Source: Nitrosotalea devaniterrae (GTDB lineage: Archaea; Thermoproteota; Nitrososphaeria; Nitrososphaerales; Nitrosopumilaceae). Taken from it: 64,000 nucleotides of DNA. Within the stretch, counting starts at the first letter, position 1; each line of letters starts with the position of its first letter. The stretch is from the NCBI GenBank assembly GCA_900065925.1, contig LN890280.1, positions 302,451 through 366,450 of the forward strand, given 5' to 3'. Positions 1-64,000 of the stretch are shown in pieces. Below the pieces are notes generated by a model that worked only from the letters and a program-made list of their open reading frames with translations, was not told where the DNA came from and made no database searches. A program made the translations under genes and the position numbers.

Positions 1-1730
1 GGATAAAAATACTGGAATTCATTTTTTATCTTCTCTAAAAGTTCTGGTGCTATTTTACACTGGGATGCTATGCTTTCCAAGCTTCCCTTGTTCAAAAATA
101 TATAGTCAAAAAAAACATCAGGCGTATTTTCTGATGTAATTTCTTTATTGTTTACATATTTTGCTATGGTATAGTATGCCATGTATATTACAGAATCTGA
201 TAGACTTTCTATTATCCAGTTTTTGTCCCAAGGTAGTTTTGTTCCTAATCCGTGTTGTCTTGCACATGCTCTCTCTCTGAGCCAATCCACCACATTGTTA
301 AACTCGTTTCTAATTTCCTCTGGAAGAATTTTCATTTCATTTATCCACGAGTGTACTTTTGCTTTCCATTCAGGATCAGAGTAATTGAGAAACCACTGGT
401 TGCTTAGAATTTTTACTACACATTCTGCACCGCATCTGCATCTTATGGGAGTCTCGTTTAATTCGTATAAAATATCTGCATTTTTCCCTTGCAGCATCCA
501 TTTTTTTACCTCTTCTTTTGCTTCTGAAACTGTCTTGTTTGCAAATTTTCCTGTATTTTGCGTTAGTCTGCCACCGTAAAATTCCTTTGAGTAAATCTCT
601 TTTGTAGCTTCTTCTAGTTTAGGACTATTTTGATCTTCAATCTGAAATTTAGTAATTGCATCTAATGAGGGAATTTGGCCATAGCCTTCTGTCTGGATTA
701 TTGGTATGGCCTTTACATCTTGAATTTCAGATAGGTTTGGATATTTTGTAATATCTTTTTTGAGATCTTCTAGGGCTTGATAATCAAAAGGAGCATGTGC
801 TGGAACTGACATTACAATGCCAGTACCATTTCCACTTTTGACAAAACTTGCTGGCAAAATTAAAACTTGATCATTTCTCTCAGGAACTTGAACTTTTTTA
901 CCAACTAGATCTTTGCCTGTCATGTTACCTAATCGTGTTATTGTTTTATTGTGAAACTCCAATTTTCTTGCACATTCACTAGTTACTATCCATGTTTCAT
1001 TGTCTACTTGTATTATTTCATAAACAAATTCTGGATTTACCCAAATGTTTGTTACACCAAAAATAGTTTCAGGTCGTAATGTTGCAGTAGGGATGACATA
1101 TTTGTCATATCTGAATTTTATTATTGTATATTCTGTAAAGCTTGGTTCTACATCGCCTTGCGTATCATGCTGTGATACTGGATTTTGATCCTTTGGACAC
1201 CATCCTACTGGATGGGTACCCTGAATTATGAGATTTTTTTCTTTTAGTTTTCCAAACTGCCATTCGATAAACTTGCTATACACTGGATCTATTGTGGTAA
1301 ATTCTCTTCTCCAGTCAATAGAATATCCCATTTCGATCATTCCAGCCTTTATCTCTTGGTGAAAATAATCTGCAATTTTTATTGGTTCTACGAATTCCTT
1401 TATCTTATCTTCGGGAACTTTGTACAGTGTACGAAATGTTTCAAGTAGTTTTGTATCATTATCTTGAACTCTTCTGGCCATGCCCAAAATTGGTGTTCCT
1501 GTATAGTGGAATCCCATTGGAAATAATACATTATACCCTAACATGCGCATGAATCTTGCATGAACATCTGCTAGCGTGTATGTTCTCCCATGTCCTACAT
1601 GCTGTGGAGAATTTGGATATGGGTATGCTACTGTAACAAAGAATTTCTTGTTGGAATTTGGGTCTGTCTCAAAATATTTTTCTTCTTCCCATCTCTGTCT
1701 CCACTTTTCTTCAAGTGATGTCCATTCCAT
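1..1730 (-). CDS. leuS: Leucyl-tRNA synthetase, 3' end outside window
   Basis: Charges tRNA-Leu with leucine in the cytoplasm. The reverse-strand frame opens with ATG at 1730 and stays open to the window edge, giving about 576 residues of a family that is usually about 950. The N-terminus carries the class I signature HVGHGRTYT (about residues 39-47) followed by FPMGFHYTGTPILGMARR, typical of archaeal LeuRS. The last visible stretch (ELLEKIKNEFQYFYP) matches the region before the KMSKS loop, so the editing domain is inside the window and the C-terminal domains are outside. It begins 3 nt after the alaS stop, so both genes are probably one transcript. Confidence 0.95.
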   Translation of the reverse strand, partial: MEWTSLEEKWRQRWEEEKYFETDPNSNKKFFVTVAYPYPNSPQHVGHGRTYTLADVHARFMRMLGYNVLFPMGFHYTGTPILGMARRVQDNDTKLLETFRTLYKVPEDKIKEFVEPIKIADYFHQEIKAGMIEMGYSIDWRREFTTIDPVYSKFIEWQFGKLKEKNLIIQGTHPVGWCPKDQNPVSQHDTQGDVEPSFTEYTIIKFRYDKYVIPTATLRPETIFGVTNIWVNPEFVYEIIQVDNETWIVTSECARKLEFHNKTITRLGNMTGKDLVGKKVQVPERNDQVLILPASFVKSGNGTGIVMSVPAHAPFDYQALEDLKKDITKYPNLSEIQDVKAIPIIQTEGYGQIPSLDAITKFQIEDQNSPKLEEATKEIYSKEFYGGRLTQNTGKFANKTVSEAKEEVKKWMLQGKNADILYELNETPIRCRCGAECVVKILSNQWFLNYSDPEWKAKVHSWINEMKILPEEIRNEFNNVVDWLRERACARQHGLGTKLPWDKNWIIESLSDSVIYMAYYTIAKYVNNKEITSENTPDVFFDYIFLNKGSLESIASQCKIAPELLEKIKNEFQYFY

Positions 1731-1733
1731 TTG

Positions 1734-4442
1734 TTATCGTTCTCCGACAATTGATTTTTCTATGGTCAATAAAGCATCTTTTATCTTTGACAGGTCTTTT
1801 CCTCCTCCTTGACCAAACGTATCTCTTCCACCTCCTGAACCGCCAAGAACACTGGATGCTTCTTTTACCAGATCTCCTGCTTTCTTGGTAGATGTAGCAT
1901 CTGTACCAGCAAATGCTATTATCTTGATAGTTTCATTTTTCACTACCAGTACACAATAAATCAAAGACTTGTCAAGCCTAGTTGCTACCTCTCCAACTGA
2001 TATGTGGAATTCTTCATCAAGTTCTTCTTCTACTGTACAATATAGTTTCACTTTGCCAAGACTCTTTGCTTGCGATATTGCTTCTCTTGCTGATGTTTCT
2101 GATATTCTTTTGATTAATTGTCTTAGCTTTCTTTTTGTGTCATCTGAATCTTTTACCACATGTTCAAATGACTCTAACATCTTTTCTTTGCTTGAACCAA
2201 GAGATTTTACTATGTGTGATATTTTTTTATCTTGAGTCTGGGTATACTTTAGTGCAGACTGGCCAGAAACAAATTCTAATCTAACTACTCCGTCTTGAAT
2301 TCTCTCGGCTTTTGTAATTTTTATCAATCCTATCTCACCGGTCTTTTGTACATGTGTTCCACCACATGCTTCTACATCAAACCCTTCTATGTTCACAATT
2401 CTTACTAGTTTTACCGGAACTACTCCTCCTTGATAGATTCTAAAACCATACTCCTGTTCTGCGTCGCCTCTTTCAAACTGGTTAATCAAAATTGGAATAT
2501 CTTTTCTTATGGTGGTATTTGCAAGATCTTCAATTTTTGTTATTTCTTCTTCTGTGAGGTTTGAATGATGAGTGATGTCAAGTCTTGCATACTCTGCATC
2601 CTTGAAGGCAGAATGCTGCCAGATCCAAGACCCTAGAGTATTTCTTGCAGATGCGTTTAGTACATGAGTACTGGAATGATTTCGTGTTATTCCATATCTT
2701 CTAGCAGAATCGATTCTGCATTTTACAATCATGCCCTCTTTTGGAATGCCGTCTTTAACCTCATGCAAGACAACATTTCCGTGTTTGCTAACATCTATCA
2801 CGTCAAACTCTGCAATCTTTCCGTGATCTGGCTCTTGTCCTCCACCTCTTGCATAAAATGATGTTTTATCCAGTACGACAAATTTGTTTTTTATTATCTT
2901 GAGTATCTTGGCTTCAAATTCATGGGGATCATCTTTGTAATATAGCAAATCTGTATCCGGAATTCCGTCTAGATTCAGTTCTTCCTTTTTTTCAGTCTTC
3001 TCGGATTGATGCAAGTCTGATAGTCTTTCATAAAATGTTGAGGGAATTTCTGGTATTATCTGATATTCTTTGAGAAAATCAGGAGTTATGCCGTCTGATT
3101 CGTATAGGCGAATAAGATCATCCACTGACAATTTCTTATTTTGTGTCTTGATTGTAGTTGCCATGTTTTTCATTCTGACTCTGGACTCGTTGTAGCGATT
3201 CCTTTCTACTTCTAGTATTATTTTTACATCATTACGAGTTTGTTCAAGTTCTGGATACGTAGACTTGAGATAATCTATGTGTAGATCAATTAGGTCATTG
3301 AGGTCAAAATTCCACCCAAACCTGTCCATGGTTGCAAGTGTTCTTCTGAGGATCATTCTTAGATTATAGCCTCCGCCTACATTACTTGGTAATGCCCCGT
3401 CAGAAATTGCAAAGACTAGAGTCCTCAAATGATCAGCTATCATGTACACTCCTTCTAATGGGGAGATCATCTTTTCCTGTCTTATCTCATCAAGATCTGC
3501 TAATTTTGCGGCAGTCTTTCTAACTAGAGTAATATCATCTGACTCTGAGAGAGCTCTTGCTATTGACATGAAATACTTGGAGATTATGTTAGAATCTGTA
3601 TCAATGCCTATTTTGTCTATCATGTGTTTTGTTATTGGACCAAAACAGCAATCATATGCAGTAGGAGTTCCCATTGTCACCCATGCAAATCGTTCAAGAC
3701 CTGCACCCATGTCTATAATTTTCTGATCCAAGGTAGAGTAGTTAGTTAGGTCTCCTTGAAATTCAGTAAATACTGCATTGCCAAGTTCTAATCCCCTTAC
3801 AAAGTATTCAAGTGATGAGCCAAATGATCCTCCTCCTGCCCATACATCTTCGACAAATACAATTTCTTTTTTATGAATTCCAAATCTCTCTGTAAGAAGT
3901 TTAAAATCAAGCTCTACACATTTGTCCTTCCAATACCCCTGTGAATTTGGTATACTGTGTTGTCCTATCATACAAAAACTAGAGAAATGTCTACCCGTTA
4001 CTCCCACATTTTCAATATCTTTGAATCGAAGACACGTCTGCGGGACAATTAGTGGGTTGGCAGGAAACTCAAAGACAACTTTGGAACCCATTACTCTTTG
4101 AAAGTCTACTATTGATGCAATTGTAAAATAAAGATCATCACGCCATCTACAAACTACTGGATATCTTCCAACTGATTTGTGGTTGTTTTGTACGAAAAAC
4201 GATTCTACTTCTTTCCATGCTTGCGTATAATCAAATCTCTTGTTTGTAGGAGGGTCGCCAATGAAGGAATAGCTGTTCTCTATGTGATCAGGACATAGAT
4301 TGATTCCATCATCCAAAGTCCAAAAAAACCTATGGCATTTACCACATGATTTTCTTCTAAACCCCTCACTTTCAAATAATTCAACCTTATAGTACCTGTC
4401 TGGATCAGTAGAAAACTTTGAAAGTATTTGGTCCTTGTTCAT
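1734..4442 (-). CDS. alaS: Alanyl-tRNA synthetase (archaeal type)
   Basis: 902 residues, the usual length for archaeal AlaRS. Charges tRNA-Ala and hydrolyses mischarged Ser/Gly-tRNA. The N-terminal class II catalytic core contains the archaeal extension with a CGKCHRFFW metal-binding-like motif near residue 35. The editing domain shows NHSSTHVLNASARNTLG and the zinc site EACGGTHVQKTGEIG. The C-Ala oligomerisation/tRNA-binding domain ends in GGSGGGRDTFGQGGG. It is the first gene of an alaS-leuS unit transcribed away from 4521. The ATG at 4442 leaves a 78-nt divergent promoter region. Confidence 0.96.
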   Translation of the reverse strand: MNKDQILSKFSTDPDRYYKVELFESEGFRRKSCGKCHRFFWTLDDGINLCPDHIENSYSFIGDPPTNKRFDYTQAWKEVESFFVQNNHKSVGRYPVVCRWRDDLYFTIASIVDFQRVMGSKVVFEFPANPLIVPQTCLRFKDIENVGVTGRHFSSFCMIGQHSIPNSQGYWKDKCVELDFKLLTERFGIHKKEIVFVEDVWAGGGSFGSSLEYFVRGLELGNAVFTEFQGDLTNYSTLDQKIIDMGAGLERFAWVTMGTPTAYDCCFGPITKHMIDKIGIDTDSNIISKYFMSIARALSESDDITLVRKTAAKLADLDEIRQEKMISPLEGVYMIADHLRTLVFAISDGALPSNVGGGYNLRMILRRTLATMDRFGWNFDLNDLIDLHIDYLKSTYPELEQTRNDVKIILEVERNRYNESRVRMKNMATTIKTQNKKLSVDDLIRLYESDGITPDFLKEYQIIPEIPSTFYERLSDLHQSEKTEKKEELNLDGIPDTDLLYYKDDPHEFEAKILKIIKNKFVVLDKTSFYARGGGQEPDHGKIAEFDVIDVSKHGNVVLHEVKDGIPKEGMIVKCRIDSARRYGITRNHSSTHVLNASARNTLGSWIWQHSAFKDAEYARLDITHHSNLTEEEITKIEDLANTTIRKDIPILINQFERGDAEQEYGFRIYQGGVVPVKLVRIVNIEGFDVEACGGTHVQKTGEIGLIKITKAERIQDGVVRLEFVSGQSALKYTQTQDKKISHIVKSLGSSKEKMLESFEHVVKDSDDTKRKLRQLIKRISETSAREAISQAKSLGKVKLYCTVEEELDEEFHISVGEVATRLDKSLIYCVLVVKNETIKIIAFAGTDATSTKKAGDLVKEASSVLGGSGGGRDTFGQGGGKDLSKIKDALLTIEKSIVGER

Positions 4443-4520
4443 TTCACAATTTTTTTCTTCTGACTGATATTAAGCATTCTGAAGCAACACATTAAATATG
4501 ATTTACTGGGAAAGTTTCGT

Positions 4521-5027
4521 ATGTTTGCAAAAAAGGGTTGGAAAGAAGGAGATCATGTCTTTGCATCAAAACCTAATGGCGAACACAGCGATATCATCGT
4601 AGGAATAGTAACAGGAGTAGAAAATTCCAACATTGGAGTTAACGGGATGATAATAAATCCTGTAGGTCTTAAGAACAAAGTATCACAAGGAAAAGCTGGA
4701 CCACAATCACTTGAAATCTTGAAGAACCCTAATCCAAAAGAATGCATATTTGCTTTAATCTATAGGGTAGAACACAATAATTTCACTGGTGTCTTTGATG
4801 TCAACAGTGATCCAGTTGAAAAAATTCATAAAAATATTCATAATATTATTTCTGGCTGGGTTAGAGAATCCATACCTGAATTGATCAACAATGTACTTTC
4901 TTTACCTGATGGTCCGGAAAGAGAACAGGCAAAACGTGTTTTAAAACAAAGGATGGATACGCTTTATGACAAAGACTTGAAGAAATACATGTACTCTATT
5001 TGTAGAGGTCTTAAGATCTTAAATTAA
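4521..5027 (+). CDS. Conserved-looking hypothetical protein, 168 aa
   Basis: No family recognised. The N-terminal half is beta-rich and glycine-rich (GDHVFASKPNGEHSDIIVGIVTGVENSNIG), like a small barrel. The C-terminal half is helical and charged (EREQAKRVLKQRMDTLYDKDLKKYMYSICRGL). No signal peptide or membrane segment. It is transcribed divergently from alaS. A TATA-like ttaaatat lies about 27 nt before the ATG, fitting a leaderless mRNA and supporting this start. Base composition resembles its neighbours. Confidence 0.75.
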   Translation: MFAKKGWKEGDHVFASKPNGEHSDIIVGIVTGVENSNIGVNGMIINPVGLKNKVSQGKAGPQSLEILKNPNPKECIFALIYRVEHNNFTGVFDVNSDPVEKIHKNIHNIISGWVRESIPELINNVLSLPDGPEREQAKRVLKQRMDTLYDKDLKKYMYSICRGLKILN

Positions 5028-5066
5028 GAAAACCAATTTAGATTTATTTTTCCAAGTCTCCATAGT

Positions 5067-5074
5067 TTTATATT
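5067..5074 (+). promoter_or_regulatory. TATA box of rpl12
   Basis: tttatatt lies 26-33 nt before the ATG at 5100. This is the expected distance for a leaderless archaeal transcript and argues for ATG 5100 over the in-frame TTG at 5091. Confidence 0.6.
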
Positions 5075-5099
5075 ATGCCTCTTTCAAAATTTGTTTACA

Positions 5100-5399
5100 A
5101 TGGAATACGTATACGCTGCTTTGCTTTTGCACAAACAAAAGAAGGAAATCAACGAAGCAAATATTGCTAATGTTGTAAAGGCTTCTGGTGCTGAAGTAAA
5201 TGAAGCACAAGTAAAAGCACTTGTTGCAGCACTAGCAGATGTAAACATTGAGGAAGCAATAAAGGCTGCCCCAGTAGCAGTTGCTGCACCAGCGGCACCA
5301 TCCGGTGGAGGCGCATCCGAAGCAAAGAAAGAAGCTGATCTGCCATCTGCAAAGACTGAAGAGCAGGCAATGGAAGGTCTTTCAGCACTATTCGGTTAA
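5100..5399 (+). CDS. rpl12: Large-subunit ribosomal protein P1/L12
   Basis: 99 residues. Stalk protein that binds L10/P0 and recruits translation GTPases. It starts [12 protein letters not shown] as archaeal P1 does, has an Ala-rich hinge (about 60-75) and a short charged segment before the C-terminal ALFG. The archaeal tail is normally more acidic and ends MGLFG-like, which this resembles. It sits alone on the + strand. rpl10 and rpl1, its usual operon partners, are on the opposite strand beyond the channel gene at 5469-6098, so the usual L1-L10-L12 order has been broken. Confidence 0.93.
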
Positions 5400-5468
5400 A
5401 TCTGTAATTCATTCCCTTTTTTGTAATCTCTTAAACATTATTTACCATAGTCTTGGTTAATCTATTAT

Positions 5469-6098
5469 TTGACAGAGTTCTCGTCCCAGATTCAAAATGT
5501 TGTCTTGATACTGGATTTGTTTGGAACCATGGCTTTTGCAGTAACTGGTGCATTCAAGGCAATTGAACACAAGGCAGACATTGTAGGGATTATGATTCTT
5601 GCAACAATCACTGGCGTTGCTGGTGGAACTGTGCGAGATATTGTACTTGGGCATTTTCCGCCTCACTCGATATCTGATCCAAATTATGTTATTATTACAA
5701 CTGTTACTGCTGTTGCCATCTTCTTTTTGTATCCAAAGATGCAAAAACACTGGAATTTATTTTTAAAATTTGATGCACTAGGACTAGGAGTCTTTACTGC
5801 AATTGGAGCAACTTTGGCATATCAATTATTTGGAATGAATTTTCTCATAATGGCACTTGCTGGAATGCTGACAGCAGTAGGGGGAGGAATTTTGCGAGAC
5901 ATGTTTGTAAATGAAATCCCCATGGTCTTTGTCAAGGAATTGTATGCATCTGCAAGTTTTCTAGGTGTAGTTATTTTCTATGTTATTCTAATGGCCAAAC
6001 TACCAATTGAAATTGCAACCATTGGAACCATCATAGCTACCACTGTATTAAGACTGGTTGCTATGAAATACAACTGGAATTTGCCCAAAGTACGTTAA
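5469..6098 (+). CDS. TRIC-type (UPF0126/YicG-like) cation channel
   Basis: 209 residues with about seven hydrophobic segments. Two internal repeats each carry the family hallmark glycine/RD motif: GVAGGTVRD (about residues 49-57) and AVGGGILRD (about 138-146). Prokaryotic members form trimeric monovalent-cation channels related to animal TRIC. The physiological role in this group is unknown, so charge compensation or K+ balance is only inference. The start is TTG at 5469. The next in-frame ATG (5529) would remove the first membrane segment. It lies between rpl12 and the convergent rpl10. Confidence 0.88.
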   Translation: MTEFSSQIQNVVLILDLFGTMAFAVTGAFKAIEHKADIVGIMILATITGVAGGTVRDIVLGHFPPHSISDPNYVIITTVTAVAIFFLYPKMQKHWNLFLKFDALGLGVFTAIGATLAYQLFGMNFLIMALAGMLTAVGGGILRDMFVNEIPMVFVKELYASASFLGVVIFYVILMAKLPIEIATIGTIIATTVLRLVAMKYNWNLPKVR

Positions 6099-6114
6099 GT
6101 GTATTTGACCTGAA

Positions 6115-6981
6115 TTATTGGGTAGTGTAACCCTTTAGCTTACCTGACAATGCTTTTGCTTGTCCATGGGCTCTCTGTATTGTTGCATCCTTGGTGTCTT
6201 CTGTAAGGAAGCCTGCTTCTATTGCAAGTGATCTTGCCTGTTGAGCGGCCTTTGCAAGTATGAGGTTGACGTTCTCCTTTGTTACATATCCTATTTCTAT
6301 TGATAGTGCCAATGCTTCTTGGTGTGCCTGGGCAAATGCGGTTCTGTATTGTTCTACATCTACTGTTAATTCCTCTTGATTGTAAACTACCTTGTCTTCT
6401 AGTGCTGAGTTTAGTACTATGCCTGCCTCTACTGCCTTGACATCAAGTTTGCTCAGTAATGTGGCTAATTTTCCAGATATGACATCTCCTTTCTTTGCTG
6501 CAGTTGAATCCTTTGTTATCCAAACAGTACCTTGATCAATCTTGGTTGATACTCCTGCTTCTTTAAAGTCAGTAAGAATTGGTCCTGGAGTGATTCCAGT
6601 GTTGCCTGCCTTGATTACTACATCTATGCTTGCCTTATCTCCGCCTCTTGCTGCCATCATTATCTTGTTTTTACCAAGCAAAATGTTCAGTTTGATTGGG
6701 CTCATGTTTGTAAACATCAAGACACATTGGCCAACTAGATTTGCTGCAAGTTTTTCAAGTCCAGGAATCTTTAGAGTAGAAAGTGATTTTTGTGCAACTT
6801 TGTCTTTTATGCTTACAATCTCTACTTCTCCCTTGAATTTTTTTCTTAATGGTAATAATTGTGAAGATCTTACTTTTTCCATTCTAACTAGTGCTATGAC
6901 TTTGTATTTGCTTGGCAACTCTTGTAATTGCTGATACATCTGCATTTTCTTTTGAGGATATTTTGTTCTGTTCTGGTGCAT
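6115..6981 (-). CDS. rpl10: Large-subunit ribosomal protein L10 (P0)
   Basis: 288 residues. Anchors the stalk to 23S rRNA and to L12 dimers. Typical archaeal P0 N-terminal RNA-binding domain (about 1-110) is followed by the inserted domain (GNTGITPGPILTDFKEAGVSTKI) and a C-terminal Ala-rich helical spine for L12 binding. It ends KALSGKLKGYTTQ and lacks the acidic MGLFG-like tail of many archaeal P0 proteins. It begins 1 nt after the rpl1 stop, so the two are one operon. Confidence 0.94.
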   Translation of the reverse strand: MHQNRTKYPQKKMQMYQQLQELPSKYKVIALVRMEKVRSSQLLPLRKKFKGEVEIVSIKDKVAQKSLSTLKIPGLEKLAANLVGQCVLMFTNMSPIKLNILLGKNKIMMAARGGDKASIDVVIKAGNTGITPGPILTDFKEAGVSTKIDQGTVWITKDSTAAKKGDVISGKLATLLSKLDVKAVEAGIVLNSALEDKVVYNQEELTVDVEQYRTAFAQAHQEALALSIEIGYVTKENVNLILAKAAQQARSLAIEAGFLTEDTKDATIQRAHGQAKALSGKLKGYTTQ

Positions 6982-6982
6982 T

Positions 6983-7639
6983 TTACTTTGTTCCTGGTTG
7001 TGTTGGTTTTATGATCTTGCCCATGCTTGTCTTGATCATTATTTTCTTGATGTTCTTGTCTCCACTTGGTAATTTCTTTTCTATTGTGCTGATAACTGCA
7101 TTAGCATTTGCCAATAAATCTGCATCAGACATTGTCTCATCTCCTATCTTGCATGCAAGTGAAAGAGAATTTTTCAGTCTAACTCTAATTGAAGATTTGA
7201 ATCTCTCCAATATTGATTCGATTGGAGCATTAAATGGAAGAGGTGTTGGCATCTTTCCTCTGGGACCCATGAATTGACCTAGTGTCTTACCGACGTTTGC
7301 CATCACTGCAGTGTCTGCAAGGAAAAAGTCATAACCGTTGATTAGCTTGCGGGATTCTCTTTTGTTTGAACCCATCTGTGTTACCTGTGCACTATCTACT
7401 ACCAAGTCTGCATTTGCACCCTTTGCCTTTGTACCAAGATCTCCTGATGCAATTACGCATATTGCAGATGACTTGTTCATCTTTTTTGGTAGCTGGACTG
7501 TTTCATTTATCGCAAATCCTTTCTTTACATCAATATCTCTGAAAACCATGATTAGCTCTACTGATTGCTTGAATTTTCGCTCCTTTGTACTCTTTTTAGC
7601 GTCTGTTATCATTTGAGCTATCTGGGACTCGGTAATCAT
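6983..7639 (-). CDS. rpl1: Large-subunit ribosomal protein L1
   Basis: 218 residues, full length. Forms the mobile L1 stalk of the large subunit. Contains the family segment GKTLGQFMGPRGKMPTPLPF (about 120-139) and ends with the conserved IKTSMGKIIKP region. First gene of rpl1-rpl10. In many archaea L1 also represses its own mRNA, but I see no clear copy of such a site. Divergent from the Lrp-like gene at 7804. Confidence 0.95.
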   Translation of the reverse strand: MITESQIAQMITDAKKSTKERKFKQSVELIMVFRDIDVKKGFAINETVQLPKKMNKSSAICVIASGDLGTKAKGANADLVVDSAQVTQMGSNKRESRKLINGYDFFLADTAVMANVGKTLGQFMGPRGKMPTPLPFNAPIESILERFKSSIRVRLKNSLSLACKIGDETMSDADLLANANAVISTIEKKLPSGDKNIKKIMIKTSMGKIIKPTQPGTK

Positions 7640-7803
7640 TACAAAAGCTTTCTGATTTGCCTATTTAAAATCCTTTAGCGACAAAATCGTTCGAGAATTA
7701 TATGATTATGAAAATTTTGTATGGCACCACTAGTCTTGAAATAAGAATACTTTTGGAAAAGTAACTTACATTTATTAAATAGTAATAAAAACAAGTCGCA
7801 AAG

Positions 7804-8262
7804 TTGCACAAATTCGATGAATTAGATATGAAAATAATTACCGAACTTAGCCGTGATGGTAATACATCAGTTCCTAATCTTTCAAAAAAACTTGGTGTAA
7901 ACACTTCGGTTCTCTATAGTAGAGTAAAGCGACTTGTCAAGAAAAAATTAATCAAGAAATTTACTATTGTAGTTGACGAATCCCTGATAGGCATTGGAGT
8001 AAGAGCTACTATGGGTATTAACAGAGATCCAAAACTAAAAGACCAGATCCATAAGGCATTACTAAAAACTCCTGAGATAGTTGCGATCTCTGAAGTTACT
8101 GGAAGATTTGATATTTTATTGACCTTGCGAGCACAGAATCTTGAGGAACTACATACTGTAGCCATTGAAAAAATAGGAAAGATAGAAGGAATACAAAATA
8201 CAGAAACTTTTGTTGAATTACAGAAAACCGATAAAGATCCAGTCTATTCAGTGACAGAATAA
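7804..8262 (+). CDS. Lrp/AsnC-family transcription regulator
   Basis: 152 residues. N-terminal winged helix-turn-helix (about 3-60: LDMKIITELSRDGNTSVPNLSKKLGVNTSVLYSRV) joined to a C-terminal RAM ligand-binding domain (about 70-145, including ISEVTGRFDILLTL). Such proteins form dimers or octamers that sense amino acids. It is inserted between rpl1 (divergent) and rpl11 (convergent, 4 nt away). The start is TTG at 7804, with a TATA-like tttattaaatag about 27 nt upstream, consistent with a leaderless mRNA. Its targets cannot be read from the sequence. Confidence 0.92.
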   Translation: MHKFDELDMKIITELSRDGNTSVPNLSKKLGVNTSVLYSRVKRLVKKKLIKKFTIVVDESLIGIGVRATMGINRDPKLKDQIHKALLKTPEIVAISEVTGRFDILLTLRAQNLEELHTVAIEKIGKIEGIQNTETFVELQKTDKDPVYSVTE

Positions 8263-8266
8263 TTTA

Positions 8267-8746
8267 CTAAAATTTGCTATCCCACTTGCCTGATTCCAGG
8301 TCAGCGGTTGCCTCTTTTGGATTCTTGCCATCTATTTTAACTCCAAGTGCAAGGCAAGTTCCGATTATTTCCTTTGATGCTGATTTTACGTTTAGTGCAT
8401 AAGATGAATCTATTTTCAACTTGGCAACCTTAACAACAGAATCTGGAGAGATATCGCCAACCCATGTGGCACCAGATGTTCCTGATCCTTTCTGAATGCC
8501 GACCTCTTTTAGAATTAGAGCTGCAGCAGAAGGAATTCCAACTTCTACAGTCCATTTCTTTGTTGACTTGTCTACATTGACTGTGACAGGTACTTTCATT
8601 CCCTCAAAATCTTTAGTTTTTTCGTTTATGGCAGTAACTATTTGTAAAATGTTAACACCTAGAGGTCCCAAAGTTGGACCTAATGGGGGACCTGCGCTAG
8701 CTTGGCCTCCTGTTACAAGTGCAGAAACTGATTGCATATCGGCCAT
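8267..8746 (-). CDS. rpl11: Large-subunit ribosomal protein L11
   Basis: 159 residues. Binds the GTPase-associated centre of 23S rRNA. N-terminal GGQASAGPPLGPTLGPLGVNI and the C-terminal rRNA-binding domain ending near KIDGKNPKEA are typical of archaeal L11. It follows spt5 by 37 nt on the same strand, the usual archaeal secE-spt5-rpl11 arrangement, but rpl1 is separated from it by the Lrp gene. Confidence 0.95.
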   Translation of the reverse strand: MADMQSVSALVTGGQASAGPPLGPTLGPLGVNILQIVTAINEKTKDFEGMKVPVTVNVDKSTKKWTVEVGIPSAAALILKEVGIQKGSGTSGATWVGDISPDSVVKVAKLKIDSSYALNVKSASKEIIGTCLALGVKIDGKNPKEATADLESGKWDSKF

Positions 8747-8783
8747 GTTTTCTTTTTCCTCTAAAATGTAAATTTAATCCTTG

Positions 8784-9239
8784 CTAATGAGTTGATGGTT
8801 TGAGATAGTTTGCATCAACAGTAACTGGCAATTGGTATGGTGCGTCAAGTAAAATCACTGTAGCTTCTTCTTTGTCATGATCTACTCTTGTAACAGTAGC
8901 CTTCATGCCTTTGAATGGACCGCCGATAATCTCTACTACTTGATCCACGACAAGTTCTGAAACTGTGGATTTCTTAACTAGGTAACCTTCTATGTCTTTG
9001 AATGTCAACTCTCCTCTTAGTTGGCCTCTTATGTGTCTGATTCCTTGTAATGCATCAAATGCTGCATTTGCATCTATTGCCTCTACAACAACATATCCCT
9101 TGAGATTTTCTAGGAGAAGAACTGATTGTATGTTAAGTTTTTTTAGTTTAATTCTATTTTCTAAGAGACCCATGACAACCTTTTCTTGACCTCCGGTGGT
9201 TCTTACTGCGAAAAAGTGTGATTTTGTTTCTTGAGCCAT
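8784..9239 (-). CDS. spt5: Transcription elongation factor Spt5 (NusG homologue)
   Basis: 151 residues. Binds the clamp of RNA polymerase and makes elongation processive, usually with Spt4. The NGN domain spans about 5-90 (FFAVRTTGGQEKVVMGLL...), followed by one KOW domain (about 98-145, VVEIIGGPFKGMKATVTRVD). The stop is 37 nt before rpl11. The start is 1 nt after the secE stop. Confidence 0.94.
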   Translation of the reverse strand: MAQETKSHFFAVRTTGGQEKVVMGLLENRIKLKKLNIQSVLLLENLKGYVVVEAIDANAAFDALQGIRHIRGQLRGELTFKDIEGYLVKKSTVSELVVDQVVEIIGGPFKGMKATVTRVDHDKEEATVILLDAPYQLPVTVDANYLKPSTH

Positions 9240-9240
9240 T

Positions 9241-9426
9241 TTATCTATGTCCTAAATTGATAACTGCAAATGTAAACTGAATTATGAATCCAATGGCACC
9301 AAGTGTAGCCATTCCGAGAATCACCAGTCTCAAGTGTTCCATATAGTCTTCCTTGTCTGATTTTTTGGCAAGTTTCATAGTATTGACCATATCCTTGAGC
9401 ATCTGTTTTGGATTTACCTTTATCAA
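9241..9426 (-). CDS. secE: Preprotein translocase subunit SecE (Sec61-gamma)
   Basis: 61 residues with one C-terminal membrane helix (about 36-57: ILGMATLGAIGFIIQFTFAVINLG) after an amphipathic cytosolic helix, the standard archaeal SecE layout. Partner of SecY (21772-23211). The start is TTG at 9426. The only in-frame ATGs are internal (residue 9 onward), so TTG gives the best family length. First gene of secE-spt5-rpl11. Confidence 0.9.
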   Translation of the reverse strand: MIKVNPKQMLKDMVNTMKLAKKSDKEDYMEHLRLVILGMATLGAIGFIIQFTFAVINLGHR

Positions 9427-9527
9427 TGGAGAACTTTCCTAAAGTGTCCTTATAATTCTTATTTTGGACATGTATTGCTGTATACAATCTGGCTGTTAGG
9501 TGGCATGTCTATTTTTCTCTAATTGTC

Positions 9528-9758
9528 TTACTTTAATGGCTGAAATGCTAGTAGGTATTCTTCTTTGCCAAAATCAAATGTTATGGTTACTTGGGTTGTG
9601 ATTTTTTTGATGCCGGTTCTGTCAAAATCTGTTACATCCTTTGGATTCAAGGATAGCCACTCTTCAATGAGATCTTCTCTACTACTAACTCCTAGTATCT
9701 GCAATGGTTCTGTTGCTTTTGATGATGCCTTGTCTGATTGTTGGTTTTTGTACGGCAA
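9528..9758 (-). CDS. Small hypothetical protein, 76 aa
   Basis: No family recognised. A polar N-terminus (KNQQSDKASSKATE) precedes a segment with helix then beta-strand character (EDLIEEWLSLNPKDVTDFDRTGIKKITTQVTITFDFGKEEYLLAFQPL). The stop of the upstream gene (9759-10148) and this ATG abut, so it is the last member of a three-gene operon led by an RHH protein. Confidence 0.65.
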   Translation of the reverse strand: MPYKNQQSDKASSKATEPLQILGVSSREDLIEEWLSLNPKDVTDFDRTGIKKITTQVTITFDFGKEEYLLAFQPLK

Positions 9759-10148
9759 TTATTCATCAACTTTTCCATTAGTATTCTTTGCTTTCTCTCT
9801 ACCAAAATTTTCAAACTCTACTGATCTCTCAAATGCTTCTTTTATTGGAATCAGAGTGTTGACAATATTTTCTCTTTGTTTTTCAACCATGTTTTTAATT
9901 TCTTCATATTCTGACTTTCTTGGAAGATTTTGTATTGCATTGAATAATACGTTGACCTCTTTTAGCACATTGACGGAAACTAGGTATGATCTGCCAAGAA
10001 AATCACTCATTGTGCGTAATGTTTCGTATATTACTTTCATGTCCTCGTCTGTTGTAACCTTGACAAGACGCTCAAGCGTCTGACTATACCTTTCTAATAC
10101 ATCGGCAACATCCATTAAATTTTCTTTGTACTCTACAGAATGAGACAT
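9759..10148 (-). CDS. Helical coiled-coil-like hypothetical protein, 129 aa
   Basis: Almost wholly alpha-helical, with heptad-like hydrophobics (DVADVLERYSQTLERLVKV, YEEIKNMVEKQRENIVNTL). No signal peptide or membrane segment. Middle gene of the RHH-led operon, 3 nt after the RHH stop and directly abutting the 76-aa gene. Function unknown. A structural or partner protein role is only inferred from its shape. The organisation (RHH regulator first, small helical proteins after) could be a toxin-antitoxin-like or granule-associated set, but no toxin fold is visible. Confidence 0.7.
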   Translation of the reverse strand: MSHSVEYKENLMDVADVLERYSQTLERLVKVTTDEDMKVIYETLRTMSDFLGRSYLVSVNVLKEVNVLFNAIQNLPRKSEYEEIKNMVEKQRENIVNTLIPIKEAFERSVEFENFGREKAKNTNGKVDE

Positions 10149-10151
10149 TTT

Positions 10152-10346
10152 TTATTTCTCTTTTAATTCATTTTTGACTTTTTTAGGATCCTCATCTTCT
10201 AACCATGTCTTTAATGCAATCTCTACTAATTGTGATAAATCAAGTTCTCTATCTATTGCATCTTTTTTTGCTTCTTTCCAAACAAATGGATCTATCTTGA
10301 TTGATGTTGTATCTCTTTTTACATTTGGATCCAGTTTTACTCTCAT
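10152..10346 (-). CDS. Ribbon-helix-helix (CopG/MetJ-type) DNA-binding protein
   Basis: 64 residues. The strand KRDTTSIKIDPFVWKEAKKDAIDRELDLSQLVEIALKTWL shows the beta-strand (TSIKID) and two helices of an RHH dimer that binds DNA in the major groove. First gene of a three-gene operon. A perfect 16-bp palindrome lies 10-25 nt before its ATG, at the expected site for repression between the TATA-like tttaaata and the start, so autoregulation is likely. Confidence 0.85.
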   Translation of the reverse strand: MRVKLDPNVKRDTTSIKIDPFVWKEAKKDAIDRELDLSQLVEIALKTWLEDEDPKKVKNELKEK

Positions 10347-10355
10347 GTTTTTGAT

Positions 10356-10371
10356 ATACTACTAGTAGTAT
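10356..10371. promoter_or_regulatory. Perfect 16-bp palindrome, probable RHH operator
   Basis: ATACTACTAGTAGTAT is identical to its reverse complement. It lies between the ATG of the RHH gene (10346) and a TATA-like tttaaat at about 10370-10376. Tandem ACTAGT-like half sites suit an RHH dimer of dimers. Confidence 0.6.
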
Positions 10372-10465
10372 TTAAATTTTAAAGTACATTTTAGGAAATT
10401 TTTGTAAAATGATTTGTATGTTTGATTTCATTTAAGATAATAAAGTGGTACGTTGACTGTCACTT

Positions 10466-11242
10466 ATGGAACTATTGGTGGCATACGAATCTGATCCTGC
10501 TGGTTCTAACATGGCATCATTTATCTCAAAGCAAATGAAAAAAGAAGGCGAAATTTATCGTGGAGATAATTTTGATCTTGTAATAATTCCAACTCCTACA
10601 ATTTCTGCAGATTGGCTTGAAGAAAAATATCATTATGATGGATATGTGTTTTTATCAAAACATGCATCTGAGAGCGGAACTCTTGCATTGACTTGTCACA
10701 GTACGGGAAATTTTGGCGATGCCATGTTTGGCGGGAATGCACGCCAAGTGGCAATTCCTCATCCACATTTGCAAAAATCATACATGAAGCGGTTATGGGA
10801 AGAAAGGGATGTTTTTTCAAACTTTGACATAACAATAGAAGCAACACATCATGGGCCAACTGCTTTGACCAAACCAGCCATATTCATTGAGATAGGTACA
10901 ACTGAAAAAGAATGGGCAGACAAGCTACTGTGTGAAAATGTGGCAAAAATTGTTCTAAAAGAAATGTCTGAATCGCCGAAAAAACATGATATAGCTATAT
11001 GCTTTGGAGGCACTCACTATCCTGATAAATTCAATAAAGAACTGCTTGAAGGTGATCTTGCACTGGGAACTGTAATTCCAAAACACGGTCTAGAAAATAT
11101 GGATTCCAAGTTGTTTGATCATATATTGAAACGAAATACTGGAGCCAAATTTGCGCTAGTGGATTGGAGTGGACTGGGAAAAAGTAAACAAAAAATAGTA
11201 GAAATGATAAATTCAACCAACCTGGAAATGATAAAAATTTGA
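10466..11242 (+). CDS. dtdA: D-aminoacyl-tRNA deacylase (archaeal DtdA/GEK1 family)
   Basis: 258 residues. Removes D-amino acids wrongly attached to tRNA. Family motifs are SKHASESGTLALTCHSTGNFGDA (about residues 64-86), ATHHGPTAL (about 126-134) and the metal-related CFGGTHYPDKF (about 178-188). Length agrees with archaeal DtdA. It overlaps the next gene by 4 nt (TTGA), so dtdA and the ogt-like gene are translationally coupled. Confidence 0.92.
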   Translation: MELLVAYESDPAGSNMASFISKQMKKEGEIYRGDNFDLVIIPTPTISADWLEEKYHYDGYVFLSKHASESGTLALTCHSTGNFGDAMFGGNARQVAIPHPHLQKSYMKRLWEERDVFSNFDITIEATHHGPTALTKPAIFIEIGTTEKEWADKLLCENVAKIVLKEMSESPKKHDIAICFGGTHYPDKFNKELLEGDLALGTVIPKHGLENMDSKLFDHILKRNTGAKFALVDWSGLGKSKQKIVEMINSTNLEMIKI

Positions 11243-11535
11243 AACTTGAACACAAGGTGTACAAAGAACTTCTAAAAGTTCCAAAGGGGAAAGTAACAAC
11301 CTATGGTGAGCTAGCAAAGGCAGTTGGTCTGAAAAATGGGCAACGTGCCATTGGCAGAATGATGAACAAAAATCCCTTTCCAGTTATAGTTCCTTGTCAT
11401 AGGGTGATTCTATCTAGCGGTAAAATTGGGGGCTATGCGTGGGGCGAGAAGATAAAGACCAACATGCTTTCAAAAGAGGGAGTAAAAATCAAGAAAGGAA
11501 AAATTCTTGATAAAGATAAAATTTATAGATTTTAA
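11239..11535 (+). CDS. ogt: Methylated-DNA-protein cysteine methyltransferase, catalytic domain only
   Basis: 98 residues, consisting of the C-terminal DNA-binding and catalytic domain of O6-alkylguanine-DNA alkyltransferases. The acceptor cysteine is intact in VPCHRV (Cys near residue 53). The winged-helix part GKVTTYGELAKAVG and the asparagine-containing segment GLKNGQRAIGRMMNKNP are present, while the N-terminal domain of larger Ogt proteins is absent. It starts with TTG inside the dtdA stop. It could be an alkyltransferase-like protein, but those lack the cysteine. Confidence 0.85.
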   Translation: MKLEHKVYKELLKVPKGKVTTYGELAKAVGLKNGQRAIGRMMNKNPFPVIVPCHRVILSSGKIGGYAWGEKIKTNMLSKEGVKIKKGKILDKDKIYRF

Positions 11536-11537
11536 AT

Positions 11538-11987
11538 TTATTTCTTGGAACGAACTTCTTCTATCAAGCTTCTAAGATGTGCCAAGTTTCTTACTTGGTT
11601 TCCACCGACTTGTTTGTATAGTTTCCAATAACTTTCATTTGGTATTTCTTTTCTTGATTTTGAAACTTTTAGCTGGTGTCTCATGGCTCTTATTCTTTTT
11701 ACGTAGACTTCTTTCTTTCCAACTCTTGATCCCTTTCTTCCTTTTTTAGAACCTTGTTTAGTACCACGTTTGCGTCTTTGAGATTTCTTAAAGTGCGCTC
11801 TTCCTTTTGAAGTTCCTACGATTGGTTTTACTTGGATTGTTCCAGCAGTTATCAAACTTCTAATGTTGTCACGAGTGATTGCATCAGTTACATCATCTAG
11901 ATATTCTGGATCAAATCTTACTCTACCTACACCGACTCCAAGAATTCTGGAGACTAGCTGTCTTTTGGACTTAAGATTTACTACCAC
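11538..11987 (-). CDS. rpl19e: Large-subunit ribosomal protein L19e
   Basis: 149 residues with the basic central region RGTKQGSKKGRKGSRVGKK and LKSKRQLVSRILGVGVGRV at the N-terminus, both diagnostic for L19e. The start is GTG at 11987, inside the end of rpl32e (17-nt overlap). Archaeal spc operons usually have L6-L32e-L19e-L18. Here L32e-L19e stand apart, on the opposite strand from rpl18 (19755). Confidence 0.93.
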   Translation of the reverse strand: MVVNLKSKRQLVSRILGVGVGRVRFDPEYLDDVTDAITRDNIRSLITAGTIQVKPIVGTSKGRAHFKKSQRRKRGTKQGSKKGRKGSRVGKKEVYVKRIRAMRHQLKVSKSRKEIPNESYWKLYKQVGGNQVRNLAHLRSLIEEVRSKK

Positions 11988-12372
11988 TCGCTGACACCCT
12001 TGCGTTGAATACCTTGAAGTTCTTTTCTAATGCCTTTGTGATTATTTCACTTCTCTTCTTTTTTCCTACTCCATGACCGAATCTAACTCCATCTTTCTTT
12101 GGATCGAGTTTTTCCAAGTCTTTCAAGTTGTAAACTAAATTATCGGTAAATCCTGAAGGGTGTAATCCTCTTGCGATCTTTGGTCCACCATATCCTACTC
12201 GTACTAGAGCTGGCCAACCCTTCTTCTGTTTTCTTTGATGGTTGTCCATACCTTTTGGCTTTCTCCATGTTTCTGCAAGTCTTGCATATCTCCAGCTCTC
12301 TTGTCTTACAAAGTCTGGTCTGTGCTCAGCCACCTTTTTTCTAAGCTCAAGAGCTTCTTTATTGATAGGCAT
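11971..12372 (-). CDS. rpl32e: Large-subunit ribosomal protein L32e
   Basis: 133 residues. Diagnostic segments are WRKPKGMDNHQRKQKKG and VGYGGPKIARGLHPSGF. ATG at 12372. First gene of the isolated rpl32e-rpl19e pair, divergent from pckA. Its stop lies 17 nt inside rpl19e. Confidence 0.93.
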   Translation of the reverse strand: MPINKEALELRKKVAEHRPDFVRQESWRYARLAETWRKPKGMDNHQRKQKKGWPALVRVGYGGPKIARGLHPSGFTDNLVYNLKDLEKLDPKKDGVRFGHGVGKKKRSEIITKALEKNFKVFNARVSASGSKS

Positions 12373-12474
12373 GTATACGACTCTGACTAAATTTTACAAT
12401 AAATACGTTTCTTGCTTGAGCTCGTCGTGATCCGAAGAGATAATAAGGATTTTCATAGGGAATCGTCTTACCAG

Positions 12475-14079
12475 ATGATAGAGGATTTGGAACATACGAT
12501 CACTCGTCACGTTGTATCTCAATTGGAGCAAATGGGAATAAAACCTGCAAAGATACAGAGAAACTTACAGGTTGACAATCTCATTGATCTAATCGAAGAA
12601 AGAAATGAAGGTATTCTCACTGCAAATGGTGCTATAGCTGTAAAAACTGGAAAATATACTGGAAGGTCTCCAGATGACCGTTTTATAGTAGATGATGAAC
12701 AAACCCACGATACTGTTGACTGGGGTAAAATCAATCACGCGTTTCCAGGCGACAAGTTTGATGGTATATTTGAAAAAATGAAAAAACACATCGATGGAAA
12801 AGAGGTCTTTATCTTTGATGGGTTCATTGGTGCAGACGCTGAGCACCGATTGCCAATTAGAATCATAACTGATCATCCATGGCAAAGCTTGTTTGTAAGA
12901 CAACTCTTCATCAGACCAACTACATCAGAACTAGAATCTCACACACCAGAGTATACCGTTATTGCACTAAATGATTTCAAAGCAACGCCCGAAGTAGATG
13001 GCACAAAAACTGATACATTCATTCTTCTCAATTATACCAAGAAAGTTGTTTTAATCGGAGCAACATCATATGCTGGAGAGATAAAAAAGGCAATGTTCTC
13101 TGTCATGAATTACATCTTACCATCACGCGGTGTCTTTCCAATGCACTGTTCTGCTAATATTGGAAAGAGCGGTGATACAGCTTTATTCTTTGGTTTATCC
13201 GGTACTGGAAAAACTACATTATCAGCAGACTCCAATCGTAAATTGATAGGTGATGATGAACATGGATGGTCTGACAAGGGAGTTTTTAATTTTGAAGGTG
13301 GATGTTATGCCAAGTGCATAAATCTAAACAAGGATGCAGAACCGCAAATCTGGGATGCAATAAGATCTGGAGCAGTATTGGAAAATGTTGTAATTGACAA
13401 AAAAACCATGATGCCAGATTTTCATGACGGTAGTCTTACTGAAAATACCAGAGCTGCTTATCCTCTTGATTATATCCCTGGTGCAGTGATGCCAAGTCTT
13501 GGTGGAAACCCCCAAGTTATCATATTTCTAACAGCTGATGCGTTTGGTGTATTGCCACCAATAGCTAGACTCACAAAAGAAGGAGCCATGTATCACTTTA
13601 TGTCTGGATATACAAGCAAACTTGCTGGAACTGAACGAGGTATCACTGAACCTCGTGCAACATTTTCCGAGTGCTTTGGTGCTCCTTTCATGTCAAGACA
13701 TGCATCAGTTTATGCAAAACTATTGGGAGAGAAAATTACAAAACACAATGCTGTGGTATATCTGATAAACACAGGTTGGTCAGGCGGACCATATGGAATT
13801 GGCAAGAGAATGAATATTCACTATACCAGAAGTATGGTTACTGCAGCACTTTCTGGGGAACTAAACAAGGCACAATATAGACACGATGAGGTCTTTAATC
13901 TTGATGTACCAGTTTCATGTCCTGATGTTCCATCTGAAGTGCTAAACCCAAGAAATACCTGGTCTGACAAGGATGCTTATGACTTGTCTGCAAAAAAACT
14001 GGCCCTAATGTTTGTAGACAATTTCAAAAAATTTGGAAATGTTGCTCCCGAAATAAAAGATGCTGGACCGCATATCTGA
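12475..14079 (+). CDS. pckA: Phosphoenolpyruvate carboxykinase (ATP)
   Basis: 534 residues. Converts oxaloacetate plus ATP to PEP, CO2 and ADP: gluconeogenic flow from the C4 products of autotrophic CO2 fixation. The kinase P-loop FGLSGTGKTTLS is near residue 240, followed by DDEHGW, the second metal/nucleotide region. The substrate-binding TGRSPDDRF lies near residue 50 and GTERGITEPRATFSECFG near 405. This is the ATP-type, not the GTP-type. An in-frame TTG at 12412 would add 21 residues, but a TATA-like aataaat near 12390-12400 would put transcription start after that TTG, so the ATG is preferred. Confidence 0.93.
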   Translation: MIEDLEHTITRHVVSQLEQMGIKPAKIQRNLQVDNLIDLIEERNEGILTANGAIAVKTGKYTGRSPDDRFIVDDEQTHDTVDWGKINHAFPGDKFDGIFEKMKKHIDGKEVFIFDGFIGADAEHRLPIRIITDHPWQSLFVRQLFIRPTTSELESHTPEYTVIALNDFKATPEVDGTKTDTFILLNYTKKVVLIGATSYAGEIKKAMFSVMNYILPSRGVFPMHCSANIGKSGDTALFFGLSGTGKTTLSADSNRKLIGDDEHGWSDKGVFNFEGGCYAKCINLNKDAEPQIWDAIRSGAVLENVVIDKKTMMPDFHDGSLTENTRAAYPLDYIPGAVMPSLGGNPQVIIFLTADAFGVLPPIARLTKEGAMYHFMSGYTSKLAGTERGITEPRATFSECFGAPFMSRHASVYAKLLGEKITKHNAVVYLINTGWSGGPYGIGKRMNIHYTRSMVTAALSGELNKAQYRHDEVFNLDVPVSCPDVPSEVLNPRNTWSDKDAYDLSAKKLALMFVDNFKKFGNVAPEIKDAGPHI

Positions 14080-14081
14080 TT

Positions 14082-16097
14082 TTATCTACGACGTATTAGA
14101 ACCACAAGTAACATTATACCAAAAATACCAGAAACAATTATCACTTGTTTGATTGGAATTTGTAAAATGTTTTCAATATCAAAATGATTCTCTGAAATGT
14201 GATTTACCATTAGTGTATGATATGCATGGTCCGTTACATTTCCTACCTTGATGTCTGCTTGAACCCAATACTCTCCTGCGCTGTCAATGGTTATTGTTTT
14301 GCTATCTTGTGGTGTGATTCCAACTATTCTGGTATCATGTGAACCTGCCTTTGTCAAGGAAATCTTTGCGTATGACCATTTGTCAGGATAATTGATTGAA
14401 AAATTAATCTGCGTGTCAGCCTGACTTGCATCTAGTGTTCCCTTGGTAACATGAACTAGAACCGGAATGCGGTATGCAGTTTTTGAATCATCAATTATTA
14501 TGAATCCCTCATAATCATTTGGTTTTTTGATATCATCTGTAATCTTTGCATTTATTGTATTGTTGGTTATGCCATAACTAAAATCAAGACTTGGTTCATT
14601 GGACAAAAACTGGACTTTTAATTTTGGAATGGTATTGTCTATTGGATTCAAGTGTAATGTTCTGGTCTCACTGGGGTTATCATAAGAGAGGTTGAAAACT
14701 AGATCATGGGGTTCAATTATTAAATTTGCAGAACTTGCCCTTGTGACATTTAACCTTCCACTTCCTGCAACATCAATTGGGAATATTTTACCATGTGCAT
14801 CTGTGACAGGATCAGTTGTTGTGATGATAAGAGATGCTATTGATGCTGGATCCATGCTTGGATATTTTTGTAGCAATATGGCAACTGCTCCAGTAACATG
14901 CGGAGCTGCTATGCTTGTACCGCTAGTCAAGTTGTATTTTCCGCCAATTGTTGTTGTATTTACATAAACTCCAGGGGCAACAAGATCTGGTTTTACATAA
15001 AATGGAGAAACTGATCCACGTGAACTAAATGGTGCTACAAAATCTGGGTGATAAAATACGTCTAGGTTGCCCATTGCATTGTCTTTTAAAATAGACCGTA
15101 ACTTGAGACCATCATCTCCTGACATGGAAATAACTGGAATCCTTGGTTGGTAACCTCTAGTTGAATTGGGTCCTATGAGCTCGCCAAAAAAAACTCCGCT
15201 TTGATTGTTAAATATTATAAGACCGATTGCACCATGGTCTGCAGCATTTTTTTCTTTTTCAGAAAAATACACTTTCTCACCTTTGATGTCACTACCGCGT
15301 TGCTCAAGCAATATGGCATCTTTGACATCAATGTTTTCAAGATCTGTGTTTCTTCCATATCCGCCATAGATTATTTTTCCTTGTATTGGATTTTTCAAAA
15401 TATTGGTACCAAGCATTGGTAGTGTGTCATATTGCTTGTCTCCAATCTCTAGTGTTGACACTACACTTGATGTTATGTTGTTGTATGATGCTCCTACAGT
15501 TATCACGTTGTAATCCCTGCCAGGACTTCCGATGGTCTTGTCATCAGGCCCGTTGTTTCCTGCTGCTGTGACTACAACAATTCCTTTTTTTACTGCCTCA
15601 TCGACTGCATTTTCTAGTTCATCATTAGTTCTGTTTACTCCTAGACTGATGTTTATCACACCCATTTTTTCATCTATGGCGAGAGATATGGCCTGTATGA
15701 TATAGTCAGACGAAACAGATTCTCCTGTAGATGATACCTTGTATGAAAACAACTGGGACTTTGGAGCCATGCCTGAAAAACTTCCATTGGCACCAATTAT
15801 GCCTGCTACTTCTGTACCGTGGCCGTTTACATCATTTGGTTTCTTGTCTGCATTGACATAGTCGTACCCGCCTGCAACTCTTCCTGATTGTCCGTAACCG
15901 TACAAATCAGGATGTGAAAAATCAATGCCGGTATCTATTATTCCAATTTTTATTCCTTGACCGTCCAACCCTTGTTGTCTTGTAGTTTGAACACCAACTA
16001 ACTGTATACTCTTTGAAAGAAGACTTTCAGAATCTGAAATAAAATATGTGACACACAAAATAAAAACAAGAGAAAAAATTAGTAATTTCTCTATCAC
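14082..16097 (-). CDS. Membrane-anchored subtilisin-like serine protease (S8) with PA-type insert
   Basis: 671 residues. An N-terminal signal/anchor helix (about 3-20) precedes the catalytic domain with Asp55 (IIDTGID), His93 (NGHGTEVAG), oxyanion Asn181 (AAGNNG) and Ser395 (SGTSIAAPH). A protease-associated (PA) type insertion lies about 240-345 between the Asn and Ser blocks. After the catalytic domain come Ig/Fn3-like beta regions (about 455-640), then a C-terminal membrane helix and RRR stop-transfer. The protease should therefore sit on the outer face of the membrane, processing or degrading surface proteins. The stop lies 2 nt from the convergent pckA stop. Confidence 0.93.
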   Translation of the reverse strand: MIEKLLIFSLVFILCVTYFISDSESLLSKSIQLVGVQTTRQQGLDGQGIKIGIIDTGIDFSHPDLYGYGQSGRVAGGYDYVNADKKPNDVNGHGTEVAGIIGANGSFSGMAPKSQLFSYKVSSTGESVSSDYIIQAISLAIDEKMGVINISLGVNRTNDELENAVDEAVKKGIVVVTAAGNNGPDDKTIGSPGRDYNVITVGASYNNITSSVVSTLEIGDKQYDTLPMLGTNILKNPIQGKIIYGGYGRNTDLENIDVKDAILLEQRGSDIKGEKVYFSEKEKNAADHGAIGLIIFNNQSGVFFGELIGPNSTRGYQPRIPVISMSGDDGLKLRSILKDNAMGNLDVFYHPDFVAPFSSRGSVSPFYVKPDLVAPGVYVNTTTIGGKYNLTSGTSIAAPHVTGAVAILLQKYPSMDPASIASLIITTTDPVTDAHGKIFPIDVAGSGRLNVTRASSANLIIEPHDLVFNLSYDNPSETRTLHLNPIDNTIPKLKVQFLSNEPSLDFSYGITNNTINAKITDDIKKPNDYEGFIIIDDSKTAYRIPVLVHVTKGTLDASQADTQINFSINYPDKWSYAKISLTKAGSHDTRIVGITPQDSKTITIDSAGEYWVQADIKVGNVTDHAYHTLMVNHISENHFDIENILQIPIKQVIIVSGIFGIMLLVVLIRRR

Positions 16098-16143
16098 ATC
16101 ATATCTGAATTGAGACTAGATAAAATGCATTTGCAACCAAAGC

Positions 16144-16151
16144 CATAAATT
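16144..16151 (+). promoter_or_regulatory. TATA box of the superoxide dismutase gene
   Basis: cataaatt is centred about 26 nt before ATG 16174, arguing for a leaderless start there over the in-frame TTG at 16150, which lies within the box. Confidence 0.5.
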
Positions 16152-16173
16152 GCAAGATGGACTTGAGATTTTT

Positions 16174-16797
16174 ATGGCAAAATATGAACTTCCAAAAGTA
16201 CCATACTCGTATGATTCCTTGGAACCGCACATAGACGCCAAAACAATGGAAATTCATCACACAAAGCATCATCAAGCATACACTGATGGCTTGAACAATG
16301 CATTGGCAACCGTGAGCACTGAATTACAAAACATGGAACTTCCCAAGTTACTTTCAAACTTGAACCAAGTTCCAGAAAATGTTAGAGGTGCAGTGAATTT
16401 TCACGGAGGAGGTTACGAAAACCATGCTCTGTTTTGGAATAATATGAAACCAAGCGGTGGTGGAAAACCAGGCGGTAGCTTAGAAGAAGCTATTAATTCT
16501 GTGTTTGGAAACTTTGACAGCTTCAAAGAAAAATTTGTCAAGGATACCATTGCTATACAAGGAAGTGGTTGGGGTTGGTTAACTTTCAATCCTCAGACAA
16601 CAAAAGTTGAGTTTACTACAATGCCAAATCAAACAAGTCCACGTACCAAAGGTCTTGTCCCATTATTGGGATTGGATGTTTGGGAGCACGCCTATTATCT
16701 AAAATACCAAAATCGACGTGCAGACTATGTCAACGCATGGTGGAATGTAATAAACTGGGATGAAGTAGACGCAAAACTTTCAAAGGCAAAGGCATAA
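16174..16797 (+). CDS. sod: Superoxide dismutase (Fe/Mn family)
   Basis: 207 residues. Dismutates superoxide in the cytoplasm (no signal peptide). The N-terminal metal ligand His28 is in MEIHHTKHH. A second His lies in ENHALFWNNM, and Asp and His in LGLDVWEHAYYLKYQN. Metal choice between Fe and Mn cannot be told safely from sequence. Monocistronic by context: subtilase divergent upstream, pfdA with its own promoter downstream. Confidence 0.95.
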   Translation: MAKYELPKVPYSYDSLEPHIDAKTMEIHHTKHHQAYTDGLNNALATVSTELQNMELPKLLSNLNQVPENVRGAVNFHGGGYENHALFWNNMKPSGGGKPGGSLEEAINSVFGNFDSFKEKFVKDTIAIQGSGWGWLTFNPQTTKVEFTTMPNQTSPRTKGLVPLLGLDVWEHAYYLKYQNRRADYVNAWWNVINWDEVDAKLSKAKA

Positions 16798-16834
16798 CTC
16801 CTTTTCTTCTTTTTGTTTTGTATTTTCAGAATGA

Positions 16835-16842
16835 ATTTATAG
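16835..16842 (+). promoter_or_regulatory. TATA box of pfdA
   Basis: atttatag lies 23-30 nt before ATG 16865, supporting that start over the in-frame TTG at 16859. It probably serves pfdA-ftsY-argF. Confidence 0.5.
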
Positions 16843-16864
16843 TCAATCGGAGAATTTTTTGCAA

Positions 16865-17287
16865 ATGAGTGAAGAACAAGCTCAAGCATTGATGCAGCAG
16901 ATGCAAGCTCTAGAATCTTACCTGACTGATTTAGTACAACGAGAAGAAACCGTAATGAGGCTTTTACAGGAAGCTGCAAATGCAGTAGAATCCATGAAAG
17001 GAATGACTGGCAATGTTGATTGTGAAACACTTGTACCAGTTGGCCTGGGAGTCTATGTGAAAGCAAAAATAAATCCTGAACAAAAAATGATCGTAAACAT
17101 TGGTGCCGGGGCATCAGTAGAGCAAGACAAAAACTCTGCAATCAATTACATGGAATCTCGAATCAAAGAACTTGAGATAGTATTGCAACAGTTGGCATCA
17201 CAACGACAAGAAGTCTCAATGAAACTTGAACAGGGACAACATGAAATGAACAAACTTATACAATCAAATCGTAATTCCATGCAGTAA
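16865..17287 (+). CDS. pfdA: Prefoldin alpha subunit
   Basis: 140 residues. With the beta subunit (51508-51903) it forms the hexameric prefoldin that holds unfolded proteins for the thermosome. N- and C-terminal coiled-coil helices flank the beta-barrel segment (VPVGLGVYVKAKI, MIVNIGAGASVEQD), the alpha-class layout with two hairpins. Next to ftsY (11 nt), a common archaeal pairing. Confidence 0.92.
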   Translation: MSEEQAQALMQQMQALESYLTDLVQREETVMRLLQEAANAVESMKGMTGNVDCETLVPVGLGVYVKAKINPEQKMIVNIGAGASVEQDKNSAINYMESRIKELEIVLQQLASQRQEVSMKLEQGQHEMNKLIQSNRNSMQ

Positions 17288-17298
17288 GGCAGTATACC

Positions 17299-18795
17299 AT
17301 GTTTGAAAAACTACGAAATGCATTTTCTATAGCGGCTAAAAGTTTTGGAGAAAAAGAATTAAAAGAAAAAGACGTAGAGGAAGTTTTGTTTGAGCTTGAG
17401 ATTGCACTGCTAGAATCTGATGTTGCAACCGAAGTCATTGATTCGCTAAAAGATGACCTAAAAAAACAACTGGTTGGTTCTACTGTAAATAAAGACAAGA
17501 TTGCAGAAGTTGTAAAACAAGAACTGCGAAAAAGCATCTCAAACATGTTTGATGGTGCAGGAAAAGTCGACATTCTATCTAATATTCAAAAAAAGAAGGA
17601 AAAGGGAGAACCATACATAATATCATTTATGGGCATTAATGGAACTGGCAAGACTACTACAATAGCAAAAGTTGCAAATTTTTTGAAGGAAAATAAATAT
17701 TCTGTTGTAATTGCAGCAGCTGATACCTATAGGGCAGGTGCAATAGAGCAGATAAGTGAACATGGAAAAAGGCTCAACGTCAAAGTGATTGCTCAAAACT
17801 ATGGTTCAGATCCTGCAGCAGTTTCTCGCGATGCAGTACTTTATGCAAAATCACACAAAATAGATTGCATCCTCATTGATACTGCCGGCAGAATGCAGAC
17901 AAGCAAAAACTTGATGGACCAAATATCTAAAATTAACAAAGTGGTAAATCCTGATCTCAAACTGTTTGTTGGAGATTCGTTGGCTGGAAACGACACTGTA
18001 AGTCAAGCTCGAGAGTTTCATAATTATACGAAATTTGATGGTGCCATACTTACAAAAAGCGATGCAGATGCACGTGGTGGAGCTGCAATATCAATTGTTA
18101 AAGTAACATCTAGTCCAATTCTTTACTTGGGTGTTGGCCAAGAATACAAGGACCTGAAATCTTTTGACAAAGATGTATTTTTGGAGTCTTTATTTGGTCC
18201 TGAACAAGTTGCTGAAGAGATAACAAAAAAAGTGGCAGAACCAAAACCAGAACCAAAAGTTGAACCAAAACCAGAACCAAAACCAGAACCAAAAGTTGAA
18301 CCAAAACCAGAACCAAAACCAGAACCAAAACCAGTTGAACCAAAAGTTGAACCAAAAGTTGAACCAAAAGTTGAACCAAAAGTTGAACCAAAAGTTGAAC
18401 CAAAAGTTGAACCAAAAGTTGAACCAAAAGTTGAACCAAAAGTTGAACCAAAAGTTGAACCAAAAGTTGAACCAAAAGTTGAACCAAAAGTTGAACCAAA
18501 ACCCGAAATTCATCAAGAAATATCTGATGAAGATCCATTTGCCGGGATTTCTACAAAAGATATCGAAAAATATTCTGACATTTTTGATGTACCGCCTCCA
18601 GAAAATGACAATCAAGCAAGGAAACTAGCTTCAGATATTAGAAAATGGATATCTGAAGGACGACCAAAAACTAAGAAAGATGATCCTAAACCAGAACCTA
18701 AAGTTGAATTAAAAACTGAAGAAAAAGAAATTGAAGAAACAAAAGATGAAAAGACTATAAAGAAACGTTCACTGTTTGGATGGAGGAAGAAATGA
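17299..18795 (+). CDS. ftsY: Signal recognition particle receptor FtsY with long repetitive C-terminal tail
   Basis: 498 residues. The NG GTPase that docks SRP-ribosome complexes at the membrane. N domain about 1-95. G domain with P-loop GINGTGKTT (112-120), DTAGRMQ (194-200) and TKSDADARGG (252-261). The NG core ends near residue 303. The remaining ~195 residues are unusual: a Pro/Lys/Glu/Val tract with 14 exact VEPK units, then a short segment (DEDPFAGISTKDIEKY... ARKLASDIRKWISEG) and a basic end ([11 protein letters not shown]). Bacterial FtsY extensions are N-terminal and acidic, so a C-terminal linker ending in a basic, perhaps membrane-contacting, peptide is notable. The last 4 nt overlap argF. 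Confidence 0.94.
   Translation: MFEKLRNAFSIAAKSFGEKELKEKDVEEVLFELEIALLESDVATEVIDSLKDDLKKQLVGSTVNKDKIAEVVKQELRKSISNMFDGAGKVDILSNIQKKKEKGEPYIISFMGINGTGKTTTIAKVANFLKENKYSVVIAAADTYRAGAIEQISEHGKRLNVKVIAQNYGSDPAAVSRDAVLYAKSHKIDCILIDTAGRMQTSKNLMDQISKINKVVNPDLKLFVGDSLAGNDTVSQAREFHNYTKFDGAILTKSDADARGGAAISIVKVTSSPILYLGVGQEYKDLKSFDKDVFLESLFGPEQVAEEITKKVAEPKPEPKVEPKPEPKPEPKVEPKPEPKPEPKPVEPKVEPKVEPKVEPKVEPKVEPKVEPKVEPKVEPKVEPKVEPKVEPKVEPKVEPKPEIHQEISDEDPFAGISTKDIEKYSDIFDVPPPENDNQARKLASDIRKWISEGRPKTKKDDPKPEPKVELKTEEKEIEETKDEKTIKKRSLFGWRKK
18334..18501 (+). repeat. 12-bp tandem repeat, 14 exact copies, inside ftsY
   Basis: Fourteen consecutive identical units of GTTGAACCAAAA, each encoding VEPK. They are preceded at about 18238-18333 by less regular EPKP/EPKV units built from the same words. 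The unit length is a multiple of three, so copy-number change would alter tail length without breaking the frame. Confidence 0.97.
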
Positions 18796-19706
18796 AAGTA
18801 AAAACAAAAGATCTACTCACACTAAATGAGCTGAGCAAAAATGAATTACTGGGATTAGTAAATGAATCTATCAAACTAAAGAAAGATCTTAAAAAAGGAA
18901 TTTGCAAACCACTTTTAAAAAATAAAACACTTGCAATGATCTTCCAAAAGCCTTCAACTCGTACACGAGTCAGTTTTGAAACTGGTGTGTTTCAATTAGG
19001 TGGATATGCTCTTAATTTGTCTGCAGATGATCTACAACTAAAGCGAGGCGAAACAATAGAGGATACTGCTAAAACTCTCTCACGATATGTTGACATGATT
19101 ATGGCTAGGGTGTATTCACATGATGAACTAGAAATTTTGGCAAAAAATTCAACGGTTCCTGTAATAAATGGACTTTCTGATTCATTTCATCCCTGCCAAA
19201 TACTGGCAGATCTTATGACAATCAAAGAGAAAAAGAAAAAACTTGAAGGATTGAAAATCGCATGGATAGGTGATGGAAATAATGTATGTAATTCCTTGAT
19301 TTATGGGTGCGCAAAAACATCTATTGATATCAGCATTGCAACTCCTAAAGGATACGAACCAAATTCTGCTGTAGTCAAAGAATCAAAAAAACTCGTAGAT
19401 GTCCAATTATTGAACGATCCAGTATTGGCAGTGAAAAATGCCGATGTGGTAGTAACTGATACGTTTGTGTCCATTCATCACCAAGTAACAGATCGCACAA
19501 AGGACTTTCTACCTAAATTCCAAGTAAATTCCAACTTGATGAAAAAAGCAAACCATGATGCAATCTTCTTACATTGTCTTCCTGCAAAAAGGGGACAAGA
19601 AGTTACAAGTGATGTAATAGATGGTCCACAATCTGTGATTTGGGATGAGGCTGAAAATAGACTCCATGCACAAAAGGCGCTGATGGCTTCACTGCTTCGA
19701 GTCTAA
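18792..19706 (+). CDS. argF: Ornithine carbamoyltransferase
   Basis: 304 residues. Makes citrulline from ornithine and carbamoyl phosphate (arginine synthesis). Carbamoyl-phosphate loop [14 protein letters not shown], then [11 protein letters not shown], ornithine/active-site HCLPAKRG and the C-terminal [13 protein letters not shown]. The ATG at 18792 overlaps the ftsY TGA by 4 nt. An in-frame ATG at 18780 would add four residues, but the ATGA junction is the more typical coupled start. Confidence 0.94.
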
Positions 19707-19754
19707 CGTTTATAAGAGCTTCACCAAAATTTTTTGTAAATAGGCTTAGTACAT

Positions 19755-20243
19755 ATGGCATATTCACAAATATTACGCAGATCTCGAGACGAGAAGACGA
19801 ACTACAAGAAGAGAAGACATCTTCTTATGGGTAGACGTAACTTTATCACAGTTCAGATATCTAATGAAAATACTCTGGTACAAATTCACAAACCCGAAAT
19901 GGAAGGTGACAAGGTCCTTTCATCGGCTCATTCTAGATCGCTTCTAACTAAAGGCTGGAAGGGATCAAGAAAAAGCATACCTGCAGCATATCTTACTGGT
20001 TATCTTGCTGGAAAGAAAGCACTTGCAAGTGGAACAAAAGCTGCTGTACTTTATACTGGTACAAGAAAATATACTCAACGAATTGCAGCTGCATTGAAAG
20101 GAATAATAGATGCAGGTATCGAAGTCCCCGCAGACGCAGAAACTTTTCCATCTGAAGAGAGGATCAGTGGCAAGCATCTCAAAGTTGCAAACGAAATAGA
20201 CAAAATAAAATCTGCAATAGACAGCGAGGTTAAATCCAAATGA
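19755..20243 (+). CDS. rpl18: Large-subunit ribosomal protein L18
   Basis: 162 residues, binds 5S rRNA. Archaeal features are RRRSRDEKTNYKKR-like N-terminus and KGSRKSIPAAYLTGYLAGKKAL. First gene of a long operon through cbf5. A TATA-like gtttataag at 19708-19716 lies about 40 nt upstream, giving a short leader. Overlaps rps5 by 4 nt. Confidence 0.95.
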   Translation: MAYSQILRRSRDEKTNYKKRRHLLMGRRNFITVQISNENTLVQIHKPEMEGDKVLSSAHSRSLLTKGWKGSRKSIPAAYLTGYLAGKKALASGTKAAVLYTGTRKYTQRIAAALKGIIDAGIEVPADAETFPSEERISGKHLKVANEIDKIKSAIDSEVKSK

Positions 20244-20875
20244 GTAGAACAGAACAAAGATCAAGACCACCACGAAGAGAACCAGAACAAGTATGGACCC
20301 CAAGAACAAAATTGGGAACACTAGTGGCAACTGATAAAATTACATCCATGAAAGAAATTTATGAAAATGGTTATCGAATTCAAGAAGCTGGAATTATAAA
20401 AAAATTATTGCCGGGAATTAAAACTGAAGTAATTGATGTTGGAATTGTTCAAAAACAAACCACCAACGGTGAATATACAAGATTCAAGGCACTTGTTGCA
20501 GCAGGAGACGAAAACGGTTGGTTGGGAATCGGACAGGGAAAATCAAAACAAATGAGAATCGCAATTGAAAAGGCAACAAATCAAGCTTATCTTAATGTCA
20601 GTCCAGTAAAACTTGGCTGTGGTAGTTGGGAATGCAGATGTGAACAACCTCATTCCGTTCCATTCAAAATCAGAGGAAGAGGTGGAAGTGTAACAGTTGA
20701 AGTTATTCCAGGACCAAGAGGTCTTGGTCTTGTAGCTGGTGGAAATATCAGAAATCTCCTAAAATTAGCAGGTCTCAAGGATGCATGGACAAAAAGTACG
20801 GGATCAACAAATACAATGACATCAACATCACGAGCTGTCTTGGACTGTTTGAGACAAACATTTAGTCAGGGTTGA
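20240..20875 (+). CDS. rps5: Small-subunit ribosomal protein S5
   Basis: 211 residues. Double-stranded-RNA-binding-like N-terminal domain followed by the S5 C-terminal domain. Recognisable segments are GENGWLGIGQGKSKQMR-like (here DENGWLGIGQGKSKQMR), CGSWECRCEQPHSVPFKIRG and GGNIRNLLKLAG. Sits between rpl18 (4-nt overlap) and rpl30 as in other archaea. Confidence 0.95.
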   Translation: MSRTEQRSRPPRREPEQVWTPRTKLGTLVATDKITSMKEIYENGYRIQEAGIIKKLLPGIKTEVIDVGIVQKQTTNGEYTRFKALVAAGDENGWLGIGQGKSKQMRIAIEKATNQAYLNVSPVKLGCGSWECRCEQPHSVPFKIRGRGGSVTVEVIPGPRGLGLVAGGNIRNLLKLAGLKDAWTKSTGSTNTMTSTSRAVLDCLRQTFSQG

Positions 20876-20883
20876 ATGAAAAA

Positions 20884-21351
20884 ATGGGTAAAGCTTTCTT
20901 AATAGTTAGAATGAAAGGAACCGTCAACGTTCCATATTGGGCTGACACTACAATGGATCTTTTACATTTAGACAAAAGATACAGAGCTACAATAATTCCA
21001 GAAAAAGACAACACAAAAGGAATGCTTGATAAAATTAAACACTATGTATCTTGGCAAGAAATTGATGTATTCACTACAAAAGAATTATTAGAGAAAAAGG
21101 CACGCAAGGGTGGTTACCAAAAAATTACTACAGAAGATGTAACTAAACTCGGATTCAAAAGCACTGATGAACTTGCAAAATCTCTTGCAGACGGTTCTGC
21201 TACGCTATCTAAACTAAAACCACTAAAACCATGGTTTGCTCTATCTCCACCAATACACGGATTCAAACGAAATACAAAGAAGATGTATGGAGAAGGGGGA
21301 ATTCTTGGTAGTCACAAAGAACTCTTAGCACAAGTGAGGTTAATGATGTAA
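20884..21351 (+). CDS. rpl30: Large-subunit ribosomal protein L30
   Basis: 155 residues, the long archaeal/eukaryotic form. FLIVRMKGTVNVP at the start and LSPPIHGFKRNTKKMYGEGG towards the end are characteristic. ATG at 20884 is preferred. A TTG at 20872 overlapping the rps5 stop would add four residues. 1 nt from rpl15. Confidence 0.93.
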   Translation: MGKAFLIVRMKGTVNVPYWADTTMDLLHLDKRYRATIIPEKDNTKGMLDKIKHYVSWQEIDVFTTKELLEKKARKGGYQKITTEDVTKLGFKSTDELAKSLADGSATLSKLKPLKPWFALSPPIHGFKRNTKKMYGEGGILGSHKELLAQVRLMM

Positions 21352-21352
21352 T

Positions 21353-21775
21353 ATGCCAACACGCGCAAGAAAAACAAGAAAGTATCGAGGAAGTAGACAC
21401 TGCGGTTGGGGACAAATTGGCCAACACAGAGCAAGTGGTCACAAGGGAGGACTTGGTCAATCTGGTTTGCATAAACATCATTTCATCAGAATGCTAATGA
21501 CTGATCCAAAACACTTTGGTCATGATTCTACTCATCCGCCACATCCAAATCTTGTCCGTAAATGGGCTAGTGTAAGAGACTTGGATGATATCTTTGCTAA
21601 ATATGGAAAACAGGAAGGTGGAAAGAAGCTGATAGACCTTGTCGAACTAGGCTATGACAAGCTGTTGGGAGGAGGACAGACTGAAAATGCTTATGTTGTT
21701 AAGGTGGAAAAATTCTCTGCTTCCGCCGAAGAAAAAGTAAAACAATCTGGTGGAGAGGTGCAAGCAGTAGCGTGA
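21353..21775 (+). CDS. rpl15: Large-subunit ribosomal protein L15
   Basis: 140 residues of the archaeal L15/L27Ae type: RKTRKYRGSRHCGWGQIGQHR and GHKGGLGQSGLHKHH. The stop overlaps the GTG start of secY, the standard order at the end of spc operons. Confidence 0.94.
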   Translation: MPTRARKTRKYRGSRHCGWGQIGQHRASGHKGGLGQSGLHKHHFIRMLMTDPKHFGHDSTHPPHPNLVRKWASVRDLDDIFAKYGKQEGGKKLIDLVELGYDKLLGGGQTENAYVVKVEKFSASAEEKVKQSGGEVQAVA

Positions 21776-23211
21776 CAGCAGAAGAAGGTACAGCCTCTGC
21801 CGGTTTTCTAAAAACTATTATTTCAAAAGCCGAAGTCTATATTCCTCAAGTACCAAAACCAAAAAAGAAAATCCCACTTCAAGTCCGTTTGATGTGGTGT
21901 GGAATTGCATTATTCATTTACATGATAATGGGACAGACTCCTCTATACGGAGCATCAACACCATCTTTTGACTTTCTTGCATTTGCAAGAGTCATCTTTG
22001 CATCACAACAAGGTACCCTAATCGAACTTGGTATCGGACCAATAGTTACTGCAGGACTTTTGATGCAACTCCTAAAGGGTTCTGAGATTTTTCATCTTGA
22101 TTTTAAAAAGCCAGAGGACAGAGAGCTATACCAAACAGCAACCAAGATTGTTACTTACATAGTAATCATTGCAGAATCTTCATTGTATGGCATGGCAGTT
22201 TATGGCCCAAGAATGCCAAACCATGAAGCAATATTCATTCTGATAGGACAACTAATTGGCGCATCTGTCATAATCATGTTGCTTGATGAACTAGTCCAAA
22301 AGGGATGGGGACTTGGAAGTGGAATCAGTTTGTTTATTGCAGCAGGTGTGGCTCAGCAAGTAATTTGGAGTTTATTCAGTCCAGTTCCTGCTGGAGACGG
22401 AGGTCCAGTAGGTGTATTTGCAAATATCATACATGGAGCATTACACCATGATTTCACTAATCTCTTTTTCCGGTCTAACCAACTTCCTGGTATATTTGGT
22501 CTGTTCATAACTGCTGGAGTCTTGCTAATTCTTGTCTATACTCAGGGAATCAAGGTGGAAATACCAATCGTATCCACAAAATACAGAGGATTCTCAGCAG
22601 TATATCCAATCAAGTTGATGTACGTTTCCAACATTCCAGTCATCTTGGCCTCTGCTCTTACTGCAAACGCAGTGTTTGTTGGCCAAATCATGTGGGCTAA
22701 CTTTAATCCACGAAACGCAAACCCGTTCATGAATTTCTTGGGAATGTTTGATCCAACATCTCCATCCACTCCAACTGGAGGTATACTGTACTATGTAACC
22801 GCACCACGTGGACTTGATATCGTTGCATTAGATCCGACTAGAGCTGTTTTGTATATTTTATTCATGGTGGGAATCGTGGTTTTATTTGGTAGATTGTGGA
22901 TTGAGCTTGGAGGCCTTTCTGCAAAAAGTGCAGCTAAAAACTTACTTGATGCTGAAGTACAGATACCTGGTTTCAGACGTTCAAACCAACCTGTTGAAAA
23001 CCTGCTTCAAAAATACATTCCATCTGTTACTATAATTGGTTCAATCATACTGGGATTGTTAGCTGGTACTTCTGATGTACTGGGAACATTTGGATCAGGG
23101 ACAGGAATGTTGTTGACAGTTGATATCTTGATTAACTATTACAATTTACTTGTTCGAGAACGAGTCGAAGAAGTAATGCCTACCCTGGGTGCATTGCTTG
23201 GCAGAAAGTAA
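21772..23211 (+). CDS. secY: Preprotein translocase subunit SecY (Sec61-alpha)
   Basis: 479 residues with ten membrane segments. Forms the protein-conducting channel with SecE (9241-9426). N-terminal KKIPLQVRLMWCGIALFIYM enters helix 1. LIELGIGPIVTAGLLMQLL is helix 2. The large cytosolic loop KVEIPIVSTKYRGFSAVYPIKLMYVSNIPV is typical of SecY. Start GTG at 21772 overlaps the rpl15 stop. The 3' end overlaps adk. Confidence 0.95.
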   Translation: MTAEEGTASAGFLKTIISKAEVYIPQVPKPKKKIPLQVRLMWCGIALFIYMIMGQTPLYGASTPSFDFLAFARVIFASQQGTLIELGIGPIVTAGLLMQLLKGSEIFHLDFKKPEDRELYQTATKIVTYIVIIAESSLYGMAVYGPRMPNHEAIFILIGQLIGASVIIMLLDELVQKGWGLGSGISLFIAAGVAQQVIWSLFSPVPAGDGGPVGVFANIIHGALHHDFTNLFFRSNQLPGIFGLFITAGVLLILVYTQGIKVEIPIVSTKYRGFSAVYPIKLMYVSNIPVILASALTANAVFVGQIMWANFNPRNANPFMNFLGMFDPTSPSTPTGGILYYVTAPRGLDIVALDPTRAVLYILFMVGIVVLFGRLWIELGGLSAKSAAKNLLDAEVQIPGFRRSNQPVENLLQKYIPSVTIIGSIILGLLAGTSDVLGTFGSGTGMLLTVDILINYYNLLVRERVEEVMPTLGALLGRK

Positions 23212-23788
23212 GAGAATCGTAATTGTAGGAATCCCCGGTGTTGGAAAAACCACTGTCGTCTCACGAGTAGTAGAATTACTAAAGGAGAAAAGCATCAAGG
23301 TAAGCGTATCAATTTTTGGAACTGTAATGTTTGATGAAGCAAAAAAGAAGGGAGTTCAAAATAGGGACGATCTAAGAAAACTTTCTGTCAAAGAACAAAA
23401 AGAATTGCAATCAATGGCTGCAAAAACCATATCTTCTATTGATGATGATGTGATAATTGTGGACACTCATGCATTCATCTCCACAAAAGAGGGCTTTTAC
23501 CCAGGACTACCGTATAATGTTTTAGAGATTCTCAATCCTGATAGTTTTATCATGATTACAGCACGACCTGAAGAGATCTATAATAGAAGAATGACTGATA
23601 CTACAAGAACTAGAGACATTGTATCCATTGATGCAATAAAAAAAGAACTAGATGTCACAAGTGCGATGCTTTCTACTTGTTCAATACTCTGTGGTTCACC
23701 AATTAAGATGGTTCTTAACACTGAAGGTAAGGTTGATGAGGCGGCACGAGGCATCCTAAATGCAATGGGGTATAACAATGGAACATAG
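23198..23788 (+). CDS. adkA: Adenylate kinase (archaeal AdkA type)
   Basis: About 196 residues. Interconverts ATP, ADP and AMP. The P-loop GIPGVGKTT lies near the N-terminus, and GFYPGLPYNVLEILNPD plus RPEEIYNRRMTDTTRTRD are as in archaeal trimeric adenylate kinases. Start is uncertain: TTG 23198 is chosen because it gives the usual short lead before the P-loop, and GTG 23189 is possible. Both overlap secY. Its place after secY is the usual archaeal one. Confidence 0.92.
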   Translation: MAESKRIVIVGIPGVGKTTVVSRVVELLKEKSIKVSVSIFGTVMFDEAKKKGVQNRDDLRKLSVKEQKELQSMAAKTISSIDDDVIIVDTHAFISTKEGFYPGLPYNVLEILNPDSFIMITARPEEIYNRRMTDTTRTRDIVSIDAIKKELDVTSAMLSTCSILCGSPIKMVLNTEGKVDEAARGILNAMGYNNGT

Positions 23789-24395
23789 CATAATTTTTGA
23801 TTTCATAAATTCTCTGGCACTTCAGATACCAGGTCTGAGCAAAGGACCACTGGGAAGTGCAAATCCTATCGTAAAAGGAATGATTCCGTCTGCCTTTGGA
23901 ATCATGAGTATCTCTGTAGGCCTTAACTTGCTTAATGCACTGATAAAAAGAAAGATGGTTGACCAAGAAAAACTCAAAAGATTACTCAAAGAGACACGAG
24001 CCTGGCAAAAGGAAAGGATGGCTGCGTTCAAGTCAAAAGATCAGGCAAAGACAGACGAGCTCAATAAAAAATCTGCATACATGAACAAGATGAACATGGA
24101 GGTAATGCAGATGAATATGAGACCAATGATGATAACATTTCTTCCATTGATTTTGGTATTCTACTTTGTACTTCCACCATTATTCTCTTATACAGTCGCA
24201 ATAGCGCCAATCTCTCTGAACTTTATCCCTGGAGGATTTTTCGAGTTGACATGTACTGCGGCAAAAGTTGTATCGCAGCCGCAAATATGTCATCATGTAA
24301 ACGAGTTGTATTTTTGGGCATGGTATTTCCTTTCTTCTGCTGCCTTTAGTGGCATCATAATGAGAGTTACAAAAACTACAATGGATACAAGCTAA
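23778..24395 (+). CDS. EMC3/TMCO1-like membrane insertase (DUF106)
   Basis: 205 residues. One membrane segment near 30-50, a cytosolic helical hairpin rich in Lys/Met (KRLLKETRAWQKERMAAFKSKDQAKTDELNKKSAYMNKMNMEVMQMN-like region, about 60-105), then two more segments. This is the layout of archaeal Oxa1-superfamily insertases (Ylp1/EMC3 relatives). It probably helps insert short membrane proteins next to SecY. Lies between adk (11-nt overlap) and cmk, its conserved archaeal position. Confidence 0.88.
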   Translation: MEHSIIFDFINSLALQIPGLSKGPLGSANPIVKGMIPSAFGIMSISVGLNLLNALIKRKMVDQEKLKRLLKETRAWQKERMAAFKSKDQAKTDELNKKSAYMNKMNMEVMQMNMRPMMITFLPLILVFYFVLPPLFSYTVAIAPISLNFIPGGFFELTCTAAKVVSQPQICHHVNELYFWAWYFLSSAAFSGIIMRVTKTTMDTS

Positions 24396-24396
24396 A

Positions 24397-24981
24397 TTGC
24401 TTCGCTCAGTAATAATTTCTGGCCCACCGGCCATTGGAAAGACTACCATAGCAAAAGGACTGGGCCAAGAATTTGGTCTGAAATATCTGAGTGGGGGCGA
24501 TGTGCTAAAAGAGATGGCAAAAGATCAAGGCTTTGAGACTGACAACGATGATTTTTGGGACACTGAGGAAGGAATGCATTTTCTTAATATCCGAAAAGTA
24601 AACCCTGAGTTTGATAAGGAAGTTGACCAAAAACTAGAAAAAATATTCTTGACTGAAAATGTAATCATAACAAGCTACACGTTACCATGGCTTGTAAAAG
24701 ACGGAATCAAGGTCTGGCTTGCAGGCTCGCATGAAAACAGTGCCAAGCGAATGACCATGCGAGATGACATTTCAGTGCCTGATGCGCTTGAGATAGTCAA
24801 AAAAAGATATGATGAAAACAAAACGTTATACCACAAACTTTACGGTTTTAACTTTGGTGAGGACTTGTCTGTGTTCAATATTGTAATCAATACCGATGAT
24901 CTTGGACCTGACCAAGTTCTTGAGCAAGCAAAAAATGCGGTGAAAAAATACTATGACTCTCAAACAATTACAAAATCTTAG
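24397..24981 (+). CDS. cmk: Cytidylate kinase
   Basis: 194 residues. Phosphorylates CMP/dCMP. P-loop ISGPPAIGKTTIAKGL at the start, LSGGDVLKEMA and MTMRDDISVPDALE as in archaeal Cmk. Start TTG at 24397, 1 nt after the EMC3-like stop. Overlaps cbf5 by 29 nt. Confidence 0.9.
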   Translation: MLRSVIISGPPAIGKTTIAKGLGQEFGLKYLSGGDVLKEMAKDQGFETDNDDFWDTEEGMHFLNIRKVNPEFDKEVDQKLEKIFLTENVIITSYTLPWLVKDGIKVWLAGSHENSAKRMTMRDDISVPDALEIVKKRYDENKTLYHKLYGFNFGEDLSVFNIVINTDDLGPDQVLEQAKNAVKKYYDSQTITKS

Positions 24982-25951
24982 AGTAGTAGACCAAGACATC
25001 ACAAATGATGTCTATGGTACATATTATGACAAGAGATCAATTGAACAACTCTTAGAATACGGTTTCATTTTACTTGATAAACCAAATGGTCCGACAAGCC
25101 ATGAAACCGTATCCTGGGTAAAAAAAATACTGCATGTCCCAAAGGCAGGTCACAGTGGAACACTTGATCCCCAAGTCTCTGGACTCTTACCAATAGGTCT
25201 TGGGGAAGCAACCAAAGCCCTCATTGTATTATTGCTTGGACCAAAAGAATACCATGCACTTGGAAGATTGCATACGCTTCCACCAAAAGAAAAATTATCT
25301 GATGTGCTAAAACAACTAACAGGAAAAATATTCCAAAAACCGCCGCAAAGATCTGCTGTATCAAGACAAACTAGGATAAGACATGTGTATGAAATCGAAG
25401 TCATTGAACAAAAAGAACGACTGCTACTTCTTAGAATCTTATGTGAAGCAGGAACCTATGTGAGAAAAATTTTCTATGACATGGGAGAGATTCTCAGTGA
25501 AGGTGCAACAATGATTGAACTTCGAAGAACTAGGGTGGGACACTTTAACGAGGAATCTAATCTTGTAAAAATGCATGACCTAGTTGATGCATATGCATTG
25601 TGGAAAGAAAATGGTGATGATACAAAACTACGACGAATAATGATGCCAATAGAACTTACCCTCAGTGAAATAAAATCAGTTGTAATCAGAGACTCGGCAG
25701 TTGATGCGTTATGTCATGGAGCACAGCTTGCAATACCTGGAATTCTTGAAATCTCTCCTGGACTAAAGCGTGGAGATTTTGTTGCCATATATACACAAAA
25801 AGGTGAGGTAGTTGCTCTTGCAGAAGCCACCTTGACTGAAGATGAGATTGTTGAAAATACAAAGGGCTTTGCCTTTAAGATTAAGAGAATCATTATGGCT
25901 CCAAACACATACCCAAAAAGTTGGAGATCAAAGCCCGTAGTTAACAATTAA
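24953..25951 (+). CDS. cbf5: Cbf5/TruB-type RNA pseudouridine synthase
   Basis: 332 residues. Catalytic subunit of H/ACA RNPs, isomerising uridines in rRNA (and U55 in tRNA). Catalytic Asp72 in GHSGTLDPQVSG. The motif LLDKPNGPTSHETV precedes it and CEAGTYVRKIFYDMGE follows. A PUA domain occupies about 235-320 (VVIRDSAVDALCHGAQLAIPGI...KRGDFVAIYTQKGE). Last ribosomal-operon gene. Confidence 0.94.
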   Translation: MTLKQLQNLRVVDQDITNDVYGTYYDKRSIEQLLEYGFILLDKPNGPTSHETVSWVKKILHVPKAGHSGTLDPQVSGLLPIGLGEATKALIVLLLGPKEYHALGRLHTLPPKEKLSDVLKQLTGKIFQKPPQRSAVSRQTRIRHVYEIEVIEQKERLLLLRILCEAGTYVRKIFYDMGEILSEGATMIELRRTRVGHFNEESNLVKMHDLVDAYALWKENGDDTKLRRIMMPIELTLSEIKSVVIRDSAVDALCHGAQLAIPGILEISPGLKRGDFVAIYTQKGEVVALAEATLTEDEIVENTKGFAFKIKRIIMAPNTYPKSWRSKPVVNN

Positions 25952-25977
25952 AAAGGAACGAAATCAAATTTTCCAAG

Positions 25978-26427
25978 TTGATCCCAAAAGGTGCAGCCAT
26001 ATTTTTCATAGTAGGATTTGTTGCTGCAGGACTGCTAGGGGTTTATCTCTCACAGGTTGAAAATCAAATTCCAACACTTGTGTATGTAAATGGACCTTCT
26101 CTTACTATAATCCCAGATAAAATTAACTATCATTCTGGAGAGTCAATCCATATCAGAATAATAAATTCAGGAACAGTACAGTTGACATTTGCAGATTCAT
26201 CATATGGTCTTAAAATTGCGCAGCTTGATGGTACTGTGATATATGTCCCAGTATCTGTAAAAGTGGTTTCCAAGTTGGAGCCAAAAGAAGAGAAAGACTT
26301 TGTCTGGGATCAAATAAAATCTGATGGAAGCAAAACATACCAAGGAAGATACAAAATTATCTCAAGCACATATTCTGATTTTGGAGATGTGTTGCAAAAA
26401 TCTGTCACCATAAATATTTTGAAATAA
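25978..26427 (+). CDS. Secreted or membrane-anchored hypothetical protein, 149 aa
   Basis: N-terminal hydrophobic helix (about 6-25: AIFFIVGFVAAGLLGVYL) followed by an all-beta domain of about 100 residues with Ig-like character (YHSGESIHIRIINSGTVQLTF... YQGRYKIISSTY). Outward-facing by prediction. Start TTG at 25978, 26 nt after cbf5, so it may share that transcript. Function unknown. Confidence 0.75.
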   Translation: MIPKGAAIFFIVGFVAAGLLGVYLSQVENQIPTLVYVNGPSLTIIPDKINYHSGESIHIRIINSGTVQLTFADSSYGLKIAQLDGTVIYVPVSVKVVSKLEPKEEKDFVWDQIKSDGSKTYQGRYKIISSTYSDFGDVLQKSVTINILK

Positions 26428-26562
26428 TTTTTTTTAAATTATGAATTCCAAATATTTCTAGTAATTGATCATCTGTTATTCAGTAACTTAATATTAACTT
26501 CGACTAATAAAAAGAACATCTAATGAAACTTGGAATCATCTCAAATAACATGCAGTTCTACT

Positions 26563-26575
26563 GTTATAGTGTAAC
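26563..26575 (+). promoter_or_regulatory. Promoter region of sbtA with imperfect-spaced inverted repeat
   Basis: GTTATAGTGTAAC contains GTTA/TAAC arms and a TATA-like TTATAG 32-37 nt before ATG 26601. It could be promoter, operator or both. The 26428-26600 gap holds no other evident feature. Confidence 0.35.
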
Positions 26576-26600
26576 CTTTTCACGTTAGAGTGATTTTTCA

Positions 26601-27704
26601 ATGGATATTATCGAAATAGTGCAAGCTAATCTTTTGACTCCTATTGTCTTGTTTTTTGCATTGGGAGTAGTAGCTGCTCGCATAAAATCAGATCTTAGAA
26701 TACCTGACCAGCTTTCCGCTTTTCTACCAATTTACCTACTTGCAGCAATAGGTCTACACGGAGGAATAGAAATGAGGAGAGGTGGCCTTGAACAGATTGC
26801 TATTCCAATAGCAGTAGCAGTGGCTCTGGCACTTGTCATGACCCTGAACCATTATCAAATTTTAAGAAGACTAGGCAAGTTCAACATATTTGATTCGTAT
26901 GCACTTGCATCTACATACGGCTCTGTCGGTGCTGTGACATTTTCGGTAGGGTTGTCATTTCTTAGAGATCAAAACATAACATCAGAAGGTTACATCACTG
27001 CAATACTTGCAGTACTAGAACCCATAAGTCTTGTATTTTCGATATTCCTTGTCAACATGACAGTTGAAAAGGAATTAAAAAAGCGAAAAGAATCATTTTC
27101 TAAAATCAAGGAAGATGGGACCAAATCGGAGATTTCTTACGATGTAAATTTTGAACCAAATATTGATGCCGATGCAAAAAACAAGACTGGAAACTTGAGA
27201 GAAATTCTGCATGAGACTATAACCGGAAAAGCTATTGTTATTCTTCTTGGTTGCATTGTAATTGGGTATATCATAGGTGACCATGGATTTGTGTCCATAA
27301 AGCCAGTCTTTGAGGATCTATTTTTTGGCGCATTGGTGATATTCATCCTTGAAATGGGAATACTTGCAGGACAGAGATTAAACGACATCAAAAAAGTAGG
27401 ACCGTTTCTGATTGCATTTGCAATTTTAATTCCAACATTAAATGGTACAATAGGAGTAATAATTGCAAATTATCTAGGTCTTAGCATTGGTGGAGCAGTA
27501 ATGTTTGGAGTGCTTTTTGCAAGTGCATCTTTTATTGCAGCACCTGCGGTACTTAGGACTGGCATTCCAAAAGCAAATCCTAGTCTATACATCACATCTG
27601 CATTAGGAATCACATTTCCATATATCATCATAGTATTACTGCCAATACTCTTGATTGTTTCCACAACGTTTCATAGCTTGGGTTCGATAAGTTTATTCGG
27701 TTAG
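26601..27704 (+). CDS. sbtA: SbtA-family sodium-dependent bicarbonate transporter
   Basis: 367 residues with about ten membrane helices in two inverted halves, separated by a charged cytosolic loop (about 155-205: KKRKESFSKIKEDGTKSE...). Matches SbtA (DUF897): IYLLAAIGLHGGIEMRR, YGSVGAVTFSVGLSFL in the first half and LFASASFIAAPAVLRTGIPKANPSLYI in the second. In cyanobacteria SbtA imports HCO3- with Na+. In an autotroph using the bicarbonate-consuming 3HP/4HB cycle the same substrate would make sense. Followed 18 nt later by a PII-like gene, as in sbtA-sbtB operons. Confidence 0.88.
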   Translation: MDIIEIVQANLLTPIVLFFALGVVAARIKSDLRIPDQLSAFLPIYLLAAIGLHGGIEMRRGGLEQIAIPIAVAVALALVMTLNHYQILRRLGKFNIFDSYALASTYGSVGAVTFSVGLSFLRDQNITSEGYITAILAVLEPISLVFSIFLVNMTVEKELKKRKESFSKIKEDGTKSEISYDVNFEPNIDADAKNKTGNLREILHETITGKAIVILLGCIVIGYIIGDHGFVSIKPVFEDLFFGALVIFILEMGILAGQRLNDIKKVGPFLIAFAILIPTLNGTIGVIIANYLGLSIGGAVMFGVLFASASFIAAPAVLRTGIPKANPSLYITSALGITFPYIIIVLLPILLIVSTTFHSLGSISLFG

Positions 27705-27722
27705 GTAACAGTGATAACCAAA

Positions 27723-28028
27723 ATGAAACTATATGATATTAAACTATTAACAATTACATACGAGATACTTGCACAGAACAAAGTAACTGAGATATTAAAA
27801 AAACACAAGATAACAGGATACACATCTTATGAGGTTGGCGGGATGGGTGACGAGGGATTGCGAGGACAGGGACTACCAGAAGAAAAAAATGTGAAAATCG
27901 AGGTGGTGTTGACTGAACAGAGTGCTGAAAAGATTATCGAAGAAATATTGAGAACATTGATGCCAGATTATGCCATAATTCTATACACTAGTGATGTTCA
28001 AGTCGCTAGGATGGAAAAATTCGTCTAA
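27723..28028 (+). CDS. sbtB: PII-like (SbtB-type) regulatory protein
   Basis: 101 residues with the PII ferredoxin-like fold: KLLTITYEILAQNKVTEILKKHKITGYTSYEV, a T-loop region GGMGDEGLRGQGLPEEKNVKIEVVL, and C-terminal ILYTSDVQVARMEKF. It lacks the GlnB uridylylation tyrosine motif. Adjacent to sbtA, where SbtB binds and gates the transporter in response to adenine nucleotides in cyanobacteria. Nucleotide sensing here is inferred. GTG 27711 is an alternative start. Confidence 0.82.
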   Translation: MKLYDIKLLTITYEILAQNKVTEILKKHKITGYTSYEVGGMGDEGLRGQGLPEEKNVKIEVVLTEQSAEKIIEEILRTLMPDYAIILYTSDVQVARMEKFV

Positions 28029-28065
28029 TCTTGGGTTTTATTTTATTACAAACACTGATGATAAT

Positions 28066-28446
28066 TTATCTAGTTTTAGACCATTTCTTCATCCACTGTA
28101 AAAGATCTATCATGGATTCTACAAGTTCCTGTCCTTTGTTGGTTAGCTTGTATTCCACCCGTGGAGGAATTTCATTATAAGACAACCTATCCAAGACTCC
28201 GCTTTTTTCCAGTTCTTTTAATCTGATTGCCAAAGTTCTACTACTGATTCCTCTCAAAGCTTGTCTGAACTGCTTGTATCTCACAGGTTCCGTAGTGCAG
28301 CACAATGGAATTAAAATCTCAAGTGTGCCTCTTTTGGTGATTATCTTTCTAAGTTTGGCAGTCTCAGACATTAAGGAAGACGCATCATATCCCTCAAAAT
28401 TGCAGCTCTCTTTTGCCATTGGAAGCGACTTTCTTTTAGTTTCCAT
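28066..28446 (-). CDS. HxlR-family winged-helix regulator, probable arsenic/redox sensor
   Basis: 126 residues. A winged helix of the HxlR type spans about 35-118 (RYKQFRQALRGISSRTLAIRLKELEKSGVLDRLSYNEIPPRVEYKLTNKGQEL). Cys15 near the N-terminus and Cys49-Cys50 before the recognition helix are candidate ligands for As(III) or thiol stress. Divergent from arsM with a 16-bp near-palindrome between. The reading frame runs back to 28608, but that would overlap arsM and bypass the operator, so ATG 28446 is taken. Control of the ars genes is inferred from position. Confidence 0.87.
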   Translation of the reverse strand: METKRKSLPMAKESCNFEGYDASSLMSETAKLRKIITKRGTLEILIPLCCTTEPVRYKQFRQALRGISSRTLAIRLKELEKSGVLDRLSYNEIPPRVEYKLTNKGQELVESMIDLLQWMKKWSKTR

Positions 28447-28480
28447 TTTTACACCAACTGCAATTGCTTGCCCTTGACAA

Positions 28481-28488
28481 CTTAAATG
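28481..28488 (+). promoter_or_regulatory. TATA box of arsM
   Basis: cttaaatg lies 23-30 nt before ATG 28511, immediately upstream of the inverted repeat, giving a leaderless transcript. Confidence 0.45.
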
Positions 28489-28504
28489 GTTTACTTTGTA
28501 AACT
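28489..28504. promoter_or_regulatory. Inverted repeat at the arsM promoter, candidate HxlR operator
   Basis: GTTTACTTTGTAAACT: exact 6-bp arms GTTTAC/GTAAAC around TTT. It sits between the TATA-like box and the arsM ATG, a classic archaeal repressor position. The same 16-mer recurs at 56080-56095. Confidence 0.65.
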
Positions 28505-28510
28505 TGTAAC

Positions 28511-29269
28511 ATGACAGATACAATAAAAGAAAAAGTAAAGGAAAGATATGCAAAGATTGCACTGACAGGTAATTCTGACTGTTGTTGTATGCCGGGAGAA
28601 TGCAGCACTGGTGATTCTCTGATTGATGCCAGTAAAATAATTGGATATGATCAAGAAGAATTAAAATCAATTCCAGGAGCAGCAATCTTGGGTGTGGGAT
28701 GTGGTGCACCAATAAAATTTGCCAATCTGAAAGATGGAGAAACGGTCGTGGATCTTGGTTCAGGTGCTGGAATAGACGCATTTCTATCTGCAAACAAAGT
28801 TTCAAAATCTGGCAAAGTAATTGGAATTGACATGACCGATGAGATGCTATACACAGCAAGAAAAAATGCAAAAGAGGGCAATTACACTAACGTAGAATTT
28901 CGAAAGGGAGACATTGAAAACAACATTCCCGTTGATAATGATACCGTCGATGCGGTTATCAGCAATTGTGTCATTAATCTTACTTCAAACAAGACAGATG
29001 CATTTAGAGAAGTTCATAGAATATTGAAGCAAGGTGGCAGGATGGTGATCTCGGATCTTGTAACTGACAGAGAAATTGAGCAAGGTCAAGTAAATGCAGA
29101 TCAATGGTGTAGTTGCATAGATGGTGCACTAACAAAGGAGAATTATATTCAAAGTATAAAAAAAGCTGGCTTTGAGAATGTGGATGTTTTGGAAGAGCGA
29201 ACATACATGGAAGGAGAGAAGGTAAATGGTAGAAAAATCTCAAGTCTTGTCATCAGAGCAATAAAGTGA
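28511..29269 (+). CDS. arsM: Arsenite S-adenosylmethionine methyltransferase
   Basis: 252 residues. Methylates As(III) using SAM. Rossmann SAM motif VVDLGSGAGIDAF (about 79-91). The three arsenite-binding cysteines of the family correspond to Cys64 (GVGCGAP), Cys153 (SNCVINL) and Cys202 (CSCIDGA). An extra N-terminal CCCMPGEC cluster (residues 24-31) is common in prokaryotic ArsM. First gene of arsM-arsC-aquaporin, divergent from the HxlR regulator. Confidence 0.93.
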   Translation: MTDTIKEKVKERYAKIALTGNSDCCCMPGECSTGDSLIDASKIIGYDQEELKSIPGAAILGVGCGAPIKFANLKDGETVVDLGSGAGIDAFLSANKVSKSGKVIGIDMTDEMLYTARKNAKEGNYTNVEFRKGDIENNIPVDNDTVDAVISNCVINLTSNKTDAFREVHRILKQGGRMVISDLVTDREIEQGQVNADQWCSCIDGALTKENYIQSIKKAGFENVDVLEERTYMEGEKVNGRKISSLVIRAIK

Positions 29270-29276
29270 TTATACC

Positions 29277-29705
29277 ATGAAATTTTTTGGAAAACACAAT
29301 GAAGGAAAAAAGATCCTCTTTGTATGTGTAGAGAATGCTGGAAGAAGTCAGATAGCAGAGGGATTCTTTAGAAAGTATGCTCCAAAGGGATGGACCACAA
29401 TCAGTGCAGGGTCAAGACCAACGCCAGAGATTAATCCTGTTGCAGTGGATGTAATGAAAGAAGTTGGGATAGATATCAGTAAACAAAAACCAAAGGAATT
29501 ATCTGAGGAACTGATTCGTTCTTCATTTATCAAGGTGAGCATGGGTTGTATGGAACAGACAGAATGCCCTGCTGTATTTCTTGGAAATCATCAGGATTGG
29601 GGCATTGAGGATCCAAAGGGAAAACCAATTGAGAAAGTACGTGAGATCCGAGATGAAATAGAAAAAAAGGTAAAGGAACTTGCCACAAATCTTGAACTTA
29701 GTTAG
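29277..29705 (+). CDS. arsC: Arsenate reductase, low-molecular-weight phosphatase fold
   Basis: 142 residues. Reduces arsenate to arsenite by a cysteine relay. The P-loop CVENAGRS (Cys17-X5-Arg23-Ser24) lies near the N-terminus. Cys91 and Cys97 (SMGCMEQTECP) correspond to the two relay cysteines of thioredoxin-coupled ArsC. The DP of the general-acid loop is in GIEDPKG. Produces the arsenite used by ArsM. A tyrosine phosphatase is less likely given the cysteine pair and the context. Overlaps the aquaporin gene. Confidence 0.92.
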   Translation: MKFFGKHNEGKKILFVCVENAGRSQIAEGFFRKYAPKGWTTISAGSRPTPEINPVAVDVMKEVGIDISKQKPKELSEELIRSSFIKVSMGCMEQTECPAVFLGNHQDWGIEDPKGKPIEKVREIRDEIEKKVKELATNLELS

Positions 29706-30366
29706 TAAATTAACTTCTAATCAGAAGATATTTTTTGCTGAAATTATTGGTACATTTGTTGTGGTGGTTTGTGCCACAGGATCAGTGGTATTGATTGCAA
29801 AATCCAATGGAACGATAGGATCTTGGTTTGAGGCATTTGCTCCATTTGTTGGAGTTTGTTTGATGGTGTATGCATTTGGAAAAGTCTCACGTGCTCATTT
29901 TAACCCCGCAGTTACAGTATCATATCTTATAACAAAACACATCACAAAAAAACAACTGCCAATCTATCTTGCAGCGGAAACAATTGGCGCATTTTTGGGA
30001 ATAATATTTGTCAAGAATGTTATCGGAACAGAAGCCCATCTGGGAGTAAATGCTCCTAACTACTCTTTTCCACTGTGGACGATTTTTGGAGTAGAGGTAT
30101 TGGCAACAGCCCTCTTGATGGCAGTAATTATGGGCGTTGTTCATACTAATGGATTGAGGGGTTTTAGTGGGATTGCAATTGGTGGAATAATAGGTATTGA
30201 TATTTTCTTTTTGGCGTTTATTTCTGGTGCATCAATGAATCCTATTCGTTCGCTTGCCCCTGCTGTATTTTCAGGCGTTTTTGATAATCTATGGTTGTAT
30301 TGGACTGCAACTTTTGTAGGCTCTATGCTAGTTGGTATTGTTTACAGAAAAAAATTTGTAAAATAA
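29692..30366 (+). CDS. MIP-family channel (aquaporin/aquaglyceroporin), ars-linked
   Basis: About 224 residues with six membrane helices and two half-helices. First NPA intact (HFNPAVT), second changed to NPI (SMNPIRS) with the following Arg kept. As(III) as As(OH)3 passes through aquaglyceroporins, and in some bacteria an aquaporin (AqpS) replaces ArsB/Acr3 pumps in ars operons. No pump gene is visible here, so this may be the exit route. Starts at TTG 29692 (or 29680), overlapping the arsC end. Confidence 0.88.
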   Translation: MNLVSKLTSNQKIFFAEIIGTFVVVVCATGSVVLIAKSNGTIGSWFEAFAPFVGVCLMVYAFGKVSRAHFNPAVTVSYLITKHITKKQLPIYLAAETIGAFLGIIFVKNVIGTEAHLGVNAPNYSFPLWTIFGVEVLATALLMAVIMGVVHTNGLRGFSGIAIGGIIGIDIFFLAFISGASMNPIRSLAPAVFSGVFDNLWLYWTATFVGSMLVGIVYRKKFVK

Positions 30367-30425
30367 TAAATTCTTACAGTAATATATAGTCGGTTTTACA
30401 ACGAAATTGAAATGGCGAAACCAAT

Positions 30426-30524
30426 GCCGGGGTCGCCTAGCCTGGTAGGGCGCGCGCCTGGAAATTAATATACCATAGAGCGCGTACTCGCAAGGGTTCG
30501 AGAGTTCAAATCTCTCTCCCGGCG
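30426..30524 (+). tRNA. tRNA-Ser(GGA) with 15-nt intron
   Basis: Acceptor 30426-30432 pairs with 30517-30523 (one G-U). D stem 30435-30438/30448-30451. Anticodon stem 30453-30457/30480-30484. T stem 30500-30504/30512-30516 with loop TTCAAAT. A long variable arm (30485-30499, ACTC/GGGT stem) marks class II. Anticodon GGA at 30460-30462. The intron is 30464-30478, after position 37, with bulges AAA and AGA around a TGG/CCA helix, a relaxed bulge-helix-bulge site. Discriminator G73, as in tRNA-Ser. CCA is not encoded. Confidence 0.93.
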
Positions 30525-30594
30525 CCTTAATTTTCATTATCTAAATCCTGAATCTGATTTTTAGAATTTGAAAAAATTGAACTGAATAAAATCT

Positions 30595-31125
30595 CTATCG
30601 GATTCTAAGTATTACTATGATGAAACCAATCATCATGGCAACTGTTGCAGATGTTGGAAATTCTGGTATGATGTGGGTTCCTTGGATCTCAACGCGCGTA
30701 GTATTTGTAGGAACAGTAAATCCCATGATAGTTGAATGATCAGATGTTGCAAGTTCGTATTTTTTTTCATGCCCATCGACGTAAAGTATGAAAGTATTAT
30801 TTTCTGCAGAGACCAAATCCTGCGGAAATTGAATCCACACAGAATCAGTTTCTGTAATTCCATTTAGGTTAATCTGCATTGAGTTATGGTCAGGAACAAG
30901 TGAGATGTTTTCAACATTAGCATATGTGAACTTGAATCCGTAGTAAATGTTGTATGTTTTATTATCTGCCTGAAGAGAATATGTCTTTCCAAACACTGAC
31001 ACGGGACTTGATACTATTTCAGGTACTATTTTTGGATCAAGTATTTCAGCACTTGCAAAGGTAAAACCAATTGATGAAACTAAAATAACAAAAACTAACA
31101 AAATTGTAGTTTGGGATTTGTTCAT
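30595..31125 (-). CDS. Secreted protein with PEF-type C-terminal sorting/anchor segment
   Basis: 176 residues. Signal peptide about 1-24 (ILLVFVILVSSIGFTFASAE), an all-beta exported domain, then IPEFPTSATVAMMIGFIIVILRIR: a PEF motif, a membrane helix and a short basic end. This resembles the thaumarchaeal PEFG-CTERM tail of surface proteins, with P in place of G. The frame extends upstream to 31281, but ATG 31125 starts the signal peptide. Function unknown, probably cell-surface. Convergent with the tRNA gene. Confidence 0.8.
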   Translation of the reverse strand: MNKSQTTILLVFVILVSSIGFTFASAEILDPKIVPEIVSSPVSVFGKTYSLQADNKTYNIYYGFKFTYANVENISLVPDHNSMQINLNGITETDSVWIQFPQDLVSAENNTFILYVDGHEKKYELATSDHSTIMGFTVPTNTTRVEIQGTHIIPEFPTSATVAMMIGFIIVILRIR

Positions 31126-31395
31126 AAAACATGTGAATCTTCTTGATATAATACTCACATGGTAAATATCAAAAGTGAAAATCACACTCAGAGACAAAAT
31201 CTCAAGTGCACTTGGGATGGTATTCTTTATGTCTATCTTGTTTTTGAATAATGCCATTAACGTGTACACATACTTTACCATATTGGTTTTTTCTGCAAAC
31301 GATGAATTGCATAATAATGTTAGTGTTGTACAAAGTTTTAGATGCCATACGTTCTACTGACTAATCCATTAAATGAAACATCTTCTGACCTAATT

Positions 31396-32685
31396 ATGTT
31401 GGAAAAATTCGATGTTGCCATAATTGGCGGCGGATTGCTTGGAACTTCAATTTCTTACTGGCTTTCAAGTCTTTATGACATCAAAATTGCTGTAGTCGAG
31501 AAGGAGCAAGATGTTGGAATGCACACCAGCAGCCGTAACACTGGAGTGGTTCATTCTCCTTTTTACTTAAATCCTGAGAAAAAGGCCAAACTTGCAAAAG
31601 CTGCGTTTCTCTCTCATGCCATGTGGAAAACATTTGCAGAAAAAAGAGGACTACCGTGGAATGTAGTTGGTACAATTGAAGTTGCACTAGATGAGACACA
31701 ACACAAGATTCTTGAAAAGTATATGGCATGGGGTCCAAAAAATGGCATGTCTGAAAATGATATCACACTCTTAGATGGTACTGAGGTTACAAAAAAAGAA
31801 CCAAACATACAATGTCACTCTGCAATACACTGTAAAACAGATGCAGTTGTTGATTATGGAATCTATACAAGAAAACTAAAAGAGGAATCACAAAGAAATG
31901 GAACTAAGTTTTTGCTAGGACATAAACTGGAATCAGTTGAAAATCCTGATGACTGTCCAGTGCTTGGATTTGCAAATAAAGAAAAGATAAGTTCAAAACT
32001 TGTCATAAACTGTGCAGGTGGTTATTCACTTGATGTTGCAAAAAAATTTAGTCTTGCAATGCAATATTCCAGTCTTCACTTTAGGGGAGAATATTGGATT
32101 GCACGCGAACAATACACAAATTTGGTCAAGACAAATGTTTATTCTGTTCCAAACTATCCTGATTTTCCATTTCTTGATCCACACTGGATTATTAGATCTG
32201 ATGGCAAAAGTGAAGTAGGACCAAACGCAGTTCCTGTTGCAAGTCCTGAAATTTATTCTGGTTATGTGGGAGACATTGAGACTTTTATTTCAAAACTTGC
32301 AGATGTGGTTACGGGTAGTACTAGAAAACTACTACTGAATCCAGAATTTATGAACTTGATTGCAAAAGAGTGGCTAAGCTCACTTTCTAAAGTAGTCATG
32401 ATAGAACGTGTACAAAAATTCATGCCAAAAATAAAACCAGACTTTTTCTCAGAGCGTGGAACTGCTGGAATTAGAACTCCAATCATAACTCCTGAAGGAC
32501 AATTCTTACCTGATGTGCTAGAACTAGAGGGAAAAGCCTCCTATCACATTCTAAATTACAACTCTCCTGGGGCAACTGGGGCTCCTGCATATTCTGCTTA
32601 TGTTGTAAAAGCCCTTCGGGAAAAGGGGTTTTTGCAGTATGCCGCACGAAAAACTGACTCTATATGGAATTTTGATTTATTATAA
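31396..32685 (+). CDS. FAD-dependent oxidoreductase, LhgO (L-2-hydroxyglutarate oxidase)-like
   Basis: 429 residues. FAD-binding dinucleotide fold at the N-terminus (DVAIIGGGLLGTSISYWLS, about 6-24), acidic VVEKE at the end of beta-2, and HTSSRNTGVVH typical of the LhgO/DAO group. C-terminal NYNSPGATGAPAYSAYVVKAL is also typical. It probably oxidises a 2-hydroxy acid, passing electrons to the respiratory chain, but substrate is not proven. The frame starts at 31342, but the ATG at 31396 gives the usual distance to GGG. Confidence 0.85.
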   Translation: MLEKFDVAIIGGGLLGTSISYWLSSLYDIKIAVVEKEQDVGMHTSSRNTGVVHSPFYLNPEKKAKLAKAAFLSHAMWKTFAEKRGLPWNVVGTIEVALDETQHKILEKYMAWGPKNGMSENDITLLDGTEVTKKEPNIQCHSAIHCKTDAVVDYGIYTRKLKEESQRNGTKFLLGHKLESVENPDDCPVLGFANKEKISSKLVINCAGGYSLDVAKKFSLAMQYSSLHFRGEYWIAREQYTNLVKTNVYSVPNYPDFPFLDPHWIIRSDGKSEVGPNAVPVASPEIYSGYVGDIETFISKLADVVTGSTRKLLLNPEFMNLIAKEWLSSLSKVVMIERVQKFMPKIKPDFFSERGTAGIRTPIITPEGQFLPDVLELEGKASYHILNYNSPGATGAPAYSAYVVKALREKGFLQYAARKTDSIWNFDLL

Positions 32686-32711
32686 TCAAGATTAATATTC
32701 TAAAATAAGAA

Positions 32712-32981
32712 ATGTACTCTATGTTTCCAGAACGTTGCTCTGTAAGAAAAGAGGGCAAGGACTGTCAAATGCCTCCAGAATTTGTAATTTCTGTAAAATC
32801 AAACGATGGCGAATACATGGTTGGAGTTACATGTGATGGTCACAAGATGGCATTTACAAAAAAATTAGAATCATTACAACAGGAAGGCAAAGTTCCACAG
32901 GGAACAATTAATTTTGCTGGACTAAAACCCGTGGGCACTAGTTGTATCAAAGTAGACCCTAATGACTTGATTCAACTCTAA
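32712..32981 (+). CDS. Small four-cysteine hypothetical protein, 89 aa
   Basis: No family recognised. Cys at about 9, 18, 40 and 77 (ERCSVRKEGKDC, GVTCDGHK, GTSCIKVD) could bind a metal or form disulfides. Beta-rich, no signal peptide or membrane helix. A second ATG, four codons in, gives MFPERCS. Follows the LhgO-like gene by 26 nt on the same strand. Confidence 0.7.
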   Translation: MYSMFPERCSVRKEGKDCQMPPEFVISVKSNDGEYMVGVTCDGHKMAFTKKLESLQQEGKVPQGTINFAGLKPVGTSCIKVDPNDLIQL

Positions 32982-32996
32982 CTTGAGAATTATCTA

Positions 32997-33959
32997 TTAT
33001 ATTACAACCTGGTAAACTGGTTTTTTGCCAGCAAGTGCAAGCACTAGATTCTTGACTGCAATTTCTGCCATGTCCTTTCTTGTTTCTACGGTTGCACTTC
33101 CACTGTGGGGCATCAAGATGACATTGTCCAATTTTGCGATTGGATTGTTTCCACTAATTGGTTCTTTTTGAAATACATCAAGAGCAGCACCTGCAATTAT
33201 TTTTCTTTTTAATGCAATGACAAGATCTTTTTCATTTATTATTTTTCCACGAGATGTGTTGACCAAAAATGAAGTCTTTTTCATTTTTTTAATTAATTTC
33301 AAGTTTACAATTTCGTTTGTTTGTGATGTATGTGGTGAATGGATACTTACTACATCACTGGTTCTAAAAAGATCATCTAGTGGTACATATCGCACTCTGA
33401 GATTTTCTTCCTCTTTTTTTGACAATTTAGTTCTGTTGTGGTATACAACCTTCATCTCAAAACCTATTGCCCTTTTTGCTACTGCCTTACCAATTCTTCC
33501 CATTCCAAATATGCCAAGGGTCTTTTGATACAGATCAGTTCCAAGAAACTCGTAAGGGCCAAAGATTGTCTTCCATTTGTCACTGCGGACCAGTTTGTTT
33601 CCCTCTGGAATCCTTCTGAAAAGAGATAGCATCAAAGCCATGGTAAGATCTGCAGTGGCACGAGTCAATACCTCTGGCGTATAGCCAACTACTATGCCGC
33701 GTTTTGAAGCAGTCTTGATGTCGACGTGATCATAGCCCACACTATATGTGGAAATTGCCTTTAGTTTTGTTCCTGCATTGATGACATCAGAATCTATGGA
33801 ATCATAGGGATAACAGATCAAACCGTCCTTGTCCTTGATTTTTGATATCAACAACTTTTTTGGCATTGGGATTTTTCCTGTATGGACCTCAACATCATAT
33901 TTTCTCTTGAGTTCCTTTACGGCAAAATCATGAAGTTTTCGTGTAAGTAAGACTTTCAA
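32997..33959 (-). CDS. D-isomer-specific 2-hydroxyacid dehydrogenase
   Basis: 320 residues. NAD(P)-binding Rossmann motif GIFGMGRIGKAVAKR (about 148-162) inside the typical substrate domain. Catalytic Arg in NTSRGKIINE, Glu in DVFQKEP, His in MPHSGSATVETR. This triad suits glyoxylate/hydroxypyruvate reductases and phosphoglycerate-dehydrogenase-like enzymes. The actual 2-oxo acid is not determinable. It lacks the ACT domain of SerA. Convergent with the 89-aa gene. Confidence 0.9.
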   Translation of the reverse strand: MKVLLTRKLHDFAVKELKRKYDVEVHTGKIPMPKKLLISKIKDKDGLICYPYDSIDSDVINAGTKLKAISTYSVGYDHVDIKTASKRGIVVGYTPEVLTRATADLTMALMLSLFRRIPEGNKLVRSDKWKTIFGPYEFLGTDLYQKTLGIFGMGRIGKAVAKRAIGFEMKVVYHNRTKLSKKEEENLRVRYVPLDDLFRTSDVVSIHSPHTSQTNEIVNLKLIKKMKKTSFLVNTSRGKIINEKDLVIALKRKIIAGAALDVFQKEPISGNNPIAKLDNVILMPHSGSATVETRKDMAEIAVKNLVLALAGKKPVYQVVI

Positions 33960-34000
33960 CTACTTTGATTAAGCAAGCGACAATTTTAAGCGTATTCTGA

Positions 34001-34228
34001 ATGGGGTTATCTAAACGGGAAATGAAATTTGGCTCAGAATTTGGTCCTGTCCACAACAACTCATTTATAATTAATCAAAGTAATCATATGCAGTTGAAAC
34101 ACAAAGAAGAGTTTGCTATTTGTGTACAATGTGCAAATCCTATAGAAAAATGTGTTTGTGTTTGTCCATTTTGTGGTGAGCGTGATAAATGTGAATGCGC
34201 TCTGTTTGATGCTGCCACTGGCGGATAA
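34001..34228 (+). CDS. Cysteine-rich small protein, possible zinc ribbon
   Basis: 75 residues. The C-terminal half has eight Cys (CVQCANPIEKCVCVC then CPFC... CECA), as in double zinc-ribbon or Fe-S-binding peptides. The N-terminal part has no recognisable domain, and real translation could begin at ATG 34022 or 34088. It precedes the 2-oxoacid:ferredoxin oxidoreductase genes by 56 nt, though a TATA-like attaatatt at about 34254-34262 gives those genes their own promoter. Confidence 0.6.
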   Translation: MGLSKREMKFGSEFGPVHNNSFIINQSNHMQLKHKEEFAICVQCANPIEKCVCVCPFCGERDKCECALFDAATGG

Positions 34229-34284
34229 ATTTTTGAATCGACATCTATAGCACTATTAATATTTGACGGGCGTCTAGATTCAAC

Positions 34285-36198
34285 ATGTCCTCTATTGATT
34301 TAACTTGGGTTATTGGTGGTCCTCAAGGCGGCGGTGTTGAGACTGCTGCAAATATTTTTGCCGGTGCATGTGCTGGTTGTGGACTAAAAGTATTTGGAAA
34401 AAGAGAATATTATTCTAATATCAAAGGTGAACACAGCTATTTTGGAGTCAGAGTTTCTGATAAAATAGTTCGATCTAATGTCAGCGGAATCACAATGCTT
34501 GTGGGCTTTGATGCTGAGACAATATTTCGACATGTCGAGGATGTATTCAATGATGGTGCAATTGTATACGAGTCTGATCTGTCTGCTGTAAAGGTAGATG
34601 AGGTTCCAACTCTTGACGCACAATTCAAGGAGCGTCTCAAAAAATATCTTGTATCAAAAAACAAGCCATTAACCATACAAGGACTACTTGATGAAGCCCG
34701 AGAACGAGGAGTAGTTCTCTATCCTGTCTCATTCAAAGAAATCTTGGCAAATCTATCCGAGGAAACCCAGAATCCAAAACTACGTGGCATGTTTCGTATG
34801 CAAAATGTACTTGCTGTATCCATATCTATTGGATTGCTAGGGCTACCGCCGGAGACATTGTTAAAATCTGTTGGAACAATATTTTCAAGAAAAGCAGAGA
34901 TTGCAGAGATGAATAAAACTGCAGCAAACTATGCCTATAATTATTCTACTGTAAAATACTCTAAATTCAAACATCAGTTACATGCAGTTCCAAAAGAAGA
35001 ACATGTGATGCTTGCTCAAGGCTTTCAATCTACAAGTCTTGGAAAGATAGCATGTGGTTGTAGATTCCAATCGTATTATCCAATTACTCCAGCATCTGAT
35101 GAAAGTGTATTTTTAGAATCAAATGAAATCTTTGAGGTAGAAAACAACAGACCCGGGTCTACACTAGTTGTGCAGACTGAAGATGAAATATCTGCAATTG
35201 GTATGATTATTGGTGCTGCCTTGACTGGAACTAGATCTTCCACAAGTACATCAGGTCCTGGTTTCTCTCTTATGGCAGAAGCTCTTGGTTGGGCTGGAAT
35301 AAATGAAGTTCCAATTGTGGTAACTTTATACCAAAGAAGTGGTCCTTCTACTGGTCTTCCAACAAGGCATGGACAAGATGATTTGCAATTTGCAATACAT
35401 GCAGGACATGGTGACTTTCCAAGAATTGTCTATGCATCTGGTGATACTGAGGAGGGATTTTACGACACTGCAAAATGTTTCAACTTTGCTGACATTTACC
35501 AAATCCCTGTAATACACATGATGGACAAATTTATTGCAAGTACAGTTTCAACCGTAAAAAGATTTGATCCAACTAAAATCACTATACAACGTGGAAAACT
35601 TCTTGAAAAAATTGGAGAATCAGGATACAAAAGATTCACACCATCCCCTGACGGCATATCTCCAAGGTCACGACTTGGACTTGAAAATGGAATATTCTGG
35701 AATACTGGAGATGAGAGTGACGAATCAGGTCACATATCAGAAGACCCTGAAAATCGTATTTATAAAATGGATAAACGTGCGCACAAGATGGAACTTGCAC
35801 TAGAGCAAATTCCTAAAGAAGACTTGGCGATAAACTATGGCGTATCAGACTTTTGTATTCTAAGCTGGGGTTCCACAAAAGGTCCAATTTTAGATGCAAT
35901 TGAGATGCTCAATAAAGCAGGCTATAAGGTCGGTTTTATCCAAATCAAAATGTTGCATCCGTTTCCTACTCAATATGTCCAATCTTTACTTTCAGGAGTC
36001 AAGAAAATAATTGATATCGAGGCAAATCAATCAGGCCAAATGGGTTCACTACTAAATGAATACTTGGATAGGAAAGTTGACTATTACATATTAAAATACA
36101 CTGGAAGACCAATGACTTGTAATGAACTCTTTGATTCTATCAAAAATATTATCGACAATAAAGCAGAGAAAAAACAGGTGCTAAAATATGGTGTCTGA
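34285..36198 (+). CDS. 2-oxoacid:ferredoxin oxidoreductase, fused gamma-alpha subunit
   Basis: 637 residues. The gamma part (about 1-190, [18 protein letters not shown]) is fused to the alpha part with the pyrimidine-binding/YPITP motif ([13 protein letters not shown], about 265-277), as in aerobic archaeal enzymes. With the beta subunit it oxidises pyruvate or 2-oxoglutarate to acyl-CoA, reducing ferredoxin, or runs in reverse. Overlaps beta by 11 nt. Substrate choice is not evident. Confidence 0.92.
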
Positions 36199-37153
36199 TG
36201 TAGCTGATTACAAAACCGAAGTACACAATGACTGGTGCCCAGGCTGTGGAGATTTTGGTATAGTAAGTGCAATACAAATGGCCCTTGCAGAAATGGAAGT
36301 TCCACGACACAAGGCTGCAGTATTTTCTGGAGTGGGATGTTCTGGAAAAACATCTCATTATCTTAACGTGTATGGAGTCCACACTTTGCACGGTAGAGTA
36401 TTACCATTTGCACAGGGCGCAAAACTTGCAAATCCTGAGATGACTATAGTTGCAGTAGGTGGAGACGGTGATGGACTTGGAATTGGTGCTGGACATTTTG
36501 TTGCAGCAGGCAGAAGAAATGTAGACATGACATATCTTATTTTCAACAATGGAGTGTATGGCCTAACTAAAGGACAAGCATCTCCTACACTCAAGCTTGG
36601 ATTGAAAACAAAATCTCTTCCAGAACCCAATGTTAACCAATCTGTAAATCCAATCGCACTAGCTATTGCAAGTGGATTTACATTTGTTGCAAGAGGTTAT
36701 GCATATGATGTAAGACAACTCAAAGACTTGATAATTGCAGCAGTAAAACACCGGGGTCTCTCATTTCTTGATGTATTACAACCATGTCCAACTTACAATG
36801 ACATCAACACAAGAGACTGGTTTTCAGGAATGGATAACATTGATGAGATGACAAACAAGCCAAGGCCTAGAATATACAAGCTTGAGGATACTGGATATGA
36901 TCCAGTTGTACACATTGATTCACCAGCAGAAGAAAATGAAAAACTAACCCAGGCCTTGATAAAGTCTAACGAGTGGGATGCAAAGATTCCAACTGGAATA
37001 TTTTACAAAAATGATATTGCTGCATCATACGATGAGAGGATGGCAGAAAGGATTCCAAACTATCTTGAAAATCCTCCTGCGTATCAGGAAATCTCATCTG
37101 GTGGCAGGTCCATAACTGATATATCTAAAATGCTTGATGTTCTTGAAGTCTGA
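36188..37153 (+). CDS. 2-oxoacid:ferredoxin oxidoreductase, beta subunit
   Basis: 321 residues. Binds thiamine diphosphate and a 4Fe-4S cluster. [14 protein letters not shown] (about 15-28) and [11 protein letters not shown] contribute cysteines. [13 protein letters not shown] is the ThDP/Mg motif. PCPTYND holds the further Cys. No separate ferredoxin-like delta subunit is adjacent, as in other archaeal two-subunit enzymes. The last residues end near 37153, and no partner gene follows. Confidence 0.92.
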
Positions 37154-37246
37154 TTCTTTCCAGTCTCCTTACACCTACTGCCGCACTGTTCGTTTTCCAA
37201 TAATGATATAAGTTATTAGCATGTTCTAAAAAAGAGTAGTTCTAGT

Positions 37247-37681
37247 TTGAATCTGGAAGAAGTAAACAAGATATTTCGAAAATCTATCATCGATGGGTAC
37301 TTCGAACCAAACCTTGTAAAACTAGATTTTAAAAAATCAAACGTAAAACATCCTACTATTCGAGATGACGGACTGATGCAGACAAATCTGTTGCACTTGT
37401 TCTTTGATATTGATACTGGTTCTGATTATCCTGATGGTGATGAATGGTTTATGGCAGAATTTCTTTTCCCGTATAACATAAAAATTCCTGATACCCTCAA
37501 AGGTCCTGACTACTTTAGTACTCTATCAGTTGGGGAAGGAAAGAACTTTTGGAGACACCGGGAACTTATTCGATACAAGTATGGTAAATCCAAAAAATTA
37601 GAAGAATCACTGGATTTTATTGAAAAGAAATACCGTGAACTGCATTCAATGCTAGAGCCTTTGGAAAAAGAAATCAAGTAA
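37247..37681 (+). CDS. Hypothetical protein, 144 aa
   Basis: No family recognised. Soluble, mixed alpha/beta, acidic centre (FDIDTGSDYPDGDEWFMAEFLFPYN) and a C-terminal helix (EESLDFIEKKYRELHSMLEPLEKEI). Start TTG at 37247. A TATA-like gatataag at 37205-37212 suggests its own promoter with a short leader. Its end overlaps the convergent gene at 37674 by 8 nt. Confidence 0.65.
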   Translation: MNLEEVNKIFRKSIIDGYFEPNLVKLDFKKSNVKHPTIRDDGLMQTNLLHLFFDIDTGSDYPDGDEWFMAEFLFPYNIKIPDTLKGPDYFSTLSVGEGKNFWRHRELIRYKYGKSKKLEESLDFIEKKYRELHSMLEPLEKEIK

Positions 37682-38204
37682 CTTTCCATTCGTTTTCTAC
37701 AAAGCCATATGTTCGATCTTCTGCATCAGCACTGATATTCCATCTGCCAATTATGTCGTCAAATTGGTATGAGACCTTTGTAATCTCTTTTGGAATTTTT
37801 TTTGGATCAAGCTGATATGGTAATAACTCTAATACAAAATCGATTTTATCAATGGCAGTGTCAAATGAATGTCTGTCATCAAGATCTATCATGAAGATGA
37901 TATCTGGTTTTCCAGAGAATCTGATGTATACACGCAGACTTTTTCCTCCACCTCTTCGGCGCTTCATCTCTTTTATGATGCCCTTTAGTTTGTCCCATCG
38001 TAATGCTCCAAATTGCTTGAAAAAAACCTCATTGAATTCAAGTGGGAATGTAATATCCATCATTGTTGTAAAATCTTCGTCCTGGTCTGCACTAGGATCT
38101 TCCTGAACATTGAACAAATTATGTAATAGACTAAAGAGAACCTCCATTTCCCATGGGGACGTACCGTAGAATCTTAATGAAAGCGGAAGTTTGGATATGC
38201 TCAT
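37674..38204 (-). CDS. Hypothetical protein, 176 aa
   Basis: No family recognised. Soluble alpha/beta protein with a basic patch (IKEMKRRRGGGKSLRVYIRF, about 93-112) that could contact nucleic acid, followed by beta strands (DIIFMIDLDDRHSFDTAIDKIDFVLELL). ATG at 38204. Convergent overlap of 8 nt with the preceding gene. Function not inferred. Confidence 0.65.
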   Translation of the reverse strand: MSISKLPLSLRFYGTSPWEMEVLFSLLHNLFNVQEDPSADQDEDFTTMMDITFPLEFNEVFFKQFGALRWDKLKGIIKEMKRRRGGGKSLRVYIRFSGKPDIIFMIDLDDRHSFDTAIDKIDFVLELLPYQLDPKKIPKEITKVSYQFDDIIGRWNISADAEDRTYGFVENEWKVT

Positions 38205-38291
38205 TTACAAATAATGCTGAAAATTTCTAATTAAAGGTTCACTACTGGTAAATAATTTTCTAATTGTGGTTTGTAAATTGGGTGGTACACG

Positions 38292-38329
38292 TCTTATAGG
38301 ACTCAAGTTCAAGGTTCAGACCTGTAAGA
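38292..38329. other. Inverted repeat in intergenic region
   Basis: TCTTATAGG (38292-38300) and CCTGTAAGA (38321-38329) pair over 9 bp with one G-U. An inner AGGT/ACCT (38312-38323) offers an alternative hairpin. It lies between the end of the cytochrome-like gene and the start of the 176-aa gene, so it could be a transcript-end structure or an operator. Confidence 0.3.
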
Positions 38330-38377
38330 ATCTGAAAATGTTTAATGATCTAATGCTGGCTTGGCAGAAAACATGTC

Positions 38378-38911
38378 TTATATGAAATTCATGATAATTC
38401 CGTGATGCCATCTTGTAATTACATGTAAAACAACAAGAGTTACTAGCATTGCAGCAAGAATTGCTTGACCATGAACCAGTCTACTAAAGAATTTTAAATT
38501 TTTACCAGATGTAAATTTTAGTATTATGCCACTAATCATTGACACTGTCATGACTATAGCTAATGAAAGTGAGATGTAATCAAGACCTCTGATGAGCATG
38601 AATCCATGAGATAGACCTGCAAAGAACCCTATTGCATTTAGCATTATGTGAAAATTTAATATTGGTTGGTACATAGATGCTAGACTTTGTGAAGCACTAG
38701 AGCCTACGACTAGTTTTATGACAGATGTCTTCTTTATGATTTTGAATATAACAAGCGAGAGATTGGCGGCTATTCCACATCCTATTGCTAGCCAACCAAG
38801 AGTAGGAGCTACACTAGATTCTCTATTGTCATCAGCATAAGATAGAGCAGGAACAAGTACAAGTGATATGATAATTGATATTCTCAAATAAGGATTGGAA
38901 AAAATTCGCAT
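38378..38911 (-). CDS. Four/five-helix membrane protein, candidate diheme cytochrome b
   Basis: 177 residues. Hydrophobic segments at about 9-26 (maybe a signal), 37-59, 86-107, 112-132 and 146-165. His88 and His102 lie 14 apart in one helix, His147 and His163 lie 16 apart in another helix of the same orientation. These would ligate two b hemes on opposite membrane faces, the pattern of small four-helix diheme b proteins. No recognised family name. Co-transcribed after the 77-aa protein (5-nt gap). The frame extends to 38968, but ATG 38911 is chosen. Heme binding is inference. Confidence 0.72.
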   Translation of the reverse strand: MRIFSNPYLRISIIISLVLVPALSYADDNRESSVAPTLGWLAIGCGIAANLSLVIFKIIKKTSVIKLVVGSSASQSLASMYQPILNFHIMLNAIGFFAGLSHGFMLIRGLDYISLSLAIVMTVSMISGIILKFTSGKNLKFFSRLVHGQAILAAMLVTLVVLHVITRWHHGIIMNFI

Positions 38912-38916
38912 AATGA

Positions 38917-39150
38917 TTACACCAATCTCATTTTGGCAGCCTTTCTTCTTATTGTAATTACTTTGCAAATTGAATATCCGACTATGCCAAGTATTGCAAA
39001 TATGGTGATGTATAATGTCAAACTAAAAATAGTTAGGATCGTTGTATCTGGTTGATCGTCTCCATTTCTCGCATATTGTGCAAGGGCTAGTGTGGGTGCA
39101 CTCGTAGCAAGTACAACAAATGCAATCAGTACGTATGAATATAATTTCAT
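38917..39150 (-). CDS. Small exported single-helix membrane protein, 77 aa
   Basis: Signal peptide about 1-24 (YVLIAFVVLATSAPTLALAQ), short polar loop (YARNGDDQPDTT), then one membrane helix (about 37-62) and a basic tail (IRRKAAKMR). First gene of a two-gene unit with the candidate cytochrome b, so it may be its partner subunit. No function recognised. Confidence 0.7.
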   Translation of the reverse strand: MKLYSYVLIAFVVLATSAPTLALAQYARNGDDQPDTTILTIFSLTLYITIFAILGIVGYSICKVITIRRKAAKMRLV

Positions 39151-39298
39151 TGAATAATTGATATGTCAATCAGAATAAAACGGATGCTACCATTTCTATT
39201 GATGAGAATGCTAAATTATATTGAAATATGTGTTTGATAAAAATAAAAATTAAGAAAAGGGAATTTTGTTAGAATTGTTTTAGCGAAATTTACAGGAC

Positions 39299-40081
39299 TC
39301 AAGTCTGTTTTTTAATGACATCCTTTTTTGTTACAGTCAGATATACGACTGTAGCTAATATTGTAGCAAGGAAGATAACACTTGTTATTACAGTTCCCAG
39401 TCCCAAGCCGCCGTTGCTCAAATCTTGGGAGAGATAGTCACCTATCGAAGCTCCCAGGGGACGAGTCAGAATGTATGCTATCCAAAATGCCAAAATAGCA
39501 TTTACCTTGAAAACGAAATGACTTATTGCAACAGCTGCAATTAGACCTGCAAAAATGATTGCAGAGAGCATGTATCCAAGGTTTATGGTCTCAGCTAGTA
39601 GGTCTCCTGCAGCAGTTCCAAGTGCAAATGTAAACAAAATGGCTAACCAGTAAAATGCCTCTCTTCTGGTAGTGACGATTGAATGTATTGACAATGTTTT
39701 TTCTTTCTTGTACCAAGCAGCAAAGACTATTGAAAGAATGACTGTAAAGATTATCGTAGTATACATCAAAGGTATGCCGAGGTTATCAGTCAAATTGTCC
39801 GTGATGAGAGTTCCTACTATGCTAATTAGAACAACTGCAAGCCAGTAGATTCCAGGCACATATTTTTTGAATTTGAACTGAAAGACTAGCGCTACAACAA
39901 GCATTGTTCCAATGATTGCAGTTACTCCGTCCAGTCCAAGATTCAAATTTGTATTTAAAAAATCAGCACCTGTCTCACCAACAGTGGTGCATAGAATCTT
40001 GATTATCCAAAAGAACAACGTGATTTCTGGTACCTTGTTTAGCATTATTCGAACTCCTGACTTGGGTTCTTTATCGTCCAT
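39299..40081 (-). CDS. DUF347-repeat (COG4705) membrane protein
   Basis: 260 residues with about eight membrane segments. Four internal repeats are marked by GD/ET motifs: TTVGETGADFLNTNLNLG, GTLITDNLTDNLG, GTAAGDLLAETINLG and GASIGDYLSQDL. The N-terminal NKVPEITLFFWIIKILCTTVGET is characteristic of the family. Proposed to be transport-related, but the substrate is not established. Acidic residues inside helices would suit cations. Single gene. Confidence 0.85.
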   Translation of the reverse strand: MDDKEPKSGVRIMLNKVPEITLFFWIIKILCTTVGETGADFLNTNLNLGLDGVTAIIGTMLVVALVFQFKFKKYVPGIYWLAVVLISIVGTLITDNLTDNLGIPLMYTTIIFTVILSIVFAAWYKKEKTLSIHSIVTTRREAFYWLAILFTFALGTAAGDLLAETINLGYMLSAIIFAGLIAAVAISHFVFKVNAILAFWIAYILTRPLGASIGDYLSQDLSNGGLGLGTVITSVIFLATILATVVYLTVTKKDVIKKQT

Positions 40082-40163
40082 TTTTTCACTACGTGTATGG
40101 TTGATATTAATTGTTATAATGAACAGTACAATTTTTTAGAAAAATTTTGACTAGATGAAGACT

Positions 40164-40715
40164 CTAGACTGTCATTAGATACTTGAACAGGTACAACACA
40201 CCTATTGTTGAAATCACATACACCATGGGCTTCCATGCTAATACTGGAAAACTTGGTGTTGTAAGCTTGACTTTGTAATTATCAAGAACTGTATTGACAT
40301 ACTTTCGTATTCGCTCATTCCAAATCTTGTATTCTATCTGGTGTTTTTTCAGTAGGGTCTCTATCTCGTAAAAGACTGGAGTTCTTTGACAAAATAGATG
40401 TTGGAGATAATCACGTGAAACCTCCACTTCTGCTTGAATTGCAACAAGGCCTTTTTTCATTTCTAATAGTCGTACATGCATCTCCCATGGCTTTTTTAGC
40501 TTGAGTGAAAGGCCACTACCAATCTGTGTTTCTTGTTTGTGTTCAAATTTTACATGAGTAAAGCCTTCATTTGAAAAGATCTTCAACATTTCTTCTACGC
40601 TTTTCTTTACAACTATGGTAAGCTGCTCTACGCCCTTTGTATCCACTTTTACTTTGTCGCTTTTACCGTCTAGAAAAGACATTGTCTTTGGGTACTTGGT
40701 GAGAAACTCTACCAT
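40164..40715 (-). CDS. Tail-anchored hypothetical protein, 183 aa
   Basis: No family recognised. Soluble N-terminal region with alternating strands and helices (QLTIVVKKSVEEMLKIFSNEGF, KKGLVAIQAEVEVSRDYLQHLF) and one C-terminal membrane helix (about 163-180: PMVYVISTIGVLYLFKYL), so it faces the cytoplasm. ATG at 40715. An in-frame ATG 11 codons later is possible. Lies 41 nt after cofE on the same strand and may be co-transcribed. Confidence 0.65.
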   Translation of the reverse strand: MVEFLTKYPKTMSFLDGKSDKVKVDTKGVEQLTIVVKKSVEEMLKIFSNEGFTHVKFEHKQETQIGSGLSLKLKKPWEMHVRLLEMKKGLVAIQAEVEVSRDYLQHLFCQRTPVFYEIETLLKKHQIEYKIWNERIRKYVNTVLDNYKVKLTTPSFPVLAWKPMVYVISTIGVLYLFKYLMTV

Positions 40716-40756
40716 GTCTTGGCGTCCATTTTAGTTCTATTAAAACTATAGTTGCT

Positions 40757-41527
40757 TTAAATTCGCATTCCTAGTCCACGAACATAGACACATTGTTCGT
40801 ATGAAATAGCCATCTCATCTTCTCGTATTTTTCTATCTGTGAGTATTGCGTTTGAATCCCTGACCAATACACATGGGGTTGCATCTGATCCTTCACCCAT
40901 CTTTAGATTTGCAATTGATGCAAGATCATCTGCAACTGCTTGAAAAGTCACCTTGAGAGAATTACCATACAAGTCTTTTTCACCTCGAAGATCTGAGGTG
41001 GGCTCTATACCAGAACACGCAATTGCAACTCCTACTGTTCCAACTCTTCCTGGCATCAATCTGCTGTCTGCAATGATTATACCTACATGCACATTAAATT
41101 TTAACAGAAATTTTCTTCTGAGATGTTCTGCTACAAGATATGGCTCGTTTGGATACAAAACAATGGTTCCACTTTTTGTGTTTGATTTGTCTATTCCTGC
41201 ATTTGGTGCCATAATATTATCTGATGATGTAATTACAAATCCTGGAATTCCGCCAAATATGATATCTGATTCTCTTAAAATTATTTCTGCAATGGTGGGT
41301 TTCATGCGAAATTTTTTGCCAATCTTTTCAGCATCAAAAGAAGGCATAACTTTATTGTATTCTAAAACTCTTCCTTGTGAATTTGCAATGTACTTGCTTG
41401 ATATGACTAGCACATCCCCCTCTAGTGGTACCATGCTGGAGTTTTCCAGATCTGTCACCAGACTTTCAAACAAATCAAACTGTTCTTTTTTTAATGTAGA
41501 CTTTATAGGCAAAACTGTGAGTGGCAT
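40757..41527 (-). CDS. cofE: Coenzyme F420-0:L-glutamate ligase
   Basis: 256 residues. Adds L-glutamate residues to F420-0 with GTP. Family segments are GDVLVISSKYIANSQGR (about 37-53), the nucleotide/metal region IADSRLMPGRVGTVGVAIACSGIEP (about 152-176), and LVRDSNAI-like C-terminal region. Length agrees with archaeal CofE. No other F420 biosynthesis gene is in the window. Divergent from the leuC-type gene at 41601. Confidence 0.92.
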   Translation of the reverse strand: MPLTVLPIKSTLKKEQFDLFESLVTDLENSSMVPLEGDVLVISSKYIANSQGRVLEYNKVMPSFDAEKIGKKFRMKPTIAEIILRESDIIFGGIPGFVITSSDNIMAPNAGIDKSNTKSGTIVLYPNEPYLVAEHLRRKFLLKFNVHVGIIIADSRLMPGRVGTVGVAIACSGIEPTSDLRGEKDLYGNSLKVTFQAVADDLASIANLKMGEGSDATPCVLVRDSNAILTDRKIREDEMAISYEQCVYVRGLGMRI

Positions 41528-41600
41528 GTCTGGTTTTACATGACAATTACTAATAATGGTTCTCCAAACATTTTAATTTCTTGAACGTTGATTTTCAATA

Positions 41601-42872
41601 TTGAATATTACTGAAAAGATCCTAGCCAGGGCTTCTGGAAAAACATCAGTTTCTCCAGATGATGTAGTTTTTGTCAATGTGGATAAGGTAATGGTTCATG
41701 ATGTATCTGGACCTGGAGTAATGGCAGTATTTGAAAAACTCAGAAAAAAAGGAATGATAATTGATAAAATATGGGATCCAGAAAGAGTGTGGGTTGCAGA
41801 AGATCATTTTGTACCTGCAGCCGATAAAATATCTGCACAAAATATTGTATCACTAACGAATTTTACAAAGCAGTTTGGAATCAAAAAACATTTCAAGTAT
41901 GGTATGGGTCAGTATGGAATATGTCATACTCTATCTCATGAAGAGGCCATGGTACTTCCTGGAGAGGTATACGTTGGAGGAGATTCTCATACAAATACTA
42001 CAGGAGCCCTAGGTGCATTTGCTGCAGGGCTAGGACATACTGATGTTGCATATGTTTTGTTAAATGGTAAAATTTGGTTCAAGGTGCCAGAGACATTATT
42101 TTTCAAGATAAATGGAAAACTTCCAGATCACGTGATGGCAAAAGACTTGATATTAAAAATAATTGGAGATATTGGAACTGACGGTGCTGCATACAAAACC
42201 ATGCAATTTGGTGGTACTGGAGTATCAGAAATGTCTGTTGAAAGTAGGTTGACACTAACAAACATGACAACAGAAGCAGGTGCCAAAAGTGGCATAGTGG
42301 AACCTGATCAAAAATTAAGAGACTATCTTGCAGCACGGGGAGTTACAAAATATGATGAAGTTCATGAAGATTCTGATGCTCAGTATGAAAAAATTTACGA
42401 GTATGAAGGATCTGAAATGGAACCAATTGTTGCAAAACCATTCTCTCCTGAAAATACAGTTGTTGCGCGTGATCTATCTTCAGTTGAGCTTGACAAGGCA
42501 TACATTGGTTCATGCACTGGTGCCAAGCTAGAGGATTTGCAAGCTGCTGCAAAAATTCTAAAAGGAAAAACAGTAAAGATTAGAACTGAAATACTACCTG
42601 CAGCAATGTCAATATTTAGAAAAGCAATGGATCAAGGATTATTGAAAATCTTTATGGATGCTGGAGTAGTTGTAGGGCCGCCTACATGTGGTGCTTGCTG
42701 TGGTGCTCACATGGGTGTATTGGCAAAAGATGAAATCTGCATCAGCACAACTAATAGAAATTTCCCAGGAAGGATGGGACATGTAGAATCTCAAACATAT
42801 CTTGCATCACCACTTGTTGCAGCAGCATCTGCCGTCACAGGAAAAATTACTGACCCGAGGGACCTCAAATGA
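41601..42872 (+). CDS. leuC: Aconitase-family large subunit, archaeal LeuC/HacA type
   Basis: 423 residues. Hydro-lyase with a 4Fe-4S cluster. Substrate region GGDSHTNTTGALGAF and cluster Cys in YIGSCTGAKLEDL and GPPTCGACCGAHMG, followed by NRNFPGRMGH. This matches the 3-isopropylmalate dehydratase/homoaconitase group found in archaea. Start TTG at 41601. Overlaps its small subunit by 4 nt. A second, bacterial-like pair follows at 43400, so the substrate of this one may not be isopropylmalate. Confidence 0.9.
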   Translation: MNITEKILARASGKTSVSPDDVVFVNVDKVMVHDVSGPGVMAVFEKLRKKGMIIDKIWDPERVWVAEDHFVPAADKISAQNIVSLTNFTKQFGIKKHFKYGMGQYGICHTLSHEEAMVLPGEVYVGGDSHTNTTGALGAFAAGLGHTDVAYVLLNGKIWFKVPETLFFKINGKLPDHVMAKDLILKIIGDIGTDGAAYKTMQFGGTGVSEMSVESRLTLTNMTTEAGAKSGIVEPDQKLRDYLAARGVTKYDEVHEDSDAQYEKIYEYEGSEMEPIVAKPFSPENTVVARDLSSVELDKAYIGSCTGAKLEDLQAAAKILKGKTVKIRTEILPAAMSIFRKAMDQGLLKIFMDAGVVVGPPTCGACCGAHMGVLAKDEICISTTNRNFPGRMGHVESQTYLASPLVAAASAVTGKITDPRDLK

Positions 42873-43351
42873 AAGGCTCTGTAATAAAATACGAACGTGA
42901 CAATATCGACACTGATGTGATATTGCCAGGTCCATATCTTAAGATTCACGATTATGCAGAACTTGCAACACACGCAATGGAAGGACTTGACAAGGACTTT
43001 CACAAGCGAGTCAAACCCGGCGATTTCATAGTTGCTGGGAAAAACTTTGGCTGTGGCTCTAGCCGAGAACATGCTCCTATCGCATTATCCTATTCGGGAA
43101 TCAAGGCAGTACTTGCCTTGTCTTTTGCAAGAATATTTTATAGAAATGCAGTAGATGGGGCATTTTTACTTCCAATTGAAATTGATGAAAGTGCATACAA
43201 AGACATCTCTGACAGTGACTCACTTGAAGTTGATATATCCAAAAATGAAATTCAAAACTTGACTAAAAATAAAGTATACAAAATAAAGCCCTTCCCAGAA
43301 CTAATTGGAAAAATAATAGAAGCCGGCGGACTATTCAACTATAAACCGTAA
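42869..43351 (+). CDS. leuD: Aconitase-family small subunit, archaeal LeuD/HacB type
   Basis: 160 residues. Swivel domain pairing with the 423-aa large subunit. NIDTDVILPGPYLKIHDYAEL carries the specificity loop as YLKI, where (from memory) archaeal isopropylmalate isomerases have YLRT and homoaconitases YLV-type loops. The conserved NFGCGSSREHAPIAL is present. The loop therefore does not settle the substrate. Confidence 0.9.
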   Translation: MKGSVIKYERDNIDTDVILPGPYLKIHDYAELATHAMEGLDKDFHKRVKPGDFIVAGKNFGCGSSREHAPIALSYSGIKAVLALSFARIFYRNAVDGAFLLPIEIDESAYKDISDSDSLEVDISKNEIQNLTKNKVYKIKPFPELIGKIIEAGGLFNYKP

Positions 43352-43366
43352 CTGGTATCTTATACT

Positions 43367-43374
43367 ATTATATC
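43367..43374 (+). promoter_or_regulatory. TATA box of the second leuCD pair
   Basis: attatatc lies 26-33 nt before ATG 43400, giving the second pair its own leaderless transcript separate from the first pair, which ends at 43351. Confidence 0.5.
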
Positions 43375-43399
43375 TCCGGTTCTGATTGTGATAATCTAA

Positions 43400-44812
43400 A
43401 TGCCAAAGACACTATTTGAGAAAATTTGGGATTCACACATGGTTGTGGAAGAAGATGGGAGGTCTCTACTATATGTTGACAGACACCTTGTCCACGAAGT
43501 TACTTCTCCTCAAGCTTTTGACGGTTTACGTATGAACAAACGTACAGTGCGACGCACTGATCTTACATTTGCAACAATGGACCACAACGTACCTACCAGT
43601 GACAGGTCATTACCTATCTTAGATCAAACATCTTCAATGCAAATCAAAGCACTCGAAAAAAACTGTAAAGAATTTGGAATCACCCTATTTGATATCAATA
43701 GTCCCAACCAAGGCATAGTACATGTAATAGGTCCGGAATTGGGAATTACACTTCCTGGAACAACCATTGTTTGTGGTGATAGTCATACCTCTACACATGG
43801 TGCCTTTGGTGCACTTGCATTTGGAATAGGCACAAGTGATGTAGAACATGTATTGGCTACTCAGTGTATAATGATGGAAAAACCAAAAACTTTTGAAATT
43901 AAAATTCAGGGAAAAAGAAAAAACCCACATGCAGTAACTGCAAAAGACATCATTCTATCCATTATTAGAAAAATTGGAACTGCTGGAGGAACGGGAACCG
44001 TAATTGAATATCGCGGTGAGACAATATCTGAACTAACAATGGAGCAGAGAATGACAATATGCAACATGTCAATAGAGGCAGGAGCGCGTGCTGGATTGAT
44101 CGCACCTGATGAAAAAACATACCAATACCTCAAGGGAAGAAAATATTCTCCTGAAAATTATGATGAATCTGTAGACTATTGGCGTGAAAATCTAAAAACC
44201 GATAGTAGCGCAAAATTTGATAAATCGTTTATTCTTAGTGCAGAAAACATTGTGCCACAGGTAAGTTGGGGAACAAATCCGGCCATGACAACTGATGTTA
44301 CAGGAACCGTTCCTTTCCCAGATGAATATGGAAGAGGAAATCCTGAAGAACAAAAGGGAGCAGAAAAGGCACTCCAGTACATGAATCTCAAGCCTGGCAT
44401 GGCAATTACAGATATTGCAATTGACAGAGTGTTCATTGGTTCATGCACGAATTCAAGACTAGAAGATTTGACAGAGGCTGCAAAAGTTGTACAAGGAAAA
44501 CAAGTTTCAGCCAAAGTGCGAGCAATGGTTGTTCCAGGATCACAACTTGTCAAGAAAAATGCAGAACAGCTAGGCCTTGATAAAATATTCAAAGATGCTG
44601 GATTTGAATGGAGAGAATCTGGCTGTAGCATGTGTCTTGGTATGAATCCTGACATCTTGGCAGCAGGGGAACGATGTGCAAGCACTTCGAACAGAAACTT
44701 TGAGGGACGACAAGGCACTGGAGGAAGGACACATCTTGTAAGTCCTGTAATGGCAGCAGCCGCTGCAATTCATGGACATTTTATTGATGTAAGAGAATTG
44801 GATTTGAATTAA
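43400..44812 (+). CDS. leuC: 3-isopropylmalate dehydratase large subunit, bacterial type
   Basis: 470 residues, the usual bacterial LeuC length. N-terminal [44 protein letters not shown], cluster Cys in [13 protein letters not shown] and [12 protein letters not shown]-terminal [19 protein letters not shown]. Catalyses isomerisation of 2- to 3-isopropylmalate in leucine synthesis, or citraconate chemistry in isoleucine synthesis. 2 nt before its small subunit. Compared with the first pair it looks acquired or retained from a bacterial lineage, though base composition is like its neighbours. Confidence 0.94.
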
Positions 44813-44814
44813 AG

Positions 44815-45384
44815 ATGGAGCCGTTCAAAAAGATAAAGAGCATAGCTACTCCGCTTGACAAGGTAAATGTTGACACTGATCAAATAGTGCCAAAACAATT
44901 TCTAAAATTAATCCAGCGAACTGGATTTGGACAGTACTTGTTTTATGACTGGAGATATGAAAAAGGTACTCCAAGAAAAGACTTTGTCTTAAACGATCCT
45001 GCATATGCAAATTCCAAGATTTTACTTGCAAGAGACAACTTTGGCTGTGGCTCTAGCCGAGAACATGCAGTATGGGCCCTTGATGACTATGGCTTTAGAG
45101 TGGTAATCTCAACCTCATTTGCTGACATATTCTACAATAACTGTTTCAAAAATGGAGTTTTACCCATACGAGTATCAGATGACATCTTGCAGAAATTGTT
45201 TTCAATAAAATCTGAAATTGAGGTAGATCTTGAAACTCAATCAATCAAGGCAGATGGCATCCAAGTTTCATTTCACATTGAACCGCACTGGAAAAAAATT
45301 CTGCTTGAAGGACTAGATGATATTGCAGTTACATTATTGCATGAATCTGAGATTGTACGATATGAAAAATCTCACAAGACCTAG
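44815..45384 (+). CDS. leuD: 3-isopropylmalate dehydratase small subunit, bacterial type
   Basis: 189 residues. Bacterial LeuD features: VNVDTDQIVPKQFLKLIQRTGFGQYLFYDWRYE, then DNFGCGSSREHAVWALDDYGFRVVIS and FADIFYNNCFKNGVLPI. Partner of the 470-aa LeuC. The stop overlaps the convergent nucleotidyltransferase by 4 nt. Confidence 0.94.
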   Translation: MEPFKKIKSIATPLDKVNVDTDQIVPKQFLKLIQRTGFGQYLFYDWRYEKGTPRKDFVLNDPAYANSKILLARDNFGCGSSREHAVWALDDYGFRVVISTSFADIFYNNCFKNGVLPIRVSDDILQKLFSIKSEIEVDLETQSIKADGIQVSFHIEPHWKKILLEGLDDIAVTLLHESEIVRYEKSHKT

Positions 45385-46112
45385 CCGAATTTTTTTATTA
45401 TTGAGCTGACAAGTTCTTTGTTTCTCTCAGCACGTGTAGGCGAATCAATGTCTAACCATTGAGTTTTTTCAATATCGTATGCTGCAATTTTTCCTTTCTT
45501 GGATAATGGTTGTAAAATATCATAGGAAAGGTTCAGATCTTTTTTTCTTTGTTTCTTGGTCTTGACTATGTTGATTATTTTGGAATCTATAATGTATATC
45601 CCAAGACACTCTGCCATCTGAAGTTCAATTGTGGGTTTTTCTTTGAATTCTTTTATGATTCCGTTTTTTACTATGGCAAATCCTGTCTCTTCACTTCTGT
45701 ATCGTCTAACGGCTATAGTAGCATCTGTCTTTGAATCTGTGTGAAACTTGTGCATTTTTTTTATGTCAACTGGGCACAGGTTGTCTACAAACCACAAGAG
45801 AAATTCTTTACTTTTGCCAAGTGATGATTTTAGATGAACAAGATCTCCACCTGTCCCACTCTGTGAATCCTGGATGAACTTTATTGGTTTTTTAAATCCC
45901 GTATGGTTCTCAAAATATTTTTCTATCTGTTTTCCAATGCCTGAAAAATCTCCCAATATGATTACTTCATCAATAATGTCAAACTTGGTAAGATACTTGG
46001 CAATATGATAAACAAGTGGCCTTCCATTGACTGGAATCATTGCTTTTGGAATGTAATCTGTAAATGGCTTACCACGTGTTCCACGGCCTCCTGCCAAGAT
46101 TACGGCTTTCAA
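45381..46112 (-). CDS. Nucleotidyltransferase (sugar-1-phosphate type)
   Basis: 243 residues. Signature AVILAGGRGTRGKPFTDYIPKAMIPVNGRPLVYHI (about 3-37), then an acidic metal position (WFVDNLCPVDI) and EFKEKPTI. This is the NTP-transferase fold of glucose-1-phosphate thymidylyl/uridylyltransferases, without a C-terminal left-handed helix domain. It probably makes an NDP-sugar for glycans. The normal next gene of archaeal rps9 operons (rpoN) is absent here. 2 nt from rps9, same strand. Confidence 0.87.
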   Translation of the reverse strand: MKAVILAGGRGTRGKPFTDYIPKAMIPVNGRPLVYHIAKYLTKFDIIDEVIILGDFSGIGKQIEKYFENHTGFKKPIKFIQDSQSGTGGDLVHLKSSLGKSKEFLLWFVDNLCPVDIKKMHKFHTDSKTDATIAVRRYRSEETGFAIVKNGIIKEFKEKPTIELQMAECLGIYIIDSKIINIVKTKKQRKKDLNLSYDILQPLSKKGKIAAYDIEKTQWLDIDSPTRAERNKELVSSIIKKFG

Positions 46113-46114
46113 TG

Positions 46115-46570
46115 TTATCGGTAGGACTTCTGTTTTCTTCTTCTAGCACCGGGGCCACCAAATTTCTTTGGTTCCTTTCTTCTATCATCACCGCTTAACA
46201 GGTGCTTATCAAATTCACTCAATCGTCTTCTAAGATCTTCTCTTACTGTTCTTGTGAGTGGATGGTCTTTTGGTTCCTTTCTTGATTTTGTCCAACCTGT
46301 CATTGCTCTTGACATTGCAATTGCACTTGCATAAGACTGTCCGACAAAACCTCCACCTTTGACCTTGACTGAAAGATCTACCTTGTTTCTAAGTTCTCCT
46401 GCAACTTCTAGTGGACCTAACATAATTTCTCGTGCCACTTCTTGTTGCACCATTTCTACTGGAACATTGTTAATTCTAACACGGCCTACTCCTTTTGTGA
46501 TATATGCATGTGCTCGTGCAGTTTTTCTAGATGCGTAATAGCTTTCTAATTTTACCATTATTCGTGCCAC
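46115..46570 (-). CDS. rps9: Small-subunit ribosomal protein S9
   Basis: 151 residues. KTARAHAYITKGVGRVRINNVPVE at the start, GGGFVGQSYASAIAMSRAM in the middle, and the typical basic tail ending KSYR that reaches the P-site. Overlaps rpl13 by 13 nt in the conserved rpo3-L18e-L13-S9 order. Confidence 0.95.
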   Translation of the reverse strand: MARIMVKLESYYASRKTARAHAYITKGVGRVRINNVPVEMVQQEVAREIMLGPLEVAGELRNKVDLSVKVKGGGFVGQSYASAIAMSRAMTGWTKSRKEPKDHPLTRTVREDLRRRLSEFDKHLLSGDDRRKEPKKFGGPGARRRKQKSYR

Positions 46571-47037
46571 CCAACCATTTTGCCTAATTCTCCTAGAGTT
46601 GTATAGTATGGAGAAGGTCTTCTAATTTTAGCATCATCAAACTGTGTTGTCTTTTTTGATCTTAATTCGTTTGGTACTCCGAGATATGCTCTTAATCTTT
46701 TCAAAGCTGTTTTACCTGATGGTTTGTCTTTTGGTAACATTCCTCGCACCATTCTGCTTATGATGGTGTCTGGTCTACGTGGGTGGAATGGACCAAACTT
46801 TGGATTATTGATACTTGCAATCTCCAAGAATTTTCTATATTCTTCGATGATTAATTTTCTGTCTCCTGATAGCATAATGTTTTCAGAATTTACAATTGAT
46901 ACTCTGTTTCCTTTTATGAGTAATTTTGCAACATGAGAACATAGTCTACCTGCAATCATGTTTGTTCCATCTACTATGATATCCTGTGAAGCTGGATTCT
47001 TTTCTGCTGCTTTTACTTCGGAAACTTGTTTAGCCAA
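46558..47037 (-). CDS. rpl13: Large-subunit ribosomal protein L13
   Basis: 159 residues. DGTNMIAGRLCSHVAKLLIKGN, FHPRRPDTIISRMVRGMLPKDKPSGKTALKRL are diagnostic. Overlaps both rps9 (13 nt) and rpl18e (8 nt). Confidence 0.95.
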   Translation of the reverse strand: MAKQVSEVKAAEKNPASQDIIVDGTNMIAGRLCSHVAKLLIKGNRVSIVNSENIMLSGDRKLIIEEYRKFLEIASINNPKFGPFHPRRPDTIISRMVRGMLPKDKPSGKTALKRLRAYLGVPNELRSKKTTQFDDAKIRRPSPYYTTLGELGKMVGWHE

Positions 47038-47377
47038 TTATTTTTACCCCCTTTCCTGTTGGATTATTCTTGATAATCTGTGATATATCTAATACTTTTC
47101 CACCTGACTCTGCTACTTTTTTTGCGCCAGTAGTTGAGATTGAAAATGAACATAATGTTATTTTATGTGATAGACTTCCGGTTCCTAACACTTTACCTGG
47201 AACTACTACGATGTCATTGTCTGATACAAATTTATCTAGTTGGCCCAAGTTCATTGTTCTTTTTGCTCTGGTTGGTTTTAAAGCAAGATCTGCTAATCTT
47301 TCCCATATGGGTGCATTGTTCTTCTTTGAAGCTGCATGCAATGTCTTTACCATTTGAATGACAATCTGATTAGTCAT
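47030..47377 (-). CDS. rpl18e: Large-subunit ribosomal protein L18e
   Basis: 115 residues. APIWERLADLALKPTRAKRTMNLGQLDKF and VVVPGKVLGTGSLSHKITL are typical of archaeal L18e (L15-like fold). Between rpo3 (43-nt gap) and rpl13. Confidence 0.93.
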   Translation of the reverse strand: MTNQIVIQMVKTLHAASKKNNAPIWERLADLALKPTRAKRTMNLGQLDKFVSDNDIVVVPGKVLGTGSLSHKITLCSFSISTTGAKKVAESGGKVLDISQIIKNNPTGKGVKIIG

Positions 47378-47420
47378 GTGTAATAATGCCCACTTTTACC
47401 CAAATATAATATATGATGCT

Positions 47421-48056
47421 TCAACCAAGTGCGGCTACATTCTTTTGAAAGTCGCCTAGTCTTTTTTCAAGCTCTTCGATTGCTGCACGCAGGACTTCTT
47501 TTGGAGTCAAACTGCCTGTGGTTTCTATAGTCAAAACATGTTCGTCAGGATTATTTGTAGATGTAAGGGCTGCGACTGTAGAAGAATTCCATTTGGCATG
47601 ATCGCTACCTCTGCCTAGTCTTGCATAAGCCTCCACTTTTAATTTCTGACTTGGAGCTAGTGCAACAATTGGAATGCTGGAACTAACTGGCTTGACAACT
47701 TCATCTTCTGAACTAATCTCTGATGATGTGATAGTGCGTGTTGTATCTGAATTACCTGAATCTAGCATGAGTAATACTCTGCATCTGCTGCAACCAAGTT
47801 CACTGTGGCAGTCACATGCGGATGGTTCTATGAATCTCTCAAGATCTGTTCTTAGTGGCATCATTGCAAGTCTGTGGGCCACTCCTTCATCAGGTAAAAC
47901 TGATGAATTTTCGATAATTATGACATCATCTACTGCAAATGTTGGAATTCCTGCCAAGCAAATTCGTCTAAGTGCATTAGCATACTGGACAGGTATACCC
48001 TTTAATTTTACAACTATATTGTTACCACTTTCCTGAACAATCTCTAAAGAAGTCAA
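47421..48056 (-). CDS. rpo3: DNA-directed RNA polymerase subunit Rpo3 (D)
   Basis: 211 residues. Rpb3/alpha-like assembly subunit: VQYANALRRICLAGIPTFAVDDVIIIENSSVLPDEGVAHRLAMMPL. Cys81, 83, 89 and 92 (CDCHSELGCSRC) match the zinc-loop position of eukaryotic Rpb3, while no cysteine cluster for the 4Fe-4S domain of some archaeal D subunits is seen. Start is TTG at 48056. First gene of rpo3-rpl18e-rpl13-rps9, divergent from the SBDS gene. Confidence 0.94.
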   Translation of the reverse strand: MTSLEIVQESGNNIVVKLKGIPVQYANALRRICLAGIPTFAVDDVIIIENSSVLPDEGVAHRLAMMPLRTDLERFIEPSACDCHSELGCSRCRVLLMLDSGNSDTTRTITSSEISSEDEVVKPVSSSIPIVALAPSQKLKVEAYARLGRGSDHAKWNSSTVAALTSTNNPDEHVLTIETTGSLTPKEVLRAAIEELEKRLGDFQKNVAALG

Positions 48057-48105
48057 AGCTTACGAAAAAGGACTGAAATTCCAAATAAAAATCTAGCGAG
48101 TTTTT

Positions 48106-48113
48106 CTTTATAG
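48106..48113 (+). promoter_or_regulatory. TATA box of the SBDS-exosome cluster
   Basis: ctttatag lies 29-36 nt before ATG 48142 but only 14-21 nt before ATG 48127, favouring the second ATG as the real start. Confidence 0.5.
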
Positions 48114-48141
48114 ATAAATACCGTGCATGAGTACCTCAATT

Positions 48142-48831
48142 ATGGATACTAAAGTAACAATTGTGAGATTTTCAGTAGAAGGCGAAAAGTTTGAGATATT
48201 GGTAAAACCCGACCCCGCCTTGGAGTTCAAACTAGGCAAGCGCAAGGACATTACAGGTGTCTTGATCTCAGAGGAAATTTACTCTGATTCCAATAAAGGT
48301 ACTAGGGCATCTACTGAGAAACTAATGAAGGCATTCAAAACCGATGATGCAAATGCTATTGCTACTATAATGCTCCAGAAAGGAGAACTAAATCTTACTA
48401 CCGATCAGCGAAGAAAAATGGTTTCTGAAAAACGCAAACAGATTGTGGACTTTATCGCTAAAACATATGTTGATCCAAGATCACACCTTCCACATCCTCC
48501 ACTTCGTATAGAACAAGCCATGGATGATGCACGAGTGTCAGTTGATCCTTTCAGAAATATTGATGAGCAGATAAAAGAAATAGTTGAACAACTCCGTTCG
48601 ATAATTCCATTAAAGTCTGAAAACATGCTTCTTGAAATTCTAGTGCCAGCACAATTTGCGGCCCAATCTTATTCGGTGTTAAAGTCATTTGGCACTTTAC
48701 AAAAAGAAGAATGGCAATCAAATGGTGGACTCAAAGTAATACTAGATATACCGGCGGCGGCAAGGGCAAATGTAATGGATAGATTAGGCTCTGTAACAAA
48801 AGGTACTGCTTCCATTGAGGTTGCGAAATGA
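48142..48831 (+). CDS. sdo1: SBDS/Sdo1 ribosome maturation factor
   Basis: 229 residues. Releases aIF6 from the new large subunit together with an EF2-like GTPase. FSVEGEKFEILVKPDPALEFKLGKRKDITGVLISEEIYSD is the N-terminal SBDS domain, with helical middle and C-terminal ferredoxin-like domains following. An ATG at 48127 would add five residues, but the TATA spacing favours 48142. First gene of the exosome superoperon. Overlaps rrp4 by 4 nt. Confidence 0.93.
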   Translation: MDTKVTIVRFSVEGEKFEILVKPDPALEFKLGKRKDITGVLISEEIYSDSNKGTRASTEKLMKAFKTDDANAIATIMLQKGELNLTTDQRRKMVSEKRKQIVDFIAKTYVDPRSHLPHPPLRIEQAMDDARVSVDPFRNIDEQIKEIVEQLRSIIPLKSENMLLEILVPAQFAAQSYSVLKSFGTLQKEEWQSNGGLKVILDIPAAARANVMDRLGSVTKGTASIEVAK

Positions 48832-49532
48832 TGGACGTAAAACGCAGATACGTTATTCCTGGAGATGTAATAGCAACTGGACCATTGAGACCAGAACAAA
48901 ATGTGTTCCAAGATGGCGATAGAATGATTTCTACATGTGTTGGTATTTCAGAAATTTTTGAAAATTCAGTCAAAGTAATTCCGCTCACTGGTGGATACAT
49001 GCCAAAAGCAAATGACTTGGTCATTGGCAAAGTAATTGGAACATCTCCACTCTCTTGGGAATTTGACATCAACTCTTGTTTTGTTGGATTCTTACCTGCC
49101 CAAGATGTTTTTGGAAGAGATTATTCACCAACTAAGGATGAGCTCAGACAGAGATTAGATATTGGTGATTTGGTTGCAGTACGAATTGCAAATTTTGATA
49201 GATCAAGAGATCCTCTCCTAACTGTACAGGATAGAGATCTTGGAAAAATTGATTCAGGTGAACTAATTGAGATATCTCCAAGTAAAGTACCTAGATTGAT
49301 AGGCAAACGCGGTTCTATGATTCAAACAATAGAGATGGCTACTAAAGCAATTATTACAATCGGTCAAAACGGATGGATAGTAATATCCTGCGAAGATTCC
49401 GAGGGATTATTAAAGGCAGTAGAAGCAGTAAAAATGATCGATGCCCTCGCGCATACGCCGAACTTGACTGAAAGAGTCAAATCTATGCTTGGGGTTGTAG
49501 ATGGTGAAAACAATGACACAATTAATGACTGA
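48828..49532 (+). CDS. rrp4: Exosome RNA-binding subunit Rrp4
   Basis: 234 residues. N-terminal domain, S1 domain (about 65-135, WEFDINSCFVGFLPAQDVFGRDYSP...GDLVAVRIANFD) and KH domain with PRLIGKRGSMIQTIEMATKAII. Caps the Rrp41-Rrp42 ring and recruits RNA. Conserved order SBDS-rrp4-rrp41-rrp42. Confidence 0.94.
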   Translation: MMDVKRRYVIPGDVIATGPLRPEQNVFQDGDRMISTCVGISEIFENSVKVIPLTGGYMPKANDLVIGKVIGTSPLSWEFDINSCFVGFLPAQDVFGRDYSPTKDELRQRLDIGDLVAVRIANFDRSRDPLLTVQDRDLGKIDSGELIEISPSKVPRLIGKRGSMIQTIEMATKAIITIGQNGWIVISCEDSEGLLKAVEAVKMIDALAHTPNLTERVKSMLGVVDGENNDTIND

Positions 49533-50229
49533 AGATGGAATTAGATGTGATGGAAGGAGACTTGATGAACTTAGAAACATCTCCATTAAAGTTGGAGTAC
49601 TAAAAAATGCAGATGGATCTGCATATATTGAATTTGGAAAGAACAAAATTTTAGCAGGAGTATTTGGTCCTCGAGATGTTCACCCAAAACACATGGCAAA
49701 TCCAGATTCTGGAATTCTTCGTTGCAGATACCACATGTCACCTTTCTCCGTAACTGAGAGAAAAAATCCTGCTCCATCAAGAAGAGAAATTGAAATTTCC
49801 AAAGTTATCAAAGAAGCATTACAACCAGCTGTTATACTAAAAGACTATCCACGAACTGTAATTGATGTATTCATTGAAGTGCTCCAAGCAGATGGTGGCT
49901 CTAGATGTGCAGCACTTGATGCGGCAGCAGTTGCTCTTGCAGATGCAGGTATACCAATGCGTGACTTGGTTTCTGCTTGTGCAGCAGGCAAAGTCGCAGA
50001 TAGGATTGTTCTAGATGTAAATAATGAAGAAGACCAAGAAGGACAAGCAGACATGCCAGTGGCATTGATGCCAAATCTTGGAAAAGTTACACTATTGCAG
50101 CTTGATGGAATGCTAAAACCAGAAGAATTCAAAACTTGTATGCAAACCGCTCTAGTGGGTTGCAAGCGAGTCTATGAAATCCAGAGAAAAGCATTAATGG
50201 AAAAATACTTCCAAAACGGTGAGCAATAA
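49525..50229 (+). CDS. rrp41: Exosome catalytic subunit Rrp41
   Basis: About 234 residues. Phosphorolytic 3'-5' RNase of the RNase PH family. CDGRRLDELRNISIKVGVL, then the active-site stretch RYHMSPFS...APSRREIEISKVIKEALQP and QADGGSRCAALDAAAVALADAGIPM. The first ATG in frame is at 49501 (32-nt overlap with rrp4). ATG 49525 gives the usual short overlap and is used here. C-terminal part overlaps rrp42. Confidence 0.93.
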   Translation: MTEDGIRCDGRRLDELRNISIKVGVLKNADGSAYIEFGKNKILAGVFGPRDVHPKHMANPDSGILRCRYHMSPFSVTERKNPAPSRREIEISKVIKEALQPAVILKDYPRTVIDVFIEVLQADGGSRCAALDAAAVALADAGIPMRDLVSACAAGKVADRIVLDVNNEEDQEGQADMPVALMPNLGKVTLLQLDGMLKPEEFKTCMQTALVGCKRVYEIQRKALMEKYFQNGEQ

Positions 50230-51034
50230 ATTGAATTCTCAAATACTAGATCAACTAAAACGAGAGAAGATTCTAGATCTACTCAAGACAGGAAAAAGAA
50301 TTGACGGTCGTTCACTTGATGAACAAAGACCACTTGTCATTGAAACAGGAGTTATTCCAAAAGCAAACGGTTCTGCTAGAGTAAAACTTGGAAATACTGA
50401 AATCATAACTGGCGTAAAGATACAACTTGACAAACCATTTCCAGATCTTGGAGACAAGGGAATTCTAATCTGTACTGCAGAGATTTTGCCATTGGCAGAT
50501 CCAAATGCAGAGCCTGGTCCACCAAATGAGGAAGTAATTGAACTTGCAAGAGTTGTTGATAGGGGAATACGTGAGACTGAAATGATTGACTTGCACAAAC
50601 TTGTACTAATTGAAGATAAATCTGTCATTGGAATGTTCATTGATAGCAGTGTGATTGATTCTGGTGGAAATCTCTTTGATGCATGCTCTTATGCATCAGT
50701 AGCCGGAATTCTTTCTTGCACTGTTCCAAAATGGGAAGTAAAAGATGACGTACCTACTCTTGTAGAAGGAGTTACATCCAAGCCCCCGATCAAGACACTA
50801 CCAGTGTCTGTTACCATGGCAAGAATTGGTGACTATGTTATAGTTGATCCAACAAAAGATGAGGAATCATGCATGGATGCAAGAATTACAATTACGACAA
50901 ATTCTGAAGGTAACATTTGTGCTGTACAAAAGGGTGGAAGCGATGGATTTACCGCTGAACAACTTATCCAGTGTGCTGAAACAGCACTTACTGTAGGAAG
51001 AAAAATAAGGAAGCAATTTGAGCAGTTGATGTAA
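50219..51034 (+). CDS. rrp42: Exosome subunit Rrp42
   Basis: 271 residues. RNase PH fold without its own catalytic residues, forms the ring with Rrp41. GKRIDGRSLDEQRPLVIETGVIPKANGSARVKLGNTEIITGVK is characteristic, and VLIEDKSVIGMFIDSSVIDSGGNLFDACSYASVAGI follows. Start GTG at 50219, 11 nt inside rrp41. Confidence 0.93.
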   Translation: MSNKLNSQILDQLKREKILDLLKTGKRIDGRSLDEQRPLVIETGVIPKANGSARVKLGNTEIITGVKIQLDKPFPDLGDKGILICTAEILPLADPNAEPGPPNEEVIELARVVDRGIRETEMIDLHKLVLIEDKSVIGMFIDSSVIDSGGNLFDACSYASVAGILSCTVPKWEVKDDVPTLVEGVTSKPPIKTLPVSVTMARIGDYVIVDPTKDEESCMDARITITTNSEGNICAVQKGGSDGFTAEQLIQCAETALTVGRKIRKQFEQLM

Positions 51035-51036
51035 GA

Positions 51037-51252
51037 ATGGCAAAAGGAAAAAGCGCTTCACTCAAAGGACTGGGTCAGAAATACGGCCTCAAACCAAGAA
51101 AAAAATACACTTCTGTACACAGACAACTAAAAGCACAAAGAAAATGCCCAGAATGTGGCTCTGAGAGATTTGGAAGAGAAGCAGTAGGAATTTGGGCTTG
51201 CAAAAAATGCAACTTCAAAGTAGCAGGCTTGGCATACGATGTCAAACTATAG
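51037..51252 (+). CDS. rpl37ae: Large-subunit ribosomal protein L37Ae
   Basis: 71 residues. Zinc ribbon CPECGSERFGREAVGIWACKKC with basic N-terminus GLGQKYGLKPRKKYTSVHRQLK. 2 nt after rrp42. The RNA polymerase subunit gene rpoP that often follows in archaea is not present. pcc1 starts inside its end. Confidence 0.94.
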   Translation: MAKGKSASLKGLGQKYGLKPRKKYTSVHRQLKAQRKCPECGSERFGREAVGIWACKKCNFKVAGLAYDVKL

Positions 51253-51484
51253 TGCCAAGATACAAATTTCTGCCGGCAAAAGAACAAAATCTATTTTTGA
51301 TTCCATTGAAGCTGACAATCGATTCTATGACGAAAATCCTACCAAGACAAAACTTTCACTTGATGATAAAAAAATTACAATTCTGATTGATGCACAAGAA
51401 GTCGCACATTTGCGTGCTAACCTGAATTCTACATTGAGACTTGTCCAGGCAAGTAACGATTCCATCGAATCGGTAAAGATATAA
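51239..51484 (+). CDS. pcc1: KEOPS complex subunit Pcc1
   Basis: 81 residues. Small dimeric platform of the KEOPS complex that makes t6A on tRNA. AKIQISAGKRTKSIFDSIEADNRFY at the N-terminus, VAHLRANLNSTLRLVQASNDSIESV at the end, the family's characteristic helix. Overlaps rpl37ae by 14 nt and precedes pfdB by 23 nt, the archaeal order. Confidence 0.85.
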   Translation: MSNYSAKIQISAGKRTKSIFDSIEADNRFYDENPTKTKLSLDDKKITILIDAQEVAHLRANLNSTLRLVQASNDSIESVKI

Positions 51485-51507
51485 ACAAAACAGCAGGTCA
51501 GACATTC

Positions 51508-51903
51508 ATGTCTGCAGGCGAACAACAAATTCCTCCATGGTTACAAGAACAAGTGGGAAGACTGCAGCAATTACAACAAAACCTACAGTCAATCATGATG
51601 CAAAAACAACATCTTGAATCAGAACATTTGGAAACTGAAAGAGCACTTGAGGCTCTACAGAAAGCAAATGATGATGACACTGTTTACAAAACTGCAGGAT
51701 CAATTCTTGTAAAATCTACAAAAACTGTATTGGTTTCAGAATTACAAGAGAAAAAAGAACTTGCAAACACAAGGCTGACGGTTCTTGGCAAACAAGAAAT
51801 TAGAATTAAAGAAAACCTCAAAGAAGCAGAAGCAAAAATTCGTGAAATGCTAAGAGGTCCTGCAGGTCAATCAGGACAACCAAAGACAGATACTCCTAAA
51901 TAA
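51508..51903 (+). CDS. pfdB: Prefoldin beta subunit
   Basis: 131 residues. Two long coiled-coil helices (about 8-48 and 75-120) joined by a single beta hairpin (TVYKTAGSILVKSTKTVLVSEL), the beta-class layout. Partner of PfdA at 16865-17287, far away in the window. Confidence 0.92.
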   Translation: MSAGEQQIPPWLQEQVGRLQQLQQNLQSIMMQKQHLESEHLETERALEALQKANDDDTVYKTAGSILVKSTKTVLVSELQEKKELANTRLTVLGKQEIRIKENLKEAEAKIREMLRGPAGQSGQPKTDTPK

Positions 51904-51922
51904 AATATTTACAGAAATCTAA

Positions 51923-52615
51923 ATGGCTTTGAAAATTGAAGATCTCCGAATGGTAATTGACGAAAGGGAGAAAAAAAGTGGAATCCCTGATCTGTTAAAA
52001 CAAATTGGAGTCAAAGTTGAGATGATGAATCTGCCGGTTGGTGATTATATTGTTGCACCAGAAACCATAATTGAACGAAAAAGTGTCAACGATTTTATCT
52101 CATCAGTCTTTGATGGGAGACTATTTGATCAATGCAGTAGACTCAAGGAACACTTTGAGCATCCAACTATTATAATTGAAGGAAATGTTGACGAGATAGA
52201 CAAAATTACGGAAAATCCTCTAATATTCTATGGGGCCATGTCCTCTGTAGTACTGGATTTTAAAATACCTGTAATCCCAACTCCTAATGCATCGCATACT
52301 GCAAAACTGTTGATTTCCATGTGTGCAAGGCAAGGTACAATGAAAGGACCGTTTCTTAAAAAAATTAGAAAATCAGGTGATCTGCACCAACAACAGTTGT
52401 CTATTTTATGCAGCTTACCAGGTGTTGGAGAAAAACTTGCAGCAAGAATGCTGGAAAAGTTTGGCTCTACCAGTAACTCATTGAATGCAACATCTGTGGA
52501 GTTGTCAAAAATAAACGGGATGGGAGAAGCCCGTGCTCAAAAAATACGAAAAATACTTGATGCTGCAGGCAAGGATCTCAAAAAGACTGATCAAAAGACA
52601 TTGCACGATGTATGA
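51923..52615 (+). CDS. xpf: XPF/ERCC4-type structure-specific endonuclease
   Basis: 230 residues. ERCC4 nuclease domain with VIDERE near residue 11 and the catalytic IERKSVNDFISSVFDGRLFDQ (about 50-70), then a tandem helix-hairpin-helix domain (LCSLPGVGEKLAARMLEKFG, LSKINGMGEARAQKI). The short form without a helicase, as in crenarchaea and this group, usually working with PCNA. No clear PIP box is seen at the C-terminus. Last gene of the exosome cluster, 19 nt after pfdB. Confidence 0.92.
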   Translation: MALKIEDLRMVIDEREKKSGIPDLLKQIGVKVEMMNLPVGDYIVAPETIIERKSVNDFISSVFDGRLFDQCSRLKEHFEHPTIIIEGNVDEIDKITENPLIFYGAMSSVVLDFKIPVIPTPNASHTAKLLISMCARQGTMKGPFLKKIRKSGDLHQQQLSILCSLPGVGEKLAARMLEKFGSTSNSLNATSVELSKINGMGEARAQKIRKILDAAGKDLKKTDQKTLHDV

Positions 52616-52687
52616 TGGCAAACTAAACTAACTGATTAATTTCCTCAGGGTCTTATTGGATAAATAGGGTTTTCAACTAATATTGTA

Positions 52688-52726
52688 ATACCAATCAAAG
52701 GTATCAATCTGGTTCATTTCTGAACC
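52688..52726. other. Two adjacent short inverted repeats between xpf and the GNAT gene
   Basis: ATACC/GGTAT (52688-52704, 7-nt loop) and GGTTCA/TGAACC (52711-52726, loop TTTC), then AAAAAA. They lie in a 240-bp gap with no gene. A TATA-like ttaatac near 52828-52834 serves the downstream gene. They may be a transcript-end structure or operators. Confidence 0.35.
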
Positions 52727-52855
52727 CCAAAAAATTGTTATGATGAAATATTACAAATTGTAAATCGCACGATATTCTATGACTGATATCCTTCTGATCT
52801 TAAATTAGAATAAATTTTAAAATTACTTAATACGCATAAAAATAATAAAAATAGA

Positions 52856-53497
52856 ATGCCAAAAAATGAAGTCATAATAAGAAATGTTACCTTTGAAGAT
52901 ATTCCAGAAATAATTGAATTACAAAAAAAATCATTTCCCTATATGTATATTGAAGGAATGATCTGGAAGAAAGAGAGTCTTGAGAATCATGTACGCATTT
53001 TTCCGGAGGGTCAGTTCATTGCAGAATATGATGGTAAAATAATAGGATCTGCCAGCAGTTTGATAGTAAATCTGATTCCTGAGTACAAAGAGCATACTTG
53101 GATGGAGATCTGCGGCACAGCAGGATTTGGAAATCATGATCCCACAGGCGATACGCTTTATGCAGCAGATGTATCAACTCATCCTGATCATCGTGGTCTA
53201 GGTGTAGGAACCAAAATTTATGAAGCACGAAAGACATTGGCTATTAAACTAAACTTGCGAAGAATTATCGGAGGCGGCAGATTGTTCAATTATTGTGAAT
53301 ACGCAGATAAATTATCGGCAGATGAATATGTTAAAAATGTCTTGGAAGGAAAGATACGAGAACCAGTACTTTATTTCCAGATAAAAAACGCATTTAATTT
53401 TATAAAAATTCTACCTAATTATATCAAGGATTCACGTTCATTAAATTATGCAACTTTTATTGAATGGAAGAATCCCGAATATAGGAAAGTTTTATGA
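52856..53497 (+). CDS. GNAT-family N-acetyltransferase
   Basis: 213 residues. Acetyl-CoA fold with the pyrophosphate-binding motif VSTHPDHRGLGVGTKIYEARKTLA (about 100-123). It continues LRRIIGGGRLFNYCEYADKLSADEYVKNVLEGKIREPVLYFQ, as in the GNAT domains fused to nitrilases in bacteria, here without the nitrilase. Substrate unknown. An amine is likely. Overlaps the amidohydrolase gene by 4 nt. A KamA-type enzyme lies 2.8 kb downstream, but the MscS gene on the other strand intervenes. Confidence 0.88.
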   Translation: MPKNEVIIRNVTFEDIPEIIELQKKSFPYMYIEGMIWKKESLENHVRIFPEGQFIAEYDGKIIGSASSLIVNLIPEYKEHTWMEICGTAGFGNHDPTGDTLYAADVSTHPDHRGLGVGTKIYEARKTLAIKLNLRRIIGGGRLFNYCEYADKLSADEYVKNVLEGKIREPVLYFQIKNAFNFIKILPNYIKDSRSLNYATFIEWKNPEYRKVL

Positions 53498-54291
53498 TCA
53501 TAGATTGTCATACCCATCTTAACCGATATGAATCTCTAGAAAAAATAGTATTACTTGAAGATCGTGTAAAAGAATTACTTGTTACAATGGTGAGCAATAA
53601 TGTAGATTATGCACTTGTTCTTTCTTCATATCTGGTAAACGAAGGAAGACCATCTACAGAAGACTTGATTCAATCAGTAAAAGGACACGACAATTTAGGA
53701 ATCATTGCAGGATATAGCATAGATAATCACACTGATGAGGATCTGAAAAATTATAGAACATGGATCAAGGATGGATTAGTGAAAGGCTTGAAGATTTATT
53801 CTGGTTATGAACATTATTATCCGTACGATCAAAAATATCAAAAAGTTTACGACTTGTGTATGGAATTTGATGTGCCAGTTATGATACATACAGGAGATAC
53901 ATTTTCTGAAAAAGGCAAACTACGATATTCTCACCCACTAAATATTGACGAATTGGCAGTAGACAATCCCGAATTAAAAATAGTCATGTGTCACTTGGGA
54001 AACCCATGGATTGAAGATTGTCAAGAAATTGTATACAAAAATGACAATGTTTATGCAGATATGTCTGGTCTTGCAGTCGGTAGATTTGACCATTTTTTTG
54101 AAAAAATAATGGTCGAAAAAGTTGCAGAATTGATCAATTATGCAGGTGAGCCACGTTATCTTTTGTATGGCACTGACTGGCCAATATCGGATATGGATTC
54201 ATATCTTAATTTTGTTGCAAAGTTGAAATTAAAGCCAAAGTTTAGGGAGGAGTTAATGTACAAAAACGCTAAAAGACTTTTCAAAATCTAA
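53494..54291 (+). CDS. TIM-barrel amidohydrolase (Amidohydro_2/ACMSD-like)
   Basis: 265 residues. Metal ligands are visible: DCHTHLN (HxH) at the start, MIHTGD, VMCHLGNPW and the Asp of LLYGTDWPIS. The fold is that of the amidohydrolase-2 group (decarboxylases and hydrolases). It probably acts on a substrate related to the acetyltransferase upstream with which it overlaps by 4 nt. The reaction is not identifiable. Convergent with mscS, 4-nt overlap. Confidence 0.88.
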   Translation: MIIDCHTHLNRYESLEKIVLLEDRVKELLVTMVSNNVDYALVLSSYLVNEGRPSTEDLIQSVKGHDNLGIIAGYSIDNHTDEDLKNYRTWIKDGLVKGLKIYSGYEHYYPYDQKYQKVYDLCMEFDVPVMIHTGDTFSEKGKLRYSHPLNIDELAVDNPELKIVMCHLGNPWIEDCQEIVYKNDNVYADMSGLAVGRFDHFFEKIMVEKVAELINYAGEPRYLLYGTDWPISDMDSYLNFVAKLKLKPKFREELMYKNAKRLFKI

Positions 54292-56060
54292 TAATCATCA
54301 GATAGGGATATGTCCCCAACTCCAAATTGTGATTTGATTTTTTCCCGCTCTGCATCTACTTTGGAGATTTCTTCAGATTCTTTTTTTTCATCTCCTTGAT
54401 AAATAGTTCTTATCGGCCATGGTATTCGTATACCATGTTTCTTAAATTCTTCATATAATATCATACGCATATCTGTCTGTACTTTAAAATGTGATCCGAA
54501 ATCCTTTGCATACACCCATAAGGAAAAATCCAATGAGGATTCATTAAAGTCTTCAAATCTCACTACTGGTTGATCAATGTCTGCAAGAGTATTTTTATCG
54601 CATCCGCAACTTGGTTTATCTTTCTCCAGATATGGGCAACTTTTTTGAATAACTAGATGTCTTCCCTTTTCATCTTTAGACTTAATCATGGTCAATTTTC
54701 CAACTTTGATCAATATGGATGCCACTTGTTTCGGATCATTAAGATATGAAACTCCAACTTTAACTGTGGCCGGAACATATGAAAATTCTTTTGTGAAATT
54801 TAGAATCTGTTCACTCATCAATTGATTAGTAGGGATGATTGCTAATGATTCATTGAGTGCATGCCTTATGTATATGACTCCAGGGGTTATACTGTGTACA
54901 TATCCATTAAATCCAGTGTTTAATTGGATTCTGTCTCCTTCTTGTATTATCTTGTTCTTTCTAATTACTACATATGCAAAGTAGTTTTCCATAGTTTGCT
55001 TAAGTGCTAATCCTACTCCTACTCCAAGCCCACCTGTCGCAGTAGCAACAACCACAAGATCTACGCCCCACCATGCAATTACGCCTAAGATAGTCACAAT
55101 GAAAATTCCCGCTGGAAGGATTTGACTAACGGATCTAGGCATTGATTTTTGTTTTTGTTCAAAGTATCCAGGAGGTTTGCCCCCGGGAATAACATATTCA
55201 TAATCATTAAGCCGCTTGACTTCCATCCAGTCATCTATTGAATAAACCTCGTGGGGTCCAGATTTCAGACTCATTACACGCCCAGAAGCATTGTTTCCAT
55301 TCAAACAAAAATTCAGATATCGATCATATTTTTCTCGCTCGGTTTCTTTCCATTTCCCAAATGGATCTTTTATGATTGCTTGATAACTTCCAATGGTCAT
55401 TCCGCCTATTCGATAATTTTCTAAATGTCTGCGACCCTCTTCCGTATCAAGATATTTTTGAAATTCCTCTCTAGTAAATTCTATGGGAATTTCTGTAGGA
55501 GACATCCACTTGAAAAACTTGTGAAATAGATCTGGAGTATTTTTACAAATACCGTATCGTTTTCCACTACATACATCACAGTTACCGCATGGATCATCTA
55601 CAAAACCGCGTTTTATCTTCCAATTCTCAAAATCGTCTCTTTCTTTTTGATCCGAATCACGCTTTCGCAAAATAATGGGAACCAATTGAGATATTGTGTA
55701 TCCAATAATTAGAATATTAATAGAATTTAGGATCATGGCAAAAGTTTGTTTCACATCGTGCATTCCAGTAAATGGGACCTCTGATTCATCAAATAGATCG
55801 TAAATTTGAATGTAAAAATTTGTAGTGGATATTAAGGCCAAGGCAAAAAATGGTAATACTGCTTTTCGTATAAAACGTGAAAGATGAGGCCGGACATAAC
55901 TGAATTTTAGCCTACGAATCCAATTTGCAAATTTATAATAAATTGAAAAAATTGTTACTAGGCCAACTATCAAAATGAATAATTGAATCTGGAGATCACT
56001 ATTTGACAGTATTAAGGATGAAAGATTTTGAATTTGGCCAGATGAAATCGGGTCTACCAT
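54288..56060 (-). CDS. MscS-family mechanosensitive channel with two cysteine clusters
   Basis: 590 residues, twice the size of E. coli MscS. Membrane helices at about 25-42, 66-84, 108-132 and 314-345, with the pore helix TATGGLGVGVGLALKQTMENYFAYVVI (about 340-366) and the MscS beta domain IIQEGDRIQLNTGFNGYVHSITPGVIYIRH. A large cytosolic insert between the third helix and the pore (about 133-313) holds Cys158, 161, 164 and 172 (CGNCDVCSGKRYGIC). A second cluster lies in the C-terminal domain: Cys475, 485, 487. Metal, Fe-S or thiol sensing is inferred. Preceded by the same 16-bp near-palindrome as arsM. Confidence 0.9.
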   Translation of the reverse strand: MVDPISSGQIQNLSSLILSNSDLQIQLFILIVGLVTIFSIYYKFANWIRRLKFSYVRPHLSRFIRKAVLPFFALALISTTNFYIQIYDLFDESEVPFTGMHDVKQTFAMILNSINILIIGYTISQLVPIILRKRDSDQKERDDFENWKIKRGFVDDPCGNCDVCSGKRYGICKNTPDLFHKFFKWMSPTEIPIEFTREEFQKYLDTEEGRRHLENYRIGGMTIGSYQAIIKDPFGKWKETEREKYDRYLNFCLNGNNASGRVMSLKSGPHEVYSIDDWMEVKRLNDYEYVIPGGKPPGYFEQKQKSMPRSVSQILPAGIFIVTILGVIAWWGVDLVVVATATGGLGVGVGLALKQTMENYFAYVVIRKNKIIQEGDRIQLNTGFNGYVHSITPGVIYIRHALNESLAIIPTNQLMSEQILNFTKEFSYVPATVKVGVSYLNDPKQVASILIKVGKLTMIKSKDEKGRHLVIQKSCPYLEKDKPSCGCDKNTLADIDQPVVRFEDFNESSLDFSLWVYAKDFGSHFKVQTDMRMILYEEFKKHGIRIPWPIRTIYQGDEKKESEEISKVDAEREKIKSQFGVGDISLSDDY

Positions 56061-56079
56061 TTCATATTTTACCTTTTAT

Positions 56080-56095
56080 GTTTACTTTGTAAACT
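56080..56095. promoter_or_regulatory. Second copy of the 16-bp near-palindrome, upstream of the MscS gene
   Basis: GTTTACTTTGTAAACT, identical to 28489-28504, lies 20-35 nt before the MscS ATG (56060). It overlaps the expected TATA/BRE position of a leaderless transcript. Confidence 0.6.
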
Positions 56096-56242
56096 GTTGA
56101 TGAACGAAAATTAGCTATTATTATCAATCCACTACATAGAAAATTATTTTTATAAAAAAATATTTTCATTTTATTTTTTTGTTTTTATCATTGTTAAATC
56201 TTCTCCACAAAAAATAAAAATCATAAAAAATATTTGCGAACG

Positions 56243-56252
56243 AAATAAATAT
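56243..56252 (+). promoter_or_regulatory. TATA box of the KamA-type gene
   Basis: aaataaatat lies 21-30 nt before ATG 56273 and fits a leaderless mRNA. The rest of 56096-56242 is very AT-rich with no gene. Confidence 0.45.
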
Positions 56253-56272
56253 GATGAGCGATATAATAAAAT

Positions 56273-57673
56273 ATGGTTTTACAGCAATTTGATGATTCGT
56301 GGGGCAGATTTAATTCTCCATCATACAAATCATATACATTAACAAATTTTCGTGATATACCACAAATAAAAAAATTATCACGTGAAAAACAATTTGAAAT
56401 AGAGGTCGTAGGAAATGTTTTGCCTTTTAAGACTAATAATTATGTGGTAGAACAACTCATAGATTGGAAAACGGTTCCAAATGACCCCATATTCATCCTA
56501 AACTTTCCTCAAAGAAATATGCTAAAACCCAAACATTATCTTAAGATGGCAACTGCTTTGGAAAAAGGTTTAGAGAGAAAAAAGATCCAAAAAATTGCCA
56601 ATGAAATACGACTACAATTAAATCCGCACCCTGCAGGTCAGATGGAACACAATGTTCCGCAACTAAGAGATGGAACCAAATTGTATGGGATGCAACATAA
56701 ATACAAAGAAACGGTTCTTTTCTTCCCAAGCCAAGGACAAACATGCCATGCTTACTGCAGTTTCTGTTTTAGATGGCCTCAATTTGTGGGCATGGAGGAG
56801 CTCAAATTTGCAATGCGTGAGACCAATTCTTTAATCCAATATTTGAAAGAGCATCCTGAAGTCACAGACATTCTCTTCACAGGGGGAGACCCTATGATCA
56901 TGAAAGCAAGTCTGCTTTCACAATACATTGATTCTATACTTGATGCAAATCTACCAAACCTAGAAACTATTCGAATTGGTTCAAAAGCATTATCTTATTG
57001 GCCTTACAAATTCACATCAGATAACGATTCACAGGAAATGCTTGACTTGTTCAACAGGGTAACAAGAAGAGGAATACATCTTTCGTTTATGGCTCACTTT
57101 AATCATCCAGTAGAGCTTTCAACTGATGCTGTCAAGGCTGCAATCCATTCCATACGGGGAACTGGTGCACAGATTAGAACCCAGTCTCCCGTTCTAAATC
57201 ACATTAATGACGATCCTAATCTTTGGGCAGAGATGTGGAAAAAACAAGTATCTTTAGGATTGATTCCGTATTACATGTTTGTCGTAAGAGATACTGGGGC
57301 ACAACATTATTTTGGAGTACCACTGATACGAGCACAGGAAATATTTAGAGACGCATATCAGCAAGTAGGTGGGCTTTGCAGAACAGTCCGAGGTCCAAGC
57401 ATGTCTTCCACCCCAGGCAAGATCCAAGTTTTAGGAGTTACCAAAGTGGGCAAACTAAAAGCTATTGTCATGAGATTTCTACAGGGAAGGGATCCCAAAT
57501 GGGTTCAGAGACCATTTCTTGCAAAGTATGATAGAAAAGCAATTTGGATTGATGATCTAAAACCATTCTCAGATAAGAAATTCTTTTTCGAAGATGGATT
57601 GGAAAAAATATTGAATAAAGATACTAAAGTTTCTGGAAGTGATAACAGTACAGTCCATGGCGGACCTCCATAA
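56273..57673 (+). CDS. KamA-family radical SAM aminomutase-like protein
   Basis: 466 residues. The 4Fe-4S/SAM motif CHAYCSFC (Cys158, 162, 165) has the CX3CX2C spacing. TGGDPMIM (203-210) and the PLP-lysine region SSTPGKIQVLG (Lys383) are as in lysine 2,3-aminomutase relatives. The classic PLP motif is PGGGGK, here STPGK, so this is a divergent subfamily and substrate is not assured. A role in beta-amino-acid osmolyte synthesis is possible. Followed 20 nt later by glutamine synthetase. Confidence 0.87.
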   Translation: MVLQQFDDSWGRFNSPSYKSYTLTNFRDIPQIKKLSREKQFEIEVVGNVLPFKTNNYVVEQLIDWKTVPNDPIFILNFPQRNMLKPKHYLKMATALEKGLERKKIQKIANEIRLQLNPHPAGQMEHNVPQLRDGTKLYGMQHKYKETVLFFPSQGQTCHAYCSFCFRWPQFVGMEELKFAMRETNSLIQYLKEHPEVTDILFTGGDPMIMKASLLSQYIDSILDANLPNLETIRIGSKALSYWPYKFTSDNDSQEMLDLFNRVTRRGIHLSFMAHFNHPVELSTDAVKAAIHSIRGTGAQIRTQSPVLNHINDDPNLWAEMWKKQVSLGLIPYYMFVVRDTGAQHYFGVPLIRAQEIFRDAYQQVGGLCRTVRGPSMSSTPGKIQVLGVTKVGKLKAIVMRFLQGRDPKWVQRPFLAKYDRKAIWIDDLKPFSDKKFFFEDGLEKILNKDTKVSGSDNSTVHGGPP

Positions 57674-57693
57674 AACAATTTTTAATAAATAAT

Positions 57694-59139
57694 ATGACAG
57701 AGACTAACATAATTGAAAAAATCCAAGAACAGAATGTTGATTTTGTCAATTTTTGGTTTGTAGATATTTTTGGGGAACTTCACAGTGTAGGAATACCATC
57801 TTACTCACTTACTGAAGAGCATTTTAAAAATGGTCTTGAGAAACTAGATGCAAGTTCTATTCGTGGGTTCAAATCAGTCAATAAATCAGACATGATACTT
57901 CTTCCTGACTCAACTACTTTCAAAATATTACCACCTGATTATGATGACAATAAAAGAAAAAATGCTAGAATCTTTGTCGAACTTTGTGAAATTTCAGATT
58001 CTGTTCAGACACGATACAATCGAGATTCTAGAGGAATAGTCACAAAAGCCGTAGATGAATTAAAAAATTTTGGATTAACCAGAGCAGTTTGGGGACCTGA
58101 ACTTGAATTTTTTATATTTGATAAAATTAGTTTATTTCCATCACCAATTGGTGCTACTCAATCATATGGAGGTTCTGGATATTCAATAGAATCAAGTGAA
58201 GCACCGTGGACTAGAGGAAACGCAAGCAGCAGAATAGATCTAAAAGGTGGATATTATCCTGCACAACCAAAAGACACACTTGAAGGCATAAGAAAAGACA
58301 TCTGTGATGACATGTACAAATATTTTCAGATAAAAGTAGAGGCACAACATCACGAAGTTGCCACCTCTGGACAGTGTGAGATAAATCTACTACATGATGA
58401 TACTATTATTTCGGCTGACAATGTTGTTACTGTAAAAAATCTTGTAAAGGTAAAATCAAAGAAAAATGGAAAGGTTGCAACTTTTATGCCAAAACCAATC
58501 TATGGTGATAATGCATCAGCAATGCACATGCATCAAAGTGTTTGGAATAAAGAAAAAAATATGATGTACGATCCAAATGATAAAGTAGCTGAACTTAGTC
58601 AATTGGGCAGATACTATATCGGAGGTTTGCTTGATCATGCAGATGCACTATGTGCAATATCTAATCCTACTACTAATTCGTACAAAAGACTTGTACCAGA
58701 TTTTGAAGCACCGGTAAACGTATGCTGGGGAATAGGTAATCGATCATCTGCAGTTAGAATACCAATGTATTCAAGAGGAAGCGAAAAGAGTAAAAGAGTA
58801 GAATATCGGGTTCCAGACCCTACTGCAAACATATACCTTCTTGAAGCGGCATTGCTCTTGGCAGGTCTTGATGGAATAAAAAATAAAAAAGATCCAGGTG
58901 ATCCTGTTGAAGAAAATGTCTATAGACTCACACCAGAACAAAAAAGAAATTACAAAATAAGATCGCTCCCAAGTACTCTGAGAGATGCTTTGGAATCACT
59001 AAAAAGTGACCTAAAGTTTATGGAACAGACATTTACCAAGGATTTTCTTGATACCTACATATCTGTGAAATATGTAGAGCATAACGCTTTTGCACAAACT
59101 CCAACCCCGTGGGAAGTTTCAATGTACATTGATGTGTAA
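57694..59139 (+). CDS. glnA: Glutamine synthetase (type I family)
   Basis: 481 residues. Ligates ammonia to glutamate. Metal and ATP motifs: WGPELEFFIFD, EVATSGQCEINL, then AMHMHQSVWNKEKN, NPTTNSYKRLVPDFEAPVNVCWGIGNRSSAVRIP and RVEYRVPDPTANIYL. The bacterial adenylylation site NLYDLP is not visible near the C-terminus. Same strand and close to the KamA-type gene, so possibly one transcript. It could instead be a GlnA-like gamma-glutamylamine ligase, since catalytic-loop residues cannot be fully judged by eye. Confidence 0.9.
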   Translation: MTETNIIEKIQEQNVDFVNFWFVDIFGELHSVGIPSYSLTEEHFKNGLEKLDASSIRGFKSVNKSDMILLPDSTTFKILPPDYDDNKRKNARIFVELCEISDSVQTRYNRDSRGIVTKAVDELKNFGLTRAVWGPELEFFIFDKISLFPSPIGATQSYGGSGYSIESSEAPWTRGNASSRIDLKGGYYPAQPKDTLEGIRKDICDDMYKYFQIKVEAQHHEVATSGQCEINLLHDDTIISADNVVTVKNLVKVKSKKNGKVATFMPKPIYGDNASAMHMHQSVWNKEKNMMYDPNDKVAELSQLGRYYIGGLLDHADALCAISNPTTNSYKRLVPDFEAPVNVCWGIGNRSSAVRIPMYSRGSEKSKRVEYRVPDPTANIYLLEAALLLAGLDGIKNKKDPGDPVEENVYRLTPEQKRNYKIRSLPSTLRDALESLKSDLKFMEQTFTKDFLDTYISVKYVEHNAFAQTPTPWEVSMYIDV

Positions 59140-59305
59140 TTAATTAGGCATACAGGCGATCTAATGTTCTTGGGTTTACCTGTCTTTCCTACGATCTTTT
59201 TGCGTTGCTCTTCTGTAAATACAGTTTGTTTTTTATCACGTAAAAAAGTTCTAACAATATTTCATAATTTTGTTTCATAATTAAGCTAATGATCGTTTTA
59301 CATAC

Positions 59306-59337
59306 TAGTACACACTGCAATCTATGTTATTGAAATA
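59306..59337 (+). repeat. Copy A of the 32-bp inverted promoter element
   Basis: 31 of 32 bases match the reverse complement of 61349-61380. Begins TAGTACACACTGCAATC and ends TATTGAAATA, the latter serving as a TATA-like box 22 nt before GTG 59359. Confidence 0.8.
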
Positions 59338-59358
59338 TGATGGTTAAAGAAACAATAT

Positions 59359-59586
59359 GTGAGAGAAACTTATGTTCTCATAAACTGTGATCTTGGAAAA
59401 GAACAACAAATTGTCAATTTTCTTCAGAAACTACAGGGAATCAGAGAAGTACAAGCTACGCATGGAGTATACGACATAATAGCAAAAATTGAAACAAGGA
59501 CAGGGAGAGAATTAAACGATACAATACGAACTAAGATTCTAAGCTTGAAGCAAGTTAACAGTGTAATTACACTACAAGCAGAATAA
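59359..59586 (+). CDS. Stand-alone RAM (Lrp/AsnC ligand-binding) domain protein
   Basis: 75 residues, only the RAM domain: TYVLINCDLGKEQQIVNFLQKL and THGVYDIIAKIETRTGRELNDTIRTKI. It has no DNA-binding helix, so it may be a partner that joins other Lrp-like proteins as a heteromer, or an amino-acid sensor. Start GTG at 59359, just after the 32-bp promoter element that also precedes the 61323 gene. Follows glnA by 219 nt. Confidence 0.87.
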   Translation: MRETYVLINCDLGKEQQIVNFLQKLQGIREVQATHGVYDIIAKIETRTGRELNDTIRTKILSLKQVNSVITLQAE

Positions 59587-59679
59587 TCAAAGCATCAAAA
59601 ATTAGTTCACACTGATAATTAAATTATATTATATTATGATTCTACTCATGTTGCAATCTGGTTTCATCATTTACACTTT

Positions 59680-60282
59680 CTACGTTTTCTTTTTCTTCAT
59701 GGCAAATTTCATCCATATCAAGATTATTGCAACTGCGGCCCCTGCTGCAACTAAAATATATTGAAAGATAGGCCCAAATTTTGTTGATACTGGAACATTG
59801 AAAATATATGTTACAACATTGTGATCCTTATCAACATTATACAAATCTATTTTTAATACGTGATTTCCTGATTGTGTAAATGTATAATTTGTATTCCATG
59901 AACTTCCATCGTGGTATTGTGGAAGAAATTCATGTACTAATACATCGTTATGATATATTCTCACTCCCATTGTAAAGTGATTAACACCAATTTCAGCATA
60001 GTTTGATTTATCCCCGTAGGTGCCTTGATTATAATTGAAGACTTTGAATTGTATGTGAGTAACTTGGTCCATTGCTGGAATGATTGGCTCTGTTGTAATG
60101 ATTACCTCGTAATTTCCTATGACCTCCGAATCTGAATTTAATGCGTCAGGCTGCCAATTCAATATTCCAAAAATTCCTTCAAGGGATACATTGTGAAGTG
60201 GTAACTCAGCGCTTGCATAATGGAAAGTAAAAAAAATTAAAAAACAATAGCACATGGATAAAATTATTTCTATTTTTTTCAC
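59680..60282 (-). CDS. Exported Ig-like protein with C-terminal membrane anchor, 200 aa
   Basis: Signal peptide about 1-25 (IILSMCYCFLIFFTFHYASAE), a beta domain with a FixH/YtkA-like feel (QVTHIQFKVFNYNQGTYGD, HNDVLVHEFLPQYHDGSSW, GNHVLKIDLYN) and a membrane helix (about 172-192) followed by KKKKT. Faces outward. Several His are present, so copper handling is possible but only inference. Start GTG at 60282. Divergent from the similar gene at 60396. Confidence 0.75.
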   Translation of the reverse strand: MKKIEIILSMCYCFLIFFTFHYASAELPLHNVSLEGIFGILNWQPDALNSDSEVIGNYEVIITTEPIIPAMDQVTHIQFKVFNYNQGTYGDKSNYAEIGVNHFTMGVRIYHNDVLVHEFLPQYHDGSSWNTNYTFTQSGNHVLKIDLYNVDKDHNVVTYIFNVPVSTKFGPIFQYILVAAGAAVAIILIWMKFAMKKKKT

Positions 60283-60395
60283 TTGTTATGTCAATCGTGG
60301 ATCGCTTAAAAATTATACACATGTTTCTTAATTCTCTGCAAAAATAGAAAATCATTATAATGTATTATAAGTAAAGATGATACTCAAATTCTTAA

Positions 60396-60968
60396 ATGAA
60401 AGTAAGTTCAAATTTTAAATTTTTAAAAGTTATAAAAATGGTGCTTCTCTGTTGTATTGTTTCAGTTCCTAGTTTACCGTCATATGGTCATCTTTATGGC
60501 TTGAACTATCAGGATTGGAAAAATCCCAGTAACAATATTCACATTCAATTTGATACAATTCCATCTACTCCAAGTGTGGGTAAGAACTCTACTATGGTAT
60601 TTAGTGTTCAAAATCTAAAAACAGGTGAACATATCAAGGATTTCAACGAAACTATTACGGTGGTAAATAATCCTGAACCTAACTCAACTCCAGATGGCCT
60701 CATACATAAATTTAAAACTAGTACAATACATGAAACTGATTTCTCGCAGGACTATGTCTTTCCAAGTGGAGGAACTTATTACATCTGGTTACGAATTGAT
60801 ACTCCAACTACCATAAATATTGCAAAATTCACAGTTTTTGTTTCATCACCACAATTTCAATTTCTTAACATGAGTCTCATTTTATTACCGGTGGTAATTG
60901 TAGTTACAATATTTGCTGTAATATTGATGACCGTTGCATATTATGTTTACAAAAAAAAGCCTAAATGA
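60396..60968 (+). CDS. Exported Ig-like protein with C-terminal membrane anchor, 190 aa
   Basis: Signal peptide about 12-31 (KMVLLCCIVSVPSLPSYG), a beta domain (IPSTPSVGKNSTMVFSVQNLKTGEHIKDFNETITVVN... FPSGGTYYIWLRID), then a membrane helix (about 160-184) and YKKKPK. Same architecture as the divergent 200-aa protein, so the two are probably partners or duplicates of one kind. Resembles FixH/YtkA-like folds. No firm function. Confidence 0.75.
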   Translation: MKVSSNFKFLKVIKMVLLCCIVSVPSLPSYGHLYGLNYQDWKNPSNNIHIQFDTIPSTPSVGKNSTMVFSVQNLKTGEHIKDFNETITVVNNPEPNSTPDGLIHKFKTSTIHETDFSQDYVFPSGGTYYIWLRIDTPTTINIAKFTVFVSSPQFQFLNMSLILLPVVIVVTIFAVILMTVAYYVYKKKPK

Positions 60969-61098
60969 AAACTTCTCGATAGCAAATTAGGCACAACAGA
61001 ACTCGAAAATATATTTTGTAGTAACATGTCAGGAGTATCTCTTTTTTAAACTAGGAGAAATCTAAGCCGTTTTTAAATAAAAAAATTATGAAAATGAA

Positions 61099-61323
61099 TC
61101 ATTTTTGATGTGGTTTTCCGCGTTTAATTGTTGTCACAATCCCAATGCCACTCATAACACCAGCTACTGCCATTGCTGCTGTCCATGCAATAGATTCCAA
61201 TGGTCCATGTGGATCATCTGCAGTTGTTAATGCAAATGCATGTGGAGCAATGGTAAAGACAACAATTAGGGATATGCCAAATAATGCAATCATTGATTTG
61301 GTTTTATCTGCTAATGCTTTCAT
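61099..61323 (-). CDS. Small two-helix membrane protein, 74 aa
   Basis: Helices at about 10-31 (IALFGISLIVVFTIAPHAFA) and 43-64 (SIAWTAAMAVAGVMSGIGIVTT), the first possibly a signal peptide, with a basic end (KRGKPHQK). No family recognised. Preceded by copy B of the 32-bp promoter element, in the same arrangement as the RAM gene. Confidence 0.72.
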   Translation of the reverse strand: MKALADKTKSMIALFGISLIVVFTIAPHAFALTTADDPHGPLESIAWTAAMAVAGVMSGIGIVTTIKRGKPHQK

Positions 61324-61348
61324 TACGATTCATACTATGGTATCATTG

Positions 61349-61380
61349 TATTTCAATAACATAGATTGCAGTGTATACTA
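61349..61380 (-). repeat. Copy B of the 32-bp inverted promoter element
   Basis: Reverse complement of 59306-59337 with one mismatch. It lies 26 nt before the 61323 ATG. The opposite end, CAGTGTATACTA, points to the divergent gene at 61416, so the site may be bidirectional. Confidence 0.8.
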
Positions 61381-61393
61381 TCTAGCATTTATG
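61369..61393 (+). promoter_or_regulatory. Upstream element and TATA of the SRPBCC-tfb operon
   Basis: Starts CAGTGTATACTA and ends in a TATA-like TTTATG (61388-61393), 23-28 nt before GTG 61416. 22 of 25 positions equal 63685-63709. Confidence 0.6.
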
Positions 61394-61415
61394 CCACGTT
61401 CTAGAGAATTATGTT

Positions 61416-61883
61416 GTGATTGAAATCACTGCAAAGGTAATGATCAACTCTACTGTTAAAAAAGTCTGGAGTGTCATATCTGCAATTGAAAGGGATCCTT
61501 ATTTTTGGAAAGGAATGATCAGAGTGAGAAACAAATCACGTGATGGCAATGTGTTTACCAGAGAGGTGACATTGAGTAACTCCGATAAATGCTATCAAAA
61601 AATTATTCTTTTTTACCTAGAAGGCATTCACATAAAGTGGACTAGAGGAACGCTGACTGGCGTAAAAGATATTTTATTGACTCAGATTGGAAACCAGACT
61701 CTTTTGGAAGTTCAAATGAATTATACAATAAACGGAATTGCACAACTTCGTTCAAGACACATTTCAGAAGAATTGCGAGATGAAGCTGAGTTGGCATTAC
61801 AATTGATAAAAGAAGACATTGAAAAAATTCAGTCATTTGAAATTAAAGAAAGAAAACAATGGGTTGACTTGATCCGTGAGTAA
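61416..61883 (+). CDS. SRPBCC-fold (START/polyketide-cyclase-like) protein
   Basis: 155 residues. AKVMINSTVKKVWSVISAIERDPYFWKGM is the typical start of the helix-grip fold. Beta strands follow, then a long C-terminal helix (EELRDEAELALQLIKEDIEKI). It binds a hydrophobic ligand in a cavity, identity unknown. Overlaps the TFB gene by 8 nt, so a ligand-responsive link to transcription is conceivable. Start GTG at 61416. Confidence 0.8.
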   Translation: MIEITAKVMINSTVKKVWSVISAIERDPYFWKGMIRVRNKSRDGNVFTREVTLSNSDKCYQKIILFYLEGIHIKWTRGTLTGVKDILLTQIGNQTLLEVQMNYTINGIAQLRSRHISEELRDEAELALQLIKEDIEKIQSFEIKERKQWVDLIRE

Positions 61884-62850
61884 ACACAAGCAGATTCTTT
61901 CAAAACAAGAACTGGATGTTGTTGCAAACGTTCCTGTTCAAATAAATGAAGTTTTTCCAGGATGTACTACTAACGATTGTAAGAGGTGGCCAATAATCAC
62001 TGATAATGTATCAGGTGAGATCCTTTGCGGTTCATGCGGACTAGTTTTAGAAGAAAAATCTTTGGAAACCATTTCATCATATTATTCTGATCCAATAGAT
62101 TATTTGACAAAAAAAAATTCTGGTTCGGTCAACTCTTTGACAATGTTTGACATGAACATGACTACAATAATGTCAAAGAGAGATAGCTTGGGAAAATCTC
62201 TTTCTAGAACAGCCAAAAATGAATTTTATCGTCTTAACATATTGAATACTAGGAGTTCAGTTGCTTCTAAAAGCAGGACACTTCGATCTGGCCTTTTATT
62301 TCTTAACATGTTACAAATGAAATTGGGAATACCTGATTCTATAGCAGAAAATTCTGCACACATGTATAGAAAAGCCATACGCGCAAAATTGACAGTTGGA
62401 CGAAAATCAAAAAATATAATCTGCGCATGTATCTATGCATCTTGTAAACAATACGGCATACCAAGATCAATTCTTGAAATATCAACCGTTAGCAATATGG
62501 GTAAAAAAGAAATTGCACGAACGTATAGAAGTTTAGTTGAAAGATTGGATTTATCAATAAATCCTTTTAGTTCTAGAGAATTTCTGGCAAGTATTGCTGA
62601 TGAGGCAAAAATTAGTGAAAAATCAAGAAGAGATGCCTTGGAAATAATTTATTCTATTGAGAAAGCAGGATTATCACAAGGAAAAAATCCAAAAGCGTTG
62701 GCATCCGCATCACTTTATCTAGCTTGTGTCCTAAATGCAGAAAGAAAAACTCAAGCAGAGATAGCAAAGGCATCCCGCATTACATCCACTACCATAAGAA
62801 CAAGATATTATGATTTGAAAGAGTTTTTTCTTGAAACGATAGAATCTTAA
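61876..62850 (+). CDS. tfb: Transcription factor B (TFIIB homologue), divergent paralogue
   Basis: 324 residues. Recruits RNA polymerase to TBP-bound promoters. The N-terminal zinc ribbon is GCTTNDCKRW...CGSCGLVLEE, with a CX4C first pair in place of the usual CX2C. Two cyclin folds occupy about 110-215 and 220-320 (KSKNIICACIYASCKQYGIPRSILEIS; NPKALASASLYLACVLNAERKTQAEIAKASRITSTTIRTRY). Members of this phylum carry several TFBs, and this one may serve a subset of promoters. Co-transcribed with the SRPBCC gene. Confidence 0.92.
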   Translation: MSKHKQILSKQELDVVANVPVQINEVFPGCTTNDCKRWPIITDNVSGEILCGSCGLVLEEKSLETISSYYSDPIDYLTKKNSGSVNSLTMFDMNMTTIMSKRDSLGKSLSRTAKNEFYRLNILNTRSSVASKSRTLRSGLLFLNMLQMKLGIPDSIAENSAHMYRKAIRAKLTVGRKSKNIICACIYASCKQYGIPRSILEISTVSNMGKKEIARTYRSLVERLDLSINPFSSREFLASIADEAKISEKSRRDALEIIYSIEKAGLSQGKNPKALASASLYLACVLNAERKTQAEIAKASRITSTTIRTRYYDLKEFFLETIES

Positions 62851-62901
62851 CAAATTTGATAAAACCAGATAGGAAAATTATGAAAATACGGTTACCATGT
62901 A

Positions 62902-63474
62902 ATGCAAATCTTAAAAGCTCAACTATGCTTACTAAAGGAGTTGGACCCAAATACTAAGAAAACATCTACTATTACCTTCAGACTTGATGAAAATACGATT
63001 GATGGATTACGTAATGAATCCAGTAACAGAAGAGTAAGCACCAATACGCTTGTAAATCAAGCATTAAGGCAATTTTTAGATTGGGGAATGTATGAATCAA
63101 CAGTAGGATTTGTCATAATTAACAAACAAGTCTTCATACATGTTTTTGGAAAGCTGAGCCAAAAAGAAATCATAGACATTGCCACACGGGTTGGCAAGGA
63201 TGAAGTAAAAAACATCGCTTTATTCATGAAGGGCAGGATGGATATCAAGTCGTTTTTGGCATGGTTTGAGTTACGAATGATAAACTCGTCAGTTCAAGTA
63301 AGTCATATTCATGAAGATAATCATTTTCACAGGTATGTTATGAAACATGAATTGGGAAAAAACTGGTCAATATACCACAAAACAATTCTTGAATTGATAT
63401 TTGAGGAAGTATTCAATAAAAAAATTGACGTAAAAATTGACAAAACTATGATTTCATTTGAATTTTCCGAATAA
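62902..63474 (+). CDS. RHH regulator with 120-residue C-terminal domain
   Basis: 190 residues. N-terminal RHH about 20-62 (TSTITFRLDENTIDGLRNESSNRRVSTNTLVNQALRQFL). The C-terminal domain is alpha/beta with a cluster of histidines (SHIHEDNHFHRYVMKHELGKNW, about 132-155) that could bind a metal or other ligand, as NikR does with a different fold. Start at ATG 62902. A TTG at 62940 would still include the RHH. It follows tfb by 51 nt on the same strand. Target and ligand unknown. Confidence 0.78.
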   Translation: MQILKAQLCLLKELDPNTKKTSTITFRLDENTIDGLRNESSNRRVSTNTLVNQALRQFLDWGMYESTVGFVIINKQVFIHVFGKLSQKEIIDIATRVGKDEVKNIALFMKGRMDIKSFLAWFELRMINSSVQVSHIHEDNHFHRYVMKHELGKNWSIYHKTILELIFEEVFNKKIDVKIDKTMISFEFSE

Positions 63475-63684
63475 TGGGTTGTTTAATATTATAAGCACAT
63501 ACTGAAGGTATGAATAAATTTTAAACTAAAAATCATCTTAATGTAAATTGTCTATTTTTCAATAACCTGTTAATTTTCTACATTATTCTGATAAACAGAA
63601 ATTTTCACTAATCATATCATCTGGACAAAACAAGAATATGCCTTTTGTTAATTACATTTTGATTCAAGAATTTCAGTTGTATTA

Positions 63685-63709
63685 CAGTGTATACTAACTA
63701 GGCTTTATG
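63685..63709 (+). promoter_or_regulatory. Third copy of the CAGTGTATACTA element before the cupredoxin gene
   Basis: Starts CAGTGTATACTA and ends in TTTATG (63704-63709), 21-29 nt before TTG 63730 or 63733. Agrees with 61369-61393 at 22 of 25 positions. The rest of the 63475-63729 gap shows nothing else. Confidence 0.6.
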
Positions 63710-63729
63710 TCAAACTGCATATGACATAA

Positions 63730-64000
63730 TTGTTGAGTCTGCCAACATCAAGCCATGCCTATGGAATAGGATTGATCGCAGTGATAGTAGGAGTAGCTAT
63801 GGGGGTATCATATTATCAGCTTTATTTCATACCTGAATTAAATGCAAAACCAATAATTTCAGAAAAAGTATTACATCCTGGAGATACTACTACCATAACA
63901 ATTGTGCCGGGAGCTGAAAATAATGATCAGGCACAAAATTTCGTACCAAAGAAAGTTGAGATCCAACTTGGAATAAACAATCTAGTTATTTGGAAAAATA
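63730..64000 (+). CDS. Cupredoxin (plastocyanin-like) domain protein, truncated by window end
   Basis: About 90 residues seen. N-terminal membrane anchor (about 11-30: GIGLIAVIVGVAMGVSYYQLYF), then IISEKVLHPGDTTTITIVPGAENN and KKVEIQLGINNLVIWKN, which is the start of a blue-copper cupredoxin domain (V-xW-N before the His/Cys ligands, which lie beyond 64000). Such proteins carry electrons or copper on the outer face in AOA. Start is TTG at 63730 or 63733 after an in-frame TAA (63727-63729). Confidence 0.8.
   Translation, partial: MLSLPTSSHAYGIGLIAVIVGVAMGVSYYQLYFIPELNAKPIISEKVLHPGDTTTITIVPGAENNDQAQNFVPKKVEIQLGINNLVIWKN

Follow-up and report, generated by a model that had tools for sequence, protein, structure and literature searches.

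Regulators of the HxlR/DUF24 family, such as YodB, HypR/YybR, QsrR, and HxlR, act on a palindromic site at the divergent promoter of their target. We analyzed a 64,000-nucleotide stretch of the Nitrosotalea devaniterrae genome (the window), in which a gene for a protein of this family stands next to an ars cluster. The protein resembles the HxlR/DUF24 regulators in its PF01638 match, its small winged helix, and its profile matches to solved structures, and the likeness of its palindromic site to the family operators is one of description. It differs from them in its location at an arsM/arsC/MIP cluster and in an invariant CC pair (C49-C50) together with C15. Similarities to the ArsR (SmtB/ArsR-family) As(III)-responsive repressors are also apparent, namely a regulator gene by an ars cluster, an operator-like site overlapping the promoter, and candidate metalloid-binding cysteines, whereas the regulator here comes from the HxlR family and its arsenic sensing is presumptive. 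Some bacterial ars clusters include a MIP channel (aqpS type). The present cluster likewise has an arsC-like reductase adjacent to a MIP channel, but it is archaeal, contains arsM, and has HxlR in place of ArsR. In the open-licence literature, we found no mention of HxlR with arsM or arsenite, and nothing on HxlR operators.

The hxlR gene (28066-28446, minus strand) encodes a 126-aa winged-helix regulator (PF01638, 75.1 bits against a cut-off of 20.8) and is divergent from three genes on the plus strand. These are arsM for an arsenite methyltransferase (28511-29269; NCBIfam NF008823, 281 bits, exceeding the cut-off of 263), a gene for an arsC-like arsenate reductase with the low-molecular-weight phosphatase (LMWPc) fold (29277-29705; PF01451, 74.3 bits), and, as the final gene of the cluster, one for a MIP-family channel (29680-30366; PF00230, 128.5 bits). 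The arsC-like protein also matched NF010053 with 89.6 bits, under its curated cut-off. Directly before the ars locus, the gene for an Sbt-type bicarbonate transporter (26601-27704) is followed by that for a P-II-like protein (27711-28028). The divergent hxlR/ars promoter contains the operator-like palindrome GTTTACTTTGTAAACT (28489-28504), which lies between the abutting TATA-like sequence ACTTAAATG (28480-28488) and the arsM ATG (28511). The position of ACTTAAATG suggests that it is a TATA box, and it may serve the divergent hxlR as well as arsM. A second block, TTACACCAACTG (28449-28460), lies directly 5' of the hxlR start codon and shows column conservation across genera; it is possibly the hxlR initiator region or a site for an accessory regulator.

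The original prediction was that GTTTACTTTGTAAACT recurs exactly at 56080-56095, upstream of a gene for an MscS-family channel, and both positions proved correct; the whole window contains no further exact copy. The accompanying argument, that a repeat this long at two promoters is unlikely by chance, is weak, because the window (63% AT) holds about a dozen exact 16-mer repeats at dispersed positions where a first-order Markov null expects 3.75, a count that leaves out one tandem-repeat gene at 18.2-18.5 kb. We therefore rejected repeat length as evidence. The unusual feature is the perfect dyad in two promoters. The tandem-repeat region (18236-18496, in an ORF region) is built of 12-bp repeats of the GAACCAAAAGTT type and is the source of most exact 16-mer repeats in the window.

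In the closed genome (a single contig of 1,805,304 bases), GTTTACNNNGTAAAC occurs three times: at the ars site, at the mscS site, and once within an ORF. Two of the five one-mismatch sites also lie within ORFs. The others overlap a start codon (L007), overlap a gene end (L008), or are intergenic. The intergenic site GTTTATCACGTAAAC (L006:2024-2038; G000:C1:217023-217037) adjoins a FemAB-like gene, and its locus could not be aligned to any of 36 congeners. With the other genomic sites mostly in or overlapping genes, we rejected a wider regulon beyond ars and mscS.

The ars element is conserved well beyond this species. The genus has 22 HxlR loci that could be assessed (one more, in G108, runs off its contig), and every one of them carries GTTTAC-N3-(G)TAAAC at 41-42 nt from the hxlR ATG, fused to the TATA-like ACTTAAATG. 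Nine of these loci have the exact element, 12 have one mismatch, and one has two mismatches. Exact or near copies occupy the same position in at least five other genera. The regions upstream of arsM in six genera show ACTT(A/T)AAT(G/A) followed directly by GTTTAC-N3-GTAAAC or a one-mismatch version, and the same TATA-like pattern appears in 34 aligned HxlR-ars regions from this and other genera. There, GTTTAC is invariant and the distal half-site is mildly variable; this alignment was collected with an anchor including GTTTAC, while the arsM-upstream and hxlR-centred surveys were not so anchored and agree with it. Exact GTTTACNNNGTAAAC is present in 29 of 151 family genomes, 20 of which have one copy at the HxlR-ars locus. 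The composite ACTTWAATRGTTTACNNNNTAAAC was found in 33 of 400 genomes of the class, all within this family, and the reversed control gave no matches. It occurs once per genome, except in G079, which has two ars copies, and all eight loci fetched from this search encode HxlR beside the element.

The HxlR gene is linked to arsenic genes across species, since an arsM or arsC-like start follows in the genus loci that were read. At several of these loci, the arsC-like start comes after the element and arsM is elsewhere or was not found, and the element is nevertheless retained, indicating that it tracks the HxlR gene. Because the conserved element co-occurs with this gene, the simplest interpretation is that the HxlR protein binds it. 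By comparative sequence evidence, the ars palindrome is a real cis-element that resembles a binding site, has been conserved in evolution, and travels with the HxlR gene in ammonia-oxidising archaea. Some ars copies have decayed. The copies L029 and L131 (G079:C86) and L033 (G058:C31), with broken arsM, retain an exact GTTTACTTTGTAAAC site; G058 has lost most of arsM, and HxlR of the second ars copy in G079 has internal stops. At L064 (G067:C48), internal stops make arsM a pseudogene, and the HxlR gene and the operator-like site are intact.

The predicted structure of the HxlR protein is a winged helix with the element order H-H-H-H-E-E-H and a mean pLDDT of 73. Profile matches to solved structures included YodB (5hs7), YybR (4a5n), QsrR (4hqe), and HxlR (7bze). 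The profile search detected no ArsR/SmtB HTH domain in the protein, only the HxlR domain and a sub-threshold HTH_34 match. The closest HxlR genes found are in Thaumarchaeota and Nitrosopumilus records. In an alignment of 16 ars-linked HxlR orthologues (62-100% identity), residues S68, S69, T71, L72, R75, L76, E78, and L79 of the recognition-helix segment are invariant, as are C15, C49, and C50. The N-terminal region around Cys15 is of low confidence in the model. A Nitrosopumilus protein of 61% identity retains the three cysteines and has a GTTTACTAGATAAAC site upstream of its gene. Both other HxlR paralogues in this genome lack the CC pair. That three cysteines are invariant in a regulator encoded at an ars locus suggests As(III) capture, and C15, C49, and C50 are candidate residues for As(III) binding on an HxlR scaffold.

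The analysis shows that the element is conserved, sits at a fixed position, and accompanies the HxlR gene; protein binding, repression, and arsenic as the ligand are inferences. A dimer of the HxlR protein would most likely bind GTTTAC-N3-GTAAAC, downstream of the TATA box and ahead of the arsM start codon, or ahead of the arsC start in species that have no arsM there. Going by archaeal promoter anatomy, this is the position expected of a repressor site, and a conserved palindrome at a divergent promoter is consistent with dimer binding of a palindromic operator by HxlR. Bound HxlR would keep the arsM-arsC-MIP cluster from being transcribed, and As(III), captured plausibly by the invariant Cys15, Cys49, and Cys50, would free the promoter. 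The best overall explanation, which we consider very probable, is that 28489-28504 is the operator of a divergent HxlR-family repressor of arsM-arsC-MIP that is released by As(III), and that the mscS copy is at best an extra target.

The mscS gene (54288-56060, minus strand) encodes a 590-aa mechanosensitive channel of the MscS family (PF00924 and PF21082, both above the gathering cut-offs). The palindrome at 56080-56095, a candidate second HxlR site, ends 19 nt before the ATG (56060) and has its 15-bp core at -34 to -20. A close mscS orthologue exists in just four of the 37 genus genomes, namely this genome (G000), G113, G160, and G067, and in G000 mscS is divergent from a KamA-like radical SAM gene that also adjoins mscS in the other three. 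The site matches at 15/15 positions in G000, 14/15 in G113 (ATTTACAAAGTAAAC), and 11/15 in G160 (ATTTGCAAGGCAAAC). It is not recognisable upstream of mscS in G067, though this genome contains both the HxlR gene and an intact ars element. The ars HxlR is present and the ars element is intact in G113. The 86%-complete draft of G160 yielded no ars-HxlR orthologue, and the HxlR proteins found in it are more distant. For 27 mscS orthologues from other genera, which are about 55% identical, the 120 nt upstream contained nothing under four mismatches, and several of these genomes nevertheless carry an HxlR-ars locus. The site is conserved upstream of two of four congeneric mscS genes and none of the 27 from other genera. 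Between G000 and G113, the site is 14/15 identical and the near flanks are 70-79% identical, which is only mildly unusual (binomial 0.035-0.145), and no other stretch within ~110 nt of the mscS ATG reaches 14/15.

These data leave the mscS copy open to several explanations. It may be a coincidence, an occasional perfect match of the kind that AT-rich promoters produce, noticed through sharing the window with a real operator. Across the 151 family genomes, exact noncoding copies were found only at ars promoters and at this one mscS promoter, which agrees with part of what the original prediction anticipated. However, 11 of the 12 exact non-ars matches lie inside genes, and with a noncoding fraction of ~7.5% in the window, the lone noncoding match is about what chance would give across the family. 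The failure of G160 and G067 to keep the site and the abundance of dispersed exact 16-mer repeats in the window also fit a coincidence. The expectation for a single genome points the other way: 0.015 exact noncoding sites with any spacer and 0.0005 identical 16-mers, so that for this genome alone such a match has a probability of ~0.015 or less. The family-wide count and the single-genome probability pull in opposite directions, and the 14/15 retention at the equivalent position in G113 adds modest support to a functional site. We give coincidence slightly less than an even chance. That HxlR binds the mscS site, at best as a lineage-restricted additional target of the ars regulator, is likewise a possibility just short of even. 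The fuller scenario, in which HxlR with its three-cysteine As(III) site would repress both the arsM-arsC-MIP cluster and the unlinked mscS in this species and G113, and arsenic exposure would raise the amount of the channel, seems unlikely to us. The idea that HxlR as one regulator controls both promoters thus holds up on the arsM side, where the palindrome is conserved, operator-like, and co-occurs with the HxlR gene. Its extension to mscS is not established, as the site is exact only here, partial in G113, degraded in G160, and absent in G067.

The mscS palindrome could instead be a real operator of a different regulator, with an accidental resemblance to the ars-HxlR site. The genome does encode two further HxlR paralogues, but by eye no similar palindrome lies upstream of them. 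Upstream of mscS in G160 (L099), ATTTGCAAGGCAAAC remains a perfect dyad through two matched substitutions (TTTAC/GTAAA to TTTGC/GCAAA), and this genome is the one in which the ars-HxlR orthologue was not found. However, a hand estimate puts the chance of such matched changes at roughly 0.1, which is not rare, and the orthologue could be missing from the incomplete assembly. We regard a different regulator as improbable. That the mscS palindrome works as a hairpin in the leader RNA instead of as a DNA site is hardly credible. A 6-bp stem with a 3-nt loop is possible in G000 (-3.6 kcal/mol), but this fold is not clearly beyond shuffled sequences (z -1.7), the G113 sequence has no stable fold (0 kcal/mol), and that of G160 is no better than shuffles; we rejected the hairpin as not supported by the folding of these sequences. 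At the ars promoter, the corresponding question is whether the element belongs to the basal promoter, as TATA plus initiator, and is not a regulator site. GTTTAC is the more conserved half-site, and no gap separates it from the TATA-like ACTTAAATG, so that the needs of the basal promoter could account for some of the conservation. A basal element would recur at many promoters, however, and the composite is found once per genome, the loci examined being hxlR loci. The dyad is also retained with varied spacers. A purely basal origin of the element accordingly appears quite improbable, and the HxlR operator is the reading we prefer for the ars site.

If the mscS link, for which the support comes from one species and a near-match in another, is true, it would tie a mechanosensitive channel, a membrane release valve, to arsenic stress. 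Such an HxlR link between the channel and the arsenic response would extend to a small lineage at most. For the ars promoter, the analysis defines a precise DNA site and three specific cysteines as test targets. The conservation of an HxlR operator-like element at ars clusters of archaea suggests that ammonia-oxidising archaea have an arsenic regulator on a non-ArsR scaffold.

Follow-up and report, generated by a model that had tools for sequence, protein, structure and literature searches.

The window, a 64,000-nucleotide stretch of contig LN890280.1 of Nitrosotalea devaniterrae, encodes a channel of the MscS superfamily whose core is ordinary and whose added cytoplasmic parts are unusual, with metal sites predicted on them. 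With moderate confidence, we read this protein as a tension-gated osmotic valve in which a family-wide metal site and a Zn(Cys)4 lobe confined to Nitrosotalea would both be mainly stabilising. The gene and the relevant parts of its product are:

54288..56060, minus strand: mscS-family channel gene, 590 aa, ATG start (ORF call, Pfam, AlphaFold2, Foldseek)
55149..55634, minus strand: cytosolic domain, residues 143–304 (~150 residues), carrying the near-invariant C252 (AlphaFold2, profile search)
55539..55592, minus strand: insertion at about residues 157–174, with CX2CX2CX7C at 158/161/164/172, a predicted structural-zinc-like loop (4/143 homologues, MDR-lobe spacing)
54597..54659, minus strand: C-terminal site H468-X6-C475-X9-C485-G-C487-D488 in the vestibule alpha/beta domain, residues 468–488 (conserved 142/142)

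Re-reading the minus-strand translation confirmed the reading frame and the seven cysteines, with their spacings, that had been listed in the initial annotation. The complete set of cysteines is 158, 161, 164, 172, 252, 475, 485, and 487, of which C252 was absent from that list. The assignment to MscS also held, both through Pfam domains above cut-off and through structural matches. The MS_channel beta domain (PF00924) scored 25.6 bits against a cut-off of 20.2, and the MscS C-terminal domain (PF21082) scored 29.6 bits against a cut-off of 21. The full-length AlphaFold2 model, with a mean pLDDT of 73.8, resembles MscS, MscK, YnaI, and MSL10; its Foldseek match to MscS has an E value of 9.4e-12, and in the structural comparison the MscS rows reach a Z of 12.7, with an rmsd of 6.5 over 253 residues. 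By domains and fold, the protein belongs to the MscS superfamily, and we infer that it is gated by membrane tension. Its best named relative is L001 (Candidatus Nitrosotalea), at 94% in the best segment. A second MscS of the same genome (L055) is without such cysteine clusters.

Helices in the AlphaFold2 model span residues 21–49, 58–86, and 103–149, followed by a stretch to approximately residue 298, a helix at 311–331, and the pore helix at 335–369. The charges of the loops are compatible with a cytosolic location for residues 150–310. Based on this helix layout and the loop charges, the region holding the first cluster corresponds to the TM1-TM2 loop of MscS. Both cysteine sites are thus on cytosolic parts, one on the TM1-TM2-loop domain and the other on the vestibule domain. 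The insert, previously placed between the third helix and the pore helix, is real, but it sits between helices 103–149 and 311–331 and not directly before the pore helix.

The C-terminal cluster is an old site that is shared by the whole family. Our alignment comprises 143 homologues (51, with 92 more fetched) among the matches listed; eight fragments (G354, G313, G385:C63, two of G226, two of G233, and G127) were left out, and the duplicate loci L002–L004 were dropped. Residues H468, C475, C485, G486, C487, and D488 are invariant in all 142 rows that cover them, the one other row being without the C-terminal region. C252 is kept in 142/143 homologues; L023 has S252 in its place and retains the remaining ligands. 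In most family members C252, C475, C485, and C487 are the sole cysteines, and the next most common cysteine column (182) is occupied in 24/143 rows. The full-length model is weak at this site, with block means of 57, 46, and 66 for residues 471–500, and a search of the motif alone against PDB sequences gave a single chance match (E 2.5). The domain bearing the site is matched at an E of 1e-20 or better in 153 of the 250 Nitrosopumilaceae genomes searched, 4 of these 153 coming from the genus Nitrosotalea, which is represented by 37 genomes. Most genomes have one match to the channel family, and G292 and G746 have 4 and 3, respectively. Outside the family, 35 of 398 phylum genomes match the C-terminal-domain profile at E 0.001. 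Of these matches, 34 begin at model position 61 at least, past the site, and one spans only positions 15–51. The C-terminal site therefore marks the present channel family among the genomes searched. These whole-genome searches were made within the phylum, with 14 control genomes added for the two Pfam families searched. In the literature, we found no paper on metal sites in MscS proteins of these archaea.

The CX2CX2CX7C insertion has a different distribution, and all four homologues that contain it are from Nitrosotalea. The initial annotation proposed a check of whether all seven cysteines are conserved, and the homologue alignment rejected them as a single conserved unit: the C-terminal set is invariant, and the first four occur in only 4/143. 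As a departure from ordinary MscS proteins, the C-terminal cluster is stronger than was claimed, being family-wide, and the first cluster is narrower, being restricted to one genus. Among the four species the insertion is under purifying selection (dN 0.045–0.119 vs dS 0.299–1.128), and the codon for C158 changes synonymously. Across all window ORFs of at least 60 aa (37,203 residues), the motif is present in mscS and has one further occurrence, in a probably spurious ORF of 61 aa.

The spacing of the first cluster is identical to that of the structural-zinc ligands of medium-chain dehydrogenases (MDR), which are Cys97, 100, 103, and 111 according to the available text of PMC9895041. On an HMM of 21 ADH lobes from related genomes, the four insert variants scored 17.0, 15.0, 17.5, and 18.7 bits, and when the sequences were shuffled with the cysteines fixed, 36, 78, 19, and 18 of 3000 shuffles, respectively, scored as high. 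This suggests a modest resemblance to the zinc lobe beyond spacing. With phmmer, the insert matched an ADH lobe (for example that of threonine dehydrogenase, 3gfb) at an E of 0.64, a resemblance of the loop only. Zinc motifs of UvrA and RecQ also match parts of the insert, with scores at chance level. Pfam scans of the channel gave no match to ADH_N, so the lobe is not within an MDR dehydrogenase, and the insert alone found no Pfam family. Zn(Cys)4 is the likeliest occupant of the first cluster, but because the lobe score is modest and the UvrA and RecQ motifs also resemble parts of the insert, we infer zinc here rather than assign it. Metal binding by the cysteine sites is likely, and of the claims first made for the clusters, metal is well supported as a prediction, by 142/142 conservation at the C-terminal site and by the structural-zinc spacing of the first. 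The same cannot be said of metal or redox gating, which is considered below.

The TM1-TM2-loop domain that surrounds the insertion is itself a family-specific part. When residues 143–304 were folded alone, AlphaFold2 gave a pLDDT of 91 and a pTM of 0.82, and within this model the cysteine loop has no secondary structure, with block pLDDT values of 82–86. Neither Foldseek against the PDB (no usable match, best E 3.5) nor VIA-align (0/33 chains with a Z of 2 or more) matched the domain to a structure, which is not proof of a new fold. In Pfam, the whole domain gave RecQ_Zn_bind only, at an E of 0.08 that is below cut-off. Using a profile built from 28 of 62 non-redundant sequences, we found the domain in 44/398 genomes of the phylum, all of them in Nitrosopumilaceae and only in the present MscS family.

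This domain also carries C252, whose conservation (142/143) is close to that of the vestibule cysteines (142/142). Such conservation would fit an arrangement in which the two clusters and C252 meet in the heptamer, where an inter-domain metal clamp from the paddle-loop to the vestibule would set the gating threshold. We consider this unlikely, as L023 retains the other ligands while carrying S252, and H468 already completes four ligands at the C-terminal site.

The genes on the other side of the mscS start are:

56273..57673, plus strand: KamA-like radical SAM aminomutase homologue, divergent from mscS (conserved neighbour)
57694..59139, plus strand: glutamine synthetase type I, usually adjoining the KamA-like gene (TIGR00653 above cut-off)

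The KamA-like gene adjoins mscS in 33/33 loci (30 distinct) across Nitrosopumilaceae. In the longer regions it is divergent to mscS in 12/12, and glutamine synthetase lies beyond it in 8/12. Within the genus, all 4 mscS-bearing genomes are among the 9/37 with KamA (Fisher p 0.0019, kinship ignored), and in L247, L249, and L250, three Nitrosotalea that have KamA and lack mscS, no significant mscS remnant was found next to it. The conserved KamA-like and frequent glutamine synthetase neighbours point to an osmotic function. The gene order suggests synthesis of a beta-amino-acid solute beside its release valve, and the mscS/KamA-like pair, often with glutamine synthetase, is a candidate osmolyte gene cluster. 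The identity of the solute is a guess, since the KamA-like protein scores below its NCBIfam cut-offs. On the opposite side, a GNAT-amidohydrolase pair (52856–54291) is oriented convergently with mscS, both in the window and in L002, and lies 1.7–4 kb from mscS in L256 and L260. Elsewhere in the window, an FtsY-like protein (17299–18795) has a long repetitive PKVE-type stretch at approximately 18110–18620, accompanied in other frames by long mirror ORFs.

Upstream of mscS is a palindrome that it shares with arsenic genes:

56080..56094, no strand: operator-like palindrome GTTTAC-NNN-GTAAAC, located ~20 bp before the mscS start codon (identical to the hxlR/arsM operator)
28489..28503, no strand: second copy, between hxlR and arsM (related site at 21/22 hxlR orthologues)
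28066..28446, minus strand: HxlR-type regulator (PF01638, 75.1 bits)

The window has just two exact copies of the 15-bp sequence GTTTACTTTGTAAAC, at 28489–28503 and 56080–56094, and 0/100 shuffles contain any copy. A genome-wide scan located the pattern GTTTACNNNGTAAAC at three sites and its reversed control at one; the third copy (L054) is inside an ORF and was set aside as probably due to chance. A related site stands upstream of 21/22 hxlR orthologues in the genus, with the remaining locus, L074, ending at a contig edge. The regulator has three cysteines that are invariant in 22/22 genus orthologues, and it is possibly an As(III) sensor. It belongs to an hxlR-arsM-arsC-aquaporin set at 28066–30366, in which arsC-like and aquaporin-like genes follow arsM. 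The shared ars-type operator that was originally proposed is therefore real as an exact 15-bp copy, but the regulator is HxlR-type rather than ArsR, and the site is kept, exactly or nearly, in only 2/4 Nitrosotalea. When the upstream regions of mscS loci were compared by eye, the operator was exact in the window (1/4), carried one substitution in L005 (a near copy, 1/4), was degenerate in L001, and was missing from L006, whose genome nevertheless encodes the HxlR regulator. No close hxlR was found in the L001 genome (86% completeness). The exact operator was found at none of 47 other mscS loci, L007–L053, which include other genera. A TTGTTAAAGGTT-like motif, also seen by eye, recurs upstream of mscS in L008, L009, and L011–L014, from other genera. 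For the window organism, and perhaps for that of L005, it is plausible that mscS is co-regulated with the arsenic genes, but this is not a family-wide trait.

The operator copy raises the question of whether the cysteines sense redox state or As(III)/soft metals and so change gating, with mscS part of the lineage's arsenic response. The exact copy at the mscS promoter, the near-copy in L005, and the invariant cysteines of the regulator are consistent with such a role, and the ADH lobe offers a precedent, as that of A. pernix has been found both zinc-bound and as a disulfide in the available text of PMC9895041. We nevertheless regard a sensor as decidedly unlikely. The site has decayed in L001 and is missing from L006 despite the regulator there, its exact form is at 0/47 of the other loci, and the C-terminal cluster is invariant throughout a family whose mscS loci are without the operator. 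Gating by As(III) or redox state, as suggested in the initial annotation, is supported by no result here; the conserved neighbours are not arsenic genes, and the operator is poorly kept. More doubtful still is a scheme in which metal at the H/C/C/C site, with C252, sets gating, the Nitrosotalea zinc lobe adds sensitivity to soft metals or oxidants, and the channel is induced with the arsenic genes. An iron-sulphur cluster at the first cluster is very improbable, for while CX2CX2C is present in Fe-S proteins, ferredoxins have the spacing CX2CX2CX3C, the fourth cysteine here comes after X7, and both spacing and sequence score fit the zinc lobe.

We therefore return to the osmotic valve with stabilising metal sites as the preferred reading. 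The Nitrosopumilaceae channel would open by membrane tension and release solutes on hypo-osmotic shock. It is built from the MscS core, two extra N-terminal helices, and, within the TM1-TM2 loop, a cytosolic domain specific to the family. In all members, a metal that is probably zinc would bind H468, C475, C485, and C487, possibly helped by C252, and pin a vestibule-domain loop in place. In the four Nitrosotalea lineages, the TM1-TM2-loop domain gained an ~18-residue insertion, which would fold into a Zn(Cys)4 lobe resembling that of alcohol dehydrogenases. Both metal sites would mainly stabilise the cytosolic parts. The released solutes probably include products of the adjacent KamA-like and glutamine synthetase genes, and in the window organism the arsenic-gene regulator HxlR may additionally affect transcription of mscS. 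The fold, the conservation pattern, the restriction of the insertion to one genus, the gene order, and the identity of the operator come from the data, and zinc, a stabilising role, the solute, gating by tension, and regulation go beyond them.

Additional MscS families are described as gained in the ancestor of rod-shaped ammonia-oxidising archaea (AOA) (Abby et al. 2020, PMC7554672). The present channel is from the same lineages and the same superfamily, and its identity with one of those families is possible; the available text of that paper does not mention cysteine sites, which are a feature of the present channel. Like the structural-zinc lobe of medium-chain ADH (3gfb), the Nitrosotalea insertion has the CX2CX2CX7C spacing and a CGxC..C...RY..C.NT-like resemblance. 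Unlike in medium-chain ADH, the loop here belongs to a protein outside the MDR enzymes, and the likeness is limited to the loop. The best structural matches of the channel as a whole are MscS, YnaI, MscK, and MSL10, with which it shares the pore helix and the beta and alpha/beta domains. YnaI and MSL10 carry extra membrane helices, as does the present channel. It differs from all four in its TM1-TM2-loop domain, for which the PDB gave no fold match and Pfam only the sub-threshold RecQ family, and in the invariant H/C/C/C site of its vestibule domain. Present in 153 of the 250 searched genomes of a family of ammonia oxidisers, the invariant vestibule metal-type site and the paddle-loop domain without a PDB match would offer a case of a metal-tuned osmotic valve, tied to the candidate osmolyte gene pair of KamA-like protein and glutamine synthetase. 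MscS relatives differ chiefly by additions to the core.
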